Positions 1 through 64,000 of a stretch of DNA of 64,000 nt are shown piece by piece; position 1 is the first letter of the stretch; each line of letters opens with the position of its first letter. Under the pieces are notes generated by a model. The model had not been told where the DNA came from and did not search any database. It was given only the letters and a program-made list of their open reading frames with translations. This DNA is from an uncultured Bacteroidales bacterium (GTDB lineage Bacteria; Bacteroidota; Bacteroidia; Bacteroidales; Bacteroidaceae): NCBI GenBank assembly GCA_902799685.1, contig CADCBO010000020.1, positions 1 through 64,000 on the forward strand, in the 5' to 3' direction. Position numbers and translations under genes: made by a program.

Positions 1-529
1 CCATTGACACCTTGGTCTTATATCTGTATTCTATAAAAACGTCACCATTATCATCCATACTAACACCTGGCAGCTTAAGCAGGACATCGCCAACTCTATT
101 CAACTCTGCCTGCCCAATAGGCATTGTAACAGTGTCATTCAAATGGAAATATAAATCTGATACAAATTCCGTATCAGCAACACACTTGATGTCTACTTCC
201 TGTTGCCGACTTCTGGAAACAGAATCTTTTACAGCCCAATACAACAGCCAGAATTCCACATCCTTGGTGTTCATCTTCTTTTTCTCACCAAAGAATTGAG
301 AAAAATAATTTCCCTCTTCATCCTTATACACATCGTGCTTAAGCAAAAACGATTCTATTGTTTCACCTTCAGGCAGTGAGACCGGCAGAGTTATCTGTGC
401 CACGGAATCTGCAACCGTTTTAGCACTGGCAGCGGTTGCAACTGGACTCTTAGGTTGTTGTGCACTAGCGGTAATGCAGAGCGAAAACAATAAAGATACC
501 ATTAAAAACAGATAGACGTTCCTTCTCAT
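1..529 (-). CDS. exported protein with plug-like motif, partial (C-terminus off window)
   Basis: The reading frame starts at an ATG at 529 and runs leftward off the window with no stop, giving about 176 residues. The start MRRNVYLFLMVSLLFSLC...ASAQ is a signal peptide with likely cleavage after ASA. The mature part begins with a Pro/Ala-rich linker, then a region of unknown type. Near residues 150-165 it carries LLKLPGVSMDDNGDVFI, which resembles the 'LkklPGv.vd.dGnv' stretch found in the plug region of TonB-dependent receptors of Bacteroidota; that is an inference from pattern only. The gene has a type II promoter (554-584), like three other genes of this cluster. Its function is not known. 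Confidence 0.75.
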   Translation of the reverse strand, partial: MRRNVYLFLMVSLLFSLCITASAQQPKSPVATAASAKTVADSVAQITLPVSLPEGETIESFLLKHDVYKDEEGNYFSQFFGEKKKMNTKDVEFWLLYWAVKDSVSRSRQQEVDIKCVADTEFVSDLYFHLNDTVTMPIGQAELNRVGDVLLKLPGVSMDDNGDVFIEYRYKTKVSM

Positions 530-553
530 AACGTATTTAATTTGTTTGTCTGC

Positions 554-584
554 TATCTAAACTGAAATATCTGGAAAATGCGTC
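554..584 (-). promoter_or_regulatory. type II cluster promoter (alternative sigma-like)
   Basis: On the minus strand this reads GACGCATTTT, then 10 bp, then CAGTTTAGATA, ending 24 bp before the ATG at 529. The same two blocks with the same spacing occur at 1911-1941, 3504-3534 and 6897-6927. No TAnnTTTG element lies between the motif and the start codon, so it is probably the promoter itself. Confidence 0.6.
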
Positions 585-637
585 TTGATAAAAAAGAAAA
601 ACAACTCCCCAGAAACTTTTTTTATTAATCATTTTTG

Positions 638-664
638 AGGTATAAATTTTTATACCTACATTTG
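638..664 (+). promoter_or_regulatory. promoter with overlapping palindromic operator of the DUF2442-HTH gene
   Basis: A perfect 20-bp palindrome, AGGTATAAATTTTTATACCT, spans 638-657. Its last base is the first base of an exact -7 element TACATTTG at 657-664. The ATG of the downstream gene is at 674. A palindrome touching the -7 of a gene that itself encodes a helix-turn-helix protein suggests autorepression. Confidence 0.6.
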
Positions 665-673
665 CCATAAGGT

Positions 674-1090
674 ATGGAGACCATTGCAAAACTTTGGTTC
701 GCTGACGGCAGGATATACATTCTGACCGACAAAGGCAACACCTACAGCCGTCCGCTGGAGGCGTTTCCTCTATTGCTTGAGGCCACACCGGAGCAACGCC
801 GGGAATACAATATTGGACTGGACGGAGAGGATATACGCTGGGAAGAGATTGATGAGGACATTCACATAAGCAGTTTCTTCCACACAGAAGAACCTAATCC
901 AAACAATGTCATAGCAGACATGTTTCGTCGTTTCCCTCAACTAAACGTTTCAGAGATGGCACGTTATATCGGAATAAATAAGAGCCTTCTGTCCCGTTAC
1001 ATTTACGGTATAAAGAAACCTTCCCAGAAACGTACTGACCAGATTCTTGATGCAATCCGTCAATTAGGTAGGGAAATGTCCGGTATTTAG
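674..1090 (+). CDS. DUF2442 domain protein with C-terminal helix-turn-helix
   Basis: This 138-residue cytoplasmic protein has a DUF2442-type N-terminal half (about residues 1-65: METIAKLWFADGRIYI..., with a two-strand pattern ending in GEDIRWEEIDEDI) and a C-terminal HTH of XRE type (about 85-135: LNVSEMARYIGINKSLLSRYIYGIKKPS). DUF2442 proteins are usually partners of DUF4160 proteins in toxin-antitoxin-like pairs. No DUF4160 gene is present here, so it is either an orphan antitoxin or a plain regulator. The ATG at 674 sits 9 bp after the -7 element. The palindromic operator at 638-657 makes autoregulation likely. Whether it also regulates the exported-protein cluster is unknown. Confidence 0.85.
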   Translation: METIAKLWFADGRIYILTDKGNTYSRPLEAFPLLLEATPEQRREYNIGLDGEDIRWEEIDEDIHISSFFHTEEPNPNNVIADMFRRFPQLNVSEMARYIGINKSLLSRYIYGIKKPSQKRTDQILDAIRQLGREMSGI

Positions 1091-1143
1091 AGTTTAGTAT
1101 AGACAAAAGGCTAATTTATCCTTTTGATGATTCTTTCAACTTA

Positions 1144-1176
1144 AGGCAATCTTGCTTTCAACAGATGATATCAGCC
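1144..1176 (-). pseudogene. 33-bp relic of a paralogous exported-protein gene
   Basis: The stretch at 1144-1176 matches 4144-4176 with only about three substitutions. In the intact gene (3950-4756) these bases encode the SSVESKIA region of the shared unknown domain. Here no frame surrounds it, so it looks like leftover DNA from a lost paralogue downstream of the FISUMP gene. Confidence 0.55.
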
Positions 1177-1187
1177 GCTTTATATTT

Positions 1188-1886
1188 TTACGGACAGACG
1201 GGACGGACAGATAGACCGCACATTCGCATTTGATTTAGCACTCCTTTGCCTCCCCAGAAATCTATTGACAGATAATAGGCGTAATCATCAATATCAACGT
1301 AGATATCATATTCATCCCAAGGATACCATATGCCGAGCGTGCTTGACCAATAATTACCTTGGGTACCACCTGGATTAGACAGGAATGTACTTCCAGCAAA
1401 AGGCAGAAATATGGAGCGACCCTCATATCCCAGGACCTTGCTTGTAAAAAGAGCACCCCATACGCCATTCTTTGTTCTTGGGCTCATGGTACAGCTGTCC
1501 AACAGCTCCCGCCATTCATCCGCAGTTGGAATACGCCATTTGCCACCCCATAGGATATGGGCCACATCATCCTTGGGTTCAAGCGTTGTCTTGTCATCAG
1601 TGAAACCCTCATAACCATAATGACTGTTTTTGCAGTACTTGGTCATACTGGTATCAGAACCGTTGCAATAGATGTAACTATCCCAAGAATAACCAGTCTC
1701 ATAAGATGTAACAGTCATCCCCCAGGCATATAAATCACCATACGATTCAGGTGTCTCTGCACCTACATTACATGTTGCCCACTTGACGCTCAACCCCAAA
1801 TCAACATACTCATGTTGGGCACTTGCTGGAATGCAAAGAGTCATCATTATTGATGTCAAAGCAAGCGACGGTATTATTTTTCTCAT
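1188..1886 (-). CDS. exported single-domain FISUMP-type protein
   Basis: The 232-residue product starts with a signal peptide (MRKIIPSLALTSIMMTLCIPASAQ). The rest is one FISUMP/DUF1566-like domain: HEYVDLGLSVKWATCNVGA at residues 25-43, a central LWGGKWRIPTADEWREL block near 112-128, an IFLPFAGS core, NYWSST, and a closing LSVRPVCP at the C-terminus. Such domains are thought to adopt a C-type-lectin-like fold and are common in exported proteins of gut Bacteroidales; the ligand is unknown. Its type II promoter is at 1911-1941. The domain also occurs in the gene at 9284-11110, in the decayed piece at 5706-5931 and in the lipoprotein at 52450-53775. Confidence 0.85.
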   Translation of the reverse strand: MRKIIPSLALTSIMMTLCIPASAQHEYVDLGLSVKWATCNVGAETPESYGDLYAWGMTVTSYETGYSWDSYIYCNGSDTSMTKYCKNSHYGYEGFTDDKTTLEPKDDVAHILWGGKWRIPTADEWRELLDSCTMSPRTKNGVWGALFTSKVLGYEGRSIFLPFAGSTFLSNPGGTQGNYWSSTLGIWYPWDEYDIYVDIDDYAYYLSIDFWGGKGVLNQMRMCGLSVRPVCP

Positions 1887-1910
1887 AATGCAACTGATTT
1901 GGTTTCCTGT

Positions 1911-1941
1911 TATCTAAACTGATCTATAAGGAAAATGCATC
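1911..1941 (-). promoter_or_regulatory. type II cluster promoter
   Basis: The minus strand reads GATGCATTTT, 10 bp, CAGTTTAGATA, ending 24 bp before the ATG at 1886. It matches 554-584 in both blocks, in spacing and in distance to the start codon. Confidence 0.6.
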
Positions 1942-1973
1942 TCCTGTTAAATAGAAATTTTTGTCATCATTGC

Positions 1974-2396
1974 TTAGTGGGATACTGATTTAGCCGCCTC
2001 ACGTAAAGGTATGGGTATACCTTTATACGGAGAACCTGAATCTGTATTCATTTCTACTTGAGGCAGATAATCCCATTCCTTCATCTTGATCTCAAAGAAG
2101 GTCGTGTCAATAGGAATATCTACGGTCTCATAACCAACAAATGGTATCTGCATCCTGTCATCAGGGTTGACCAGACGGAAATGAAAATTACCACCAAAAT
2201 CAGTGACTGTGTGAGCTACAACACAGTCCAAAGAATCAAGCTCCACTACGTTTACCCAAATCATGGGGCCTATACTATCACGAATGATACCTGATATCGT
2301 ATCACCCGCCTTAGGCTTGTCCTGAGCAAACACGGTGGTTACGGCTGCCTGAAAGAACAGCAATACCATGAGGGAAATGAGTTTTGACGCTTTCAT
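1974..2396 (-). CDS. exported carboxypeptidase-regulatory-like domain protein
   Basis: I chose the ATG at 2396, which gives 140 residues and starts a clean signal peptide (MKASKLISLMVLLFFQAAVTTVFAQ). A longer frame from 2489 would run through the promoter. The mature part is a single carboxypeptidase-D regulatory-like beta sandwich (about residues 28-112) with the diagnostic GD-I-SGIIRD start, a VTDFGGNFHF turn and the VGYETV strand. This fold is the usual N-terminal module of SusC-type receptors, but no receptor follows here. A short tail of 30 residues ends in AKSVSH. It lies 94 bp downstream of the TonB-like gene but has its own type I promoter. Confidence 0.8.
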   Translation of the reverse strand: MKASKLISLMVLLFFQAAVTTVFAQDKPKAGDTISGIIRDSIGPMIWVNVVELDSLDCVVAHTVTDFGGNFHFRLVNPDDRMQIPFVGYETVDIPIDTTFFEIKMKEWDYLPQVEMNTDSGSPYKGIPIPLREAAKSVSH

Positions 2397-2414
2397 ATAC
2401 TTTTGTTTTTGTGA

Positions 2415-2473
2415 CAAATGTAAGTATAGATAGATTGTCAAAACATCAATTAGCCGTTGCAATATCGTTGCAT
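2415..2473 (-). promoter_or_regulatory. type I cluster promoter with twin TTGCAA box
   Basis: On the minus strand an ATGCAA/TTGCAA pair with 5 bp between hexamers lies at 2457-2473 and a perfect -7 TACATTTG lies at 2422-2415. The -33 position is degenerate (ATG in place of TTG) and the spacing to the -7 is one base longer than in the four other copies. The start codon is at 2396. Confidence 0.65.
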
Positions 2474-2490
2474 TTGAGCTTGCGGACAAT

Positions 2491-3480
2491 TTAGTTCAGG
2501 CGGAAATTGATAGGGAGGTTAAATCTGACGCGACAGGGTTTGCCTTCTACTTTTCCGGGATTCCATTTGGGCATTACTGAGATGATTCGGATTGCTTCGG
2601 CGTCTAGTTGATTGAAAATGCTTGAGTACACTTGATCCCTATTCTGACCAGAGCTTTTCACGACCACAGGATTGGTTATGGAACCGTCTTCCTCAACGAT
2701 AAACTGGACAATGACTCTTCCTTGAATGCTGTCCTTGACCGCTGCGGCTGGATATATCATAGTATTTTTAATAAACTCAAACAGAGCCGAAGAGCCCTCG
2801 GGATATTCCGGTCCTTCTGGAACTAAAATATATACTCCATCCTGGCCCTGTATAATACCCGGATTTCTTTCCTTTTCATCAGTATCTATTATTTCAATCA
2901 AAATATCATTGCTTGCTTTAGGATCGTTTTCCGCCTGCTTGAATTTTACAACTTCATCCATCCAGATTTTATCAGGAATATCTGTAAACTCACCTGTCTG
3001 GCATTCTGCAATCTTATCCGGAATAAGGGCATAAGCATAATTGCCATCATAGATTTCCACCCAAATAACTTCATCATTATTATTATCGGTTTTAGTGTAA
3101 GGGACTGATGCATTCTTGAGAATGGTCTTAGCCGATGTCTCCAGTTTATCTGCTAGCTGCTGCTGGATGCTCTTAGTCATAACTTTGCCGGCATTCTTGT
3201 AAACAAGATTGTACTTACCTCCTTGTTTTACAAGAAATATCCCATATATAAATGAGCCGTACGGGTCTTTCATCACATAACCGCAATCATAACCTTTGGG
3301 AGCATATTTCTGCAGCTGCTCCTCTGTGTATGGCATGTTATTTACTACTATAAATATTGGAGGATAAACGGATGATGTTTCATTTTCTAATGGCTGATTG
3401 CTCTGTAAACCGGATGCTGAGCATACAACAGCAAACGTGCCTAATACAGCGAAACCTAAAATTAAAAGGATTCTTTTCAT
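2491..3480 (-). CDS. TonB C-terminal domain protein with unknown central domain
   Basis: The 329-residue product has an N-terminal hydrophobic segment (about residues 4-22) that may be a membrane anchor or a signal peptide. The middle (about 45-185) is the unrecognised domain shared with the two genes at 3950-4756 and 4767-5576: YTEEQLQKYAPKGYDCGYVMKD, YGIFLVK, YDGNYAYALIPDK and IPDKIWMDE. The last 95 residues are a TonB C-terminal domain: LFEFIKNTMIYPAAA, GRVIVQFIVEEDGS, LDAEAIRI, MPKWNPGKVEGKPCRVRF and LPINFRL. TonB C-domains bind the TonB box of outer-membrane receptors. A proline-rich periplasmic spacer is lacking, so a normal energy-transducing role is uncertain. The promoter is type II (3504-3534). 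Confidence 0.8.
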   Translation of the reverse strand: MKRILLILGFAVLGTFAVVCSASGLQSNQPLENETSSVYPPIFIVVNNMPYTEEQLQKYAPKGYDCGYVMKDPYGSFIYGIFLVKQGGKYNLVYKNAGKVMTKSIQQQLADKLETSAKTILKNASVPYTKTDNNNDEVIWVEIYDGNYAYALIPDKIAECQTGEFTDIPDKIWMDEVVKFKQAENDPKASNDILIEIIDTDEKERNPGIIQGQDGVYILVPEGPEYPEGSSALFEFIKNTMIYPAAAVKDSIQGRVIVQFIVEEDGSITNPVVVKSSGQNRDQVYSSIFNQLDAEAIRIISVMPKWNPGKVEGKPCRVRFNLPINFRLN

Positions 3481-3503
3481 ACCGCTTTCATTTTATTGTT
3501 CAC

Positions 3504-3534
3504 TCTCTAAACGGCATGATATTGGGAATACGTC
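3504..3534 (-). promoter_or_regulatory. type II cluster promoter
   Basis: The minus strand reads GACGTATTCC, 10 bp, CCGTTTAGAGA, ending 23 bp before the ATG at 3480. It is the most diverged of the four copies, but block spacing and distance to the start are kept. Confidence 0.5.
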
Positions 3535-3949
3535 CCGATTTCTGGAATTATTTCATAAAAGGTATGTAGATCACACCTGACTGCCTACAGGAGAGTTTTT
3601 TCTCGTTTTCTGTCCCATTTTCAGGTTAGGAACAATTTGTGTAGTGTCGGTGCTGTAATCGTATATTGTTATATATAAGCCTTTTAGGTGAACAACAAGT
3701 TACCAGTCATTCCAAATCCAATTATTCCAGTTTATTTTCGGGATATGACAACATCCCCAATTTTCATATATAAATATCTATATATTAATTAGTTATATAA
3801 TATTAATAAGGGGTTATTGTACCTCAAATTTTAATTGGAATAACTGGAATTGGAATGGAAACCGTTTTCTAGAGCTGAATGACACCCGTAATTTATAACT
3901 GAGATTTGTGACTGTTATTACTCGAGTTCGCGGGTTTTTAAGAAAGCAT
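3535..3949. other. AT-rich intergenic stretch with facing TTCCA repeats
   Basis: No gene is visible in these 415 bp. Repeats of TTCCA at 3709-3733 face the complementary TGGAA repeats at 3833-3857 across about 100 bp of very AT-rich DNA, which could form a long weak hairpin. It lies just downstream of the gene ending at 3950. Confidence 0.4.
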
Positions 3950-4756
3950 TTATTTATTCTTGAACTTAAGGTATTCTTCCTGCCAAATTTCATCAGGAAT
4001 ATCCTCAGAACCATTAGTCCAGAAATAAGCAGCATTATCGGGAGTAACAACGTAGGCGGTATTGCCATCATAGAAGGTTGCTACATGAATAACCACTCCA
4101 TTGCTTCTTACTGTATTGGCTGTATTATTGGGAACCCCGACATAGGCAATCTTGCTTTCAACGGATGACATCAGCTTTTTTGCCTGACGGGACTTGATGC
4201 TTCTGCTCTCTGTGTAGTCAAACTTCTTATACACCATGCTGTATTGCTTTCCTTCCTTGACAAGATATATGCCGTATAGATAGGTTCCCCATGGATTCTT
4301 CATGACGTACCCGCAAACGTAATCCTTTGGAGCATTCTTTTGAAGTTCCTCCATTGTGTATGATTCGCTTCCGATTATTCCACGGCCACGAGGACTGGTA
4401 TCATGTGTTGCAGAATTATCCAGCACCAACTCTTCTTCTTTCATCTTGATTTCAAAGAAGGTCTTGTCAATAGGAATATTTACCGTTTCATAACCAACGT
4501 AGGTTATCTGCATCCTGTCATCAGGGCTGACCAGACGGAAAGAGAAATTACCCGCCAAATCAGTGATGGTGTGAGCTACAATACGGTCCGATGAATCACG
4601 CTCCGTTACGTTTACCATCATCATGGGACCACCTTCTTCACGAATGATACCGGAGATTGTATCACCCGCCTTAGGCTTGTCCTGAGCAAACACGATGGTT
4701 GAGGCTGCCTGAAAGAACAGCAATACCGTGAGAGAAATGAGTCTTGAAGCTTTCAC
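3950..4756 (-). CDS. exported carboxypeptidase-regulatory domain plus unknown shared domain
   Basis: The likely start is a GTG at 4756, because from there the protein (268 residues) aligns with the ATG start of the paralogue at 2396 (MKASRLISLTVLLFFQAA...FAQ); a GTG at 4762 is the alternative. After the signal peptide comes a carboxypeptidase-regulatory-like sandwich (about residues 30-115: GDTISGIIREEGG, VTERDSSDRIVAHTITD, NFSFRLVSPDDRMQITYVGYETV). Then comes the unrecognised domain (about 130-268: MEELQKNAPKDYVCGYVM, YGIYLVKEGKQYSMVYKK, YDGNTAYVVTPD, IPDEIWQEEYLKF). The start lies 10 bp after the stop of the upstream paralogue, so the two form one operon from the type I promoter at 5595-5652. 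The function is unknown. Confidence 0.8.
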   Translation of the reverse strand: MKASRLISLTVLLFFQAASTIVFAQDKPKAGDTISGIIREEGGPMMMVNVTERDSSDRIVAHTITDLAGNFSFRLVSPDDRMQITYVGYETVNIPIDKTFFEIKMKEEELVLDNSATHDTSPRGRGIIGSESYTMEELQKNAPKDYVCGYVMKNPWGTYLYGIYLVKEGKQYSMVYKKFDYTESRSIKSRQAKKLMSSVESKIAYVGVPNNTANTVRSNGVVIHVATFYDGNTAYVVTPDNAAYFWTNGSEDIPDEIWQEEYLKFKNK

Positions 4757-4766
4757 TACCACTTTC

Positions 4767-5576
4767 CTATTTGTTTTCTAGGAATATAAGGATCTCCTGC
4801 TGCCAAGCTTCATCCTTTATTCCAGTGTATTCTCCGTTGGAAGTATCCCAAGTCCAGAAATGTGCCGCCTTATCGGGAGTAACGGCAAAAGCAACATCAC
4901 CGTCATAAATTATATCCACCTCATCAAGTCCATCATATACATTTACAATAATTGGAGTACTCACGGCTTTTTCAATATCGGCAATCTTTTTGTTGACCGA
5001 TGCTTCCAGGTCCATGGCCAAATCAGACTTTATACTTCTTGTCTCTGTCTTGTCGGCCTCCTTATAAACAAGACTGTACTTGCGGCCTTCCTTTACAAGG
5101 AATATACCCCACAGGTTTTTGCTCCATGCATTCCGCATGATATAACCGCAGACAAAACTCTCCGGAGCATATTGCTTAAGTTTCTCCATAAAGTCAGTCT
5201 TGGTTCCCACCATTCCGCGATCACGTGGATAAACCTCTTTCGTACCAATTACCTTCCGTTCCATCTTGATTTCAAAATGAGTCTTTTCAATAGGCAACGA
5301 GACATGCGGATAGCCTACATATGTTATTTCAATACTATCATCAGGGTTGACCAGACGGAAAGAGAAATGACCCTCAGCATCGGTGATGGCGTGAGCTATA
5401 ATACGGTCCGACAAATCACGCTCCGTAACGTTTACCATCAACATAGGCCCATCATCATCGGAAACCATACCGGTAATGATATCACCAGCCTTAGGTTTGT
5501 TCTGAGCAAACACGGTTACTGCCGATGCCTGGATTAAGAGCATCAACACAAAAGAAAGGATTCTTGTAGTCTTCAT
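4767..5576 (-). CDS. exported carboxypeptidase-regulatory domain plus unknown shared domain (first gene of pair)
   Basis: The ATG at 5576 (269 residues) starts a signal peptide MKTTRILSFVLMLLIQASAVTVFAQ; the frame upstream overlaps the promoter and is not used. The layout equals the downstream neighbour: a regulatory-like beta sandwich (GDIITGMVSDDDGPMLMV, VTERDLSDRIIAHAITD, HFSFRLVNPDDSIEITYVGY) followed by the unknown domain (KLKQYAPESFVCGYIM, WGIFLVKEGRKYSLVYK, RSIKSDLAMDLEASVNKKIA, YDGDVAFAVTPDKAAHFWT, DEAWQQEILIF). The pair is a tandem duplication. The type I promoter at 5595-5652 lies just upstream. Confidence 0.8.
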   Translation of the reverse strand: MKTTRILSFVLMLLIQASAVTVFAQNKPKAGDIITGMVSDDDGPMLMVNVTERDLSDRIIAHAITDAEGHFSFRLVNPDDSIEITYVGYPHVSLPIEKTHFEIKMERKVIGTKEVYPRDRGMVGTKTDFMEKLKQYAPESFVCGYIMRNAWSKNLWGIFLVKEGRKYSLVYKEADKTETRSIKSDLAMDLEASVNKKIADIEKAVSTPIIVNVYDGLDEVDIIYDGDVAFAVTPDKAAHFWTWDTSNGEYTGIKDEAWQQEILIFLENK

Positions 5577-5594
5577 AAGCTTTTGTTTTTGCGA

Positions 5595-5652
5595 CAAAGA
5601 TATACCCCCATTAACCCTGATACAAGGAAAAAGCGTTGCAAAAACGTTGCAA
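5595..5652 (-). promoter_or_regulatory. type I cluster promoter with twin TTGCAA box
   Basis: On the minus strand TTGCAA hexamers lie at 5652-5647 and 5641-5636 (5 bp between). Then come 10 bp, a -33 TTG at 5625-5623, a 20-bp spacer, and -7 TATCTTTG at 5602-5595. The box sits directly upstream of the -33 element, the usual place for an activator site. The geometry is identical at 7929-7986, 7991-8048 and 12195-12252. Confidence 0.75.
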
Positions 5653-5705
5653 TTTACTGTCGTCAATTGCTACCTTTGCTCGCCACGCCAGATAAAGCAA
5701 GCATT

Positions 5706-5931
5706 CTATGGGCAGACGGGGCGGATTGAATGGCTATATTCACGAACGCCGTACTTATATATGGACACGAATCTGTCCTTAGGATCATCCGTTTAAAGTA
5801 TCAAATGTCCAGGTACAGTTATCTTTCAGTTCCTGCCATTCCTCAACAGTGGGCATACGCCAATCGGCACCCCAATTAACGTGTGCCGCATCGTCCTCGG
5901 GCAATGCAAATAATAGGACTCTTCTTCTCAT
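5706..5931 (-). pseudogene. FISUMP-type gene with large internal deletion
   Basis: From the ATG at 5931 the frame reads MRRRVLLFAL (the start of a signal peptide) and jumps directly to PEDDAAHVNWGADWRMPT, which is the middle of a FISUMP domain. The first half of the domain is missing. The frame stops after DTLNG. Beyond that stop the same frame still encodes the end of the family, EYSHSIRPVCP, with its own stop at 5706. The block matches the same part of the gene at 9284-11110 (EPEDDAAHVNWGGNWRIPT). Its first codons overlap the stop of the gene at 5928-6866. Confidence 0.75.
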
Positions 5932-6866
5932 AATGCCTGTTGTATCAATGACAACATCTTCTGGACAGTAAGGTCACTCTCTTTGAGCTTGATTTCATAT
6001 TGTTTCCCGTCCTTGCTTACTTGAGGCTCAGTCACATTGTCATCGACAATGAACGAGACGTAATTCTCATCATCAGCAAAATCTGACAGGGCATAAATCC
6101 AGTGTGCTACCTGCTGAATGGTTCTCCCGTATTTTTCACGATACAATTCCCTGTATTCTTCCTTGAAGTCTTTGTCAGCAAATGTAAAAACCACATCCAG
6201 ATTGCTACTGGACAATTCGCTGCCGAATGACGAATAAAGGCTTAAATGCTTTATGGCGGCAGGTTTGTTGTCTTGTGTCCATGGTATTGATACAGACACA
6301 GTTATAGGTATGACTTCTTTAGAATAGAATCTCTTTATTGAATGGCGTAACGAATCCGCCACAACAATCTGTTTATCCAAGCGCTTAATGTCATTGCCCC
6401 TGACACCTTTCATAACCTCCTCGAATACCGATACTATGTCGCGACACATTCCGTATGGTGACCAGCATCTTGCACCGTCAAAGTTATAGAACATGAAATA
6501 CGTCTGGCCGTCAAGTCCCATATAATCGCTGACGTATGAAGACGTCATGACCGAATGTTTGGCAAGCAGTTTCAGTGAACGATACAATTCCCGGCTGCAC
6601 TTTACACTATATTTTTTGCCTTCTTGTGAAGTAACAGTCAAATCACCCCCATACATTACCAATGATTCCAATATGTCCGGGGAAATCATCATATCAGACG
6701 GCATGATGAAATTGACATCGGCATATTTGGTGAAATATTTATCTATGTCCTTGCTCCAACTCTCATAACCTATCTTAGAGATTGGTGAAAACAGGTCCTG
6801 CGCGCCGGCATTAAGGCAGGCAACAGCCATTATGAGCGAGCAAATAAGTAGGTTGGTCTTTTTCAT
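5928..6866 (-). CDS. exported protein of unknown function
   Basis: The ATG at 6866 gives 312 residues and a clean signal peptide (MKKTNLLICSLIMAVACLNAGAQ); the frame extends ten codons further upstream to 6896, but that would place the start closer to the promoter. No known domain is recognised. The body is mixed polar and looks soluble, with a DGARCWSPYGMCRDIV block (two Cys) near the middle and a coiled, charged C-terminus (KDGKQYEIKLKESDLTVQKMLSLIQQAL). The type II promoter lies at 6897-6927. Given the signal peptide it acts in the periplasm or at the outer membrane. Confidence 0.7.
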   Translation of the reverse strand: MKKTNLLICSLIMAVACLNAGAQDLFSPISKIGYESWSKDIDKYFTKYADVNFIMPSDMMISPDILESLVMYGGDLTVTSQEGKKYSVKCSRELYRSLKLLAKHSVMTSSYVSDYMGLDGQTYFMFYNFDGARCWSPYGMCRDIVSVFEEVMKGVRGNDIKRLDKQIVVADSLRHSIKRFYSKEVIPITVSVSIPWTQDNKPAAIKHLSLYSSFGSELSSSNLDVVFTFADKDFKEEYRELYREKYGRTIQQVAHWIYALSDFADDENYVSFIVDDNVTEPQVSKDGKQYEIKLKESDLTVQKMLSLIQQAL

Positions 6867-6896
6867 ATGCTCCAGTCTTTTTAAATTACGTTTCAA

Positions 6897-6927
6897 TATA
6901 TAAACGGCTCAACCTTCAAAATGCGTC
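6897..6927 (-). promoter_or_regulatory. type II cluster promoter
   Basis: The minus strand reads GACGCATTTT, 10 bp, CCGTTTATATA, ending 30 bp before the ATG at 6866. The upstream block is identical to that at 554-584. Confidence 0.55.
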
Positions 6928-6956
6928 TATATTCATTAAAAAAAAGACGCTATGTG

Positions 6957-7907
6957 TCATTTCAGAATCCAGTTGTTATAGAAATCCTCTATTGAATAGT
7001 AGGTAGCATGATCTGACGGAATGTACAGACCATCTCCTGGTAATGAATTCAATTCTGTTTTTGAATTCTCTTTCAGTATTTCATCATTTATTGACTCCCA
7101 GGCATATTTGTTAACATCAGGATTATTACTTTCCATTCTTTTGGCCCACCCCTTTTTGGTAGTTACTTCAATAACCCCGTTAGCTCCTCTTGTCCCCCAA
7201 ATGGCGGTGGCGGCAGCGTCTTTCAATACCGATACACTTTTTATTTCATGCTCTTTGAGACCAAAAAGTCTGGCTACGTTTTCTTTGTCCACATGCAGTT
7301 TACCCAACATCAGTGAATCCAGACATTGCATGTTAACCGAAGAAACATCCATTATGCAACCGTCCAATACAATTAACCGTTTCCCATCTTTAGGATACTG
7401 AGGGCCGTATGCCCGAGCGCGCATTCCCTGATACCTGTCTTCACGGATAACGGGGAGCATAGCAGCTAGGGTACTGTCAACCTCGGTTATCCCGTCAAAG
7501 GCCATTTTTACATCCATGGCGTTGCCGGTAAACTCACTTACTGCCGTATGGTACCCAACATAAATTACTTCCAGGCGGTCTGCAGGATCAACAAGTTTGA
7601 AACTGAAGTTACCGTTAATATCAGTAACTGCATGCGCCACAAGACGGTCTATGGAATCCTTCTCCTCAACACGCACCATCATCATTGGGCCCAAAGGACC
7701 AGTGACACAACCTGTTATCAAATCGCCAGCCAAAGGCTTAGGGCCCGATACCACCACCTTAGACTGCAGAGTTTTTATGCTTGCAGCATCGGATACCACC
7801 TGGGCTCTGGAGTTTACAGACAGCATTGTGAACACAAAAAATGATACACTGTACAGCACGTTTCTCCAGCCACGTGACAAAAGGATTCTGAAGGTTCTGA
7901 ATTTCAT
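6957..7907 (-). CDS. exported mini-receptor: regulatory domain plus TonB plug, no barrel
   Basis: The ATG at 7907 is used; the frame can begin at a TTG at 7931, but that overlaps the -7 element. The 316-residue product has a long signal peptide, a carboxypeptidase-regulatory-like sandwich (about 55-145: GDLITGCVTGPLGPMMMV, HAVTDINGNFSFKLVDPADRLEVIYVGYHT), and a TonB-receptor plug-like block (about 185-265: RLIVLDGCIMD, HEIKSVSVLKDAAATAIWGT, GANGVIEVTTKKG). It ends without any beta-barrel. A SusC-type receptor would continue for about 700 more residues. The last 45 residues (NSLPGDGLYIPSDHATYYSI, DFYNNW) form a tail shared with the gene at 12277-12882. It is divergent from the DUF4419 gene, and both have type I promoters. 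Confidence 0.8.
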   Translation of the reverse strand: MKFRTFRILLSRGWRNVLYSVSFFVFTMLSVNSRAQVVSDAASIKTLQSKVVVSGPKPLAGDLITGCVTGPLGPMMMVRVEEKDSIDRLVAHAVTDINGNFSFKLVDPADRLEVIYVGYHTAVSEFTGNAMDVKMAFDGITEVDSTLAAMLPVIREDRYQGMRARAYGPQYPKDGKRLIVLDGCIMDVSSVNMQCLDSLMLGKLHVDKENVARLFGLKEHEIKSVSVLKDAAATAIWGTRGANGVIEVTTKKGWAKRMESNNPDVNKYAWESINDEILKENSKTELNSLPGDGLYIPSDHATYYSIEDFYNNWILK

Positions 7908-7928
7908 ATTCTTGTTGTTTTTGATGTC

Positions 7929-7986
7929 CAAAAGTACTTACCAAATTTACAATAGCCAAGAAAAAAGCGTTGCAAAAACGTTGCAA
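7929..7986 (-). promoter_or_regulatory. type I cluster promoter with twin TTGCAA box (leftward of divergent pair)
   Basis: TTGCAA hexamers lie at 7981-7986 and 7970-7975, followed on the minus strand by 10 bp, TTG (7959-7957), 20 bp and -7 TACTTTTG (7936-7929). The start codon is at 7907. The box is only 4 bp from the box of the rightward promoter, so four hexamers lie in a row. Confidence 0.75.
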
Positions 7987-7990
7987 TTTT

Positions 7991-8048
7991 TTGCAACGAT
8001 ATTGCAATGCCTGATGTTTGGTGGCCGAAAAAACTGGCAATACATTTG
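7991..8048 (+). promoter_or_regulatory. type I cluster promoter with twin TTGCAA box (rightward of divergent pair)
   Basis: TTGCAA at 7991-7996 and 8002-8007, then 10 bp, TTG at 8018-8020, a 20-bp spacer, and -7 TACATTTG at 8041-8048. The ATG of the DUF4419 gene is at 8080. Confidence 0.75.
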
Positions 8049-8079
8049 TCGGCAGAACAAATCAAAAAAAGATAAGGAT

Positions 8080-9258
8080 ATGAAAAAAACAGTAATATTG
8101 CTCATCTCGCTTTTATGCGTGAACGCGGTTTTTGCCAAGAAGGTTAAAACCGATAAAACCATCCAATACCTTAACGGAGGCGGAGTGAAGTTCCATATTG
8201 AGGACAAAGTGCCGCCTGAAACCCAATTGAAACAGAATTCCGGTCTGGTGTGCTGGGAGAAGATTCTGCGGGAATCTGGAGTGCCTGCATCTGAATACAA
8301 CATTAAGACACATAGCATCAATGATTCCAATCTGGTCTGTTTTAACCTCAATGCCTGTTTTGACGGTTTCCTGACAGCCTTTGACAAGCATTACTCACTA
8401 GTACTGTCACCAGATATGATAATGCTGCTAATAAGTCAGGGCATAGCCACCTATATAAATGAGAACGCTGAGAGCCTGCGTGACAAACTGGTGGATTTTG
8501 AGGGGCATAAAACGCTCAAAATAGAGATGCTCGGTGATCTGCTTCAGCAAGAGGAGGCCTGGGACTGGATAATTCCGGCATTAAGCGATTCTATCGACAA
8601 GAACATGAAGGCCAGGTTCTCAGACCTTATGGTGTGTGATTTTTCCACTACAGGGATGGTGGAACGCATCTCATCACAGATTACCATGATGGAGAGTGTA
8701 AAGAAGTATTTTAAATATATGGTTGTTGGTGCGGGATGCGGAATACCCGACATCACGCTTCTGGGTATGCCCGATGACTGGAAAAACATACGTTCACGCC
8801 TGTCAAGGCTTGATGACCTGGAGCTGGGCTGGTGGCGCCAGAAGCTGGAACCTGTGCTTGATGAGTTTGTGAATGCATCACAGGGTATTATCAACCGCAA
8901 GTTTTGGCGGGATATGGTAAATGAATATTCTCCTGAAGAAAGGACACAGGCCTTTTGTGGTTCAGGCATTATTCCTGCAAAGTATAACGGATGGTTCACG
9001 GTTTTCTTCCCGTTCTGTAAGGATAAATACACAGGTGAAGTTTCCCGTACCCCAAAAACCGTTACCCATAATACAAATGTCTGTTCCGAGATAAAGAAGG
9101 CAGATGTGTTGTATGTATATATTCATCCCGACGGCCGGGAAGAGACTCATAACCTTGAACTTTGGGCCGGGTTCATCGGCATGGAGATGGATTGGGAGAA
9201 CCGCACCCTCAAGCCTTCAATCAGCTGGATGATGCGTGAAAGGAGCGACAATGAATGA
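8080..9258 (+). CDS. exported DUF4419 family protein
   Basis: The ATG at 8080 (392 residues) starts a signal peptide (MKKTVILLISLLCVNAVFA); the much longer open frame upstream crosses the divergent promoters and is not coding. The body matches DUF4419: SLVLSPDMIMLLISQGIATYINENAE, then DFSTTGMVERISSQI, GCGIPDITLLGMPDDW and WFTVFFPFCKD. The family is widespread in fungi and bacteria with no settled function. A stop at 9258 is followed 25 bp later by the next gene, so the two form an operon under the type I promoter at 7991-8048. Confidence 0.85.
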   Translation: MKKTVILLISLLCVNAVFAKKVKTDKTIQYLNGGGVKFHIEDKVPPETQLKQNSGLVCWEKILRESGVPASEYNIKTHSINDSNLVCFNLNACFDGFLTAFDKHYSLVLSPDMIMLLISQGIATYINENAESLRDKLVDFEGHKTLKIEMLGDLLQQEEAWDWIIPALSDSIDKNMKARFSDLMVCDFSTTGMVERISSQITMMESVKKYFKYMVVGAGCGIPDITLLGMPDDWKNIRSRLSRLDDLELGWWRQKLEPVLDEFVNASQGIINRKFWRDMVNEYSPEERTQAFCGSGIIPAKYNGWFTVFFPFCKDKYTGEVSRTPKTVTHNTNVCSEIKKADVLYVYIHPDGREETHNLELWAGFIGMEMDWENRTLKPSISWMMRERSDNE

Positions 9259-9283
9259 CCAAATCAACAAAAAAACAACGAAT

Positions 9284-11110
9284 ATGAGAAAGCTTTTAAT
9301 CCTATTGTCAGCTTTGCTGCTTCAAGTAGCTGCAGCTTCCGTGTTTGCACAGGGTAAAGTTCAGCGTATTGATATGTCCGAGTTTGTAGGACTTGGAATA
9401 CAGACCGTTGATGAAGTACTTGTTGGAAAAATTGCAGACTCGGTTGTGATTTTTAATGATATGGCATTTGCAGATTATGTTGCTCCCAAACATTATGATA
9501 TCGATATGTACAGGTCCTCAAAAGTTATGCCGCAGGATCCGTTGAATATTGATATTCCTGGTGTTGAGTTTAAAGTTGACAATAACGGGTCAAGACAGAT
9601 AGTTCAGTTGCCGGAACAATACTATACTGATGTTGAGAATGGTCATAGGTATGTTGACTTGGGACTCAGCGTCAAATGGGCAACTTGTAACATAGGTGCA
9701 GACAGTCCGGAAATGACTGGCGGCAAATACGCTTGGGGTGAGGTTGCCACTAAGTCTGACTACACCTGGCAGAACTACCGTTTCAACAACGGGGGTGAAG
9801 GTTATTGGGATGTAAAACTGTCCAAATACAATTCAGACAGCAAATTGGGACCTGTTGATATGCATGAGGTGCTTGAGCCGGAAGATGATGCTGCACATGT
9901 GAATTGGGGCGGAAACTGGCGTATTCCTACTGCCCAGGAGTTCCAGGAACTGGCAAATAACTGCACTTTTATCTGGTCCACACTGAACGGCTGTGAAGGC
10001 TGTCTGATTGTAAGCAATAAACCGGGTTATACAGACCGTTTCATTTTCCTGCCCACAACAAGAAAGCGTACGGACGGAGTCGGTACATCTGATGGTTACT
10101 ATTGGTCCAGCACAACCAACCTGACCGATAGAAGAGGGTCAGTTAATCCCGGGCCATGCAGTAGTTATACTTTTTTAATTTGGAACATGTACAATCTTGT
10201 GATTTGGATTAACCTCGAGAATCAACGAAGCTTTGGCCTTACCATCCGTCCGGTCTGCCCTAAAGAAGAAATAACTACAGATGATTTTGAAGGACTGGAA
10301 ATGACCACTCAAGATGATCCTTTAGGTAGTTGTGATGATCTTGTTCCTATAGACAGTCTTTCATACTCTGCACAGAGGCTTAAGGAAAAAATCACTATAG
10401 AAAAAACTCCAAATGGCGATGTTTGGAGAGTCAGCAGGGATATTTATGAATATTTGTCGGAATTAACGCGTAAAACTGAATATAAAGGTTATGATGTCAC
10501 CACGACTGAAATTAAAGGTAAGGAGGAGTCACATACGATAAAGCACTGGAACAAAACAGATTCCATAGTGGAACATTTCAATTATAACAAAAATGGAGAG
10601 TTTGTACGGGACAAGGTAATCACATATACATATGATAGCAGGGCCAGATTGATATCCAAGAAGACAGAGTATGTTGATGCAGATAATCCCGTCTATCCCC
10701 AAAAACTGAATATGACGTTTTCTTATGACAGAAAGGGGATGCTTAAAAAAAAGATGGAAGGAGCATACGTGGGTAAGCGCATTCAAAACGATTTCTTAAG
10801 TCAATTTGCATGTGATGACACTATGATGACTGTCAGGACATTCCATGTTATAAGATACAGCAACAAAGGAAAAAAGAATCTGCTGCCACGCAAAGAACTG
10901 TATTCCACATGGACATCACATTTCAATGAACAAGGCCAGCTCATCCTTTACGAGAAGATTTTTAACCATAATGAATGGGAAATCATCAGATATCAGTATG
11001 ATGAGCAGGGAAAGACTTCAAAAGAAGAACACTACCACAAAGGCCCTCGGGATTCTGTTGAACGTTTGCAGGCTATCTACGAGTACGAATACAAATACTA
11101 TATGAAATAA
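9284..11110 (+). CDS. exported FISUMP protein with YD-like C-terminal half
   Basis: I chose the ATG at 9284 (608 residues) because it opens a signal peptide (MRKLLILLSALLLQVAAASVFAQ); an ATG at 9251 and a GTG at 9236 are in frame upstream. Residues about 1-120 are unique. A FISUMP domain follows at about 122-330 (RYVDLGLSVKWATCNIGA, DAAHVNWGGNWRIPT, YYWSSTT, LTIRPVCP). The C-terminal 260 residues hold repeated short strands of the YxYDxxGxL type (ITYTYDSRARLISK, MTFSYDRKGMLKK, IRYQYDEQGKTSK), as in DUF4595/RHS-like repeat proteins. It is the second gene of the DUF4419 operon. Confidence 0.8.
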   Translation: MRKLLILLSALLLQVAAASVFAQGKVQRIDMSEFVGLGIQTVDEVLVGKIADSVVIFNDMAFADYVAPKHYDIDMYRSSKVMPQDPLNIDIPGVEFKVDNNGSRQIVQLPEQYYTDVENGHRYVDLGLSVKWATCNIGADSPEMTGGKYAWGEVATKSDYTWQNYRFNNGGEGYWDVKLSKYNSDSKLGPVDMHEVLEPEDDAAHVNWGGNWRIPTAQEFQELANNCTFIWSTLNGCEGCLIVSNKPGYTDRFIFLPTTRKRTDGVGTSDGYYWSSTTNLTDRRGSVNPGPCSSYTFLIWNMYNLVIWINLENQRSFGLTIRPVCPKEEITTDDFEGLEMTTQDDPLGSCDDLVPIDSLSYSAQRLKEKITIEKTPNGDVWRVSRDIYEYLSELTRKTEYKGYDVTTTEIKGKEESHTIKHWNKTDSIVEHFNYNKNGEFVRDKVITYTYDSRARLISKKTEYVDADNPVYPQKLNMTFSYDRKGMLKKKMEGAYVGKRIQNDFLSQFACDDTMMTVRTFHVIRYSNKGKKNLLPRKELYSTWTSHFNEQGQLILYEKIFNHNEWEIIRYQYDEQGKTSKEEHYHKGPRDSVERLQAIYEYEYKYYMK

Positions 11111-11129
11111 TTACAACGTTTGCGTTAAG

Positions 11130-11516
11130 TCAATCTCGCGTATCTCCGTATGGAGGCATCTCCTCGTTAATGTAGTGCGGATTATTAGATGTTTCGAGTG
11201 AATACCCACTGACATATGTAAGTTTGGATCTTACTATGTCAATGTTTAGCGCTTTTTCTAGTCTGGCAATTGTTTCAAGCGTCATATTAGTGCTTCCTTT
11301 CAGCAAATTTGACACATACTGTTGGGTGCAGCCAATGCGTTCTGCTAGCTGTTTTTGTGTTACACCTTGTTCATCCATACTCTTCATTACCTGAAGTGTG
11401 ATGAACTGGGCGTATCTCAACCAATCATCATTATCCCTTCTCCATAGGGCATTCTCTCTCCAATGGGACGGAGTATCCGATTGATGCGAAGAAAGATATT
11501 CAATTGTTTTGTTCAT
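11130..11516 (-). CDS. XRE-family antitoxin-like regulator
   Basis: This 128-residue protein has an XRE helix-turn-helix at about residues 50-105 (GVTQKQLAERIGCTQQYVSNLLKGSTNMTLETIARLEKALN). The long N-terminal stretch with DDWLRYAQFITLQVM is typical of antitoxins of the HigA type in Bacteroidota. Its start overlaps the end of the upstream gene by 17 bp, so the two are translationally coupled. In this arrangement (toxin first, antitoxin second) the HTH protein usually neutralises the toxin and represses the operon through the inverted repeat at 12087-12102. Confidence 0.8.
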   Translation of the reverse strand: MNKTIEYLSSHQSDTPSHWRENALWRRDNDDWLRYAQFITLQVMKSMDEQGVTQKQLAERIGCTQQYVSNLLKGSTNMTLETIARLEKALNIDIVRSKLTYVSGYSLETSNNPHYINEEMPPYGDTRD

Positions 11517-12054
11517 TGTTATAATCGTTTAGTCCTTCTATATCATAAACACCAAGGTCTATCAATTTGTTTCTGACCTGCTCCAACTTTGCCAGTTCAG
11601 CCAAGGTGTGAGGTCGCTCAGACATTGTTGCGGTCAGTTTTATTGCTCCTCCGGTAATAAGATATGCACCCTTATCCATCTTTATGGCATAAATCCTTAA
11701 CCATGATGGGCGATATCCTAAACCATTGCCTTTAGCTTTCTCTTTTCCTAATGACATCTCAGAAAAACGACCGTTCTCAAGATGTCTGAACAGTTCGTCA
11801 AGGTTAGCCTGTGGTGATATGTCCAACATGAGACATTGCAGCACTTTTGCTTCCTGAAGCGTTTCCATAACAGCTTGATATACATCGGTAATTTTGAAAT
11901 AGGCCGATAAATCCGTTATGTTCTCCTGGAAGAATGCCCTTAGCCAAGACATATCATACCATTTTGCAAACAGAGAATCGAAACAATTGTCCGGCTCGTT
12001 GTCATATCTGACAGCCCAAAGCCTACCGTCATCTAAAATCTTATCAAAAGTCAT
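11500..12054 (-). CDS. putative toxin of a HigBA-like pair
   Basis: The 184-residue product lies directly upstream of and overlaps the XRE gene. Its C-terminal part (SWLRIYAIKMDKGAYLITGGAIKLTATM, then HTLAELAKLEQVRNKL) is a pattern I associate with Bacteroidota proteins encoded beside HTH antitoxins. It resembles a RelE/HigB core strand followed by helices, but the known catalytic residues cannot be assigned by eye. It is most likely a growth-inhibiting toxin; an uncharacterised phage-defence or accessory role is an alternative. Confidence 0.6.
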   Translation of the reverse strand: MTFDKILDDGRLWAVRYDNEPDNCFDSLFAKWYDMSWLRAFFQENITDLSAYFKITDVYQAVMETLQEAKVLQCLMLDISPQANLDELFRHLENGRFSEMSLGKEKAKGNGLGYRPSWLRIYAIKMDKGAYLITGGAIKLTATMSERPHTLAELAKLEQVRNKLIDLGVYDIEGLNDYNNEQNN

Positions 12055-12075
12055 AGTATAAATTGTTTTTCATTG

Positions 12076-12102
12076 CAAATATATAAACAATATTTATATT
12101 GT
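12076..12102 (-). promoter_or_regulatory. toxin-antitoxin promoter and inverted-repeat operator
   Basis: An exact inverted repeat ACAATA-N4-TATTGT spans 12087-12102. On the minus strand it is followed by a perfect -7 TATATTTG at 12083-12076; the start codon is at 12054. The dyad lies in the -33/-7 spacer, the right place for repression by the XRE protein. Confidence 0.65.
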
Positions 12103-12194
12103 ACAACATTTGAGTTGTTTTATTCAACGTTTGCGTTAAACCGAATGACCAGAGAAAGGTTTGCTTTATCTGACGTGGCAAGCAAAAGTCGCGA

Positions 12195-12252
12195 ATGCAA
12201 CGTTTTTGCAACGCTTTTTACTTGCTCATTATAAACATGGCAACTACTTTTG
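12195..12252 (+). promoter_or_regulatory. type I cluster promoter with twin TTGCAA box
   Basis: ATGCAA at 12195-12200 and TTGCAA at 12206-12211, then 10 bp, TTG at 12222-12224, a 20-bp spacer, and -7 TACTTTTG at 12245-12252. The start codon is at 12277. Confidence 0.75.
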
Positions 12253-12276
12253 TCAGCAAATAAACCCGACACAAAA

Positions 12277-12882
12277 ATGAAAAAGGCATTAACTACATCT
12301 TTATTGCTGCTTGCGACATTTGCATCTGTATTTGCACAGGAAACGATTAAGAAAGGTGATTTGATATACGGTACTGTTACAGAAAACGGAGAGCCCGTTG
12401 CCGGAGTCACTGTAACTGAAAGAAATGGATGGGACCGTATTATGGCTCAAGCCAAAACCGATTCAAACGGTCAGTTCTCTTTCCGTACGGTCAATCCCGA
12501 CAACAGGATTATGGTAACCTACTATAATCATGAGACTGTTGATATTCCCATCAACAAACGATGCTTGGACATTAAAATAAAAGAGCTTCCACCTCTCCAA
12601 CCCATAGAACTTATAGATGGCCCTGTTCCACCTGTTGTTTTGGAAGAAATGAGTGCCAGAATAGGAATAATTGATTTTAAATCGTATGAACTGTCATCAT
12701 TTCGTCCAAATGAATTTAAGTGGGAGTTGATAAACACCGAGATAGGTAGAATGCATAGCATCACTGAATATAATTCAATTCCCGGAAAGGGTTTGTACAT
12801 CCCGTCGGCCGATCATGCCACCTATTATTCGATAGATGATTTCTACAACAACTGGCTGCTTCCCATCAAGTCAATGTATTGA
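12277..12882 (+). CDS. exported regulatory-like domain protein with shared C-terminal tail
   Basis: The ATG at 12277 (201 residues) starts a signal peptide (MKKALTTSLLLLATFASVFAQ). A carboxypeptidase-regulatory-like sandwich follows (about 24-108: KKGDLIYGTVTENGEPVAGV, KTDSNGQFSFRTVNPDNRIMV). The middle is unique. The last 45 residues (WELINTEIGRM, SIPGKGLYIPSADHATYYSI, DFYNNW) are nearly the same as the end of the plug protein at 6957-7907, although the regions before them differ. The gene is the last of the cluster and is followed by the rplU promoter. Confidence 0.8.
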   Translation: MKKALTTSLLLLATFASVFAQETIKKGDLIYGTVTENGEPVAGVTVTERNGWDRIMAQAKTDSNGQFSFRTVNPDNRIMVTYYNHETVDIPINKRCLDIKIKELPPLQPIELIDGPVPPVVLEEMSARIGIIDFKSYELSSFRPNEFKWELINTEIGRMHSITEYNSIPGKGLYIPSADHATYYSIDDFYNNWLLPIKSMY

Positions 12883-12904
12883 TGTAAAAAACATGGAAAA
12901 TATT

Positions 12905-13020
12905 TTGTGGTGAAGGTGTAAAATACTAATTTTGCGCCCGATTAGTGCCGCAGAGGTTTGAGAAGTGTCTGCCACAGAGGGCGGGCCACCCCACGGAGAA
13001 ACGGATAAAAGCAAGATTTA
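12905..13020 (+). promoter_or_regulatory. rplU promoter and about 80-nt leader
   Basis: TTG at 12905-12907 and a perfect -7 TAATTTTG at 12927-12934 with a 19-bp spacer make a strong promoter. Transcription should start near 12941, leaving a leader of about 80 nt before rplU. The leader is GC-rich and contains complementary G- and C-runs (GGGCGGGCCACCCCACGG region at 12979-12996), so it may fold and serve as a ribosomal-protein autoregulation site. Confidence 0.55.
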
Positions 13021-13338
13021 ATGTACGTTATTGCTGAAATTCAGGGACAGCAGTTCAAGATTGAACAGGGAATGAAGCTGTTCGTGCACCACATTCAGGA
13101 TGTTGAGGCCGGTGCAAATGTTGAGTTCGACAAAATCCTTTTGGCTGACAACGATGGTCAGGTTACCATTGGTGCCCCCACCATTGACGGTGCAAAGGTA
13201 GTATGTGAGGTCAAGACCGCACTCGTTAAGGGTGACAAGGTTATTGTCTTCAAGAAGAGAAGAAGAAAAGGTTACCGTAAGCTGAACGGTCACCGCCAGC
13301 AGTTCACAGAGCTTCTGGTTAAGGAAGTAGTAGCATAA
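13021..13338 (+). CDS. rplU: 50S ribosomal protein L21
   Basis: The 105-residue product has the normal L21 length and features: [20 protein letters not shown] at the start, a central [14 protein letters not shown] strand and the [23 protein letters not shown] segment that binds 23S rRNA. It is followed 19 bp later by rpmA, the usual pair, and is driven by the strong promoter at 12905-12934. Confidence 0.97.
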
Positions 13339-13357
13339 CCCTAAAATTCAGAAAGAT

Positions 13358-13630
13358 ATGGCACATAAAAAAGGTGTAGGTAGTTCTAAGAACGGCCGTG
13401 AGTCTGCCAGCAAGCGCCTGGGCGTTAAGATTTGGGGTGGACAGTATGCAAAAGCAGGTAACATCATAGTTCGTCAGCGCGGAACGCAGCATCATCCGGG
13501 CGAGAACATCGGTATGGGTAAGGACCACACCCTGTTCGCACTGGTTGACGGAACAGTTCAGTTCAAGAAAGGCCGCAAGGACAGAAGTTATGTTTCAGTA
13601 ATCCCCGTTCAGGAGAAAGCTGAGGCCTGA
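13358..13630 (+). CDS. rpmA: 50S ribosomal protein L27
   Basis: The 90-residue product starts [24 protein letters not shown] and contains the invariant [24 protein letters not shown] block. L27 reaches toward the peptidyl-transferase centre with its N-terminus. The N-terminus lacks the cleavable extension found in Firmicutes. A terminator follows at 13652-13676. Confidence 0.97.
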
Positions 13631-13651
13631 TAAACCAAACTACATAAAAGA

Positions 13652-13676
13652 GGCTCACTCAGCGTGAGCCTTTTTT
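13652..13676 (+). terminator. rho-independent terminator after rpmA
   Basis: GGCTCAC-tcagc-GTGAGCC forms a perfect 7-bp stem and is followed directly by six T. It separates rplU-rpmA from serS. Confidence 0.9.
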
Positions 13677-13695
13677 AATTTAAAAGCGATTACCA

Positions 13696-15015
13696 ATGCT
13701 CACACTCAAACAGATTACAGAACAGACCGAACTTGTTATAACAGGTCTTAAGAAAAAGCATTTCAAGAATGCAGAGGAGGCTATTGCCCAGGCCATCAGT
13801 CTGAATAACGACAGAAAGAAGGCGCAGGCCCAGTTGGACAACAATCTTGCCGAAGGTAAGGTTCTTGCTGCCAAGATAGGACAGGCCATGAAGGCCGGTA
13901 ACAAGGATGAGGCCGAGCAGGCCAAGGCAAAGGTTGCAGAACTGAAGGCTGCCGCCACAGAACTTGAGGCCCAAAAAGAGCAGGCCGAAAATGATCTGAC
14001 CGCCCTACTCTGCACCATTCCTAACATACCCTACCCCGAGGTGCCGGAGGGTACTTGCGCCGAGGACAACTGGGTGGTAAAGTCAAACCTCAAAGAGTGT
14101 GTAATAGGACAGGATACAGTAGGCAACTGGACTTGCAATCCGGAGAACAGCCAGGCCAAGGTTCCTCATTGGGAACTTGCCAAGAAATACAACCTGATTG
14201 ACTTTGACCTGGGCGTAAAGATAACAGGTGCAGGATTCCCCGTATATATTGGAAAAGGCGCACAGCTGCAGCGCGCACTCATCAACTTCTTCCTGGCCGA
14301 AGCAAACAAGGCAGGTTACACCGAGATTATGCCTCCTACAGTTGTAAATCCCGCATCGGGTTACGGAACAGGACAGCTACCTGACAAGGAGGGCCAGATG
14401 TACCACTGCGAGGTTGATGACCTCTATCTGATTCCTACCGCCGAGGTTCCCGTAACCAACATCTACCGCGATGTAATCCTGGATGAGAAGCAGTTACCCA
14501 TCAAGAACTGCGCCTACACTCAGTGCTTCCGTCGTGAGGCCGGCTCATACGGTAAGGATGTTCGTGGTCTGAACCGCCTGCACGAGTTCTCAAAGATTGA
14601 GATTGTACGCATAGATACTCCCGAGCACTCTGCCGAGAGCCACAAGGAGATGCTGGCACACGTAGAGGGCCTGCTCCAGAAGCTGGAACTGCCCTACCGC
14701 ATCCTGCGTCTTTGCGGTGGTGACCAGAGCTTTACATCGGCCATCTGCTATGACTTTGAGGTTTATTCCGAGGCTCAGGGCCGCTGGCTGGAGGTTTCAT
14801 CGGTATCCAACTTTGACACATATCAGGCCAACCGCCTCAAGTGCCGTTACCGCAAGACCGGCGAGAAGAAAGCCGAGCTCTGCCATACACTTAACGGCTC
14901 AGCCCTGGCTCTGCCCCGCATAGTGGCAGCAATACTGGAGGACAACCAGACACCGGACGGAATCAAGATTCCAAAGGCTCTGGTTCCCTACACCGGATTT
15001 GAAATGATTAACTAA
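13696..15015 (+). CDS. serS: seryl-tRNA synthetase
   Basis: The 439-residue product charges tRNA-Ser. Residues about 1-110 form the long coiled-coil tRNA-binding arm (many Ala, Glu and Lys heptads). The class II catalytic core follows, with motif 2 near CFRREAGSYGKDVRGLNRLHEFSKIE, the serine-binding TAEVPVTN block and motif 3 LNGSALALPRIVAAILEDNQ. The length is normal. It starts 20 bp after the rpmA terminator and ends at the edge of the palindrome at 15015-15098, which faces kdsA. Confidence 0.97.
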   Translation: MLTLKQITEQTELVITGLKKKHFKNAEEAIAQAISLNNDRKKAQAQLDNNLAEGKVLAAKIGQAMKAGNKDEAEQAKAKVAELKAAATELEAQKEQAENDLTALLCTIPNIPYPEVPEGTCAEDNWVVKSNLKECVIGQDTVGNWTCNPENSQAKVPHWELAKKYNLIDFDLGVKITGAGFPVYIGKGAQLQRALINFFLAEANKAGYTEIMPPTVVNPASGYGTGQLPDKEGQMYHCEVDDLYLIPTAEVPVTNIYRDVILDEKQLPIKNCAYTQCFRREAGSYGKDVRGLNRLHEFSKIEIVRIDTPEHSAESHKEMLAHVEGLLQKLELPYRILRLCGGDQSFTSAICYDFEVYSEAQGRWLEVSSVSNFDTYQANRLKCRYRKTGEKKAELCHTLNGSALALPRIVAAILEDNQTPDGIKIPKALVPYTGFEMIN

Positions 15016-15098
15016 AAACAGTACAAAAGGGGTCAGACCCCAATTGTATCATTTTCAAAAATGGTACAATTGGGGTCTGACCCCTTTTGTACTGTTTT
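15015..15098. repeat. long GGGGTCAGACCCC inverted repeat (REP-like)
   Basis: Two 42-bp arms are complementary with a single mismatch and meet without a real loop. Each arm contains GGGGTCAGACCCC, itself a small palindrome, with AATTGTA next to it. A related single hairpin lies at 47120-47160. Located between the convergent serS and kdsA ends, it likely terminates both. Elements with this core resemble the REP sequences that accompany IS200-like tyrosine transposases; no such transposase is in the window. Confidence 0.8.
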
Positions 15099-15888
15099 AT
15101 AGTGCAGCGCGAATGCGCACCAGTTTGGTAAGCAACCCTTCAAGCAAGTCAAGCGGAAGCATGTTGGCTCCGTCACTCTTGGCCTCGGCAGGATTCTGAT
15201 GCGTTTCCATGAAGAGGCCATCGGCTCCTACTGCTACAGCTGCTTTTGAAATTGTCTCTATAAGTTCGGGCTGACCACCTGTCACTCCACTGGTCTGGTT
15301 GGGACGCTGCAGCGAATGGGTGCAGTCCACCACCACGGGATAGCCAAACTTCTGCATCTCAGGGATGCCACGGAAATCAACCACCAGGTCCTGATAACCG
15401 AATGTGGTTCCGCGCTCGGTCAGCATTATGTTCTTATTGCCTGCATCAACCACCTTCTGGGCTGCAAACTGCATGGCATCGGGAGCCAGGAACTGGCCTT
15501 TCTTTATGTTTACGGTCTTACCGGTACGGGCAGCTGTCACAAGAAGGTCTGTCTGACGGCACAGGAACGCCGGAATCTGTAGTATATCCACATATTCCGC
15601 AGCCATAGCGGCATCCTCCTCACGGTGAATGTCGGTCACCACAGGTATTTCAAACTCACGGCGTACACGAGCCAGTATCTTTAGCGCCTTTTCATCGCCA
15701 ATTCCGGTAAATGAATCTATGCGCGAGCGGTTGGCTTTCTTGAAAGAGCCCTTGAAAGCATACGGAATGTTCAAGCGCGATGTTATATCGACGCACTTCT
15801 CTGCTATACGCATGGCCATATCCTCACCTTCGATAACGCAAGGGCCTGCCAGCAGGAAAAAATTATTTGAATCCTTAAATAGTGCCAT
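15097..15888 (-). CDS. kdsA: 3-deoxy-8-phosphooctulonate synthase
   Basis: KdsA condenses arabinose 5-phosphate with phosphoenolpyruvate to KDO 8-phosphate for lipid A-core synthesis. The 263-residue product carries the family blocks LAGPCVIEGEDMAMRIAE, YAFKGSFKKANRSRIDSF, VVTDIHREEDA, DILQIPAFLCRQTDLLV, NIKKGQFLAP, RGTTFGYQDLVVDFR and DCTHSLQRPN. The N-terminal Cys of the PCVIE motif fits a metal-type or a metal-independent enzyme; this cannot be settled by eye. It is the last gene of the miaA-lipid kinase-kdsA operon, three bases after the kinase stop. Confidence 0.96.
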   Translation of the reverse strand: MALFKDSNNFFLLAGPCVIEGEDMAMRIAEKCVDITSRLNIPYAFKGSFKKANRSRIDSFTGIGDEKALKILARVRREFEIPVVTDIHREEDAAMAAEYVDILQIPAFLCRQTDLLVTAARTGKTVNIKKGQFLAPDAMQFAAQKVVDAGNKNIMLTERGTTFGYQDLVVDFRGIPEMQKFGYPVVVDCTHSLQRPNQTSGVTGGQPELIETISKAAVAVGADGLFMETHQNPAEAKSDGANMLPLDLLEGLLTKLVRIRAAL

Positions 15889-15891
15889 TTA

Positions 15892-16815
15892 TCAGGGAAT
15901 TAAGAAATTTATGACTGCCGGCTCAAGTGAAATCTTGAGCGGAAATGTATGATTAAGGGTACGGCCGTCTATACAGGTCAGAGTGCCGTCTGAATCCAGA
16001 ATCTCAATCTGCTTGGTACGATACGGACGTACCTGCTCATGGTTGAGGAACTTGTTGTGCAGAATCATGTAGAGTCCGCGTATGGTCTGCCAGAACTTGG
16101 GTCTATATACCACCGACAGATCCAGCCATCCGTTATAAGGCACTGCACTAGGCGTCATGCCGTAGCCGCGTGAGTTACCTATGCAGATGGTCATGATCTT
16201 ATCATTTATCTCTTCGCTGTTCACCTTTATGCGCATCTTGTACTGCTTACGCTCCTTGAACAGACTGAATATGGCCAAAAGGTAAGCAGGATTTTTCTTA
16301 CCGAACCGTTTGCAGATATCCGATAGGCGGATAGCCTGGGCACCCAGACCTATGTTCACAGCCATCAGGAAATAGCGGACCTTCTCCATACCGTCCTCCT
16401 GGAATGAGCAGTAACCCACGTCTATCTTCTTGGTCCTGTGCTCTATAATGCTGTGTATGGCCTTCTTGTAGTTATCCACTTCAAGCCCCCAGAAATTTGC
16501 AAAGTCATTGCCTATACCGTTGGGTACTATTCCGAAGGTAAGGTTCTGACGTACCTCGCGCGGCGAGAACATGATGGCGTTTATGGCATCGTTCAAGGCC
16601 TCGTCACCACCCACCACCACGATTGTCTTATGGCCGCTGTCTATCAGCATACGGGTAATGCGCTCAATAGAACCTTCTCCCTCGGACTGAACAACGTCAT
16701 ACTTGACCTTGCGGAATTCCAGATACTCCCTTATCTGCTCCCACCTCTTGAGCGAGTTGCTCACTCCTGCACGGGGCACATATACTATTCCCCATCTCTC
16801 TTCTTCAACAGTCAT
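15892..16815 (-). CDS. diacylglycerol/sphingosine kinase-like lipid kinase
   Basis: The 307-residue product has the DAGK catalytic fold: a nucleotide-binding region with VVVGGDEALNDAINAI (about 72-87) and VPNGIGNDFANFWGL (about 105-119), then the beta-sandwich part with GNSRGYGMTP and DGRTLNH. The usual GGDGT motif reads GGDEA here, which is a notable change in the ATP-binding loop. It probably phosphorylates a membrane lipid, but the substrate is unknown. Its start overlaps the miaA stop by 11 bp, and its stop is 3 bp before kdsA. Confidence 0.8.
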   Translation of the reverse strand: MTVEEERWGIVYVPRAGVSNSLKRWEQIREYLEFRKVKYDVVQSEGEGSIERITRMLIDSGHKTIVVVGGDEALNDAINAIMFSPREVRQNLTFGIVPNGIGNDFANFWGLEVDNYKKAIHSIIEHRTKKIDVGYCSFQEDGMEKVRYFLMAVNIGLGAQAIRLSDICKRFGKKNPAYLLAIFSLFKERKQYKMRIKVNSEEINDKIMTICIGNSRGYGMTPSAVPYNGWLDLSVVYRPKFWQTIRGLYMILHNKFLNHEQVRPYRTKQIEILDSDGTLTCIDGRTLNHTFPLKISLEPAVINFLIP

Positions 16816-17734
16816 GGTCTTTTTCCATTAGTTCAACAATATGGTTAACCTTGTCTTCCATAGTCCATTCAAACGGAATCCACTCTATATGTATTCCTCG
16901 GCGTTCCATTCCACGGAACCAGGTCATCTGCCGCTTGGCGAACTGGTGTATGGCCACCTCCAGTTCCTGCAACAGATATTTATATTCAAGCTGTCCTGTA
17001 ATATACAGCGTAACATACTTGTATTCAAGGCCGTAATATATAAGGTCCTGGGCAGGGATGCCTCGCTCCAGCAAGCCTTTGACCTCATCAATCATACCCT
17101 CCTGCAAACGGCGTTCCAGACGGCTGCTTATAAGCTCACGCCTTTTGTCGCGGCTTATCTCTATCCCGATGTTCAGGCTTTTCATCTGCGGGAATCCGCC
17201 GGCCTCCACGGGGGTCTTCCGGTAGCATTCCTCAATCTCAATAGCACGTATGGCACGCTTGGTGGTATCCACATCGGTAGTATTGTGCAGAGTCTTATAA
17301 CCTTTGAGAATCTCCGTGAGCTCAGCAAGCGTCTTGCCCTGAAGAGATTTGCGCAGTTCAGGATTCTCAGGTACAGGGATAAGTCGGTATCCACGCAGTA
17401 CCGATTCCAGATAAAGCCCCGTTCCACCGCACATTATGGGCTGTACTCCGCGCTCAACCACACCTTTGTACGCCTTAAGGAAATCGCCCTGAAACTCATA
17501 CACATTGTACTTGCTGCCCGGCTCTGCAATATCAATAAGATGAAACGGTATATGGTGGCCGTTGATCTCATAATCGGCCAGATCCTTGCCTGTGCCTATA
17601 TCCATCCCACGATATACCTGACGGCTGTCGGCACTCAGTATCTCACCGCCAACACGGTCAGCAAGTGCAACCGCCAGCCGCGTCTTGCCGCAGGCCGTTG
17701 GACCAAGCACCGTTATAAGGTCATACTTACCCAT
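16805..17734 (-). CDS. miaA: tRNA dimethylallyltransferase
   Basis: MiaA adds a dimethylallyl group to A37 of tRNAs that read UNN codons. The product (309 residues from the ATG at 17734; a TTG two codons upstream is in frame) shows the P-loop GPTACGKT at residues 11-18, ADSRQVYRGMDIGTGKD, CGGTGLYLESVLRG and the C-terminal QFAKRQMTWFRG motif. The -7 TATCTTTG lies at 17752-17745, so the message would have only a few bases before the ATG. It begins an operon with the lipid kinase and kdsA. Confidence 0.95.
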   Translation of the reverse strand: MGKYDLITVLGPTACGKTRLAVALADRVGGEILSADSRQVYRGMDIGTGKDLADYEINGHHIPFHLIDIAEPGSKYNVYEFQGDFLKAYKGVVERGVQPIMCGGTGLYLESVLRGYRLIPVPENPELRKSLQGKTLAELTEILKGYKTLHNTTDVDTTKRAIRAIEIEECYRKTPVEAGGFPQMKSLNIGIEISRDKRRELISSRLERRLQEGMIDEVKGLLERGIPAQDLIYYGLEYKYVTLYITGQLEYKYLLQELEVAIHQFAKRQMTWFRGMERRGIHIEWIPFEWTMEDKVNHIVELMEKDHDC

Positions 17735-17744
17735 ATACAAGCGT

Positions 17745-17752
17745 CAAAGATA
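17745..17752 (-). promoter_or_regulatory. miaA: miaA -7 element abutting the gapA terminator
   Basis: On the minus strand an exact TATCTTTG directly follows the T tract of the gapA terminator. The ATG of miaA is 10 bp downstream, so the transcript is nearly leaderless. Confidence 0.55.
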
Positions 17753-17786
17753 AAAAAAAATCCCCGCATTGCTGCGAGGATTTTCT
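17752..17786 (-). terminator. gapA terminator
   Basis: On the minus strand AAAATCCTCGCA-gcaa-TGCGGGGAT is followed by a run of T. The stem is about 9 bp with one mismatch. It lies 21 bp after the gapA stop. Confidence 0.85.
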
Positions 17787-17807
17787 TCTATAAAGTGATT
17801 ATGATTC

Positions 17808-18833
<1,026 letters not shown>

Positions 18834-18950
18834 CTAGAAATTCTCTTTCTCCTTAAAAACGGCGCAAAATTAAGAATTTCTTTTTACTTTCGCGCACAAT
18901 TACGGAACTATAAAGGTTAAAACAGTTTAAGAATAAAGAGGTAACAGAAT

Positions 18951-19604
18951 ATGGGCTTTTTTGGCAAACTATTCGGAAAGAAGAAAGAAGAGGTGGAAAA
19001 CGTCGGTGGAATGGAGGACTTTATGACTCTTATCCGCGTTTATCTGCAGGCAGAGATAGCGGGTAACCTGGGAATAACCAACATAAACATGCTCCCCGAC
19101 CTGGCCACTTTCAAACGCGGTCTCAAGATACAGACCCAGGGTAACAAGCTTGGCGTGGCCGAAAAGACACGTTGCAAGAAAATGATGGGACAGATGTACG
19201 GCATATCCGACGGATTCTTCAAGGAGATTGATACCTGTATCCGCAAGAACTGCCGCAACGTGAACATGCTCCAGCCGTTCATGTTCCAGTTCCAGGGATT
19301 CAGTTCAGACCTGATGATGCAGGTAGGCACCATACTGAAGTGGAAATTCCGCGTTCCAAGCTTTATGAAGAACGCCTTACGCACCATGACAGAAGATGCT
19401 GTGCACAAAATCATGACCAGCAACTCATGGAAGGACGAGGCCAGCTACAAGACGGTATTCAGCATCCGTCAATATCAGCAGCATCTGGGATTCTCAGAGA
19501 GCTGGATGAGCGAATATGCCTATAACACCCTGGTACTTGCCAAGAAGGAGCCCCGCAAGAAGGAAGATCTGGAAGCAGCCCGGGAATTGCTGAAAAACAG
19601 ATAA
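18951..19604 (+). CDS. conserved hypothetical protein
   Basis: The 217-residue product starts MGFFGKLFGKKKEE, an amphipathic basic N-terminus without a signal peptide, and is otherwise rich in Met and Lys with helix-like spacing (MEDFMTLIRVYLQAEIAGNLGI, MLQPFMFQFQGFSSDLMMQV). I do not recognise a domain. It is divergent from gapA. A Bacteroidota-specific soluble or membrane-associated helical protein is the most that can be said. Confidence 0.7.
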   Translation: MGFFGKLFGKKKEEVENVGGMEDFMTLIRVYLQAEIAGNLGITNINMLPDLATFKRGLKIQTQGNKLGVAEKTRCKKMMGQMYGISDGFFKEIDTCIRKNCRNVNMLQPFMFQFQGFSSDLMMQVGTILKWKFRVPSFMKNALRTMTEDAVHKIMTSNSWKDEASYKTVFSIRQYQQHLGFSESWMSEYAYNTLVLAKKEPRKKEDLEAARELLKNR

Positions 19605-19609
19605 AAAAA

Positions 19610-19640
19610 TTGTCCGCAATTTTAAATTTGAGTATATTTG
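19610..19640 (+). promoter_or_regulatory. promoter of the coiled-coil gene-zapA-rny unit
   Basis: TTG at 19610-19612, a 20-bp spacer and a perfect -7 TATATTTG at 19633-19640. The next ATG is at 19661. Confidence 0.7.
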
Positions 19641-19660
19641 TACTCAATTAGAGATGCTAT

Positions 19661-19954
19661 ATGACTGAAGACGATTCCAGACTGATTGAGCAGTTCGAGG
19701 GGAAAATCAGGAAACTGGTTGAACTGTACGACACAGTCAAGTCCAGCAATTCCCTACTCCAAAGCCAGATAGAGGCCAAAGATGAGGAGATAAGGCAGTT
19801 GAAGGATGAACTGGCGGGTCTGAAGGAGTCATATCAGAATCTAAAACGGTCCAAGGTTCTTGAAGTTTCGGGTCATGACATAGATGACACCAAACGCAGG
19901 GTATCAGGACTGGTGCGCGAGATAGACCATTGCATTAAACTGTTAAACGTGTAA
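19661..19954 (+). CDS. small coiled-coil protein upstream of zapA
   Basis: This 97-residue protein is almost wholly a coiled coil (about residues 8-65, LIEQFEGKIRKLVELYDTVKS onward, with Leu heptads), ending in a short basic segment (DIDDTKRRVSGLVREIDHCIKLL). It is 3 bp before zapA and shares its promoter, which suggests a division-ring partner of ZapA comparable in architecture to ZapB. That role is inferred from context only. Confidence 0.8.
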   Translation: MTEDDSRLIEQFEGKIRKLVELYDTVKSSNSLLQSQIEAKDEEIRQLKDELAGLKESYQNLKRSKVLEVSGHDIDDTKRRVSGLVREIDHCIKLLNV

Positions 19955-19957
19955 ATT

Positions 19958-20287
19958 ATGGCAGAGATAGAGGCAATGGATGATTTGTTTGAAATCAAAC
20001 TGATGGTAGGCGGAACGTATTATCCTCTCAAGATCCGCAGAAAGGATGAGAGGCTGTACCGTGAAGCCGCCAGACGTATCAACGATAAGCTCAACCGTTA
20101 CCGCGAACATTTTCCGCAGTTGAGCGAAGAGAAATACTACGTGATGGCCGCCGTGCATATAGCAATGGTCAACATCATGTTGGAAGACTTCAATGATACG
20201 GCTCCGTATAAAGAGAAGATACAGCAGATGGACAAGGAGCTTGACTCCATCCTGAACGACATAGCTGCAGTTCCTGAATCGGAGTAG
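19958..20287 (+). CDS. zapA: cell division protein ZapA
   Basis: The 109-residue product has the ZapA pattern: FEIKLMVGGTYYPLKIRRKDERLYREAARRINDKLNRYR, followed by a C-terminal helix with YYVMAAVHIAMVNIML and a coiled tail. ZapA binds and bundles FtsZ at midcell. It lies between the coiled-coil gene and the structured RNA upstream of rny. Confidence 0.9.
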   Translation: MAEIEAMDDLFEIKLMVGGTYYPLKIRRKDERLYREAARRINDKLNRYREHFPQLSEEKYYVMAAVHIAMVNIMLEDFNDTAPYKEKIQQMDKELDSILNDIAAVPESE

Positions 20288-20312
20288 ATTCCAAGCATTT
20301 CACAACGAGGTT

Positions 20313-20373
20313 TACGCGCACTTTCCTGTCAGAAAGGTGGTCTCCCAGCCTTTCCGTAGCAGGGCAGTGCGTA
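20313..20373 (+). ncRNA. rod-like structured RNA between zapA and rny, possibly 6S-like
   Basis: The 115-bp gap holds a long interrupted hairpin. TACGC and CACT (20313-20322) pair with AGTG and CGTA (20366-20373), CCTG pairs with CAGG, and AAAGG pairs with CCTTT around an apical loop; small internal loops separate the helices. A rod with a central bubble next to zapA recalls 6S RNA, whose gene follows zapA in many Proteobacteria, and the short 6S-like RNAs described from Bacteroidota. It could instead be a leader element of rny. Confidence 0.45.
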
Positions 20374-20402
20374 TTATATATACAAATAACGGGAGATAGA
20401 CT

Positions 20403-21935
20403 ATGTTATACATCATTACAGGAATTGTTGGACTCCTGGTTGGCGCAGTGATTGCGTACATCCTGTCCAACAGCAGATTAAATAAGAAAATCCAGCAGCG
20501 GCTGGAAGAGGCAGAGAACCAGGCAGAAGCCATTAAGCGTGACAAGCTGCTTGAAGTAAAGGAAAAATTCCTCAATAAAAAGGCGGAACTTGAAAAAGAG
20601 GTCCAGCAGCGCGACCAGAAACTGCAGCAGAACGAGAACCGTCTGCGCCAGAAAGAGATGCAGCTTAACCAGCGTCAGGGTGACCTGCAGCGCAAGCATC
20701 AGGAAGCCGATGCAGTTCGTGAGAATCTGGAGGCTCAGATGTCAGTAATTGAGAACAAGAAAGAGGAACTAGAAAAGCTCCAGATGCAGGAGCGCGAGAA
20801 ACTGGAGGTAATAAGCGGCCTTTCGGCAGAAGAGGCTAAGAACCGCCTTGTAGAATCACTCAAGGAAGAGGCCAAGACAGAGGCTGCATCTTACATCAAT
20901 GAGATTATGGACGATGCCAAGATGACAGCCAGCAAGGAGGCCAAGAAGATTGTCATTCAGACCATACAGCGTATCGGCACTGAGACCGCAATAGAAAACT
21001 CGGTTACCGTATTCCACATTGAGAATGATGAAATGAAGGGCCGTATCATAGGCCGTGAAGGACGTAACATCCGCGCCATCGAGGCCGCCTGCGGTGTTGA
21101 GATAGTGGTTGATGACACCCCTGAGGCTATCGTGATATCAGCATTTGATCCCGTTCGCCGTGAGATTGCCCGTCTGGCCCTGCATCAGCTTGTGGCCGAC
21201 GGCCGTATCCATCCCGCCCGCATTGAGGAGGTTGTGGCAAAGGTACAGAAGCAGGTTGAGGATGAGATCATAGAGACCGGTAAGCGCACCACCATAGACC
21301 TGGGCATCCATGGTCTGCATCCTGAGCTTATCCGCCTTATCGGTAAGATGAAATACCGTTCATCATACGGCCAGAACCTGTTGCAGCATGCACGTGAGAC
21401 CGCAAACCTTTGCGCCGTCATGGCAGCCGAGCTTGGTCTCAATCCCAAGAAGGCAAAGCGCGCCGGTCTGTTGCATGATATAGGTAAGGTTCCGGATGAG
21501 GAGACTGAAATGGCACATGCCGAATACGGTATGCATCTGGCCGAAAAGTATAAGGAAAAACCCGATATCTGCAACGCCATCGGTGCCCACCATGAGGAGT
21601 GTGAAATGACCAGCCTCATAGCACCTATCGTACAGATTTGCGATGCCATATCAGGTGCACGTCCCGGTGCACGCCGTGAGATTGTAGAGGCCTACATCAA
21701 GCGTCTTAACGACCTTGAGAAGATTGCCCTATCCTATCCCGGCGTAACCAAGACATACGCCATCCAGGCAGGTCGTGAACTCCGCGTGATAGTAGGAGCC
21801 GACAAGATTGACGACAAGCAGACAGAGCAGCTTTCTGCCGAGATCGCCCAGAAGATCCAGAATGAGATGACCTATCCCGGTCAGGTAAAGATCACGGTAA
21901 TACGCGAGACCCGCGCCGTCAACTACGCACGTTAA
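20403..21935 (+). CDS. rny: ribonuclease Y
   Basis: RNase Y is a membrane-anchored endoribonuclease that starts mRNA decay. The 510-residue product has one N-terminal membrane segment (about residues 2-22), a long coiled coil to about 165, a KH domain with [21 protein letters not shown] (about 215-235), and an HD domain with LLHDIGK and the AHHEE motif. Length and order of domains are standard. It follows zapA and the structured RNA, with its ATG after GGGAGATAGACT. Confidence 0.97.
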
Positions 21936-21937
21936 GA

Positions 21938-22561
21938 CTAAGCTTTAATACACTCATTGAAAGCCGCTTCAAACATTGCTCTGAGGCGGCTTTTATCATG
22001 TATTATGGCACGCAGGCGTGCCAGTCCATCGGCATTGCGTGACTCCGGGATCCACAGTTTCAGATAGCCGCCCACATCATACTTCTCAGCCATATGCTGG
22101 CAGGTGCGTAGCCAATGTCCCTCCTTGTCCAGTTCCGGATAAATCTTGAATCCGTACTGGACGGTACGCAGAATAATGCTCTCCGGAATAATCTGACGGT
22201 CTGCCTCAGCAATAATCTTGCCATATATTGTTCTTGGTTCATGGTCCGATGATGCCCTATGGTCCTCTGCCGCCTGTGCAATCACCTCAATCTGATCAGC
22301 ACTGAACCACTCTCCCAGCCTCTTGTCCTCACGGATTATCCGTCCCGATTCCAAATGATGTGTCTTGCGGTCCACGCAAAGCCCAGTATCATGAAAAGCT
22401 GCCGCAGCATAAACCATATCCGCATCCACATCGTAGAACCCGGCCAGACGCAAAGCCTCGGCAATGACAGCATTCACATGCTCCCGCCCATGCCCCGCAT
22501 CAAACCCGTCATACATAGGAATGATTGTACTCTCAATATAGTCAACCAGACTTTCATCCAT
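21938..22561 (-). CDS. HD-domain phosphohydrolase
   Basis: From the ATG at 22561, which follows a GAGGTG ribosome-binding-like stretch, the product has 207 residues; an ATG at 22585 is in frame. HD-domain residues are visible: H in AGHGREHV, the HD pair in AAFHDTGLC, a following H in KTHHLESG, and AAEDHRASS. The domain suggests a metal-dependent phosphohydrolase acting on nucleotides or a similar substrate. It converges on rny, whose stop is 2 bp away, and is divergent from tmRNA. Confidence 0.85.
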   Translation of the reverse strand: MDESLVDYIESTIIPMYDGFDAGHGREHVNAVIAEALRLAGFYDVDADMVYAAAAFHDTGLCVDRKTHHLESGRIIREDKRLGEWFSADQIEVIAQAAEDHRASSDHEPRTIYGKIIAEADRQIIPESIILRTVQYGFKIYPELDKEGHWLRTCQHMAEKYDVGGYLKLWIPESRNADGLARLRAIIHDKSRLRAMFEAAFNECIKA

Positions 22562-22628
22562 ATTCACCTCAAAATTATGAAACATTTTGTAATTTCGCGG
22601 CAGGAATAGCGATTCCGTTACATATCAA

Positions 22629-22995
22629 GGGGCTGTTTGGCTTTGACAGCAGATAGAAAAGGTATGTAAGCAGGCAGTGCTCTGTCGGTCCGCACTATAA
22701 AAAGATTGGCAACAATTATCTGGCAACAACAATTTTGCTCTTGCTGCTTGATCGAAGTACAGTAGATCTGCTTAATCACGGCACAAGGTGCTGTGACAAG
22801 ACATCACCCGGAAGCTCTTGCTCCGAAGCTCGGGATAGTTTCTGATGGCTTCGCATCAGGGATGAGATTTTAGAAGATAAGGTTATGACCCGGTAGCTCT
22901 ATCCAAGTTATGGCTCGAAAAATCAAGTAGAGATAAGCCTGTAGAAAGCATATGGTTTCTCTGTTTGGACGAGGGTTCGACTCCCTCCAGCTCCA
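22629..22995 (+). ncRNA. ssrA: transfer-messenger RNA
   Basis: The 5' end GGGGCTGTTTGGCTTTGACAGC pairs with the 3' end CAGCTCCA to form the tRNA-like acceptor stem, and the T arm GAGGGTTCGACTCCCTC precedes it. The tag reading frame at 22722-22751 encodes GNNNFALAA and a TGA stop, close to Bacteroidota tags ending in ALAA. CCA is not encoded. The molecule rescues stalled ribosomes together with SmpB. Confidence 0.95.
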
Positions 22996-23000
22996 CATGC

Positions 23001-23034
23001 AAAAGAAAGACCACCTGACGGCGGTCTTTCTTTC
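23001..23034 (+). terminator. tmRNA terminator
   Basis: AAAGAAAGACC and GGTCTTTCTTT form an 11-bp stem around a short GC-rich loop. The stem ends in T-rich sequence, just after the tmRNA 3' end. Confidence 0.8.
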
Positions 23035-23061
23035 GTATGTGGAGCATGTTTACCTCATTTT

Positions 23062-23255
23062 AGTTTGCTACGCAAACGCGCTCCATTTCATTCCACTTGG
23101 CGGCCTACCCGGCCGCTCTCGTACTCCGTACTCGCCCCAATACGTACGCACGTGCGTTGGTATTGGTGCGAGCGAATGCTTGGAGCGAGAACGCGGTCCC
23201 GGAGGGCCGCCAAGCGAACGGAGTGAGCGCGTTCACGGAGTGAACTAAAAAAGGT
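23062..23255. repeat. two inverted copies of a dispersed repeat
   Basis: Read on the minus strand, 23143-23062 contains TATTGGGGCGAG, GAGAGCGGCCGG, GGCCGCCAAG, GGAGCGCGTTTGCGTA and GCAAACTAAAA. The same string of blocks occurs on the plus strand at 47175-47260. A more diverged plus-strand copy fills 23161-23255 (GGAGGGCCGCCAAGCG, AGCGCGTT, GAACTAAAAAAGG). The two copies here face each other across 17 bp. No frame in them looks coding. Confidence 0.75.
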
Positions 23256-23284
23256 CCGGGTTTCTAACCGGGTCTGAAAATAAA

Positions 23285-23318
23285 AAAAGGCCGCCGATGG
23301 GCGACCTTTCTTTATTTT
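23285..23318 (-). terminator. terminator of the DUF4412-like gene
   Basis: On the minus strand AAAGGTCGCC-catc-GGCGGCCTTT is followed by a T run. It lies 10 bp after the stop at 23328. Confidence 0.85.
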
Positions 23319-23327
23319 TAGGCTCGA

Positions 23328-23987
23328 TTAGAAACCACCGAAGCCACCGAACTGACTCATGTCAAACTCCTCAACCTTAACACCGGCGGGAACCTCGAAC
23401 ATTGAAGCGGGAACGTCCTTCTCCTCAAACTTCTTGCAAGTTGCACCGAATGTGCCGAAGTCTGAGCTCATCTCGTTCTTGAGCTGGATGCCTTTGTAGA
23501 TCCATACAGTCTGCTCCTGCGGGCCCTGGAAACCTTCGGTAGTCATTGAGTACTTGGTGCACTCCTTACCGGCGATAGTCTCCTTACCGAGTTCCTTAAT
23601 GTTGTTATCCTTCTTTACCTGATCGGTAAGATTGTTCCAGTTGATCTGGGCACGGCCACCGCCGAAACCACCCATCATACCACCAGCGGGGAACTTGGTA
23701 GCAGTCTTAGCATCATCGTTGATACGGATGGTAGCACCGTCCTTATCTGTAATGGTGCGGGTCTTGCCTTCCTGGCCCATACCCATCATACCTCCACCTT
23801 CCTGAACCTGAGCGGTCTTAAGGCCGTAGTTATCAAAATAATACTCAGTGATCATTTCATTGTCACCGAAAGCCATAGACATTGTGTAAACACCTGACTT
23901 AACTCCGTAAGGAGCATTGGCCGGAGCCTGAGCGTTGGCCAGAGAAACTACTGCCAGAAGGGCAGCTGCCAAAAACATCTTTTTCAT
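23328..23987 (-). CDS. exported DUF4412-like protein
   Basis: The 219-residue product has a signal peptide (MKKMFLAAALLAVVSLANAQ). Its body resembles DUF4412/lipoprotein-carrier-like sandwiches: strands with YYFDNYGLKTAQ, KTRTITDKDGATIRIN, a GKETIAGKECTKYSM block and MFEVPAGVKVEEF. Gly/Met-rich insertions (GGGMMGMG, GGMMGGFGGG) and a GFGGF C-terminus are unusual low-complexity parts. The role is unknown; a periplasmic or outer-membrane location is likely. It is a single-gene unit. Confidence 0.75.
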   Translation of the reverse strand: MKKMFLAAALLAVVSLANAQAPANAPYGVKSGVYTMSMAFGDNEMITEYYFDNYGLKTAQVQEGGGMMGMGQEGKTRTITDKDGATIRINDDAKTATKFPAGGMMGGFGGGRAQINWNNLTDQVKKDNNIKELGKETIAGKECTKYSMTTEGFQGPQEQTVWIYKGIQLKNEMSSDFGTFGATCKKFEEKDVPASMFEVPAGVKVEEFDMSQFGGFGGF

Positions 23988-24173
23988 TTCTGTTTTGTTT
24001 TAAGTTATTAATTAGTAAAAGGTGAATTCGTTACAAATTCATACAACTATCATATAAACCGTAAAAATGAAAGTTAAATATTAAAAGGTATTTTTTTAAA
24101 AAAAATTTGAAAAAAAGAGAGGCAAACCCATGGATGCCTCCCAAATCAAGATAAAAATAAACTTACTGTCTAA

Positions 24174-25343
24174 TTAATCCAGCTCAACTTCCACCTCCTC
24201 CAGGTCATCGTCCAGGTCATCATCCGGCAGGTCGTCAAAGTCAAACTCAAAGTCTGCTCCGGCCGCAACCAACTCGTTATGAAGCACTCCGGCATCCTTG
24301 GAACGATGTACTATATGCTCCGTCCTCCAGGTGGCATCCAGCTTGTTGCTCTCGCTGTTGAGTTCCTTCCACAGCACATCCTTGAGCTGTTGCAGCCCCA
24401 GTCCGCTCACTCCCGATATGAACACGTGTGGGATATCGGCCGGAAGGTTTGGCTCCAGCATGGATATAAGTTCTTCATCTATCAGGTCACACTTGGTTAT
24501 GGCCAGCACACGCTGCTTGTCAAGCATCTCCGGATTAAACTGCTCAAGTTCATTAAGCAAAATCATGTATTCACGCGTAATGTCATCGGTATCGGCAGGA
24601 ACCATGAACAGCAGGAGCGAGTTGCGCTCTATATGACGAAGGAAACGGAGCCCCAGGCCTTTACCCTCGCTGGCACCCTCTATGATACCGGGAATGTCGG
24701 CCATCACGAATGATTTTCCGTCACGGTAAGACACTATGCCCAGATTGGGTTCCAGTGTTGTGAACGGATAGTTTGCAATCTTGGGTTTTGCTGCCGATAT
24801 GGCTGAAAGCAACGTGGATTTACCGGCATTGGGAAAGCCCACCAGACCTACATCGGCTAACAGCTTAAGTTCCAGCACTACCATACGCTCCTGAGCGGGT
24901 TCACCCGGCTGCGCAAAACGGGGAGCCTGACGTGTGGCTGTACGGAAATGCCAGTTGCCCAGACCTCCGCGACCGCCCTTGAGCAGAACCACCTCCTGAC
25001 CGTCATCAGTAATGTCGCACAGATATTCGCCTGTTTCGGCATCGTATGCCACCGTTCCGCATGGAACCTCTATGATAATATCTTCGCCGTCCTTGCCAAA
25101 GCACTTGTTGCTGCCGCCGTTGCCGCCGTTGCCGGCAAAAGCATGGCGTTCATAACGCAGGTGAAGCAGTGTCCAGTAGTTGCGGTTACCCTTAAGGATA
25201 ACGCTACCACCCTTGCCGCCGTCACCACCATCAGGGCCGCCGTTGGGGATATACTTGTCATGACGAAGATGCGCCGAACCCCTGCCCCCTTTGCCGGAAC
25301 GACAAAATATCTTTACGTAATCTACAAAATTGGATTCTGCCAT
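24174..25343 (-). CDS. obg: GTPase Obg
   Basis: The 389-residue product has the N-terminal Gly-rich Obg fold (about 1-160, including [22 protein letters not shown]), then a GTPase domain with GFPNAGKST (P-loop), [16 protein letters not shown] (G3) and TKCD (G4). The C-terminus is highly acidic ([20 protein letters not shown]). Obg acts in 50S subunit assembly and stress signalling. It is the last gene of hpt-adk-obg, 16 bp after adk. Confidence 0.97.
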
Positions 25344-25359
25344 ATATAATAAAGGTAGC

Positions 25360-25929
25360 TCAGATTGAAGCTACCTTGTCTATGATTTCAGCTATCATCT
25401 TATCCTTGTCACCCTTGAAAGTGAACTCGGAAAGCACCCCTTCTTTCTTGAACCACTCTATGAGCGGATGAGTCTGGGTATGATACACATTGAAACGTTT
25501 CTTGATGGTCTCCTCATTGTCATCGGCACGGCCCTCTACCTTGGCGCGATTGAGCAGGCGCTCCATCAAAACATCCTCGCTTACTATGAGATTAAGCGTT
25601 ACCGAAATCTTTTCACCACGCTCCTGAAGCATCTCCTTCAGGGCCTTGGCTTGCACTATTGTACGAGGGAATCCGTCAAATATCACGCCCGGACCTTCAC
25701 GCATAGTGTCATACACGCTTGCAAGCATATCAATGATCAGGTCATCCGGAATGAGCTGGCCGTTCTCAATATAACGTTCTGCAATATTTCCCAGTTCCGT
25801 GCCGGCTTTAATCTCAGCCCTCAACACATCACCGGTAGAGATGTGGTTATAGCCAAATTTCTCGACCAGGGCAGCACTGTATGTTCCCTTTCCCGAACCG
25901 GGAGCGCCAAAAATAACGATGTTGTCCAT
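25360..25929 (-). CDS. adk: adenylate kinase
   Basis: Adk converts AMP and ATP to two ADP. The 189-residue product carries the P-loop [40 protein letters not shown] and [10 protein letters not shown]. It is the short form without the LID zinc insert, normal for Bacteroidota. It lies between hpt and obg with gaps of 11 and 16 bp. Confidence 0.97.
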
Positions 25930-25940
25930 TCTATAATAAT

Positions 25941-26477
25941 TTATTTTACAATCTTATAAATATCACGGGAGTTGCGTCCGAACCCGTCATAATCCAGGCC
26001 ATAGCCTACAATGAAACCGTTGGGAATATTCATGGCCAGATATTTCAGGTTGATGTCAACCTTGAGTTTATCGGGTTTGCACAAAAGGGCGCATACCTGA
26101 ACCGAAGCCGCATTCTTCTCTTTAAGGGAGTCCAGTACGTCACGCATAGTATATCCGGTATCAACAATATCCTCAACTATTATCACGTGGCGGCCATCTA
26201 CTGATTCCTGAAGGCCCATAAGTTCCTTGACCTTTCCGGTCGTATCGGTTCCCTGATATGATGCGACTTTAACAAAAGAGACATTGCACGGAATCGTAAC
26301 ATTCTTGAGCAGATCGGCAGCGAACATGAACGCACCGTTAAGGATACAAAGGAACAGAGGTTCCTTACCTTCATAGTCACGGCTTATCTCGCCTGCCACC
26401 CTCTTTACCTCTTTCTGGATATCCTCATCCCTGAGGAACACCTCAAACTCACGGTCCTTTACCAGAATGGTTTCCAT
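25941..26477 (-). CDS. hpt: hypoxanthine phosphoribosyltransferase
   Basis: I use the ATG at 26477 (178 residues); a TTG three codons upstream is in frame. The PRPP-binding motif HVIIVEDIVDTGYTMRDVL is near the middle and KVASYQGTDTTGKV before it. The enzyme salvages hypoxanthine and guanine to IMP and GMP. A perfect -7 TATTTTTG lies at 26524-26517 on the minus strand. Together with adk and the permeases at 28.7-32.3 kb it makes this stretch rich in purine salvage. Confidence 0.95.
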   Translation of the reverse strand: METILVKDREFEVFLRDEDIQKEVKRVAGEISRDYEGKEPLFLCILNGAFMFAADLLKNVTIPCNVSFVKVASYQGTDTTGKVKELMGLQESVDGRHVIIVEDIVDTGYTMRDVLDSLKEKNAASVQVCALLCKPDKLKVDINLKYLAMNIPNGFIVGYGLDYDGFGRNSRDIYKIVK

Positions 26478-26638
26478 ATCACTCAATACTTAATGAAAAC
26501 GTTTTGTTTTATTATGCAAAAATACTTAAAAAACAAGTGTCAAAACCGATATTCACTTCTTTATTTATGAGCATGCCGTCAAGATTGACCTTTTTTTAAC
26601 AAAATAGATGTACATTTGCCAAGTGTATCTGCCAAAAT

Positions 26639-27541
26639 ATGGATAAAGCTTACATAGAGGAAACTAAAAAAGCCCTGGAAAAACTGCTGCCGCCGGAGAG
26701 CATAGAGATACTTGACCAGGCAGACGTGAGATGTCTCTTCAAGAGCCGTCCACAGCAGGCCCATAAGGGAGACTTCGGGCATGCATTGCTCTATGCAGGC
26801 AGTCACGGAATGGCAGGTGCGGCTATACTGTCGGCCCGCGCATGCCTGCGTTCAGGCGTGGGGTTGCTTACGGTATGTACGCCGTCATGCAACAATGACA
26901 TATTGCAGATATCCGTTCCCCAGGCCATGACCATACCTGCCGATGACCTGTATGCCAATCCTGACATTAGCCGTTATAATGCAATTGGCGCCGGCCCGGG
27001 GCTGGGCAAAGCCGATTCACAGACTGCCGTTCTTGATAAGCTGCTCAAGACCGCGACCTGCCCTATGGTACTTGATGCCGATGCACTGAACATCATCTCC
27101 CTTAACAGTCACATGCTGGAATATGTCCCGGCAGGTTCAGTGATGACACCCCACCCCGGTGAACTAGCCAGGCTGACCGGTATCAGCAAAGATTGGAATG
27201 AAATGATTGCCAAGGCATTGGACCTGGCAGAAAACACGGGAATCACGGTGATAGTCAAAGGGGCGCCGTCAGTCACGGTAACGCCTCAAAGAAAGGCTTT
27301 CATAAACACTACCGGCAATAACGGAATGGCTACGGCCGGTTCGGGCGACGTGCTTACAGGAATAGTGCTGGCACTTCTGGCACAAGGATACAGTGCCCTG
27401 CATGCCGCCGTGGTTGCAGCATTCATACACGGACTGGCCGGCGACAAGGCTGCGCAGGAACTAAGCGCCATTGCCATGACATCGGCCGATATAATAACAC
27501 ATTTACCGAACGCATGGTTGGAAATGACAGAAAACAGATGA
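26639..27541 (+). CDS. nnrD: ADP-dependent NAD(P)H-hydrate dehydratase, stand-alone
   Basis: The 300-residue product repairs hydrated NAD(P)H. Ribokinase-like motifs are visible: KGDFGHALLYAGSHGMAGAAILSARACLRSG, DADALNI, MTPHPGELARLTG, VIVKGAP, and NGMATAGSGDVLTGI (anion hole and base Asp). In many Bacteroidota NnrD is fused behind the NnrE epimerase domain (about 500 residues); here only about 30 residues precede the kinase domain, so the epimerase is missing or encoded elsewhere. The -7 TACATTTG is at 26611-26618. Its stop overlaps the start of the next gene (ATGA). Confidence 0.93.
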   Translation: MDKAYIEETKKALEKLLPPESIEILDQADVRCLFKSRPQQAHKGDFGHALLYAGSHGMAGAAILSARACLRSGVGLLTVCTPSCNNDILQISVPQAMTIPADDLYANPDISRYNAIGAGPGLGKADSQTAVLDKLLKTATCPMVLDADALNIISLNSHMLEYVPAGSVMTPHPGELARLTGISKDWNEMIAKALDLAENTGITVIVKGAPSVTVTPQRKAFINTTGNNGMATAGSGDVLTGIVLALLAQGYSALHAAVVAAFIHGLAGDKAAQELSAIAMTSADIITHLPNAWLEMTENR

Positions 27542-28632
27542 ATATGAATTTAAGGAAAACAGTACTGATGATAGGGTTCGCCATAGGATGCATGAGTATG
27601 GCGGCTCAGGGGACATCGGCTCCCTACTCTCCCGGAATAACCCAGGATGCGGTCTCATATTGGCTCCCCAAGACCAAGCTCAGAGTCACTGTTACCACAC
27701 GCCGCGAAACTTTCAAGCCTGGCGAATTCTCCAGATACGCCGAGCGTTACCTCAGGCTGTCCGATGTCAAGGACAAAGCCCAAGAGGCATGGGAGATTAC
27801 CGGTATTACAGTTTCGGCATACGGAACACCCGACAAGGACAACCTTTACACCTTAAGTTTTCCCGACAAAGGCAACAGGCCGTATTTTGTGCTTACAAAT
27901 GACGGAATCATAGCAGCTGTAAACACGCATGACACTGAAGAGCCCTCATCTCCCGCACCGGTCACCACCGCCGCAGAAGAGAAGGAGAAGGTCAATCCCC
28001 AGGACTATATGACCGAGGAGATTCTCATGGCCGGCTCCACATCCAAGATGGCAGAACTGACAGCCAAGGAGATATACAACATACGTGAGAGCCGCAATTC
28101 AATAACACGCGGACAGGCCGACTACATACCTACGGACGGAGAATCGACGGTATATATCCTGGAATACCTGACAAAACAGGAAAACGCGCTGCTCACACTG
28201 TTCACCGGCACAAATGATATACAGGAGCACGTTTTCACCATAGATGTCAACCCGGACAAGCCCATTACCAAACAGATACTTTTCAGGTTCTCATCAAAAC
28301 TGGGCGTACTGCCGGTTGACAATCTGGCAGGCGAGCCCGTATGGATTGACCTGACAGACCGGGAAATGCTGAAAAGCCAATCGGACGAGACCGGTTCCAA
28401 TAAATCCAAACGTTTGGGAAAGAGAGACAAAGGGCCATTCCTGTACTACCGTATTCCCGGACGTGCCGAAGTAAAGATTTACAACAACCGCAAGAGATTC
28501 CTGGAAGAGGATGTACAGATAGCACAGTTCGGAAACGTTGAAGTTATCTCATCGACAGTCATGGGTAAGCACGCAGATACAAAGATCACGTTTGATACTA
28601 CCACCGGCAATATAAGAAATATAAACCGGTAA
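27538..28632 (+). CDS. exported DUF4831 family protein
   Basis: The ATG at 27538 overlaps the nnrD stop, giving 364 residues and a hydrophobic leader (LRKTVLMIGFAIGCMSMAAQ). The family pattern is clear: YWLPKTKLRVTVTTRRETFKPGEFSRYAERYLRLSDV, then a middle with TSKMAELTAKEIYNIRESRNSITRGQADYIPTDG, and PFLYYRIPGRAEVKIYN near the end. The function of DUF4831 is unknown; it is a periplasmic Bacteroidota family. Translational coupling to nnrD is probably only an operon convenience. Confidence 0.88.
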   Translation: MNMNLRKTVLMIGFAIGCMSMAAQGTSAPYSPGITQDAVSYWLPKTKLRVTVTTRRETFKPGEFSRYAERYLRLSDVKDKAQEAWEITGITVSAYGTPDKDNLYTLSFPDKGNRPYFVLTNDGIIAAVNTHDTEEPSSPAPVTTAAEEKEKVNPQDYMTEEILMAGSTSKMAELTAKEIYNIRESRNSITRGQADYIPTDGESTVYILEYLTKQENALLTLFTGTNDIQEHVFTIDVNPDKPITKQILFRFSSKLGVLPVDNLAGEPVWIDLTDREMLKSQSDETGSNKSKRLGKRDKGPFLYYRIPGRAEVKIYNNRKRFLEEDVQIAQFGNVEVISSTVMGKHADTKITFDTTTGNIRNINR

Positions 28633-28661
28633 AGGATTTATTAAGCAGATTCAAATAAACA

Positions 28662-28696
28662 GGGCGGCTCCTAAACGGGAACCGCCCTTGATTTTT
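28662..28696. terminator. bidirectional terminator between DUF4831 gene and purine permease
   Basis: AGGGCGG and CCGCCCT flank a loop containing TCCTAAACGGGA, with A-rich and T-rich flanks on the two sides. It serves the two convergent genes. Confidence 0.85.
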
Positions 28697-28711
28697 CCTG
28701 CAAAGCAGGAA

Positions 28712-30022
28712 TCAGCCGCCTATATGTATTGTATACTTAAGGATGAACAGGATTGCAAGAATCCACATCATGATGCTTATCTTCTTGAACTTTCCGCTCA
28801 GGGCGTTAAGCACAACATAAGAGATAAGACCCAGCATGATACCATCGGAGATGCTGTATGCCAGAGGCATTACAATCATTGTGATATATGCAGGAACGCA
28901 CTCCGAGAAATCATCAAAGTCCACATCCTTGATTGATGACATCATCATTACACCTACCAGTATCAGAGCAGGAGCAGTAGCTGCTGAAGGGATACCCAGG
29001 AATACAGGAGCAAAGAACAGTGCGATGGCAAAGCAGATTGCTACTGTAAATGAAGTCAGACCAGTACGTCCGCCAGATGCAACACCTGATGCGCTCTCAA
29101 CATAAGTAGTAGTTGTGCTGGTGCCGAAAGCTGCACCTGCTACGGTTGCAATGGCATCGGCCATGAGGACCTTCTTGACGCCTGGAATTGTACCGTCAGG
29201 ATTAATGGCATTGGCCTTCTTTGATACGCCGATGACAGTTCCGATTGTGTCAAACATATCTATGAACAGGAATGTAAACACAACTATCAGCATATCAACG
29301 GAGAAGATGTTGTGCCACTCAAACTTGCAGAAGATAGGTTCAATTGAAGGAACAGAACTTACCACACCGTCAAACTTGGTGATACCGAACGGAATACCGA
29401 CAATAGCAGTAACAATGATACCTATCAGGATTGCACCGGGTATCTTAAGGATCATCAGCACGGAAGTGATGACCAGACCTATCAGAGCCAGCAGTGCAGG
29501 ACCGCTTGTGATATTGCCCAAGGCAATGATTGTACCGCCGTCATCAACGATAATTCCGGCATTAACCATACCGATGAATGCTATAAACAGACCGATACCG
29601 GCACTTACAGCACTCTTCATCGCAGACGGAATGGCATCGATGATAGCCTCACGGATGTTGGTTACGGTAAGGATGATAAAAATGATACCTTCAATAAGGA
29701 CGGCAGTCAATGCAAACTGCCAGCTGTAACCCATGGTGAGGCAAACAGTATAAACAAAGAATGCATTGAGGCCCAATCCCGGAGCAAGCGCATAAGGCTT
29801 CTTGGCATACAAAGCCATAACCAGAGTACCTACTATGGCAGCAAATGCTGTAGCGGTAAATACGGCACCTCTAGGCATGCCCATACCCTCCAGCGCACCG
29901 AAGATATCCGGGTTGACTGCAAGAATATAGGCCATGGTCAGGAAAGTGGTGATACCGGCCACAATCTCAGTCTTGACATTGTGCTTCTCGGGATCAAACC
30001 CTAAAACTTTCAGGAATGACAT
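28712..30022 (-). CDS. AzgA/GhxP-type purine permease (NCS2)
   Basis: This 436-residue inner-membrane transporter with about 12-14 segments starts MSFLKVLGFDPEKHNVKTEIVAGITTFLTMAYILAVNP, the signature of the hypoxanthine/guanine/adenine branch of NCS2. LAPGLGLNAFF and the FGTSTTTTYVESASGVASGGRTGLTS block also fit. It likely imports purine bases by proton symport. It is the last gene of an operon with a Tsx-like porin and the uracil permease, with gaps of 44 and 43 bp. Confidence 0.9.
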   Translation of the reverse strand: MSFLKVLGFDPEKHNVKTEIVAGITTFLTMAYILAVNPDIFGALEGMGMPRGAVFTATAFAAIVGTLVMALYAKKPYALAPGLGLNAFFVYTVCLTMGYSWQFALTAVLIEGIIFIILTVTNIREAIIDAIPSAMKSAVSAGIGLFIAFIGMVNAGIIVDDGGTIIALGNITSGPALLALIGLVITSVLMILKIPGAILIGIIVTAIVGIPFGITKFDGVVSSVPSIEPIFCKFEWHNIFSVDMLIVVFTFLFIDMFDTIGTVIGVSKKANAINPDGTIPGVKKVLMADAIATVAGAAFGTSTTTTYVESASGVASGGRTGLTSFTVAICFAIALFFAPVFLGIPSAATAPALILVGVMMMSSIKDVDFDDFSECVPAYITMIVMPLAYSISDGIMLGLISYVVLNALSGKFKKISIMMWILAILFILKYTIHIGG

Positions 30023-30066
30023 AATTGCCCAATTTATAAATTATTCCACTATAGTAATAAATCAAA

Positions 30067-30813
30067 TCAGAAATCCCACTTTACACCGATGCAAGGATTA
30101 ACCATGAATCCCTCCTGAGTGAAATTGTTGGAAAGCTCAACCTCACCGCCGATGTTAAAGTTCGGGCAATTGAAGAGTGAACCTATGTTATACCAAAGCT
30201 GAGGCTCTGATATGAAAACCCAATCTGTTTTCTTGTCACCAAAAGCCTGCTTCTGTCCCCAAAAATCAGCAAATCCCGAGAAACGGAGTCCTTCTACACC
30301 AAACAGGTTCTGCATGCCCCATACAAATGTGAACTGAAGCGGGGTTCCTTCACTTACTGCCCAATGTTTGTAGAGGACCTTGAAATTGAATGTGTTACTG
30401 AAATCCTCACTGTGCAGGAAATAGTCCACACCAAACAACCAGGCGTTTTCTACATAAAAAGGAGCATGATAACGTATAGCACCCTCATCATAATAATATG
30501 ATCCTACACCACCATTATACTCAACCTGCAGGCTGAATGGAGCAAGTGCTGATTCACCCCAGAAATTGAAACAACGTGCAATTTCCATATAGGTGCTGTT
30601 AGGGGATATAACTTTATCCTTACCGTCTTTCCAGTTGTAGTCATAGTCAACAAAGAAGAATGTATTACCCCAATTATCGGACTTGAACATTTCGAGAGTA
30701 GAGGTAATATGCTTACGATCCTTACCGAAATCGTAGAACACCTGTAAATTGGTCTGTGCAAAAGCACCTACTGCGAGCAGGCTGAAACCTGCAAAAGCAA
30801 CGATTTTTTTCAT
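30067..30813 (-). CDS. DUF5020, Tsx-like outer-membrane channel
   Basis: From the ATG at 30813 the product has 248 residues: signal peptide MKKIVAFAGFSLLAVGAFAQ, then about 12 amphipathic strands ending in the aromatic C-terminus VKWDF that is typical of beta-barrels. TNLQVFYDFGKDRKHITSTLEMF and FFFVDYDYNW resemble the N-terminus of the nucleoside channel Tsx. Its place between a uracil permease and a purine permease supports a role in nucleoside or base uptake across the outer membrane. The open frame upstream is an overlap with uraA and is not used. Confidence 0.85.
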   Translation of the reverse strand: MKKIVAFAGFSLLAVGAFAQTNLQVFYDFGKDRKHITSTLEMFKSDNWGNTFFFVDYDYNWKDGKDKVISPNSTYMEIARCFNFWGESALAPFSLQVEYNGGVGSYYYDEGAIRYHAPFYVENAWLFGVDYFLHSEDFSNTFNFKVLYKHWAVSEGTPLQFTFVWGMQNLFGVEGLRFSGFADFWGQKQAFGDKKTDWVFISEPQLWYNIGSLFNCPNFNIGGEVELSNNFTQEGFMVNPCIGVKWDF

Positions 30814-30856
30814 ATCAGAACTTTTAGAGTTAATAAATAATGTATTGTGAAATTGT

Positions 30857-32287
30857 TTATCCGTTGTACTTGGGATCGTCATGCAGAGGCTTCTTGAAAT
30901 CCTCGGGCAGATCCTGACCCTCGGCGGTAGCACGCTTACCGCTGGCGTAATCACTTGTAAAGTGGAAATCGTTGCCGGGAAGAACAGCATTCAGGATGAT
31001 ACCTACCAGAGCGGCAACAGCCAGACCTGACAGAGAGATCTTACCGAATGATATGCTGCCGGGACCAAAGTTGATACCGATGGCCAGCACGTTGCGGTTG
31101 TTGGTAAAGTCAACCTTGTTCTCAACCAGGTTACGTACACCTACTGCCGAAATCATACCGTAAAGCACCAGAGACACACCACCTACAGTTGCAACAGGCA
31201 TTGCGTAGATAATCTGGGCAAACTTGGGGCAGAATGCGAATACGATAGCCAGACATGCTGCAATACGTACTACCTTGGGATCAAATACCTTGGTCAGGTT
31301 GAGCACGCCTGTATTCTCACCGTATGTAGTGTTGGCGGGAGCACCGAACAGGGCTGCCAGAGCGGTTGCGGCGCCGTCACCCATAAGAGTACGGTGCAGA
31401 CCGGGATCGGCAATAAAGTTACGGTTACATGTTGATGAGATGGCGCATACATCACCAATATGCTCAATCATGGTTGCAAAAGCAATAGGCACGATGGCAA
31501 TGATTGCAGTCCATACAAATGACCAGTCAGGATCCTTGAGAACTGCAAAGGCTGTGTTCTCCCATGTGAAGGGCATTCCGAACCAGGCGGCATCCTTAAC
31601 GGCCGAGAAATCAACCTTGCCGAAGCAGGCTGCAACGATATATGAACCGATAACACCCAGGATGATGGGGATAATCTTGACCATACCCTTACCGAAGATA
31701 TTGCAAATCACAATGATAACGATAGCCAGCAGGGCAATCCACCAGTTATCTTTGCAATTATTGATAGCACTTGCAGAAAGGATAAGACCGATTGAAATAA
31801 TGATAGGTCCGGTTACTACCGGCGGGAAGAAACGCATGGTGCGACGTACGCCGTAGAACTTGAACAGGGCAGCCAGCACAAAGTAAAGAAGGCCTGCACA
31901 GAAAACACCGATACAGGCGTATGTAAGGGACTCCGGAGCGAATGACAGAATGTATTTATCCTTATCAATCTCGGACATCGCATCAAACGCCATTTGACTG
32001 AAATTGGGATCCAGGAACTTAGGACCCATGGCCTTAACTGCGGTATATCCGCCCAGGAATGCGAATGATGATCCCAGGAATGCGGGGACCTTCATTTTTG
32101 TAACCAGATGGAAAATCAGTGTGCCTATACCTGCAAAAAGCAGAGTGGCCGATACTGAAAGACCAGTAAGAAGCGGAACCAGAACGGTAGCGCCGAACAT
32201 AGCGAACATGTGCTGACAACCAAGCACAAACATTTTACCACCACCAAGGGTACTGGCATCATAAATGCCATCCTGTTTTAACTCCAT
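30857..32287 (-). CDS. uraA: uracil permease (NCS2, UraA type)
   Basis: The 476-residue inner-membrane protein has the UraA pattern: GCQHMFAMFGATVLVPLLTGLSVSATLLFAGIGTL, the FLGSSFAFLGGY segment, and the substrate region with IEHIGDVCAIS and GAPANTTYGENTGVL. It imports uracil or xanthine with protons. It is the first gene of the operon; the -7 TATTTTTG lies near 32343 on the minus strand. The C-terminal tail (about 40 residues, polar) is longer than usual. Confidence 0.92.
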   Translation of the reverse strand: MELKQDGIYDASTLGGGKMFVLGCQHMFAMFGATVLVPLLTGLSVSATLLFAGIGTLIFHLVTKMKVPAFLGSSFAFLGGYTAVKAMGPKFLDPNFSQMAFDAMSEIDKDKYILSFAPESLTYACIGVFCAGLLYFVLAALFKFYGVRRTMRFFPPVVTGPIIISIGLILSASAINNCKDNWWIALLAIVIIVICNIFGKGMVKIIPIILGVIGSYIVAACFGKVDFSAVKDAAWFGMPFTWENTAFAVLKDPDWSFVWTAIIAIVPIAFATMIEHIGDVCAISSTCNRNFIADPGLHRTLMGDGAATALAALFGAPANTTYGENTGVLNLTKVFDPKVVRIAACLAIVFAFCPKFAQIIYAMPVATVGGVSLVLYGMISAVGVRNLVENKVDFTNNRNVLAIGINFGPGSISFGKISLSGLAVAALVGIILNAVLPGNDFHFTSDYASGKRATAEGQDLPEDFKKPLHDDPKYNG

Positions 32288-32511
32288 GATTGATAATTGT
32301 TTTGGTTATGATTTATTTACTTTTGTTTTTTCGTGTTAGCAAAAATAATTTCGCGTGCCTTATTGTAAAAGAAAATTTCACGGAATTTTAGTAATTGTTG
32401 ATAACTTTCATCTGACAGTTGAAAACTCTGAAATCATGGGTATCACCCTCTCTCTTTTCGGAATATTGACTATTTTTGTGCATCCGGTTTTTCCACATTC
32501 AGCAAGTTGTT

Positions 32512-34629
32512 ATGCAGATACATTTCCAGATAGAATACATAACCCGATGGGGCGAGAATCTATACCTGTGCCTGAACATGTCTGACGGCACACAGATATG
32601 CCTTGATATGGCCAACAACGGCGCAGGCACATGGTTCACGGACTATGAGACCGATGACGATGAGATTACTGCCGGCGACATAACATACTTCTACATGGTG
32701 CAGACCGACGGAAGCATAACCCGCCGTGAAGAGGGATCGCTGCACTCCATTCCATATACCCGCGCCAAACGTCTTGTACTGTCTGACCGTTGGAAAGACT
32801 ACAATGGCAGTGAGATGGAACAGCGTACCGTAGCTATACCTTATGTGCATCTGGGCAACCGTCCTCGCTGGAAAGGGGCCGGCACGGCTATCCCGGTATT
32901 TTCACTACGCAGTGAGAGGGACTATGGGATAGGCCAGTTCACTGACCTTAAGTTGCTTGTGGATTGGGCTGCCGCCACAGGGCAGAGCATCATCCAGACC
33001 CTTCCTGTAAATGACACAACCATGACCGGAACATGGAGGGACTCATACCCGTACAGCGCAAACTCATCGTTTGCACTCAACCCCATCTACATAGACCTGG
33101 AACAGATTGGAGAGCTTGATGACAAACAATTCATCAGACATGCGCAGAAGGAACGCAAGGAACTCAACTCCCTTGACGCCATAGACTATGAACGTGTATT
33201 CAGGCTCAAGAACGAATATCTGGACCGTCTGTACGCACGGTTTGGCCAACAATGTTTCAGGACAAAGGAGTATAAGACTTTCTTCAATGCCAACCGCACA
33301 TGGCTGGAGCCGTATGCGCTCTACTGCTACCTGCGCGACAAGTACGGTACTGCCGATTTCCACCAGTGGAAGGAGCGCGAATATTCCCCTGCCCTGCTGG
33401 ACCGTTTCTGCACCCCCGGCAATGACCGCTACCGCGAAATCCGCAAGCATTACTTTATCCAGTTCCATCTTGACAAACAGCTTGCCGATGTAAAGAAATA
33501 TGCCAACCGTAAAGGCATCCTGCTCAAAGGCGACATACCCATAGGAGTGAACCGACACAGCGCCGACGTATGGATACATCCCGAACTTTTCCACACGGAC
33601 TGCCAGGCCGGCGCTCCACCCGATGCCTTTGCCGTAGATGGCCAGAAATGGGGAATGCCCACCTATAACTGGCAGAATATGGCCCACGACGGATACTCAT
33701 GGTTTGTAGCCCGTTTCCGTAAGATGTCCGACTACTTCGACGCCTACCGCATAGACCATTTGTTGGGATTCTTCAGAATTTGGGAAGTTCCATTGCAATA
33801 TAACAGCGGACTGATGGGACGCTTCAACCCAGCACTCACATACACACCGCAGGAAATGTGGGACAAAGGATTCCCGTTCAATCCGGCCATGCACGCCACC
33901 GCACCCGCAGGCACACCCGAGACCAACGTATTGTTCCTGGAGGACACACATCGGCCCGGCACCTATCATCCGCGCATAAATGCATTTGACACAGCAGTAT
34001 TCAGATGGCTGTCTGAGGATGATCAAACTGCATTCCGCAGGCTCCACGACGAATTCTACTACAGCCGCAACAACAGTTTCTGGTGTGATTCGGCCATGTC
34101 AAAGCTGCCTACCCTGATTGAGGCCACCGACATGCTTGTGTGCGGCGAGGATCTGGGAATGATTCCGGCCTGCGTTCCGGAAGTGATGGACCGCTTGCGA
34201 ATCCTGGCTCTTGAGGTTCAGCGTATGCCCAAGAACATGGGCGTGAAAGTATCGGACCCGGCCACATATCCATATATGTCAGTCTGCACCACATCCACGC
34301 ATGATATGAGCGTGCTGCGCGCCTGGATAGAGGATGAGATGGAGCCCAACCACGTGATTCCCGTACACAAGGCCACCACAGCCGCATGCACCAGCGTGAT
34401 ATCGGCTCATCTGGCATCACCTTCCATGCTGGCAATATTCCCGCTTCAGGACTGGCTCTCCATGAGTAACTCGCTGCGCGCAAAAGACCCGCGCACAGAA
34501 CGCATCAACGTCCCCGCCGATTCCAACAACTATTGGCGTTACCGCATGCACCTGACCCTGGAGAAACTCATTGCCGCCCGCCGTTTCAACGAAGAAATCA
34601 GCCAGATGCTCTACCTATCTGGCAGATGA
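32512..34629 (+). CDS. malQ: 4-alpha-glucanotransferase with N-terminal starch-binding module (GH77)
   Basis: The ATG at 32512 starts MQIHFQIEYITRWGENLYL (705 residues). Residues about 1-90 look like one CBM20 starch-binding module. The GH77 domain follows (GTAIPVFSLRSERDYGIGQFTDL, nucleophile region DAYRIDHLLGFFRIWEVP, acid/base region CGEDLGMIP, and STHDMSVLRAW). The DPE2-like Bacteroides enzymes usually have two CBM20 modules and about 890 residues, so this one appears to lack one module. It disproportionates maltodextrins in the cytoplasm. Its end is followed by the repeat at 34646-34853. Confidence 0.92.
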   Translation: MQIHFQIEYITRWGENLYLCLNMSDGTQICLDMANNGAGTWFTDYETDDDEITAGDITYFYMVQTDGSITRREEGSLHSIPYTRAKRLVLSDRWKDYNGSEMEQRTVAIPYVHLGNRPRWKGAGTAIPVFSLRSERDYGIGQFTDLKLLVDWAAATGQSIIQTLPVNDTTMTGTWRDSYPYSANSSFALNPIYIDLEQIGELDDKQFIRHAQKERKELNSLDAIDYERVFRLKNEYLDRLYARFGQQCFRTKEYKTFFNANRTWLEPYALYCYLRDKYGTADFHQWKEREYSPALLDRFCTPGNDRYREIRKHYFIQFHLDKQLADVKKYANRKGILLKGDIPIGVNRHSADVWIHPELFHTDCQAGAPPDAFAVDGQKWGMPTYNWQNMAHDGYSWFVARFRKMSDYFDAYRIDHLLGFFRIWEVPLQYNSGLMGRFNPALTYTPQEMWDKGFPFNPAMHATAPAGTPETNVLFLEDTHRPGTYHPRINAFDTAVFRWLSEDDQTAFRRLHDEFYYSRNNSFWCDSAMSKLPTLIEATDMLVCGEDLGMIPACVPEVMDRLRILALEVQRMPKNMGVKVSDPATYPYMSVCTTSTHDMSVLRAWIEDEMEPNHVIPVHKATTAACTSVISAHLASPSMLAIFPLQDWLSMSNSLRAKDPRTERINVPADSNNYWRYRMHLTLEKLIAARRFNEEISQMLYLSGR

Positions 34630-34645
34630 GTCTGCGATTGCCACT

Positions 34646-34853
34646 GGGGACGGTTCTTTTTGTGCCCTTGATAATATTCCAAGATGCACTGAACTTTTTG
34701 GGGTATCGGTATCGGAAACCATCGCCACCCTCGGCGTGTTAGAGGGAGGGGCCCGCGCCAAAGGCGTGGGAGGGATAGCGCGAAGCGCGTAGTTTCAGAT
34801 ACTGATACCCCAAAAAGTTCTCTTGGAAAGGGGGCACAAAAAGAACCGTCCCC
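34646..34853. repeat. 208-bp nested inverted repeat with GGGGACGGTTC ends (REPIN-like)
   Basis: The outer 22-bp arms (34646-34667 and 34832-34853), beginning with GGGGACGGTTC, are complementary. A second pair of 22-bp arms with GGGGTATCGGTATC and its complement lies inside (34692-34713 and 34798-34819). The centre is GC-rich with its own small hairpins. The terminal motif is like those of REP pairs mobilised by IS200-like tyrosine transposases. It sits between malQ and ffh in the same direction. Confidence 0.8.
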
Positions 34854-34884
34854 TTTGTGCCCCTGCAAATTGCGACCTTTTTTG

Positions 34885-34892
34885 TATCTTTG
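34885..34892 (+). promoter_or_regulatory. ffh: ffh -7 element
   Basis: An exact TATCTTTG lies 20 bp before the ATG of ffh and 31 bp after the repeat element. No convincing -33 at the usual distance is seen. Confidence 0.55.
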
Positions 34893-34912
34893 CAAACCAA
34901 AACAAAAAGTCC

Positions 34913-36241
34913 ATGTTTGAAAATCTGTCAGAAAGACTTGAAAGGTCACTTAAGATACTGAAAGGTGAAGGTAAAATCACCGAAGTCAATGTAGCCGAAA
35001 CCCTTAAAGACGTACGTAAAGCCCTGCTTGACGCCGATGTCAACTACAAGGTAGCCAAGCAGTTCACTGATACCGTAAAGGAGAAGGCCTTAGGCATGAA
35101 CGTGCTCACATCGGTCCGCCCCGGCCAGCTGATGGTCAAGGTGGTTCATGATGAACTGGCCACCCTGATGGGCGGTGAGGCTGTTGACATAGACATAAAG
35201 GGCCATCCCGCAGTCATTCTGATGGCCGGTCTGCAAGGTTCCGGTAAGACCACATTCAGCGCCAAGCTGGCCAACCTGCTCAAGACCAAGCGCGCCAAGA
35301 AACCGCTGTTGGCAGCCTGCGACGTATATCGTCCAGCCGCCATTGACCAGCTCAAGGTTTTGGGCGAGCAGATAGGCGTTACAGTCTATACCGAGCCCGG
35401 CAACAACAAGCCCGTTGAAATAGCACAGAACGCTATAAAGGAGGCACGCGCCAAGGGCTTTGACGTGGTAATCATCGATACCGCCGGCCGTCTGGCCATA
35501 GACGAGATGATGATGCAGGAGATAACCGCCATAAAGGAGGCTGTTAATCCAAATGAGATTCTCTTTGTGGTTGACTCCATGACCGGTCAGGATGCCGTGA
35601 ACACCGCCCGTGAGTTCAACGAGCGCCTGGACTTCAGCGGCGTGATACTGACCAAGCTGGACGGCGACACCCGTGGCGGTGCAGCTCTATCCATACGCAC
35701 AGTCGTTGACAAGCCCATCAAATTTGTTGGTACGGGTGAGAAGATGGATGCCTTCGATGTATTCCACCCTGACCGCATGGCCGACCGCATACTGGGCATG
35801 GGCGATATCGTATCGTTCGTGGAACGAGCCCAGGAGAACTTTGATGCCGAGCAGGCCAAGCGTCTTCAGAAAAAGATGGGCAAGGGTAAGTTTGACTACA
35901 ACGATTTTCTGGAGCAGATAGGCCAGATCAAGAAGATGGGCAACATGAAGGACCTGATGGGCATGATTCCCGGTGTAGGCAAGGCTATCAAGGATATTGA
36001 CATAAACGATGACGCATTCAAAGGCATAGAAGCCATGATTTACTCCATGACGCCGGCCGAGCGCACCAACCCCGAGCTGCTTGACAAGAGCCAGTCGCGC
36101 CGCAACCGCATTGCCAAGGGCAGCGGCCAGTCAATACAGGAGGTAAGCCGTATGATAAAGCAGTTTGAGCAGACCCGCAAGATGATGAAGAACGTGGCCG
36201 GAGCCAAACTGCCCAACATGGGTTCAATGATGAGAAGATAA
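34913..36241 (+). CDS. ffh: signal recognition particle protein
   Basis: The ATG at 34913 begins MFENLSERLERSLKILKGEG (442 residues); upstream codons belong to the repeat. The SRP GTPase has the four-helix N domain, the G domain with AGLQGSGKTT, DVYRPAAIDQL, DTAGRLAIDE, TKLDGDTRGGA, and the Met-rich M domain that binds 4.5S RNA and signal peptides (MKDLMGMIPG, SRRNRIAKGSGQSIQEV). It targets nascent membrane proteins to the translocon. folD follows 15 bp later. Confidence 0.97.
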   Translation: MFENLSERLERSLKILKGEGKITEVNVAETLKDVRKALLDADVNYKVAKQFTDTVKEKALGMNVLTSVRPGQLMVKVVHDELATLMGGEAVDIDIKGHPAVILMAGLQGSGKTTFSAKLANLLKTKRAKKPLLAACDVYRPAAIDQLKVLGEQIGVTVYTEPGNNKPVEIAQNAIKEARAKGFDVVIIDTAGRLAIDEMMMQEITAIKEAVNPNEILFVVDSMTGQDAVNTAREFNERLDFSGVILTKLDGDTRGGAALSIRTVVDKPIKFVGTGEKMDAFDVFHPDRMADRILGMGDIVSFVERAQENFDAEQAKRLQKKMGKGKFDYNDFLEQIGQIKKMGNMKDLMGMIPGVGKAIKDIDINDDAFKGIEAMIYSMTPAERTNPELLDKSQSRRNRIAKGSGQSIQEVSRMIKQFEQTRKMMKNVAGAKLPNMGSMMRR

Positions 36242-36256
36242 ACACAACAATATAAC

Positions 36257-37138
36257 ATGCAGTTAATAGACGGTAAGGCAGTAGCCGAACAGGTTAAGCA
36301 GGAGATTGCGGCCCAGGTAGCCGCAATGGTAGAGAGAGGTGAGAAACGCCCCCATCTGGCAGCTATTCTGGTGGGTCACGACGGAGGAAGCGAGACATAC
36401 GTTGCAGCCAAGGTAAAGGCTTGCGAGGTGTGCGGATTCAAGTCCACGCTCATCAGGTTTGAAAGTGACATCACCGAGGATATCCTGCTCTCAAAAGTTG
36501 CAGAACTCAACAATGACCCCGATGTAGATGGTTTCATAGTCCAGCTCCCCCTGCCCAAGCATATCAATGAGCAGCATGTGATTGAGGCCATTGACTACCG
36601 CAAGGATGTAGATGGTTTCCATCCAATCAACGTTGGCCGCATGAGCATTGGCCTGCCCTGCTTCATATCGGCCACGCCCAACGGCATACTGGAACTGCTC
36701 AGACGCTACGACATAGAGACACGCGGCAAGAAGTGCGTTATACTGGGCCGAAGCAACATAGTGGGCAAGCCTATGGCTACCCTGCTCATGCAGAAGTCCA
36801 ATCCCGGCGACTGCACCGTAACCGTATGCCACAGCCACACAGCAAACATCAAGGAAGAATGCCTCCAGGCCGATATCATAGTAGCCGCCTTGGGCCAGCC
36901 CGGATTCGTTAAGGCCGATATGGTCAAGGAGGGTGCTGTAATCATTGACGTAGGCACCACCCGCGTGCCCGATGCAACCAAGAAAAGCGGATTCCGCCTG
37001 TGCGGCGACGTGAAGTTTGACGAGGTTGCGCCCAAATGCAGCTTCATAACTCCTGTTCCCGGCGGCGTTGGCCCCATGACCATCTGCTCGCTTATGAAGA
37101 ACACGCTTCTGGCCGGTCAGAAAAGCATCTACCGTTAA
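36257..37138 (+). CDS. folD: methylenetetrahydrofolate dehydrogenase/cyclohydrolase
   Basis: The 293-residue bifunctional enzyme interconverts methylene- and formyl-tetrahydrofolate. It shows [14 protein letters not shown] with the catalytic Tyr-Lys, [13 protein letters not shown], the PATPNGI-type block [11 protein letters not shown], the NADP-binding [14 protein letters not shown] and [12 protein letters not shown]. It lies 15 bp after ffh and 12 bp before the CapA gene. Confidence 0.96.
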
Positions 37139-37150
37139 TAACCCACTGCA

Positions 37151-38203
37151 ATGACACACCCTGTCAGCAGTACAGATACAGTCAAGCCGCATGGACACCC
37201 CGTGCGGTTTACTCTTTCATGCATGCTGCTGACAACAATCCTCATCGTGACCACCCACGTCACGGTTTTGGCACAAAACGCCGGAGCCAAGCTTACCGGA
37301 CATGCATCAATCTATTTTGCAGGCGACGTGATGCAGCATAAGGAGCAGCTACAGGCGGCACGCAGAGCTGACGGCACATACTGCTACGATGATTGTTTCA
37401 GTCTGGTAGAAACCGAGATAAAGGCCGCCGATATTGCCGTCTGCAACTTTGAGACCACGCTGGGAGGCAAGCCCTACTCCGGCTATCCCAACTTCTGCTC
37501 ACCCGATGAGCTTGCACAGGCGGTGAAGGATGCAGGTTTTGACATATTCCTGACCGCCAACAACCACTGTCTGGACCGTGGCAACCGGGGGCTGAAACGC
37601 ACCCTTGACGTACTTGACAGTCTGGGGATAGCTCACCTGGGCACCTACCGCAACCAGGCCGAGCGCGATTCGGTCTATCCGTTCATAACGGAACACGACG
37701 GAATAAGGATAGCGCTGCTAAACTACACGTATGATACCAACGGCATAACAGTTGCCCCGCCTTGCATAGTCAATTACATAGACACCGCCATAATAAGGGC
37801 TGATATAGCACGTGCCAGGAGACTTAAAGCCGACTGCATAATAGCATGCATGCACTGGGGTACAGAATACATGACAAGGCCCGACAACAGCCAGAAAAAA
37901 CTTGAGGACTGGCTCTACGCACATGGAGTAGATCATATAATAGGAGGTCATCCCCACGTAGTGCAGCCCGTACGCACCCTGCCCGATTACCGCGGGCGTG
38001 CATCGGAACATCTTACCGTATGGTCACTGGGCAACTACATATCAAACATGAGCGCTCCGGGCACCGACCACGGACTGGCCGTAACGCTACACCTGCTCAG
38101 GATCGGGAACATAACGCGCATGAACGGCTATGACCTTCACCCCAACCGCACCCTACGCCCTCAACAAAACAGGAACGGTTCCTACAGTGTAGTGCCGGAA
38201 TGA
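37151..38203 (+). CDS. CapA-family metallophosphatase-like protein
   Basis: The 350-residue product has an N-terminal hydrophobic segment (about 19-40) and a CapA/PgsA domain: FAGDVMQHKEQL, AVCNFETTLGG, FLTANNHCLDRGNRGLKRTLDVLD, CMHWGTEYM and GGHPHVVQP. These are calcineurin-like metal-binding motifs. The family is linked to poly-gamma-glutamate export in Bacillus, but in Bacteroidota its substrate is unknown. It follows folD by 12 bp and converges on the large outer-membrane gene. Confidence 0.9.
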   Translation: MTHPVSSTDTVKPHGHPVRFTLSCMLLTTILIVTTHVTVLAQNAGAKLTGHASIYFAGDVMQHKEQLQAARRADGTYCYDDCFSLVETEIKAADIAVCNFETTLGGKPYSGYPNFCSPDELAQAVKDAGFDIFLTANNHCLDRGNRGLKRTLDVLDSLGIAHLGTYRNQAERDSVYPFITEHDGIRIALLNYTYDTNGITVAPPCIVNYIDTAIIRADIARARRLKADCIIACMHWGTEYMTRPDNSQKKLEDWLYAHGVDHIIGGHPHVVQPVRTLPDYRGRASEHLTVWSLGNYISNMSAPGTDHGLAVTLHLLRIGNITRMNGYDLHPNRTLRPQQNRNGSYSVVPE

Positions 38204-38236
38204 CTTGACAGGAACAGTTATCACCTTGACGCGGTT

Positions 38237-41200
38237 TCAAAAGCCTACATTGGTTACCACGCCAATGTAGAATGGATCCTTAACGCCCAAAGTCTTGTTC
38301 AAGGTGCCGTCATTATAGGCAAAGCGGCAACCCAGCTTGATTGTGTTATTCAGGATAAGCAGTTTTTCAAACCTGAACATCACGTCAGTTCCCACACTCA
38401 TCAGGTTATCTGTCCTGTCGTTACCCTTTGCAATAGTGTAGTCAATGAACGGCAACAGTTCAAGATTTCGCAGATATGCGTATTGGCCCAGCGCAAAATC
38501 TACGGCCAGCAAAGGCATTGCATAATCGGCACTGAAGCTGTAAGTTTCCAGGTAGTACAGCTTGAGAAAGGACGCGGCTTCTGTCTGGCTATACCCTCTT
38601 GGAGCCATCTCATGCAAATCAAAAGCCCATACGTCGGCAAGAGTGGTTTTTTTAGCGGCTTCTTTTATCTGCATCGAGGCTTGGAGCTTGAATCCCTGGA
38701 CAGATGACAGTCCGGGCAGGTAACCGTAAAGGCTTGCATATAAGGAGTTGGTAAATGAGTTGGCCGAATACTGCATGCCTCCGCCTATACCCCATCTGGG
38801 ATATATGACCGACGAAGGTACAGGCAGTTCCACACCACCGGAGAATCCGGCTATGATACGGGTGGTAGGATGAAGTCCTCCCACATTACTTTCTTTAGGC
38901 TCATATAACAAAAGATTTTCATTATATTTTATTTCTCTATAACCTTCACCAAGCATGTCAGTACTGGACAGAATGCCCGCGAACGGAGTCAGGCTCCGGT
39001 TCCAACCTCCCGATGAGAAGTTTAACGGGAATGATACGGTAAGGCTTCCGCCCACAAAGAACGGAACATTCTTATCCTTTATGATTGCACTGGCTGTACG
39101 GACTGAATCCTTGTATATTCCCCTTACACTGCTAACAGAACGACGGTCGCCCATATCAAGCGCCAGACTGATTACGGGAAAAAGACCTGTATAGTTAAGG
39201 CGTACATGGAATCCGGCTTTGGTTGCGGTTTCTTTCTGGAAAGGATCATTATGCAATGAAATTGCCAGGGAACCGTAGAGTGTGGTAGGCAGATTCTGCA
39301 CATACGCTGTCGCTCCCAGAGAAGCCATCTCGTAAGAGAGACCTGTCATGGAGCCTGTAAGTCCTTCAACGTTTGAGTAGATGGGCATCCATGAATGCAG
39401 TCTGAGTCCGTTTGACAGTTTCCTGAAACGTGAAGGGGAGAATGTGCTGTATGTTGAAGGTGCCGCAGCCAGACTGTTCTCCTGCTGAGTGAGCATATCG
39501 GCTATGGGATAGGAGCAACGCTCACTGAATAATACCGCCCTGTTTATAGTCCCGGAACTGGCCAAAACCCTGCCTTGCGGCTGCAACGCGCTGAAACAGA
39601 GTTCGCCGTTACGGAAGAACGGATCTGACACTCCATATCTGGAGTTGGTAAGCTGATTCATTGACCTGTCTGCAGGATTGTATGAATATATCTCATCCGT
39701 GCCGGTCTTATCGCAGGTGAAATAAATGACACCGTCTTTTGAGATAAGGTCGCGAACCTTGAAAGGGGCAGGCTCCTCTAGCAAGCTGATAGACTGGAAA
39801 TCCGTAAGATAGAGTCCAATTCCGTCATCACTCACTCCCGTAAACACAATATTACTGCCGCTGAAAGCCACCTCATTGGCCATGATTCCGGACTGAACCG
39901 GTATAGAACTGACCTCCGTGCAGTCTTCTGTACTGAAAAGCACAATTCGTGCTCCACCTTCCGGTAAATATTCGGCAGCAGCCAGATACTTGCCGTCGTC
40001 CGATACGGACGGAGTAACATAACGTCCTTCAGCGGTGAAATCACGTATGGTTTTGCTACCCACCTTCATCATCCTTATACGCGAGGTACTGTACATCTCC
40101 CAACGGACATCGGGTATGGCCTCCGACCAATAAATGCAGTCCGTGACCGGAGAGTATGCCAGCCTGCTGTCCGAACCGAACCGGCGCAACGGCTTTACGC
40201 TGCCGTCCGGCATGATTTCAACCAGTTCCTGAGCCTTGTCCAGACCTGTGCGCACGGACAGCAGATGACCGCCGGCAGTCTCCACACTGCCCGAATAGAC
40301 CGAGTAGTAGCGTGACTTGTCAGTCACTATGGTCTGAATCTCCTGGAACGGTCCTCTCTCACGGTCATCGGCCGCCCAGATATCGGCAAACGCGCCGGAT
40401 ATCTCTTTCCAGCTGTTTTTTATGTTCTTGCCTGAATAACTCCTTAAGGTTGACTCCATGGCGGTGAAGCTGAAAGGATTGAGCAGTCTGCTCAGATATG
40501 ATGACATAAACTGTGGAGTGTCATATACATAGCGTGCTCCCGCTACTGTCATATAACCTATCGTGTAATGGTCCGGGGTAAAATAACGTTGGGAACCGTA
40601 GCGCCAACGGTACCAGTTACGCAGGTCACCGGTATCGAAAGACATACGATAGTATGACAGGAAATCGGCAGTACGTCCACGGCCGGAGTTGGTCAGCGCG
40701 GTCTCTGCCACTACTGCATCACCCTCGGCAAGAGCCGTGTTCAGATATAGAGATTCCACATATAGGGGAAAATACTCGCCAAAAAGATGCGGAAACCATT
40801 TCCAAAAACCGGCAGCCGCAAACTGCAGTTGCGCAGCGTGACGGTTTTCATGTATTGATATAAGAGTCTCCCAGGATAGCGGAGGCAGCATGGAGTAAGG
40901 GTCGGAGAACGTATAGACCTCTATCCTGCTTGGGGCAAGAGCAGTTATACCGTTAGTTGTGGCAGTAAACGGATGCAATACAATGGGCAGGGATACTTCA
41001 AACTGCTGATTGGGCAGGAATCCCAATGACTTGCCCACGAGCGGACGGTATTTTTCTAGCAGCGAGGAATATCTTGCGCCCATGAGGTCCATGCCCTCGG
41101 GATATATGACCTGATAGTGGTTGGATGACAATTCCGTCCATTTGGAAAAGGTTTTCTCACCCACAACGGGATTGAACTGCGCATTGACATGTGCAGGGAG

Positions 41201-41254
41201 AGACAGGAGAACAACTGCCAGCGTTGAGCATCCTTTAAGCAAGCGTTTTTTCAT
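38237..41254 (-). CDS. large outer-membrane protein: HENRH metallopeptidase-like, propeller and barrel
   Basis: From the ATG at 41254 (1005 residues, signal peptide MKKRLLKGCSTLAVVLLSLPAHVNA); an ATG at 41314, about 20 bp after the -7 TATTTTTG, is an equally possible start. The N-terminal 280 residues contain ETLISIHENRHAAQLQFA, an HExxH-like zinc motif, with LAEGDAVVAETAL downstream as a possible third ligand region. The middle (about 300-610) has WD40/PD40-like repeats (SDDGKYLAAAE, KDGVIYFTCDKTGTDEIYSY). The last 380 residues alternate short strands and end in GVVTNVGF, a typical outer-membrane barrel end. It may be a surface-anchored protease; activity is unproven. Confidence 0.75.
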   Translation of the reverse strand: MKKRLLKGCSTLAVVLLSLPAHVNAQFNPVVGEKTFSKWTELSSNHYQVIYPEGMDLMGARYSSLLEKYRPLVGKSLGFLPNQQFEVSLPIVLHPFTATTNGITALAPSRIEVYTFSDPYSMLPPLSWETLISIHENRHAAQLQFAAAGFWKWFPHLFGEYFPLYVESLYLNTALAEGDAVVAETALTNSGRGRTADFLSYYRMSFDTGDLRNWYRWRYGSQRYFTPDHYTIGYMTVAGARYVYDTPQFMSSYLSRLLNPFSFTAMESTLRSYSGKNIKNSWKEISGAFADIWAADDRERGPFQEIQTIVTDKSRYYSVYSGSVETAGGHLLSVRTGLDKAQELVEIMPDGSVKPLRRFGSDSRLAYSPVTDCIYWSEAIPDVRWEMYSTSRIRMMKVGSKTIRDFTAEGRYVTPSVSDDGKYLAAAEYLPEGGARIVLFSTEDCTEVSSIPVQSGIMANEVAFSGSNIVFTGVSDDGIGLYLTDFQSISLLEEPAPFKVRDLISKDGVIYFTCDKTGTDEIYSYNPADRSMNQLTNSRYGVSDPFFRNGELCFSALQPQGRVLASSGTINRAVLFSERCSYPIADMLTQQENSLAAAPSTYSTFSPSRFRKLSNGLRLHSWMPIYSNVEGLTGSMTGLSYEMASLGATAYVQNLPTTLYGSLAISLHNDPFQKETATKAGFHVRLNYTGLFPVISLALDMGDRRSVSSVRGIYKDSVRTASAIIKDKNVPFFVGGSLTVSFPLNFSSGGWNRSLTPFAGILSSTDMLGEGYREIKYNENLLLYEPKESNVGGLHPTTRIIAGFSGGVELPVPSSVIYPRWGIGGGMQYSANSFTNSLYASLYGYLPGLSSVQGFKLQASMQIKEAAKKTTLADVWAFDLHEMAPRGYSQTEAASFLKLYYLETYSFSADYAMPLLAVDFALGQYAYLRNLELLPFIDYTIAKGNDRTDNLMSVGTDVMFRFEKLLILNNTIKLGCRFAYNDGTLNKTLGVKDPFYIGVVTNVGF

Positions 41255-41478
41255 TGCAAACATAAAACTCCTGTTCAAAGACAGAACAGGAACAAGGTTG
41301 ATTAAGTTCCTCATAATCTTATTTGTTGATTTTGCAGCAAAAATAAGGGTTATTGTAATAATACCTTGTGCTTTTTTGTGCTATTTAATCATTAACCTCT
41401 TTCATCCGGCACAAATTGGATTTTTGGATAAAAGTTGTTTTCTTTGCATTCATTATATCAATAACTAACCTCTCAGAT

Positions 41479-43569
41479 ATGAGAACCCTACTGATAACCG
41501 TTGCAGCACTTATGCTGTCGTTTGAGGCAAGCGCCAAACTGACCATCCGGGAGATACGCACTGCTTCAAACAATGTGATTGAACTTTTTTACACCAGCGA
41601 TACGCTGGATGTGAATGAGGTAGATATTTCAAATCCGGCACAATGGAAAGTGAACGGCACCCCTGTCCTTGGCGTGAACCGCGAAGCAGCCGCAGCCGAC
41701 AAATGCGACCATTTTGTATATCTCACAGTGCCAACCCTACAGAACGGCAAGAAGTATAATATTGAGACTCCATACGGAACCTACAAGCTCAAGTTCAAGG
41801 ACAAGGATGTCTATTGTGAGGCCATAAAGTCCAACCAGGTGGCTTACAGCGCGCTGTCAACCAAGCGTTTCGCCAATTTAGCCATCTATCTGGGCGACGG
41901 CGGCGTAAAGAAGATTGAAGGTCCGCTGCCCAATTATACCGTTTATCAGTACAAGAAGAGCAAAATAGGCAAGAAGGTAACATCGGGCCAGCTTACGGAG
42001 ATTGGCCAGGACCAGTCATCGGGCGATTTTGTATATCGCATTGACCTTTCGGATGTTCCGGAGGGCGGTCCTTACCGCATTGTAGTTGAAGGCTACGGCT
42101 CATCCTACCCGTTCGGCGTAGGCGGCCAGTTTTCGCAGAAACTCTCTTACATCAGTTTCCGCTCTCTATTCAACCAGCGCTGCGGAATCCAGATCATTGA
42201 GCCCTACTCAGACTTCAGCTACCGTACCAAGCGCTGTCACGAGACCATATACCAGACTTATGACCGCATTGGTGAGGCCCGTCTGGTTGTGAAGGGTACC
42301 GAACCCACCATCCAGGCTTGGGGAGGTTATCATGATGCAGGCGATGCCGACCGCCGCACCTATCACATGGATGTGCCCAGCACACTGCTCACCACCTTTG
42401 AGGCATTCCCTGAATTGTTTACCGATGATCAGTTCAACATCCCCGACAAGTTCGACGAGCATTTCAATATACTGGGCAAGGGTAATGGAATACCCGATAT
42501 CCTTGATGAGGCTGAATGGGGCACCATGTTCTGGAAGTACTTCCAGGAGGAGGACGGTCAGATTCCATGGGGTACCGAGACCAACGGATATTCACCATTT
42601 ACCACTTATGACTTTGAGGACCATTTGTTCGGTTCCGAGACCCTTGACCCGCGTACATCGGCCTGGGCATCAGGACTGTTCTATCATTTTGCCCGCATAA
42701 TTCAGCCATATGATGAGGCCAAGAGCCGTGAGTATGCAAGCCGCGCTGAGCTAGCCCACAGCGCATCGGTCAAGAGCTATGCCGAGCGTAACCGTGAGAT
42801 GCCCGCCACATTCCAGATGTACTACAACGTTGAGAAATATCTGATGACCGGCAATGCAGAGTGCCACAACTATATAAAGGCCCACGCACAGGATGCAGAG
42901 CAGATTCTCACCACTTACAACCAGGGCTCTGAGATATTTGCCGAGCGCGGTTGGCTGACATCATATTTCTTCAGCTACATACTGGCTCCGGCCTCCAAGA
43001 CAGATCCTGCTACCGTAAAAGCTTTCAAGGATATACTGCAGGCTGTCGTTGACAAGCAGATGGCCGCATTCACTGAGAACGCTTACCCCAACGGCACGCC
43101 CATGAACGTAAGCTGGTGGGGCAGCAACGTGGCACAGGGACAATATACATTCCCAATAGTACTGATGTGGAAACTCACGGGTAAGCAGGAGTATATAGAC
43201 GTGGTGAGCCAGATGATGGACTACGCACTTGGCCTGAACCCGCTGGGCAAATGCTATATGACCACGCTGGGATTCAACCAGGTTCACTGGCCGCATGACC
43301 GCGAGAGCGCCTACACCATTGAGCAGGGATGGGGTCCGCGCCCGGGAATACTTGTATTCGGTGCAGGAAACTACGTGCGCAACTATCCCAGTTATCCCGC
43401 CATCAGCCGTAACACGACTCCTCGCGAGCGCGCATACATAGATATTTTGGACAACTACCAGAACAACGAATACACCATCTACCAGAGCCTATGCTTCCCA
43501 TCGGTGGTATATCCCATCCTTGCTGGCGGCTGCACTTGGAAACCTGGCACAAAAGACCCCTACAAGTAA
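41479..43569 (+). CDS. GH9 endoglucanase with N-terminal Ig-like domain
   Basis: The ATG at 41479 gives 696 residues and a signal peptide (MRTLLITVAALMLSFEASA). Residues about 20-220 include the CelD N-terminal Ig-like domain. The GH9 (alpha/alpha)6 barrel follows, with GGYHDAGDADRRTYHMDVP holding the catalytic Asp pair, DPRTSAWASGLFYHFARI, ALGLNPLGKCYMTTLGFNQVHWPHDRE and the late catalytic Glu region DNYQNNEYT. It cleaves beta-1,4-glucans such as cellulose, xyloglucan or mixed-linkage glucan. A lipobox is absent, so it is probably periplasmic or secreted. Confidence 0.93.
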   Translation: MRTLLITVAALMLSFEASAKLTIREIRTASNNVIELFYTSDTLDVNEVDISNPAQWKVNGTPVLGVNREAAAADKCDHFVYLTVPTLQNGKKYNIETPYGTYKLKFKDKDVYCEAIKSNQVAYSALSTKRFANLAIYLGDGGVKKIEGPLPNYTVYQYKKSKIGKKVTSGQLTEIGQDQSSGDFVYRIDLSDVPEGGPYRIVVEGYGSSYPFGVGGQFSQKLSYISFRSLFNQRCGIQIIEPYSDFSYRTKRCHETIYQTYDRIGEARLVVKGTEPTIQAWGGYHDAGDADRRTYHMDVPSTLLTTFEAFPELFTDDQFNIPDKFDEHFNILGKGNGIPDILDEAEWGTMFWKYFQEEDGQIPWGTETNGYSPFTTYDFEDHLFGSETLDPRTSAWASGLFYHFARIIQPYDEAKSREYASRAELAHSASVKSYAERNREMPATFQMYYNVEKYLMTGNAECHNYIKAHAQDAEQILTTYNQGSEIFAERGWLTSYFFSYILAPASKTDPATVKAFKDILQAVVDKQMAAFTENAYPNGTPMNVSWWGSNVAQGQYTFPIVLMWKLTGKQEYIDVVSQMMDYALGLNPLGKCYMTTLGFNQVHWPHDRESAYTIEQGWGPRPGILVFGAGNYVRNYPSYPAISRNTTPRERAYIDILDNYQNNEYTIYQSLCFPSVVYPILAGGCTWKPGTKDPYK

Positions 43570-43570
43570 A

Positions 43571-44947
43571 TTGGACAGCGTAGTTTCTTACATAAACAAG
43601 ATCGTGTGGAACCCGGGGCTGGTGGTACTGCTGTTGGGGGCCGGACTGTTTTTCTCTGTCTGTACGCGATTTGTGCAGGTGCGGCGCATCGGGCTTATGG
43701 TGCGCTCTCTATTCAGCAAGAAACGCGGCAGCGACGGCATATCGTCATTCGAAGCGTTCTGCATAGCACTTTCAGGAAGAGTCGGAACCGGAAACATTGT
43801 GGGTGTGGCCACAGCCATCGCGTTCGGCGGTCCGGGAGCAGTATTTTGGATGTGGGTTGTAGCATTCTTCGGCGCATCTACGGCCTTTGTAGAGTCCACG
43901 CTGTCACAGATGTACAAGTTCCGCCACTCAAGCGGATATCGCGGCGGACCCTTCAGTATCTTTGAGCAGGGACTGGGCCAGCGCTGGCTGGGAATAGTCT
44001 TTGCCGTAATCACCATCATAGCCTGTGCCGTATGCCTCACAATGGTGCAGTCCAACGGCGCATCTTCAACCATGCATAACGCATTTCCCGTTTCCACCCT
44101 TACATCGGGAATAATATTGGCTGTCCTGCTGGGTGTTGTGATTGTGGGCGGAGTAAAACGCATAGCCAAGGTTGCATCGATAGTAACCCCATTCATGGCA
44201 TTAGGCTATATAGCACTTGCCATTGTAGTTGTAGCCTACCATATAGGTGACGTTCCGGCAGTATTCAGAAGCATATTCACCAATGCATTCGGAATCAACC
44301 CCGTATGCGGCGGCATAATAGGCTCCACCATAGCAATGGGCGTAAAGCGCGGCATATTCTCGAATGAGGCCGGACAGGGGACGGGAGCTATGGTATCGGC
44401 CGCTGCCGATGTAGATGCACCCGCACAACAGGGTCTTGCCCAGTCATTCTCTGTTTATGTGGATACACTGTTTGTATGCACTGCAACCGCCCTTATGATA
44501 CTGACATCGGGCACCTATAACATTCTTGATGCCGATGGCAACATGCTGCTGGCTAATGCGCCTGAGCTGGGCAACAACTACGCCGCATTTACGCAGAGCG
44601 CGGTCGATACAGTGTTTGCAGGGTTCGGAAGCCAGTTTGTGTCAATAGCCATGATATTCTTTGTCTATAGCACCATCATGGCATACTACTTCTATTCCGA
44701 ATCAAGCATAATCTATCTGTTCAGGGGCAAAAATCCAAAACACGAGAAACTGGTAATACGCATTCTGCAAGCCGTCATGCTGGCAGCGGTAATATACGGT
44801 GCGGTACGTGAGGCAGATGTGGTTTGGCAACTGGGTGATATAGGTGTAGGCCTGATGGCATGGTTCACGGTTATAGGAATAATACTGCTCTACCGCAAAG
44901 CCATCCGCGCACTTAAAGAGTATGAGGATAACATAACTGAAAAATGA
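43571..44947 (+). CDS. sodium:alanine symporter family (AGCS) transporter
   Basis: The likely start is a TTG at 43571, one base after the GH9 stop, giving 458 residues (LDSVVSYINKIVWNPGLVVLLLGAGLFFSV). No ATG exists near the expected start; an alternative TTG at 43520 lies inside the GH9 gene. AGCS motifs are SGRVGTGNIVGVATAIAFGGPGAVFWMW, the SIFEQGLGQRW loop and NEAGQGTGAMVSAAADVDAPAQQGL. It imports alanine or glycine with sodium. The potassium channel gene overlaps its stop (ATGA). Confidence 0.88.
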   Translation: MDSVVSYINKIVWNPGLVVLLLGAGLFFSVCTRFVQVRRIGLMVRSLFSKKRGSDGISSFEAFCIALSGRVGTGNIVGVATAIAFGGPGAVFWMWVVAFFGASTAFVESTLSQMYKFRHSSGYRGGPFSIFEQGLGQRWLGIVFAVITIIACAVCLTMVQSNGASSTMHNAFPVSTLTSGIILAVLLGVVIVGGVKRIAKVASIVTPFMALGYIALAIVVVAYHIGDVPAVFRSIFTNAFGINPVCGGIIGSTIAMGVKRGIFSNEAGQGTGAMVSAAADVDAPAQQGLAQSFSVYVDTLFVCTATALMILTSGTYNILDADGNMLLANAPELGNNYAAFTQSAVDTVFAGFGSQFVSIAMIFFVYSTIMAYYFYSESSIIYLFRGKNPKHEKLVIRILQAVMLAAVIYGAVREADVVWQLGDIGVGLMAWFTVIGIILLYRKAIRALKEYEDNITEK

Positions 44948-45810
44948 AAAAGCTCATTGCGATAATCAAGGATAAGGAGAGGCTCTACAGGATACTTTTT
45001 GAGGGGACAGACCCGCTTTCCAAGCCTGTTGACATAGCCATAATGATAGCCATTGCGCTATGCATAGTTATGGCATCGCTGGAGAGCGTAGTCAAGGTGG
45101 ATGATTTCTCGTTCCAGGCACTTGTAAACCTGGAACTGAACGGTGTAGGAATCCTGAAGGCATCCATCATAGTCCTTGAATACGTTCTGAGCATATTGTT
45201 TGCCATTGAATATGTACTAAGGGTATATTGCTCGCCGGTAAAACGTGAGTATGTGCTCAGCTTCTTTGGTATAATAGACCTGATGGCTACCCTGCCCCAG
45301 CTGCTAAGCGTGTTCTTCCCGCCTCTAAGGTATCTGGCCCTGATGCGTACTTTCCGACTGTTCCGCATATTCCGCGTGCTCAAGCTGTTCGCTTTCCTGA
45401 ACGAGGGTTACCTGCTGCTGGAGAGCATACGCAAGAGCCTTATCAAGATTCTGGTCTATTTCATGTTCGTGGTGGTATTGGTGTGCATCTTGGGCACCAT
45501 AATGTATATAGTTGAGAGCGGCACCCCAGATACTCTGTTTACCAGCATTCCTACCAGCATATATTGGGCAATAGTCACTCTTACCACAGTGGGATACGGC
45601 GATATCACGCCTGTTACCGCACTGGGCAAGTTCCTGTCCGGAATAGTCATGATTCTGGGTTACACCATCATAGCTGTACCCACCGGTATCGTATCGGCCA
45701 CAATGATTGACACCACCAAGAAGAAAGGCAAGGACGGCCGATGCCCACGCTGCAACGAGAAGACCGACCTGAACGCCAACTACTGCAAGCATTGCGGCGA
45801 ACGCCTGTAA
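44944..45810 (+). CDS. voltage-gated-type potassium channel with C-terminal zinc ribbon
   Basis: The 288-residue product has six membrane segments: S1 (about 30-48), S2/S3 (about 80-120), an Arg-rich S4 (RTFRLFRIFRVLKLF, about 138-152), then S5, a pore loop with the filter TVGYGD, and S6. The tail ends in a zinc ribbon, CPRC about 15 residues before CKHC. The zinc ribbon is an unusual cytoplasmic module for this family. It is translationally coupled to the AGCS gene, so potassium flux may balance sodium-coupled uptake; that is inference. Confidence 0.88.
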   Translation: MKKLIAIIKDKERLYRILFEGTDPLSKPVDIAIMIAIALCIVMASLESVVKVDDFSFQALVNLELNGVGILKASIIVLEYVLSILFAIEYVLRVYCSPVKREYVLSFFGIIDLMATLPQLLSVFFPPLRYLALMRTFRLFRIFRVLKLFAFLNEGYLLLESIRKSLIKILVYFMFVVVLVCILGTIMYIVESGTPDTLFTSIPTSIYWAIVTLTTVGYGDITPVTALGKFLSGIVMILGYTIIAVPTGIVSATMIDTTKKKGKDGRCPRCNEKTDLNANYCKHCGERL

Positions 45811-45840
45811 AGAATATTAACCCTTTAAATCCTTTTCAAT

Positions 45841-45978
45841 ATGTCACTTTGGAATCTCAGTAAAGACATCAAGATCTTGGGCAAACCCAAGAGAAACTTC
45901 TATTTTCACGACAAATGCGTGCTCAGTCCCCGTACCCTTGCAGAACTCAAGGAACAACAGAAAGCTACAAAAAAATGA
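45841..45978 (+). CDS. 45-residue conserved-looking microprotein
   Basis: The frame ATG 45841 to TGA 45978 encodes MSLWNLSKDIKILGKPKR, then NFYFHDKCVLSPRTLAEL and a Lys-rich end. It begins 30 bp after the channel stop and its codons look native. No signal peptide or membrane segment is present. It is basic and may be a small nucleic-acid-binding or regulatory protein; I do not recognise the family. Confidence 0.55.
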   Translation: MSLWNLSKDIKILGKPKRNFYFHDKCVLSPRTLAELKEQQKATKK

Positions 45979-46013
45979 CACAGGGAATTGATCCTACTGT
46001 GTCATCCTAATTT

Positions 46014-47093
46014 ATGATTATGAGAACCAAGGCCATTTTATTGTTTGTACTGTTTGCACAATTGCCATTTTCATGGTGTATTGGAAAGAACAAGAATCTT
46101 TTGCTTGACGTAAAAGAGATTGATTACCTTGGCAAGAGCCGTACCACACTTGTGGGAAAGCAGTTGGATTGGGAGGTAATGGGTGCCGATGATATGATCA
46201 TACAGGATTCATTACTCATGTTCATAACTTCCGATGTTAAAGGCCAACTCAAGGTATTCAACCTGAACACACAAAAACAGGTTGGCAGTTTTTGCCTTAA
46301 AGGCCGGGCCGGAAATGAATTCCTGCAGGTGATTGATCTGAGCCGACAGACATATGTAAAAGATGCTGACATATACTACCCTCTTGTTGACCCATACAAT
46401 AATGAACTCAAGGAGGTAAACGTATCAGAATCCATCCGCAGGCAATCAACCGTAGTAACCAGTGTGTCTGAAAGCCGGTTTCCTGATACGTTCGTGTTGT
46501 TGGACAACGATATCAACAAACGCTTTGTATGCAGTTATTACGTTGAACCGGACGTTATGGACATAAAATCCATACCTGTAACACATTACGTAAAAAAAGG
46601 CGATAATGTTGATGTAATAAAAGTTTACGGGGGCAAGATGAAGTTGGAAGATAAGCATAGCGCCATCACTCCATACGCGGGAAATCTGTATAAACATCCT
46701 GACAGAAACCTGGTAGTAAAGGTTCATGCAGGAATGGACTACCTGTTCTTCTTTGATTTTGACAGGAATAAGAACTTTGCCGTCCATCAGAAGGGAGCCG
46801 TATCATTTGATGATATCCTGCCCCAGAATAAGGATGGAAAAATAACCTTCTCCGATGTGGCTTTAGCAAAAGATTGTATCTTTATCCTCTATTTTGACAC
46901 CCCTGAGAACAGGAATCTGGCCAAAACTGATGAAAGACGCAAGCCTGAATTGCTGGTATTTGACTGGGATGGTAATTTCTTGTGGAGTGCCAAGTTTGAT
47001 AAACGCATAAACAGGATTGCCTACGATGAAAAGAACCACATTCTTTACGGAATGGATTCAATCATTGAGGAGTTGTACTCATTCAATCTGTGA
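46014..47093 (+). CDS. exported six-bladed beta-propeller protein (TolB-like)
   Basis: The 359-residue product (an ATG two codons later at 46020 is possible) has a signal peptide (MRTKAILLFVLFAQLPFSWC) with a Cys that might make it a lipoprotein. Repeated blades are visible: DDMIIQDSLLMFITSD, GQLKVFNLNTQKQVGSF, KGRAGNEFLQVIDLS, FFFDFDRNKNFAV, VALAKDCIFILYFD, LLVFDWDGNFLWSAK and NRIAYDEKNHILYGM. This matches the BF3164/TolB-like propeller family of Bacteroidota, whose ligands are unknown. It is followed by a terminator hairpin. Confidence 0.8.
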   Translation: MIMRTKAILLFVLFAQLPFSWCIGKNKNLLLDVKEIDYLGKSRTTLVGKQLDWEVMGADDMIIQDSLLMFITSDVKGQLKVFNLNTQKQVGSFCLKGRAGNEFLQVIDLSRQTYVKDADIYYPLVDPYNNELKEVNVSESIRRQSTVVTSVSESRFPDTFVLLDNDINKRFVCSYYVEPDVMDIKSIPVTHYVKKGDNVDVIKVYGGKMKLEDKHSAITPYAGNLYKHPDRNLVVKVHAGMDYLFFFDFDRNKNFAVHQKGAVSFDDILPQNKDGKITFSDVALAKDCIFILYFDTPENRNLAKTDERRKPELLVFDWDGNFLWSAKFDKRINRIAYDEKNHILYGMDSIIEELYSFNL

Positions 47094-47094
47094 C

Positions 47095-47118
47095 ACAAAG
47101 GTATCTGATACTTTTGTG
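47095..47118 (+). terminator. hairpin after the propeller gene
   Basis: CACAAAGGTATC and GATACTTTTGTG form a 12-bp stem with one mismatch and almost no loop, starting 1 bp after the stop codon. The T tract is short, so its strength as a terminator is uncertain. Confidence 0.5.
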
Positions 47119-47119
47119 C

Positions 47120-47160
47120 AAAATGATACAATTGGGGCCTGACCCCAATTGTACTATTTT
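47120..47160. repeat. GGGG-CCTGA-CCCC hairpin of the same family as 15015-15098
   Basis: CAATTGGGG and CCCCAATTG form a 9-bp stem around CCTGA, with partly complementary AAAATGATA and TACTATTTT outside. The flanking words (TACAATTG, GACCCC, ATTTT) are those of the long palindrome after serS. Confidence 0.7.
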
Positions 47161-47174
47161 ACGCAGGTAAAGCT

Positions 47175-47260
47175 ATTGGGGCGAAGCGAGTATGCGAGCG
47201 AGAGCGGCCGGAGGCCGCCAAGCGACTGGAAGGAGCGCGTTTGCGTAAGCAAACTAAAAA
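47175..47260 (+). repeat. dispersed repeat, third copy
   Basis: The blocks TATTGGGGCGA, GAGAGCGGCCGG, GGCCGCCAAGCG, GGAGCGCGTTTGCGTA and GCAAACTAAAAA match the copies after tmRNA (23062-23143 on the minus strand). A hairpin GGTGCCC-aaaac-GGGCGCC follows at 47266-47284. Confidence 0.75.
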
Positions 47261-47285
47261 GAGGTGCCCAAAACGGGCGCCCCGG

Positions 47286-47323
47286 AAACAGTAAAGAGGT
47301 CGAATTCGACCTCTTTACTGTTT
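47286..47323. repeat. 38-bp perfect palindrome
   Basis: AAACAGTAAAGAGGTCGAA and its exact complement meet at a central GAATTC, with five T on the right side. It would make a perfect 19-bp stem without loop in RNA. It sits where the GC content drops, just before the integrated element. Confidence 0.8.
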
Positions 47324-47530
47324 TTGGGGTACGAATCGGAACTATTCTCGAACTCTTTCCTTGAGGATTTAGAGAAGATTTGGGCACTTAGACAATGGAT
47401 ACCAGAGCCCAGCAACCCTAATTACTTTGCTCTTTCAGGACCCTTCGCAAACGAAGAATTAAAGCACGAAAAAGTATAATCAGTTTCTGATTTACCTATA
47501 TAAATCTCAGGAATAGAGATGCCGAATTAA

Positions 47531-47577
47531 AATACCTACAATGGGTATTAAAACAATGTGTTGCACACCTGCAACAC
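47531..47577. repeat. two adjacent dyads, possible replication origin of the element
   Basis: AATACC-N7-GGTATT (47531-47549) and GTGTTGC-N6-GCAACAC (47558-47577) lie side by side in AT-rich DNA 150-200 bp before the first gene of the element. The surrounding 47324-47732 holds no gene. Neighbouring hairpins of this kind occur at origins and Rep or recombinase binding sites; the assignment is a guess. Confidence 0.35.
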
Positions 47578-47732
47578 CCTTTACACTTACTATAATTATT
47601 GACGGGGTGGGCTTATAAAATAGGCGGCACATTGTCGCTCGTTTCAATTTTCCTTGTTGTTTTGAGTAAATATCTTTGAACTACACCTTCTTTTTCTACC
47701 TAACCAACTATTTATAGGAAAACAATAATGAT

Positions 47733-47939
47733 ATGATACAAGCAAAAAGACAATTTCGAAATGACATGAGCGACCAGCAAAAGCAAGCCATCTCAAGCAA
47801 GTTAAGAGGACGCAGACTCTCTCAATCAACCAAAGATAAGATATCTCAATCTATGGTAGATTATTGGAACTCCTTGCCAATGAAGCCCACGCCCGACAAC
47901 CCATTTGGTGACACCGAACAAACATCGGACTCCTATTGA
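47733..47939 (+). CDS. small NUMOD3-like DNA-binding protein
   Basis: The 68-residue product contains DQQKQAISSKLRGRRLSQSTKDKISQSM, which fits the NUMOD3 pattern (K.ISe.lkGr.lSeetk.kISes.) seen beside homing endonucleases, but no nuclease domain is attached. The C-terminus is acidic and Pro-rich. The gene starts 63 bp upstream of the Rep gene's leader and probably belongs with it as a copy-control or origin-binding partner. Plasmids of Bacteroidota often encode such mini proteins. Confidence 0.65.
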   Translation: MIQAKRQFRNDMSDQQKQAISSKLRGRRLSQSTKDKISQSMVDYWNSLPMKPTPDNPFGDTEQTSDSY

Positions 47940-48002
47940 TTATTCCCCACTTAGCAAGGGGAAGTTGAAGGGAAAAATAATGCATGATAACTAAACTAAA
48001 AC

Positions 48003-48926
48003 GTGATTACTTTTGATAAACTTAAATTGGTTTCAGCCATTGAAAACATCACTATCATCAACATCAACGCCTTTGATAAAAAAGAAAGAAATGGTAGAGT
48101 TCAATCCCTGTCGTTTCATCAGGAATACCCGTATCTGTTAAGGATAAAGATTGATTATATAGAGAATGAATTTGTATTGGAGTTTACAGGCAAGGTATTG
48201 GGCTCAGATTACCCAAGGCTTATTTCATTGGACACAATTAAGCAGTGTTTTGAGAACATAAACAATCTTGGTATCTGCCAAATTAACGCAGAGGCAATGA
48301 TGAATTCACAGGTTGTCACCTGCGATGTCACCAAGGATATTGAATGTTACGACATCAGCCGATTATCGACATATATCAGAGGGCATATCAGAAACTACCA
48401 ACAATTCAATTGTAAAGAGCGTTGCGGTAATGTAACCATTGAAAGAAATGTATTAACCAGAAAATTTAAGAAGCGTATGATTATATATGATAAAGGGAGA
48501 GAGATGTCCAGTGCCGAGAACCGCAAATTTGTTCAAGAGCACGGGTTAGAAGGTGTATTTGACAACGTGTGCCGACTTGAAATGAATCTGAATTCCAAGC
48601 ATCAGATTCGGGAATCGTTGGGAATATCAGACAACACTCTATCATCCGTTCTTGAATCCGATGCCAATCCTATTGCAAGTTTTATCATGGAAGCGGTATC
48701 TCCCCCATCAGAGCCAGTTCAATACAACGACAGGAAGAGTTATTTCATATCCCTTGTTCTCAAAGATTGTGATTATGACTTAGCCAAGGTGGAAGCAAAG
48801 ATGAGAGAACTATACAAGCACGGGACGAAATTTGCGGATGTAATGAAGCCATACAGGGTGGCGCTTGATGCCATGAACCAAAGTGATGACGATACCTACT
48901 CCAACCTTATTGACAAACTGAAATAG
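48003..48926 (+). CDS. putative rolling-circle replication initiator (phage gpII/X-like)
   Basis: The frame starts at a GTG at 48003 (307 residues). Two signs of phage/plasmid rolling-circle initiators are visible: the KKRMIIYDKGREMSS segment (YDK..E motif, about 160-170) and NVCRLEMNLNSKHQIRESLG (R.E motif, about 195-215). The catalytic Tyr and the metal-binding His pair cannot be placed with certainty. C-terminal helices follow. It is the only replication-like gene of the element and suggests that the excised form can replicate as a small circle. The AT content is higher than in the flanks. Confidence 0.6.
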   Translation: MITFDKLKLVSAIENITIININAFDKKERNGRVQSLSFHQEYPYLLRIKIDYIENEFVLEFTGKVLGSDYPRLISLDTIKQCFENINNLGICQINAEAMMNSQVVTCDVTKDIECYDISRLSTYIRGHIRNYQQFNCKERCGNVTIERNVLTRKFKKRMIIYDKGREMSSAENRKFVQEHGLEGVFDNVCRLEMNLNSKHQIRESLGISDNTLSSVLESDANPIASFIMEAVSPPSEPVQYNDRKSYFISLVLKDCDYDLAKVEAKMRELYKHGTKFADVMKPYRVALDAMNQSDDDTYSNLIDKLK

Positions 48927-49017
48927 TATCAATATTCAGTTCGTATCAATTTAAGATATAAAACAAGGGATACAAGGTTGGTTTCCTGTATCCCTTTATG
49001 ACTTTGTTTTAAAATGA

Positions 49018-49545
49018 TTACTTCTGCTTTTTTATCTTGATTTTTTTAGTGTATAAGGACACATTCTTCCATTTAGCATCGTATTCCATCTTGTAATCGA
49101 AATCACGCGGGTATGACTTACTTTCTATTATCCCCTTCAATAACTTATCGACAGGTTCAGGATTATTAATTTGCCATATCACCTCGCAAGTTCCATTCCA
49201 CGTGATTCGAGCCAAATATAATGCATTGGGATATGATGTATCTCCTACTATCTGTTTGGACAATTCTTCAAGATAATTATACACCAACTCAGATTCCTCT
49301 GAAGTGGGCAGTCCGTTTTCAATGGTTTCTTTATAACTCATGATTAATGAGCATGACCAGCCAAAAACATCCTTTGCCTTAAACCTTCTTAGACTCGTAT
49401 TTTGGACAATTATTACAGGTTTACCATCATCAACTAAATGCACAACAGCAAACTCCTCTTTTGGAAAATCAACATGCCTTGATTTACCCTGAGCGCCAGC
49501 GAATAAACTTGAAAACAATCCCATAATCAATATTATCCTTTTCAT
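49018..49545 (-). CDS. exported DUF695 family protein
   Basis: The ATG at 49545 gives 175 residues with a signal peptide (MKRIILIMGLFSSLFAGAQG). The DUF695 pattern is present: GLPTSEESELVYNYLEELSKQI, YPNALYLARITWNGTCEVIWQINNPEPVDKLL, SYPRDFDYKMEYDAKWKNV. DUF695 proteins are often carried on mobile DNA and their role is unknown. It is an accessory (cargo) gene of the element, transcribed against Rep, and lies downstream of the 72-residue gene on the same strand. Confidence 0.8.
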   Translation of the reverse strand: MKRIILIMGLFSSLFAGAQGKSRHVDFPKEEFAVVHLVDDGKPVIIVQNTSLRRFKAKDVFGWSCSLIMSYKETIENGLPTSEESELVYNYLEELSKQIVGDTSYPNALYLARITWNGTCEVIWQINNPEPVDKLLKGIIESKSYPRDFDYKMEYDAKWKNVSLYTKKIKIKKQK

Positions 49546-49582
49546 TGTCCGATAGTTTACACATATGATTTCTTTCGCAAAT

Positions 49583-49801
49583 CTACTTCTTTTTGGGAGA
49601 AGTAACAATTATTCCCCTTCGAATCACGCACCTATCATTCCGATAAGGCTTATCATCAGTGATGTTATAGTTTTTAAGGTAGTTGTATGAAACTCCAATG
49701 GCATCTTTATCCCATTTGTCACATAGCGCTCTGAGATTGCCATAATAGTAGTGTTTACCATCCAGTTCAAGATGGACAATCGTTCTTTCCTGCTTTTCCA
49801 T
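49583..49801 (-). CDS. small hypothetical protein of the element
   Basis: This 72-residue cytoplasmic protein (LDGKHYYYGNLRALCDKW, IGVSYNYLKNYNITDDKPY, NDRCVIRRGIIV) looks like a small DNA-binding or regulatory protein, with a segment that may be an HTH (LRALCDKWDKDAIGVSYNYL). It has a perfect promoter 5 bp upstream (-7 TACCTTTG at 49813-49806), so its message is nearly or fully leaderless. It is divergent from the resolvase and may regulate both promoters. Confidence 0.65.
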   Translation of the reverse strand: MEKQERTIVHLELDGKHYYYGNLRALCDKWDKDAIGVSYNYLKNYNITDDKPYRNDRCVIRRGIIVTSPKKK

Positions 49802-49805
49802 TCAG

Positions 49806-49883
49806 CAAAGGTAGTCACATGAAACCGCAATTCAAAATTTTCGCTCAATATGTTGCATATATTAAATATTTGCATTATATTTG
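49806..49883. promoter_or_regulatory. divergent promoters between the small gene and the resolvase
   Basis: Rightward: TTG 49853-49855, a 20-bp spacer and -7 TATATTTG 49876-49883, with the resolvase ATG at 49902. Leftward: -7 TACCTTTG at 49813-49806 with TTG 19 bp upstream, and the ATG only 4 bp after it. Confidence 0.7.
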
Positions 49884-49901
49884 TTCTATAATAGTTGCGG
49901 T

Positions 49902-50543
49902 ATGGAACAGGTAGTAATATTAGCAAGAGTAAGTACAGACAAGCAAGAGTACCAGCGTCAGTTGAACGAATTGAACGACTATTGCAACGGCGTTAGTTGG
50001 AATGTCAAGGCAACATTCTGTAACAAGATTAGCGGGGCTAAGAGCATCGAGGAAAGAACAGAGATACAGGAACTGCTCCAGTTCGTAAAGACGCATCAGA
50101 TTAGCCGCGTTGTTTGCCTGTCAATAGACAGACTTGGCAGGAATACACTTGAAGCCCTTCGGGTTATCCAGTGCCTGAACGAGAATGGCGTCAGTCTTTT
50201 CGTTAAAAACTACAACCTTGAAACGCTCAATCCTGATGGCAAGGTTAATCCAGTAGCCAGCCTCATCTGTACCATTCTTTTGGAGATAGCCAGCATGGAG
50301 CGTCTTACCATCAAAGAGCGTATGACCAGCGGACGTAACCAGTATATAGCAAGATGCAGGAAAGAGGGTGTCAAGATGGGAAGGCCCAGCACATATCGTA
50401 AATCCATCGACACTTACAAGACCCAGTACGCTAAGGAAATATCATTGATGAAGAAGAACCTATCGCTTAGAAATGTATCGGCTATTACAGGAACAAGCAT
50501 CAACACTCTAAGGCGATTAAAAAAAGTGGCTATCGGGGCTTGA
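49902..50543 (+). CDS. serine recombinase of resolvase/invertase type
   Basis: The ATG at 49902 gives 213 residues: the catalytic domain starts VVILARVSTDKQEYQRQLNEL (nucleophile Ser in ARVSTDKQ) and continues with SRVVCLSIDRLGRNTLEAL and RLTIKERMTSGRNQYIARCRKEGVKMGRPS. A C-terminal HTH (LSLRNVSAITGTSINTLRRLK) binds DNA. Such proteins resolve multimers or invert segments. On this element it is separate from the large integrase, so it is probably a resolvase of the circular form. Confidence 0.92.
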   Translation: MEQVVILARVSTDKQEYQRQLNELNDYCNGVSWNVKATFCNKISGAKSIEERTEIQELLQFVKTHQISRVVCLSIDRLGRNTLEALRVIQCLNENGVSLFVKNYNLETLNPDGKVNPVASLICTILLEIASMERLTIKERMTSGRNQYIARCRKEGVKMGRPSTYRKSIDTYKTQYAKEISLMKKNLSLRNVSAITGTSINTLRRLKKVAIGA

Positions 50544-50573
50544 CTTTTTTTCAGTTAGCATTATGTTTTATAT

Positions 50574-50597
50574 AAGAGTGGGCTAAACTCCACTCTT
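50574..50597 (+). terminator. hairpin between resolvase and recombinase operon
   Basis: AAGAGTGG and CCACTCTT form a perfect 8-bp stem around an 8-nt loop, 30 bp after the resolvase stop. A GCC-gtaaca-GGC mini hairpin follows. GTTAGCATT (near 50553) and AATGCTAAC (near 50637) flank the region as an inverted pair. Confidence 0.55.
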
Positions 50598-50640
50598 GCC
50601 GTAACAGGCAATAATAAAGAGTAAAAAATTATGAACCTTA

Positions 50641-50796
50641 ATGCTAACAATTGAAAGATGCAAACAAATTTTATCAAACCACAAGAACCTAAGTAACGAA
50701 GAAATCAAGCAATTGAGAAACTATCTTTACCTGATGGCAACACTTCAGATGGAGAGTGAAAAGAAGAATAATGGGACTAAAGAAGAAGAGGTATGA
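50641..50796 (+). CDS. 51-residue helical protein coupled to the large recombinase
   Basis: The frame ATG 50641 to TGA 50796 encodes MLTIERCKQILSNHKNL, SNEEIKQLRNYLYLMATLQ and an acidic-basic tail. It overlaps the recombinase start by four bases (ATGA), which implies coupled translation. Short helical proteins at this place accompany serine integrases on many elements and could be directionality or regulatory factors; the role is not shown here. Confidence 0.6.
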   Translation: MLTIERCKQILSNHKNLSNEEIKQLRNYLYLMATLQMESEKKNNGTKEEEV

Positions 50797-52352
50797 ATGT
50801 AATATTGTATTGTAGAGTGAGCACTGAAGAGCAAACCGAAGGTTGCTCATTGGATGTGCAGGAAAAACGTCTTAAGGATTATTGCTCAAGACTTAATTAT
50901 TATGTGATAGACACATATAGGGAAGATTATTCCGCAAAGGATTATACACTCAAACGCCCTAAGATGAAATTAATTTATGAGTACTGCAAAAAGCACAGAA
51001 ATGAAGTGGATAAAATCCTATTCCTACGTTGGGACAGGTTTACAAGGAATGTTGAATTCGGAATGACATTCAAAAGGAAATTCTATGATGAATTGGGAGT
51101 TGAAATCAATGCTATAGAAAACCCGATTGACTTCTCCACTCCAGAGTGGAGTACTCTAATGCCATTATATTGCGGCGTAGCCCACACCGAAGATGAAAAG
51201 ATTTCAAGAAGGACTAAGGATGGCATGCAAGGCTCTCGCTTAAAAGGAAAGTTGATGGGTAAAGCGCCAAAAGGATACAAGAATATGCGAGTAAAAAACG
51301 ATTGTTGGGTTATAGTAGATAACGCCGAAGCCGAGAAGGTAAAAGAATTATTCAAGGAGGTGGCAAAAGGTGTAGAAGCGCCAAATTTAATCAGGAAAAG
51401 ACTATACCCGCAACTCTCCAAAACAACCTTCTACAGAATACTAACCAACAGATTCTACATAGGTGAGATTTATATCCCTGCCTATGATGGTTTTGAGGAA
51501 AGGTATATTACAGGACAGCATGATGCCATCATTGATGAGCAAACATTCAACTGCGTTCAGGATATATTAAAAGGAAAGAGGAAAGGACAACCAAAGTTGA
51601 CAAAAACGGCTGCCCCTGAACTCTATTTACGTAAATTCTTAGTATGCCCTGTATGCGGGCACATTCTTACAGGTGCCTTCAGTAAGGGCAACGGCGGACG
51701 TTACCCATACTATTTCTGTAACCATGAACATAAGCACTTAAACATCAGAGCCGAGAAGGTGAATGAAGGGTTCATAAATTACATTTCAAGTCTTGAACCC
51801 AGCAAGGATGTATTAGCACTATACAACGAAATTTTAGAAGATGTCAGAAGTGACAATCTTAAGGAGCATGAGAGACAGATAAACAAGTTAGAATCAGAAT
51901 TGGAGAAACTAAAACAGAGGGCAAATAGAGTCAGAGATTTGTTTTATGACGGGCAAATTTCAAAAGAAGAAAAGGAGAGTACGATTGAACGTATAACAAA
52001 AGAAATGAAATCCTTGGAAACCCAAATAAAAGAACAACGAATAATCAACAACCCATCATTCAAGGAGAAGATTGATTACTCAATAAACATCATTGCCAAT
52101 ATGGGCAAATTCTTTGAGCAAGCACCTATGGAAGTACGTATTAAACTGCTTGGTTCGATATTTCCTGAGAAAATTGAATTTGATGGCGAAAATTATCGAA
52201 CCAAATCCTTCAACAAAATGTTAGAATATATATTTCAAAATACCAATCAGTTACAACAAAAAAAAACTGAGATTGACTCAACAAATCAATCTCAGTCCGA
52301 AAAGGGGTGCCCGGTGGGACTCGAACCCACGACATTCAGAACCACAATCTGA
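50793..52352 (+). CDS. large serine recombinase (integrase)
   Basis: The 519-residue product has the catalytic resolvase domain (VILYCRVSTEEQTEGCSLDVQEKRL; nucleophile Ser in CRVST), the recombinase domain (about 160-265: GKAPKGYKNMRV, LSKTTFYRILTNRFYIGEI), a zinc ribbon (CPVCGHILTGAFSKGNGGRYPYYFC and H) and a coiled coil (about 350-420). The last 17 codons (KGCPVGLEPTTFRTTI) are encoded by the antisense of tRNA-His, so the natural end before integration was probably different. It is the integrase of the element and sits at its right border. Confidence 0.93.
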   Translation: MNVILYCRVSTEEQTEGCSLDVQEKRLKDYCSRLNYYVIDTYREDYSAKDYTLKRPKMKLIYEYCKKHRNEVDKILFLRWDRFTRNVEFGMTFKRKFYDELGVEINAIENPIDFSTPEWSTLMPLYCGVAHTEDEKISRRTKDGMQGSRLKGKLMGKAPKGYKNMRVKNDCWVIVDNAEAEKVKELFKEVAKGVEAPNLIRKRLYPQLSKTTFYRILTNRFYIGEIYIPAYDGFEERYITGQHDAIIDEQTFNCVQDILKGKRKGQPKLTKTAAPELYLRKFLVCPVCGHILTGAFSKGNGGRYPYYFCNHEHKHLNIRAEKVNEGFINYISSLEPSKDVLALYNEILEDVRSDNLKEHERQINKLESELEKLKQRANRVRDLFYDGQISKEEKESTIERITKEMKSLETQIKEQRIINNPSFKEKIDYSINIIANMGKFFEQAPMEVRIKLLGSIFPEKIEFDGENYRTKSFNKMLEYIFQNTNQLQQKKTEIDSTNQSQSEKGCPVGLEPTTFRTTI

Positions 52353-52380
52353 CGCTCTAACCAACTGAACTACGGGCACC
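52306..52380 (-). tRNA. tRNA-His (GTG)
   Basis: The minus strand folds as a cloverleaf with the extra 5' G (GGTGCCCG at 52380-52373) pairing with CGGGCAC near 52307. The anticodon stem CAGA/TCTG holds the loop TTGTGGT with anticodon GTG, and the T arm is GTGGGTTCGAGTCCCAC. CCA is not encoded. Its 3' half is the integration site of the element on the left. Confidence 0.97.
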
Positions 52381-52408
52381 ATGTACCTGCTTTCCGTGAA
52401 AAGCGGTG

Positions 52409-52438
52409 CAAAGATAGTGTTTATTCGCGATAAAACAA
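52409..52438 (-). promoter_or_regulatory. tRNA-His promoter
   Basis: On the minus strand TTG at 52438-52436, a 19-bp spacer and a perfect -7 TATCTTTG at 52416-52409. It lies upstream of the tRNA, outside the element, so integration leaves expression intact. Confidence 0.75.
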
Positions 52439-52449
52439 CATCACGGCAC

Positions 52450-53775
52450 CTATTTTTTCTCTATATAGACAGGTCTTATGCATAATCCAAAGTATCGTCT
52501 GGATTTTCCGGTCTCGCACAGCAGTTCTCCGCCGTTATGATCCAGGTTTATGCAGAAAGAATAAGCCTCGAACGGATTCAGGGATGACAGGGTTGAAGTC
52601 CAGAAGAAACCGTATTTCTGATATACCCGGTTCCCGTCAGGGTTATTGTTCAGGTCCGGTGACTCAAGTATATTGCTGGACAATGAGAACGGAATGAACA
52701 GCGTTCTGTCACTGTAATAATCGTTCCGGGGAATAAACATGAAACCTTCCTTGCCTGAAACACGGCTGTAAAGGACATAGCAATTGTCAAACAGTTCCTC
52801 AACCTGGGCAACAGAAGGAGTACGCCAGTTCTGCCCCAGAACAGCCGAAACGGGATCATCTTCTGCCTGCATCTCAAGGACCGTATCATCTACATATTTT
52901 GTCAAGTCAAGGCTGCCGGTATCATACCATTTATAATTCTCAATAGCAAAAGTCTCTTTAATGGTGTTATCAGCCCAGGCGTACCTTGTCCCGTCCTCTC
53001 CGTAACCGTTTGCGCCCAGATTATATGAAGCCCAAAGTATGCCGCTGGGAAGCCCCAAGTCCACCACGCTTATCAAGCTGTCACCAAGACCGGCTATTTC
53101 AGTATGGTAAAGATCCACCAGGTCCGGGGTGAAATCCATCGGTACCCTTTGCATATTGAAAGACTGCTTGACTGAATCACCAGCAAAATAAAAGTGCAGG
53201 CCCTGACTGACCGATGTAATGATCATTGTACTGTCTGCATGGCCAACATTTGAGCCTTTGAAGTATACCGACAGGCGCATCCCGTCAAACGTCCAGTCAA
53301 AGAACCTGTCGTCCATATAACCGGTTTCGTTAAAAGCAAACAGATACTGGCTGTCAGAATTGCCAAGTTTCCATAATCCATACAGCACATCCTTATTGAA
53401 GCTGCGCACCGTGACACTACAGGACACAGTCATGGAGCCGCATACAAAACTTACGTTGCAAGTTCCTACCCCTTTTGCAGTCACTACACCGCGTTCATCT
53501 ACCACAGCCACATTGGCATTGTCAGTCCGCCAGCAGACAGCCCCTTTCAGATCGTCTCCCCACGAAGTGTTTTCATCCACTTTCACATTATAGGGAAGCA
53601 ATGATGCCGTAAGAGTCAATGTCTCGCCGGGAATGAGTTCCGCCTGCGAAATGTCCAGTGCAACGCCTTCAATCAGATATCCTATAGGTTCATCCTCTTT
53701 TTGCGTGCAGGAGAAAGATATAAGCAATGCCAAGAACAAAGCCGATGTTTTCAGTAACGTAGCTGCAGTTTTCAT
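52450..53775 (-). CDS. lipoprotein with Big2 and FISUMP domains
   Basis: The ATG at 53775 is used (an ATG two codons upstream is in frame), giving 441 residues. The leader ends at ISFSC, a probable lipobox. A Big2 Ig-like domain follows (about 35-120: VALDISQAELIPGETLTLTASLLP, WRTDNANVAVVDERGVVTAKGVGTCNVSF). A unique middle comes next, then a FISUMP domain (about 240-440: VVDLGLPSGILWASYNLGA, GQNWRTPSVAQVEELFDNC, GFFWTSTL, FGLCIRPVYIEKK). It is anchored in the outer membrane and may bind a surface ligand. It is divergent from the DUF3298-like gene. Confidence 0.82.
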   Translation of the reverse strand: MKTAATLLKTSALFLALLISFSCTQKEDEPIGYLIEGVALDISQAELIPGETLTLTASLLPYNVKVDENTSWGDDLKGAVCWRTDNANVAVVDERGVVTAKGVGTCNVSFVCGSMTVSCSVTVRSFNKDVLYGLWKLGNSDSQYLFAFNETGYMDDRFFDWTFDGMRLSVYFKGSNVGHADSTMIITSVSQGLHFYFAGDSVKQSFNMQRVPMDFTPDLVDLYHTEIAGLGDSLISVVDLGLPSGILWASYNLGANGYGEDGTRYAWADNTIKETFAIENYKWYDTGSLDLTKYVDDTVLEMQAEDDPVSAVLGQNWRTPSVAQVEELFDNCYVLYSRVSGKEGFMFIPRNDYYSDRTLFIPFSLSSNILESPDLNNNPDGNRVYQKYGFFWTSTLSSLNPFEAYSFCINLDHNGGELLCETGKSRRYFGLCIRPVYIEKK

Positions 53776-53836
53776 ATTCATTCAAAAAATAAAGGTTCGG
53801 AGTGCAAAAATACGTAACTTTGTAAAAAAAGCAACA

Positions 53837-54619
53837 ATGAAAACAGGACGAAACATAATAGCTTTATTCATTCTTCTGGCAATAGCTTCATGCAAGGACA
53901 AGGGCGACAAGTATGCGTTCCAGTACATCACCTTCAAGAAGGACATCCCTTACACACAGGGAAAGGAGCATCCGTCCATCAGCTTTGACATAAACGTACT
54001 AAAGGCGCATGGTACCGATACCCTGTTTGCCGATGCATTCAACCTGGACATATCGTATTACATGTTCGGCAAGCGCACCACCGATGTACGCGGTGCAATG
54101 ATACATTTCATAGATTCACTGATTGAAGTGTTCAAGCAGGACAACAAGGAGCAGATTGAGTTTGCACGTGAGGAGGGGTATGAGGCACGAGACATAGACC
54201 ACGAATACATACTCAACACCGAGGTCCATTACGGAAACCACAAGGACATAATAGGCCACTTCATCAATTTCTACCAATACACAGGCGGCGCGCACGGCGG
54301 CACATTCATAACCTGCCGCAACTATCGCTTGGAAGACGGCAGCGTAATCATGCTCGATGACTATTTCAAGCCGGGCTATGAGAAAGTGCTCATTCCGGTC
54401 CTGGAGCGCAAGTTGCTGGAATATGCCGGCTGCAGCAGCCGCAGCCAGCTTGACGAGCATGGCTACTTCAGCGAAGACCCAATGTTCGTATCCGACAACT
54501 TTGAAATCCGTCAGGACACAATAGATTTCATTTACAACCAGTATGACATAGCGCCCTACTCTACGGGCATAACCACCCTCTCGGTCCCTGAAGACGAGAT
54601 TCGCAGCATAATCAGATAG
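53837..54619 (+). CDS. DUF3298/DUF4163-like lipoprotein
   Basis: The ATG at 53837 gives 260 residues; the longer frame upstream reads back through the divergent gene. The leader MKTGRNIIALFILLAIASC ends in a lipobox (AIASC). The body follows the RsiV-like pattern: ISFDINVLKAHGTDTL, VHYGNHKDIIGHFINFYQYTGGAHGGTFITCRNYRLEDGSVIMLDDYF, and FIYNQYDIAPYSTGITTLSVPEDEI. The fold is known from RsiV-type proteins, some of which bind lysozyme; whether this one does is unknown. The -7 TAACTTTG at 53815-53822 leaves only a very short leader. Confidence 0.83.
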   Translation: MKTGRNIIALFILLAIASCKDKGDKYAFQYITFKKDIPYTQGKEHPSISFDINVLKAHGTDTLFADAFNLDISYYMFGKRTTDVRGAMIHFIDSLIEVFKQDNKEQIEFAREEGYEARDIDHEYILNTEVHYGNHKDIIGHFINFYQYTGGAHGGTFITCRNYRLEDGSVIMLDDYFKPGYEKVLIPVLERKLLEYAGCSSRSQLDEHGYFSEDPMFVSDNFEIRQDTIDFIYNQYDIAPYSTGITTLSVPEDEIRSIIR

Positions 54620-54728
54620 CGTGCAATTGTGGGCTGTCCCTATTGTGCCATTCAGAGAAATAATGTGTATATTCGCAGAAAGGATCTTCAATTATTAACC
54701 AATTGACAATAAGATATCAAACTCAGTT

Positions 54729-57700
54729 ATGAAAAAATCCAGTATTATCCTGCTTTTGGCCGGTGTGGCGGTAGCGCCGGTTCTGATTGCCACTGTTGCC
54801 GTAGCGGCAGGTGACAGCCGCATCCCGCAGCGCCCCGACGGGCCTTGCGACGTTTACGCAAAAGGTGGTGCGCCCTGCGTGGCAGCGCATTCAACCACCC
54901 GCGCTCTCTACAAATCCTACAACGGCCCGCTCTATCAGGTAATGCGCCAGAGACGGCAAGACACTTGACATTGGCGTGGTACAACCCTCAGCCGGTGATC
55001 CCGGCGGTTATGCCGATGCAGCCGCACAGGATAAGTTCTGCAAGGACACCTACTGCTGGATAACCATACTCTATGACCAGTCCGGTAAGGAAAACCATCT
55101 GGTTCAGGCCCCGCGCGGCGGATTCAGCGGCCAGGCTATGGGCGGATTCAACAACGTGCCAATGGCCGATTGGGCTCCCGTAACAGTTATGGGGCACAAG
55201 GTATATGGTGTTTTCATTACCGCAGGTATGGGCTTGCGCTGGAACGATGCGCACGGTACCGCTGTCGATGACCAGGCCGAAGGCCAGTACTGGGTAATAA
55301 ACGGCCACCACTACAACACAGGTTGTTGCTTTGACTACGGCAACGCCGAGACTGACAGCCGCGACGACGGTGACGGCACGATGGAGACCACCTATTACGG
55401 CAACCAGCCCTCTTGGTATCACGGACAGGCTCCCGGCCCGTGGATCATGACTGACCAGGAGAACAACCTGGTTGGTTGCGTCAATCCCGATCCAAACGAC
55501 AAATACTGCGCCGACCTGCCCAGCATAAGCTGGCGTTTCGTGACCGCCACAGCCGACGGTGAGCCTCACCACTGGCGTTCCATGGGCGGTAATGCTCAGG
55601 GCGGCGACCTGCAGATTATGTATGACGGAGGCCGAATCCAGAACCAGCGCAGCAGCTATGATCCCATGCGTAAGCAGGGTGCCATCCTGCTGGGTAACGG
55701 CGGTGACAACTCAAACGGTTCATCGGGCACATTCTACGAGGGTGCAATGACCGCTCCGGGCACATTCCCCACAATTGAAACCAACCAGGCCGTACAAGCC
55801 AATGTGGTTGCTGTCGGATACGATGTCCAAATGCTGCAGATAAGCGCATCAAACAAGATTGACAAGCCCAACCTGCTGCAGACATTCGCACCCAAGACCA
55901 CTCATAACGTAACTGTAGTGTTCCAGAACACCTCAAAGCAGACAATTGATGACCTGGAAATCAGCCTGAATACCCCAAGAGGTTGGAAAGCCGTTGTAGC
56001 CGGTTCAAAAGAGAAGGTCAGCAAGATAGGCTATCCCGTTCAACCGGGCCAGACAGTAGCTGTAGAGTTCTCTGTAACATCATCTAAGAAACTGTTTAAC
56101 GGTGATCTTGGAGCAAAGGCCAGCTGGGACGGCGGCAAAAACCTGTGGACAGCTGCACAGAAGGTCCGTAACGTAGAGCCTGTAAAGATCAACGAGTTCC
56201 GCATTGCCGACGGCAGCGGTAACCAGACCAACTCATTCATTGAGCTTTACAACGCAGGCGAGAAGGCTGTGAACCTGTCAGGCTGGACATTCACACACCA
56301 CGCCGTCAACCTGCCCTACTTCTCATCAATCAACATCCCCAAGGGGACAAAACTTGCGCCCAAGTCATTCTATCTTATGGGTATAAGCAACTCAGGTCTC
56401 TCTGTCGATGCAGCCAAGGGTGACAATATAATTTATGTACGCAGCGTAACCGGAATTGAAGCAGGCCACGAAATTACAATCGGCACCGGTAATGAGGCAG
56501 AGAAACGTATTGTAAAGAACGTAATCCAGCCGCAGGCACAGGCTCAGCAACAGCCACAGGGCGGCATGTTCGGTCGTGGAGGCATGGGCTTTAACGGCAA
56601 TCCTACCACACTGTGGCAGCCGCTGCCAGAAGGTCCGGTAATCACCATCCCGGCAGGCTCAACCAACATCCCCGTAACCAGCACAGCCGGATTCCAGGTG
56701 GGCCAGAAGATGGCCATCGGTTACGGATCAACCTACCCCGCAGTCTCTAATTCACTTGAAAAGTATGAGGTTGTAACCGTAACAGAGGTAGGCAAACCCG
56801 GCACACAGGCATGGCTGGCAGTCGATGCCAAGAAGGGTGACACCAACATCAAGGTTACCAGCACCCAGAACATCACCGCCGGTGACAAGATCCGTCTTGA
56901 CATTGACTCCGAGGGTCACGGAATTGAGTGGGTAACAGTCAAATCTGTAGGCACGCAGTCATCACGCGGCAGCAACGGCGGTCCCCTGGGTCCAAATGAC
57001 AACCCCGGAACAGGTCTTGACCTTATGGAACCGCTCAAATTTGACCATTCTGCAAACATGCCTTTCGCAGTAAATGGAACCGGTATCACATTTGAGCCGG
57101 CAACCAAGTTTGACCACTCCAGCAACGAGCCCGTTCTGCCGCTGGTTTATGCAATTGAACTTGACAATGCGCTCTCTAAGAATCATGCCATCAACAGCGT
57201 AGTTCTGGATGTTAAGGTTGAGAACGCAGGCTTTACCGGAACAGCTGACCTTCTGTTTGGCGGTCCTACACTTGACGCATCGCGCGGCAACATGACTCTG
57301 CGTAACAGCAAGGGTCTGATAGTGGATGCGCTCAACTACGGCGGTCTGGTTGACCCGTGGCTTGCCGAAGGTTATCATGCCGATGCAGGCGCAGGTGCCG
57401 AGGGCGCTTATGCTCCCGTTCCTCAGACCGGACGCGGACGTGGCGGATTCGGTGGATTCGGAGCCGCTCCTGCAGCAACTCCTGCAGCAGGTCCCGACCT
57501 GAGCACAGGCCGTTATCCCGACGGATTTGACACCGATGACAACAAGCTTGACTTCCACACAGGACAAGCATCAACCATTGCCGCACCTGCCAAGGCCGGA
57601 GAGGACAACATCAAGGTCGCATCAGTACAGGGTCTGACCATCGGACAGGTTATGTACATCGGCTCAGGAGCCAGCCAGGAGAAAGTCAGGATTGCCACAA

Positions 57701-58083
57701 TCGGTACAGCAGGTGTCACCACCCTTTCGGCCGATGCCAAGCAAGGTGACAAGACCGTTGCAGTAGCAGCTTCACAAGGTTTCCAGGTTGGTCAGATAAT
57801 CAATATCGGAGACGAATCTTACACTATCGCATCAATCGAGGCAGTTCCACGCCGCGGATTCGGATTTGGAGGTTTTGGCGGATTCGGTGGCCGTGGCGGT
57901 CAACAGCAGCCTGTTGAGCCTGACAAGATCACCCTTACCGAGGGCCTCAAGACAAATGTGGCCAGCGGTGAGTATCTGTCTGGAACCGGTGTGACACTGG
58001 GCGCTCCACTTACCAAGGATCATGGCACAGGCGATGCATTCACCGCATCGGTAGCTACTCCCGGTAGGCCCAACATCAGATAA
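54729..58083 (+). pseudogene. GH54 alpha-L-arabinofuranosidase, frameshifted, with LTD and repeat modules
   Basis: The first frame (54729-54968) encodes a signal peptide and GPCDVYAKGGAPCVAAHSTTRALYKSYNGPLYQV, the GH54 start. It ends early because two bases are missing near 54951-54954, where the paralogue at 59260 has 18 nt and this gene 16. The second frame continues at GKTLDIGVVQPS to 58083. Restored, it would have about 1118 residues: GH54 catalytic domain (GGCCFDYGN-type vicinal Cys), an LTD domain (VKINEFRIADGSGNQ, LYNAGEKAVNLSGW), and several about 45-residue repeats (GDTNIKVTSTQNITAGDKI, GEDNIKVASVQGLTIGQVM) broken by Gly/Phe-rich linkers. GH54 removes arabinose from arabinoxylan. The break may be real or a read error. 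Confidence 0.85.
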
Positions 58084-58089
58084 TCCACA

Positions 58090-59229
58090 ATGACCAAGGA
58101 TACCGGAACATTAAGAAAGACAATGGTGGTACTGACCGCCATTGTCCTTCTTTTATCTGTTATCCTGTGTATCCATTCTGTCTCCGGACACGGACTGATA
58201 GGCTGCAACCAAGGCACAAACTGCAACATAGTACTTGGTAGCCGCTGGTCATTCCTGTTTGGAATCATACCTGTAAGTGCTCTGGCTGCAGGAGCATATC
58301 TCACACTTCTGGCATGCATTCTGCTCACTGACAGCAAGTGGACTGGCCCCCAGGAGCAGGAATTCCTGTTCCATGCCATCCTTGTTCTTAGCGGCGCCAT
58401 TACAGGTAGTGCCATTTGGTTCATCTGGTTACAGAGCCAAATGATCCGAGCCTTCTGCCCCTACTGCATGACAGCCCACATACTGGGCATAGTCATCTCC
58501 GTAATGTCAGTCATCTGGTGCATCAGGCAAAAGACCAACCATATTCTACTTAACATACTCATAGGTATTCTCATTGCCACCGCACTTGCTGTGGTCCAGT
58601 TCACCACCACCCCACGCACCCTCGCAGAACGCGGTTTCATAAACGAGCCCTTGCGATATCCGGATGCCAAGGAGATGCCCATAATTGGCAATCCCGATGC
58701 CAAGCACAAGGTAACCATGCTGTTTGACTGGCAATGTTCCCACTGCCGCCGCACGCACATTATGTTGCCTGATGCCGTAAGCACGTTGGGTGACAGCGTT
58801 GCAGTAGTCTGCTGCCCTGTATCCATGAGCCGCGAATGCAATCCCCACATATCGCCGGGCATAGACCGGTTTGCTGGCTCATGCACATTCATGCGCATCG
58901 GACTGGCAATTTGGCGCAACAATCCGGATGCGTATCGGGAGTATGAGGAATGGTTCTTTGGAACAGACCTTGCCCAAGGCTGGAACCCGCCCACTGTAGA
59001 ACAGGCCACCGCAAAAGCCGAACAGCTCATAGGCAGAGACCGGCTCAATGACGCAATGCAGAGCCGATGGATGGATAACTTCATCAGAATAGTGAACGAA
59101 CTATTTGGCCGCACTTCAAGAGGCACGACATCGGCTATTCCCCGCTTAATCTACGACGGCCACATTATGATTCCCGATGCCGACACGCCGACCGATCTGG
59201 CAGAGCTTATAAGCGAAATAACGCAATAG
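58090..59229 (+). CDS. VKOR-thioredoxin fusion, disulfide bond formation
   Basis: The 379-residue product starts 6 bp after the GH54 stop. About five membrane segments (residues about 12-175) carry the VKOR loop cysteines (C39 and C45 in GCNQGTNC) and the quinone-site CxxC in FCPYCMTAH. A soluble DsbA-like domain follows with CxxC in DWQCSHCRR (about 216-219) and a cis-Pro region near TTSAIPRL. It oxidises cysteines in exported proteins and passes electrons to quinone. Lying between two GH54 genes with conserved cysteines, it probably serves their folding. Confidence 0.9.
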   Translation: MTKDTGTLRKTMVVLTAIVLLLSVILCIHSVSGHGLIGCNQGTNCNIVLGSRWSFLFGIIPVSALAAGAYLTLLACILLTDSKWTGPQEQEFLFHAILVLSGAITGSAIWFIWLQSQMIRAFCPYCMTAHILGIVISVMSVIWCIRQKTNHILLNILIGILIATALAVVQFTTTPRTLAERGFINEPLRYPDAKEMPIIGNPDAKHKVTMLFDWQCSHCRRTHIMLPDAVSTLGDSVAVVCCPVSMSRECNPHISPGIDRFAGSCTFMRIGLAIWRNNPDAYREYEEWFFGTDLAQGWNPPTVEQATAKAEQLIGRDRLNDAMQSRWMDNFIRIVNELFGRTSRGTTSAIPRLIYDGHIMIPDADTPTDLAELISEITQ

Positions 59230-59259
59230 AGCCTTTAATGATAAATAAAATAACTAAAT

Positions 59260-61689
59260 ATGAAACATTGTATTTTTCTACTTACAGGCATGTTGCTGGC
59301 CAGCTGTACCGGTAACATCAATGGCCCGTGTGATATTTTTGAGAAGTACGGCGCTGAATGCGTGGCTGCGCACAGCACAACACGACAGTTGTATTCCAAG
59401 TATGACGGACCGCTATATCAGGTGGTGCGTGAATCCGATGGCAAGACACTTGACATAGGCACCATTGAAGGCGGTTATGCAAATGCCTTATTGCAGGATG
59501 CTTTTTTGGAAGGAACCATAGGATATATCAGCATAATCTATGACCAGACCGGTCACGGGAATGACCTGATACAGGCATCGCCCGGCACATTCAAAGGCCC
59601 GGCCAAGGGTGAATTCAACACCCTGCCCATAGCCGATATGGCTCCGGCAACACTTGACGGTCACAAGGTATATGGCGCATATTTCATGCCCGGAATGGGA
59701 CTGCGTAACAACAACGCCTCATATATGCCAATCAATGACGAACCTGAGGGCATCTATTATGTGGTGGATGGCACCCACTATGACAGCGGCTGCTGCTTTG
59801 ACTACGGAAACTCATCAACTAACGGAAAGGCTGTAGGACGCGGCACAATGGAAACCACATACTTTGGCACATCCACCAACTGGGGCAGCGGAAACGGTGA
59901 CGGCCCATGGATCATGGCCGATATGGAATCAGGGCTGTTCTCCGGTTTCAACGCCAAGAAGAATGACGTTCCCAGCATCAGTGACTGGGAGTTTGTGACA
60001 GCCTATGTGAACGGTGGCGGCGGTAACAGATGGGACCTGCGCGGCGGTGACGCCACAAAACCGGATGTGGTTACCTTCTATGAAGGCGAACGTCCTTCAT
60101 CACCCGATCCCAATGACGTATATTATCCCATGAGCAAGAAAGGCGGCCTGCTGCTGGCCAACGGCGGTGATAACGGAAACGGATCGGCCGGAACATTCTA
60201 TGAGGGTGTGGTTACGGCAGGATATCCCTCATTTGATGCAGTCAAGGCTGTGCAGGCCAACATTGCTTCTGCAAAATATGCAGCACCTACTCTCAAGACC
60301 ACACGTTTGCTCACTTTCCGCAAGGACCAGCCACAGGAGCTTGTCGTGACATTCCGCAATAACACTAAAGAACCCATAACAGATTTTGGAGTCTGGATGG
60401 AAGTTCCCAATGACTGGAACTCTGAATGTGTTTATATGGAAGAATTTGACCGGATCATGCCAGACCAGGAGATTTCGGCAAAGTTCAGGATTACCGGTCC
60501 TGATGCAGACCAGACTCTGTTTGTTAAAGTCGGTGCCGATTTTAATAGCCAGACAGAAATCAAGCCAATCAGAGTTCGCAGCGCTGCAGCGGTAAGCATC
60601 AATGAGATAAGTCTGGGCAGCGAGCAATTCATTGAACTGTATAACGCATCAGACCAGCCGGTTGACCTGTCCGGTTGGGAGGTTGAGATAACCCGCAGCG
60701 GATGGGCTCCAGTACGTGCGGCACGCCTGCCTCAAGGCACCATAATCAAGGCAAATGATTTCCTTGTGCTTCGTCCCAATACAGATGCATTGGCTTTTGA
60801 TTCAGCACCGCTCACCAACATATTCATCCCCGTATCGACAGATCCAAAGCATCTGTTCAAGGCTGGAAGCACTAATCTGCCCGTAACATCGGTAGCAGGT
60901 CTTGAGGCCGGACAGAAGATTGGCATTGACCTAGGTGGCAAGTATGAGGAGGTAACAATTACAAAAGTTGGCACTCCCGGCACTCAAACCACACTTGTAG
61001 GTCCGGCCAAGGCTGGTGACAAGACTCTGAACCTGGAGGTTACGGCAAACCTTACAGAAGGTATGGAGATAACCATAGGAACCGGCCAGAGAAAGGAGGT
61101 ACGTAAAGTAACTAAGATTGTCAAGGTTTCTAAGACACCTGCGCCCAGACGTTTCGGACAGCAGTCGCAACCCCATGAGCCAGGCGTTGTTGAGATTGAC
61201 CAACCGCTTACAATAGACCAGATTGCAGGTATTGACGTCTGGGCATTCGGAACAGGTATTGAGTTCACCCCTGCACTCAAATATGACCACATGAGCGGCG
61301 ATGCAATATCGGGCCCGGCAAGCAGACTGGCACAGGACGGCAGTTACAGTTACACCTACTCTACCCGTGCAGGTGCAATTGCGCTATATCACGGAGATGT
61401 ACTGATTGATGCTGTAATCTACGGTTCCAAGCAGAGCAACTCAAGCGCCAACGGTACTATTACCCGTCCGGATCTGGCTGTACTTGAGGGAGAGCAGACA
61501 CAAGGCGGTTGTCTGGCCGAAGTCCCGCAGATGCGCATGCCTCGCGGCATGAACCATGGCGCTACAACAGCCCCATCCTACTCGTTGGTTCGCCTGCCCG
61601 ACGGCAACGACAATGATGCCCTGTGCGAGATTGCCTACACCAACACTCCCACACCGGGTAAACCCAATAATATGATTACCGGACAGTAA
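59260..61689 (+). CDS. GH54 alpha-L-arabinofuranosidase lipoprotein with LTD domain
   Basis: The 809-residue intact product has a lipoprotein leader (MKHCIFLLTGMLLASC). The GH54 catalytic domain spans about 20-335: GPCDIFEKYGAECVAAHSTTRQLYSKY, SIIYDQTGHGNDLIQA, DGTHYDSGCCFDYGNSS and GGDNGNGSAGTFYEGVV. Two cysteine pairs of GH54 are present (GPC...EC and the vicinal CC); the third pair of the family is not seen. A sandwich linker, an LTD domain (VSINEISLGSEQFIELYNASDQPVDLSGW) and two repeat modules (GSTNLPVTSVAGLEAGQKIG, GDKTLNLEVTANLTEGMEI) follow. It removes arabinose side chains at the cell surface. Confidence 0.92.
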   Translation: MKHCIFLLTGMLLASCTGNINGPCDIFEKYGAECVAAHSTTRQLYSKYDGPLYQVVRESDGKTLDIGTIEGGYANALLQDAFLEGTIGYISIIYDQTGHGNDLIQASPGTFKGPAKGEFNTLPIADMAPATLDGHKVYGAYFMPGMGLRNNNASYMPINDEPEGIYYVVDGTHYDSGCCFDYGNSSTNGKAVGRGTMETTYFGTSTNWGSGNGDGPWIMADMESGLFSGFNAKKNDVPSISDWEFVTAYVNGGGGNRWDLRGGDATKPDVVTFYEGERPSSPDPNDVYYPMSKKGGLLLANGGDNGNGSAGTFYEGVVTAGYPSFDAVKAVQANIASAKYAAPTLKTTRLLTFRKDQPQELVVTFRNNTKEPITDFGVWMEVPNDWNSECVYMEEFDRIMPDQEISAKFRITGPDADQTLFVKVGADFNSQTEIKPIRVRSAAAVSINEISLGSEQFIELYNASDQPVDLSGWEVEITRSGWAPVRAARLPQGTIIKANDFLVLRPNTDALAFDSAPLTNIFIPVSTDPKHLFKAGSTNLPVTSVAGLEAGQKIGIDLGGKYEEVTITKVGTPGTQTTLVGPAKAGDKTLNLEVTANLTEGMEITIGTGQRKEVRKVTKIVKVSKTPAPRRFGQQSQPHEPGVVEIDQPLTIDQIAGIDVWAFGTGIEFTPALKYDHMSGDAISGPASRLAQDGSYSYTYSTRAGAIALYHGDVLIDAVIYGSKQSNSSANGTITRPDLAVLEGEQTQGGCLAEVPQMRMPRGMNHGATTAPSYSLVRLPDGNDNDALCEIAYTNTPTPGKPNNMITGQ

Positions 61690-63169
61690 TTTTCTGGACG
61701 ATCTGGCCGGGATCTATTATGGAGAGTGTGATTTCATGCTCTCCTTTTTTCTTGTCAAGAGGCAGAGTTATTACGAATTCCTTGCGGTTCTCAAGCACCT
61801 GAATCTTCCACTCACGCCCCCACTCCTGGAACTTATTCTCACATACAACGGGATTACTTCCGTCCACACTTATGCCAAAGCGGTTGCTGCGGTCATAGGC
61901 CACAGGCCACAGAGGTACTACCGATACACAGATGGTAACAGTCTCTGCATTACTGTCTATGAACTCTGTGGGAATAGGAATGTTGATGGAACCGCCGGTC
62001 TCAAAATCAAGCGGCTGACCCATCTGGAGCGCTTTCCAGTCTGTACCTATACCGTCCAGCAGGCGGAAAGGCTCTGTGAGCGCGAGTTTGGTCAGGTCTA
62101 TCTTGTTGTTGAACTCCGGATGACGCTGGTTATCGGGCAGGCGGTATCTGGTGGTTGGAGCATCAACCAGAACAGGCATATTCTGATACAGAGCTTCGTA
62201 TCCTGGAGTTATCTCAGATATCATCTGGTTCCATTTACCATCAAGCATAGTGTTATAGCGTACCAACAGGTTGTTCAACTCCTCATTGGCGTTACGGCAC
62301 ATATCGGCATACAACACATTACCGGTCTCATGGTTTGCCTGGGCATAGAGGAACTTACGATTCATCTGATATGCCGAATACACTGAATAGCCCAACATCT
62401 CAAACAGAGCCGGAGCAAGCTCTGCAGACACACCGCTCTCTATGGCATCATAAACAATACAGATGTTCTGATAATCTACCAGACGCTTCTGTGCACTGCC
62501 TGTCTCAAATGAGAAATCGGTGTCATACAGGCGGCTGTATTCACGTGAATCCCACTCCATCTCATAACCCATGAACTCAGGCTTACGGTCCCAAGCAAGA
62601 CGATAGTAGTTATCAAGGATAAACTGGAACATAGACTCATATTCCTTTCCAAATATTCCAGCCAGCCACTTGGCCTGATACAGGTTCACATTGTCATAAT
62701 TGAATGAACCAAAATCATAGGCCATATCCATGAACATGCTCATCTCTATCTCCATAGGCTTGATATCACCCACATTGAGCAGCCAGTAGCGGTCTGCCCC
62801 GGCGGTATATGCCTTGAGCAGCTCCTCATACATAAGCTGCGGGGCAGTGGTTGATATCCACAGGTTGTCATGCGGAACACCGCAGTAGCTCAGATGATAA
62901 TAGACGCCACTACGGCCCGGACGTTTCTGCTCATCGGCATTGCTTACGCGTTTCATGTAGCCGTAGTTGTCATCGGGCCATACAAGGGTTATATCCTCCG
63001 GTACACGGAGTCCGGCATCATATATGTCAAGTGTCTCCTTATAAGGTACAAAGATCTGCTGAATCTTATCAGCTGATTTTTTCTTGTACTTCTTAAGTAT
63101 TGAACGCTGCTCCTTGAACACTTTCTCAAGCGTGCGTGCACGGTCCTCGGGCTTATCGCTGCCGTGCCG
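61676..63169 (-). pseudogene. GH115 alpha-glucuronidase, 5' truncated
   Basis: The open frame contains about 490 codons of a GH115 enzyme (normally about 800-950): VFVPYKE-type IFVPYKETLDIYDAGLRVPEDITLVWPDDNYGYMKRV, GVYYHLSYCGVPHDNLWI, YRLAWDRKPEFMGYEMEWD and a C-terminal beta domain. Translation could begin at a GTG at 63121, but family sequence (GSDKPEDRARTLEK) extends upstream to about 63169, where a stop lies. The N-terminal domain and part of the catalytic barrel are missing. GH115 removes (4-O-methyl)glucuronic acid from xylan. The 3' end overlaps the convergent GH54 gene by 14 bp. Confidence 0.85.
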
Positions 63170-63672
63170 GATTTACCCTTTGCGTTCACTGTCAGGTTTC
63201 CATCGCCGCAGAACACCAGTTGACCTTCACTGAATAGAGCTGCTTTCTCATCCTCTCCATCGGGAGTTCTGGAATATTTAGTCCCGTCTGTCAAGCTATT
63301 GTTGCCGTTAACCACTACAAAGCACTTTTTACGGCCTTGATTGTTTATGGCAGCACCTTTAGGATTGGTCAGTTCCACTCCATTAAGCACAATCGCCTGC
63401 CTTTCAGAACTATACAATTTTAGAGAACCATCCTGTGAGGTGCCGCTCAACTCATATAAAACCTTCTGAGTGGTTGTATTCCTTACTGTCACATGATTTA
63501 CCTCCACACTTACGGTGTTGTTGTCATCGCCGCTTACCTTCGCTCCGTTTGGAGTGAACATAACCTGCACGGTACGGTCAAATACGATTCCTTTAAAGCT
63601 GTCGTCATTTGCTTTACCCGGACTGCAATCCAGACACAACAACAGAGCTATCAACAAATAGATTATTCTCAT
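63160..63672 (-). pseudogene. carbohydrate-binding (DUF4353-like) lipoprotein, 3' truncated
   Basis: From the ATG at 63672 the frame encodes a lipoprotein leader (MRIIYLLIALLLCLDC) and about 155 residues of a Cthe_2159/DUF4353-like beta-helix domain: VMFTPNGAKVSGDDNNTVSVEV, GVELTNPKGAAINNQGRKKCFVVVNG and GNLTVNAKGKSG. At about 63165 the family sequence stops and the DNA continues as GH115, in a different frame; codons after that point only look like a protein. The rest of this gene is missing. It likely bound pectin or another glycan when intact. Confidence 0.75.
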
Positions 63673-63756
63673 GATTAGTCAAGCAAATTGCTCAGACTGT
63701 CCGAAAGCGGCATTGTCATTCCCATAGGAAAATAGATTCCTGTTGGAAGAACAGAA

Positions 63757-64000
63757 TTATTTAAAATCTACTTGTGCCCAGGGGATCCACTTCTGGACTT
63801 CCTTGTCTTCAAGTGTTTCATCAACGAACTGTATGATAGTATTGGCATCCTCTTTGCCCAGCAGGAACTTGTCAATGAATGCCTCAACCTCGGGATACTG
63901 GCTCTGGGGGAGCTGGCAGTGACCATGCTTACCCTGAACTGAGAATCCCATGCGGTCCTCAATGCCGAACTTCTTCCAAACCTCGCGGGCGGCTACGCAT
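63757..64000 (-). CDS. CE15 glucuronoyl esterase, C-terminal part only
   Basis: The last 80 residues of a frame that enters from beyond the right edge and stops at 63757. They include KKFGIEDRMGFSVQGKHGHCQLP, with the catalytic His region of CE15, then YPEVEAFIDKFLLGK and a Trp-rich end (WIPWAQVDFK). CE15 splits the ester between lignin alcohols and glucuronic acid of xylan. It is upstream of the fused GH115 remnant on the same strand. Confidence 0.8.
   Translation of the reverse strand, partial: CVAAREVWKKFGIEDRMGFSVQGKHGHCQLPQSQYPEVEAFIDKFLLGKEDANTIIQFVDETLEDKEVQKWIPWAQVDFK

What the first reader, a model, noticed from the sequence alone, without database searches (positions are those of the whole stretch)
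2415..12252. Five promoters with a fixed twin TTGCAA box define an unknown regulon
Seen: five promoters of exported-protein genes (starts at 2396, 5576, 7907, 8080, 12277) carry TTGCAA-N5-TTGCAA. Four of them have exactly 10 bp to the -33 TTG and 20 bp to a perfect TAnnTTTG. Known: activators in bacteria often bind just upstream of the -33/-35 element. Inference: one unidentified activator switches on the whole set. The two hexamers are each palindromic and 11 bp apart, one helical turn.
Basis: partly seen in the sequence, partly recalled or inferred. Interest (0 to 1): 0.8.

Follow-up and report, generated by a model that had tools for sequence, protein, structure and literature searches.

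The report
Twin-box regulon of exported proteins
A rumen-type Bacteroidaceae genome carries about 27 exported-protein genes behind one fixed promoter design, and the best candidate for the protein that switches them on joins a phosphate transporter to a DNA-binding domain.

Summary
The box is real and genome-wide. The assembly holds 18 exact and 27 one-mismatch TTGCAA-N5-TTGCAA places (reversed control 12). Twenty-seven are promoters of the form WTGCAACRKTW-TTGCAACGC-N7-TTG-N20/21-TAnnTTTG. All 26 readable first genes encode signal-bearing proteins, against 15 of 60 other ORFs. The element reads better as an 11-bp direct repeat of TTGCAACG than as two palindromes; that is the layout of OmpR/PhoB-family operators (recalled).

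The assembly shows only two such DNA-binding domains: RprY, and a ~650-aa Na+/Pi cotransporter + PhoU + PhoB-type domain fusion on the window's contig. In 37 same-genus genomes the fusion occurs in 21, all with at least 3 sites; of 16 without it, 10 have none. In other genera, 8 of 8 readable fusion genes carry a related repeat, TGTAAC-N5-TGTAAC or a close variant, upstream.

My reading: a transporter-fused one-component regulator activates the set. The regulon is well supported, the regulator likely but unproven, a phosphate signal inferred. Against it: fusion-bearing genomes form one clade, four genomes outside it have sites, and two pst clusters lack the box.

The parts
2457..2473 (-). twin box ATGCAACGATATTGCAA, promoter 1
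   Evidence: one mismatch to TTGCAA-N5-TTGCAA
2415..2422 (-). -7 element TACATTTG of promoter 1 (the -33 position, 2444-2446, reads ATG; spacing one base longer)
1977..2396 (-). exported CarboxypepD_reg-like protein, 140 aa
   Evidence: Pfam hits below gathering cut-off
5636..5652 (-). twin box TTGCAACGTTTTTGCAA, promoter 2
5595..5602 (-). -7 element TATCTTTG of promoter 2; TTG at 5623-5625
4770..5576 (-). exported CarboxypepD_reg-like protein, 269 aa
   Evidence: below cut-off
7970..7986 (-). twin box TTGCAACGTTTTTGCAA, promoter 3 (divergent pair with promoter 4)
7929..7936 (-). -7 element TACTTTTG of promoter 3; TTG at 7957-7959
6960..7907 (-). exported CarboxypepD_reg-like protein, 316 aa
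   Evidence: below cut-off
7991..8007 (+). twin box TTGCAACGATATTGCAA, promoter 4
8041..8048 (+). -7 element TACATTTG of promoter 4; TTG at 8018-8020
8080..9255 (+). exported DUF4419 protein (PF14388, 1.3e-65)
9284..11107 (+). following gene on the same strand: protein with a weak Lcl_C match (below cut-off) and a YD-repeat match; possibly the same operon (not tested)
12195..12211 (+). twin box ATGCAACGTTTTTGCAA, promoter 5
12245..12252 (+). -7 element TACTTTTG of promoter 5; TTG at 12222-12224
12277..12879 (+). exported CarboxypepD_reg protein, 201 aa (PF13620 above cut-off)

Best explanation
The twin box is a head-to-tail operator with an 11-bp period: two TTGCAACG half-sites, one helical turn apart. 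It sits about 10 bp upstream of the -33 element of a Bacteroidota primary-sigma promoter and is bound by a PhoB-type winged-helix dimer that recruits RNA polymerase. The most likely binder is a membrane protein encoded on the same contig, outside the window (G000 C20, about 92.7-94.7 kb). It consists of a Na+/Pi-cotransporter domain, a PhoU domain and a C-terminal PhoB-type DNA-binding domain, with no receiver domain. I propose that it acts as a one-component regulator: transport state, read through PhoU, frees or positions the DNA-binding domain, and this switches on about 27 genes for exported proteins or lipoproteins. Shown: motif, geometry, regulon membership by sequence, signal-bearing products, domain architecture, co-occurrence. 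Inferred: that this protein binds the box, that it activates, and that phosphate or sodium is the signal.
For: (1) 27 promoter-linked sites in the genome with fixed geometry; a logo from 73 non-redundant promoters shows a directional 11-bp repeat and nothing above 0.35 bits upstream. (2) Hexamer-N5-hexamer direct repeats are the recalled layout of OmpR/PhoB-family boxes; the best solved match to the fusion's DNA-binding domain is that of PhoB, 1gxp, 4e-15. (3) The assembly shows two Trans_reg_C domains at E <= 0.001: the fusion and RprY. G024 (100% complete) and G104 (97%) also show two. (4) Of 37 same-genus genomes, 21 have the fusion and 21 of 21 have at least 3 sites; of 16 without it, 10 have none (Fisher p 2.3e-5). 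(5) In other genera, 8 of 8 readable fusion genes (1 of 9 not readable) carry TGTAAC-N5-TGTAAC or a variant with one changed base in one or both boxes, period 11, just upstream. (6) The NCBIfam model for Bacteroidota PhoB matches the fusion's DNA-binding domain at 3.4e-35, RprY's model only at 1.6e-11. (7) Stand-alone PhoB was seen in 5 of the 37 genomes, none with the fusion; TG[T/C]AAC pairs lie beside 4 of 7 PhoB loci read. (8) RprY's recognition helix is identical in the site-bearing and site-less genomes compared (15 sequences), and the two rprXY loci read have no box. (9) In S. aureus the PhoU domain of NptA is reported among accessory regulators of phosphate homeostasis (PMC13170248, abstract start and passages).
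Against: An rprY tree of 32 of the 37 same-genus genomes plus 3 other-genus rows puts all 18 fusion-bearing genomes it holds on one branch (support 85/90, below the tool's star), with G202 and G207, which lack the fusion but have sites; the co-occurrence is therefore close to one evolutionary event, and the three other-genus rows fall inside the genus, so the tree is weak. Four genomes outside that branch have sites without a detected fusion: G215 (3 sites, has PhoB), G208 (2), G119 (1), G214 (1); they are 81-90% complete. The same-genus fusion gene lacks a forward twin TTGCAACG box upstream; 8 of 8 such promoters instead share a reverse-oriented block ending in GTTACAA (GTTATAA in G104). Two clear pst clusters (G150, G206) have no box, nor do the other 10 PBP_like_2 loci (8 of 22 genomes had hits). 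The TGTAAC pattern is only weakly enriched in the 9 fusion-bearing genomes of other genera (16 matches against 7 control) and not in 23 without it (29 against 31). TGCAAAC-type repeats at the same geometry occur in genomes without the fusion (G014, G081, G098). No regulon gene is an obvious phosphate gene. In the window's own genome the fusion lacks about 15 residues of its first membrane helix. No binding or expression data exist.
Confidence: 0.6

Rival explanations
1. A different regulator not seen here (in the missing part of the genome, or of another DNA-binding family such as AraC-type or MarR-type) binds the box; the fusion is a bystander of the same clade.
For: G000 is 85.8% complete. 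The co-occurrence is nearly one event. Four genomes outside the clade carry sites without a detected fusion. The hexamers are palindromic, which other families could read. Other DNA-binding families were not surveyed.
Against: The directional CG(C) extension and the 11-bp period; the most complete site-bearing genomes (G024 100%, G104 97%) show only two OmpR/PhoB-type domains; a related repeat sits upstream of the fusion gene in 8 of 8 readable other-genus cases.
Confidence: 0.2
2. The response regulator RprY binds the box, and its regulon has expanded in this clade.
For: RprY is the only complete OmpR-type response regulator found in the assembly; such regulators use direct repeats (recalled).
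Against: RprY was found in most of the 37 genomes, including site-less G050, G070 and G088 (96-98% complete), with an invariant recognition helix in the 15 sequences compared, yet 10 of 37 genomes have no site and 11 of 189 other-genus genomes have any match, one of them (G176) of the same consensus. The two rprXY loci read carry no box. The passages seen in two P. gingivalis RprY papers give no motif.
Confidence: 0.1
3. The twin box is, or is also, a recombination or insertion site where upstream segments are exchanged; its conservation reflects shuffling of duplicated promoter-gene units.
For: Several contigs begin or end 100-104 or 141-143 bases upstream of the box, as if one assembly k-mer away (k values recalled), with upstream stretches that are identical within an assembly. 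Between two genomes a 74-bp segment bounded by TTGCAACG is present in one and absent in the other.
Against: Nothing upstream is conserved in the 73-promoter logo. Conservation follows promoter geometry (TTG at the -33 position in 71 of 73, not forced by the pattern). A sharp left edge is also expected if selection simply stops at the operator. No recombinase was looked for.
Confidence: 0.05
4. The sites are remnants of gene duplication: related genes share a copied promoter and no common regulator is needed.
For: Several products belong to repeated families: 9 CarboxypepD_reg-like and 5 DUF4419 first genes among the 27.
Against: The box is shared by unrelated families (DUF4419, MG2, TonB_C, RHS-repeat, Big_2/Lcl_C, LRR_5) while the 20-bp spacers and leaders differ. 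The DUF4419 genes read in site-less genomes G217 and G070 lack the box.
Confidence: 0.05

Closest known systems
PhoB and the Pho box (E. coli PhoB-DNA, PDB 1gxp; B. fragilis PhoB BF1576, PMC3547664, abstract start and one passage)
   Same: 11-bp head-to-tail repeats (recalled for the Pho box); PhoB-type DNA-binding domain; related repeats beside Na/Pi-cotransporter, PiT and PhoBR genes in relatives
   Different: No receiver domain; fused to a transporter and PhoU; different half-site (TTGCAACG); box absent from the two clear pst clusters read; targets are exported proteins, mostly of unknown function
OmpR/PhoB-family operators such as the PhoP box and WalR box (recalled)
   Same: Hexamer-N5-hexamer direct repeat just upstream of a promoter
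   Different: Half-site sequence, and a candidate binder that is a one-component membrane protein
ToxR/CadC-type membrane-integrated regulators (PMC5430869, search listing only)
   Same: A winged-helix DNA-binding domain tethered to the membrane, without a phosphorelay
   Different: Here the domain is C-terminal, after a polytopic transporter and PhoU; CadC-type proteins have it N-terminal with one membrane helix (recalled)
NptA with a C-terminal PhoU domain in S. aureus (PMC13170248, abstract start and passages)
   Same: Na/Pi cotransporter + PhoU; the PhoU domain is reported to take part in phosphate homeostasis
   Different: S. aureus also has the PhoPR two-component system; the passages seen mention no DNA-binding domain in NptA
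RprY response regulator (P. gingivalis, PMC3646045 and PMC6032018, passages)
   Same: OmpR-family regulator, present in this genome
   Different: Invariant recognition helix in site-less genomes; no motif in the passages seen

Membership tests
OmpR/PhoB-family operator | Direct repeat of half-sites with 11-bp period | tested here: met
   73 non-redundant promoters; directional extension at unforced positions, G 71/73 and C 66/73 after box 2
OmpR/PhoB-family operator | Fixed position just upstream of the promoter | tested here: met
   16 of 18 exact and 9 of 27 one-mismatch places have TAnnTTTG at 33 or 34 bases
OmpR/PhoB-family operator | Bound by a winged-helix regulator | not testable with these tools
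   needs a binding assay
PhoB response regulator (Bacteroidota, NF053854) | PhoB-type DNA-binding domain | tested here: met
   3.4e-35 over residues 554-651 against profile 128-225
PhoB response regulator (Bacteroidota, NF053854) | Full-length match above cut-off, with receiver domain | tested here: not met
   121.4 bits against cut-off 270; only the DNA-binding part matches; no receiver domain in Pfam
Pho regulon | Operator at the pst operon | tested here: not met
   no TG[C/T]AAC pair, up to 1 mismatch, in the two clear pst clusters (G150, G206, both with PhoB) nor in the 10 other PBP_like_2 loci; none of the fusion-bearing genomes searched showed a clear pst cluster by eye
Pho regulon | Induced by phosphate limitation | not testable with these tools
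   needs expression data
Na/Pi cotransporter family (PF02690, NF037997) | Na_Pi_cotrans domains | tested here: met
   8.4e-50 in Pfam; NF037997 173.1 bits, cut-off 50
ToxR/CadC-type regulators | N-terminal winged helix followed by a single membrane helix | tested here: not met
   the DNA-binding domain is C-terminal; the transporter part has several membrane-like segments
RprY regulon | Same operator wherever RprY with the same recognition helix is present | tested here: not met
   identical helix in G050, G070, G088 (0 sites) and G000 (24 sites)
Bacteroidota primary-sigma promoter | -33 TTG-type element and -7 TAnnTTTG | tested here: met
   TTG in 71 of 73 (unforced); TAnnTTTG at 33 or 34 bases in 25 of the 45 places found without requiring it; consensus recalled

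The most novel reading that the evidence does not exclude
A Na+/phosphate symporter is itself the transcription factor. Transporter, PhoU sensor and PhoB DNA-binding domain are joined in one membrane protein that replaces the PhoR-PhoB pair, and its operator has been redeployed from transporter and PhoBR promoters to a large, variable set of surface and exported proteins in gut and rumen Bacteroidaceae.
Probability: 0.45. Interest if true: 0.82.

Novelty: new variant of a known kind. Interest (0 to 1): 0.66.

Why it matters
It gives one testable regulator-operator pair for a large set of exported proteins, mostly of unknown function, in rumen and gut Bacteroidaceae. If the candidate is right, it shows a way to join nutrient transport and gene control in one membrane protein, with no phosphorelay. 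The related repeats near Na/Pi-cotransporter, PiT and PhoBR genes offer a sequence handle on phosphate control in Bacteroidales; my searches and the passages I saw showed no Pho-box sequence for the phylum.

Tried and rejected
RprY as regulator: considered because it is the only full OmpR-type response regulator found; rejected as first choice. Site-specific recombination as the main role: raised by contig ends at the box; kept as a low rival because the logo shows no conserved upstream sequence. Pho box of pst genes: not met in two pst clusters, so I do not call the element a Pho box. The idea that fusion-bearing genomes of other genera carry the same large regulon: not supported. Loose matching in the window (2 mismatches) has no power.

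Literature: the listings showed no description of this box or of this fusion; most papers were seen only as listings. DUF4419 appeared in one listed paper (listing only). Passages were seen in PMC3646045, PMC6032018, PMC3547664, PMC8115612 and PMC13170248; none was read whole.

Not done: a survey of other DNA-binding families; a tree of all 37 genomes (rprY was taken from 32); a measured secretion prediction. One search uses a hydropathy and lipobox rule of my own, and its background is 60 six-frame ORFs of 150 aa or more from 11 loci, some of which may not be genes, so the contrast is rough.

Rows dropped or judged: one search reduced 95 distinct modules to 73 at 75% identity, and its pattern forces part of the boxes and the -7 element. 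One search left out one of 27 genes (C30:2036) because no ORF of 60 codons or more followed its start; its first codons look like a signal peptide. The count of 27 promoters includes two judged by eye: C17:54525 with GATATTTG, and C11:66446 with a second, shifted box pair. One search listed only part of its matches; fusions are those whose match reaches the end of the query, and one of them (G063) matches 31-305 only. The name FISUMP for the Lcl_C-like proteins is recalled and comes from no call.
Full report
OBSERVATION. The window holds five promoters with the described box. Three are exact TTGCAA-N5-TTGCAA (5636-5652, 7970-7986, 7991-8007; 0 in 100 shuffles). Two start with A (2457-2473, 12195-12211). 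Four have N10-TTG-N20-TAnnTTTG exactly. The first has ATG at the -33 position and one more base to the -7 element. Gene starts at 2396, 5576, 7907, 8080 and 12277 are right; the -7 element ends 18 to 31 bases before the ATG.

GENOME-WIDE. The window is G000:C20:1-64000 of a 2.81-Mb, 37-contig assembly, 85.8% complete. It has 18 exact and 27 one-mismatch twin boxes; the reversed pattern has 12. Of the 18 exact places, 16 have TAnnTTTG 33 or 34 bases downstream on one strand; of the 27 one-mismatch places, 9 do. Two more were accepted by eye (C17:54525, C11:66446), giving 27 promoters. The single-box module TTGCAA-N10-TTG-N20-TAnnTTTG has 18 exact places, all within this set, so no exact single-box module was found elsewhere.

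SHAPE OF THE ELEMENT. From the loci then in hand I took 95 distinct modules and reduced them to 73 by similarity of 77 bp downstream. Positions not forced by the search show G or A after the first TGCAAC, G (71/73) and C (66/73) after the second TTGCAA(C/T), a T-rich stretch, and TTG at the -33 position (71/73). Upstream of box 1 nothing exceeds 0.35 bits. The unit is therefore TTGCAACG repeated head to tail every 11 bp. Hexamer-N5-hexamer direct repeats are typical of OmpR/PhoB-family operators (recalled).

TARGETS. Of 26 readable first genes, 26 have a signal peptide or lipobox by my simple rule, against 15 of 60 other six-frame ORFs from the same genome (binomial p about 2e-16; the background is rough). 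Domains: 5 DUF4419; 9 CarboxypepD_reg-like (6 of 9 below the Pfam cut-off); MG2; TonB_C; Big_2 with Lcl_C; RHS-repeat; LRR_5; several have none. The genome has 7 DUF4419 genes; 5 directly follow a boxed promoter and 2 lie further downstream on the strand of a boxed first gene (operon not tested). The DUF4419 genes read in site-less genomes G217 and G070 have no box.

DISTRIBUTION. In 201 family genomes, 9 of 12 same-genus genomes and 11 of 189 others match the 30-bp pattern; the others have 1-2 matches each, one (G176) with the same consensus. A promoter pattern found 94 stretches in the named genome collection, nearly all titled as Bacteroidales MAGs, many from rumen, horse and deer; part of them belong to other genera with another consensus. 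In the genus, 27 of 37 genomes match a related 30-bp pattern and 10 have none.

CANDIDATE REGULATOR. Two Trans_reg_C domains were found in the assembly: RprY, and the C-terminus of a 652-aa protein at C20 about 92.7-94.7 kb with Na_Pi_cotrans (8.4e-50), PhoU (3.3e-6) and Trans_reg_C (1.3e-20). Its DNA-binding domain matches NCBIfam's Bacteroidota PhoB model at 3.4e-35 and RprY's at 1.6e-11; its best solved match is PhoB, 1gxp, 4e-15. In 37 genomes the fusion occurs in 21; all 21 have 3 to 24 sites. Of 16 without it, 10 have none and 6 have 1 to 6 (Fisher p 2.3e-5). Five of those 16 have stand-alone PhoB instead, all above the NF053854 cut-off.

LINK BETWEEN CANDIDATE AND BOX. A match reaching the DNA-binding domain was found in 17 of 201 family genomes, 8 in this genus and 9 in four other genera (capped list; G063 partial). 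In those 9, 8 genes could be read; all 8 carry an 11-bp direct repeat just upstream. It is TGTAAC-N5-TGTAAC exactly in four (G122, G113, G023, G049) and has variant letters in four (G166, G075, G110, G183). G113's was also found by a promoter pattern. Similar repeats lie beside PhoB or transporter genes in G150, G078, G010 and G210; in G212 a tandem array mixes TGTAAC and TGCAAC. Three of seven PhoB loci read (G204, G206, G215) have no pair. The genus box TTGCAAC thus differs by one base from the box at the fusion's own gene elsewhere.

AGAINST. The rprY tree (32 of 37 genomes plus 3 other-genus rows) puts the 18 fusion-bearing genomes it holds on one branch (85/90, not starred) with G202 and G207, which have sites but no detected fusion and are 83% and 62% complete. 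G215, G208, G119 and G214 have sites outside it, upstream of DUF4419 genes (G215, G208, G119) and of relatives of other regulon products by eye; for G214 no product was read. Two clear pst clusters have no box, nor do the 10 other PBP_like_2 loci. The TGTAAC pattern is 16 against 7 control in the 9 fusion-bearing genomes of other genera and 29 against 31 in the 23 without it, so their regulons must be small. TGCAAAC-type repeats at the same geometry exist in genomes without the fusion, so related operators have other binders. The same-genus fusion promoters carry a reverse-oriented block, not the twin box (8 of 8). The fusion in this very genome lacks about 15 residues of the first membrane helix that the 7 other same-genus proteins have.

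RPRY. Its recognition helix is invariant in the 15 sequences compared, the two rprXY loci read have no box, and passages of two P. gingivalis papers give no motif.

MECHANISM. I think a PhoB-type dimer sits on the two half-sites on one face of the helix, next to RNA polymerase at the -33 element, as PhoB-family activators do (recalled). The binder is held in the membrane as part of the transporter. NptA's PhoU domain is reported among regulators of phosphate homeostasis in S. aureus (PMC13170248, abstract start and passages), so a PhoU-gated DNA-binding domain is a small step from a known arrangement. The phosphate signal is inference from domain identity alone; no regulon gene is an obvious phosphate gene.

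VERDICT. The regulon is real at the sequence level. The operator type is well supported. The regulator is a specific, testable candidate (0.6). I rate it a new variant of a known kind.

Noticed in passing
L045, L046 (same contig as L121), L077, L103, L165 (141-143 bases) and L102, L123, L136 (100-104 bases): Contigs of several MAGs begin or end 100-104 or 141-143 bases upstream of the twin box; those upstream stretches are identical within one assembly and over 90% alike between several. This suggests alternative joins at the box within one genome or population.
   Followed up: partly
14 of 123 distinct sites, e.g. L086, L153, L157: A flank GAGTCAACC(TTTTTTAGG...) starts exactly 28 bp upstream of box 1 at 14 of 123 distinct sites, after unrelated upstream genes. 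In the loci of the window's genome that were searched it was seen once, in L035:3867, where 74 bp more separate it from the twin box.
   Followed up: partly
L035:3895-3968 compared with L153: At the same locus this genome carries a 74-bp segment, starting with TTGCAACG and followed by the twin box, that a relative lacks.
   Followed up: partly
L196:3741-5696 (G000 C20, about 92.7 kb): The fusion gene of this genome lacks about 15 residues of the first membrane helix that the 7 other same-genus proteins aligned have; this genome also has the most sites of the 37 (24).
   Followed up: no
L089, L091, L120, L122, L154; genomes G014, G081, G098: TGCAAAC-N4-TGCAAAC repeats at the same promoter geometry lie upstream of a family of lipoproteins and other genes in other genera, also where no fusion was found: a sister operator with an unknown binder.
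   Followed up: partly
L265:1841-1880: Four tandem 11-bp boxes (TGTAAC, TGTAAC, TGCAAC, TGCAAA) between a PiT transporter gene and PhoB in G212, followed by what looks like the start of a Na/Pi-cotransporter gene that soon stops (by eye).
   Followed up: no
L141 (record titled Clostridia bacterium): Holds a TGCAAAC-type module nearly the same as that of L091 (titled Paraprevotella); probably a wrongly binned contig.
   Followed up: partly
loci: The rprY stretch lies within 1 kb of a contig end in 29 of the 32 same-genus assemblies fetched (contig lengths), as if a repeat follows it.
   Followed up: no
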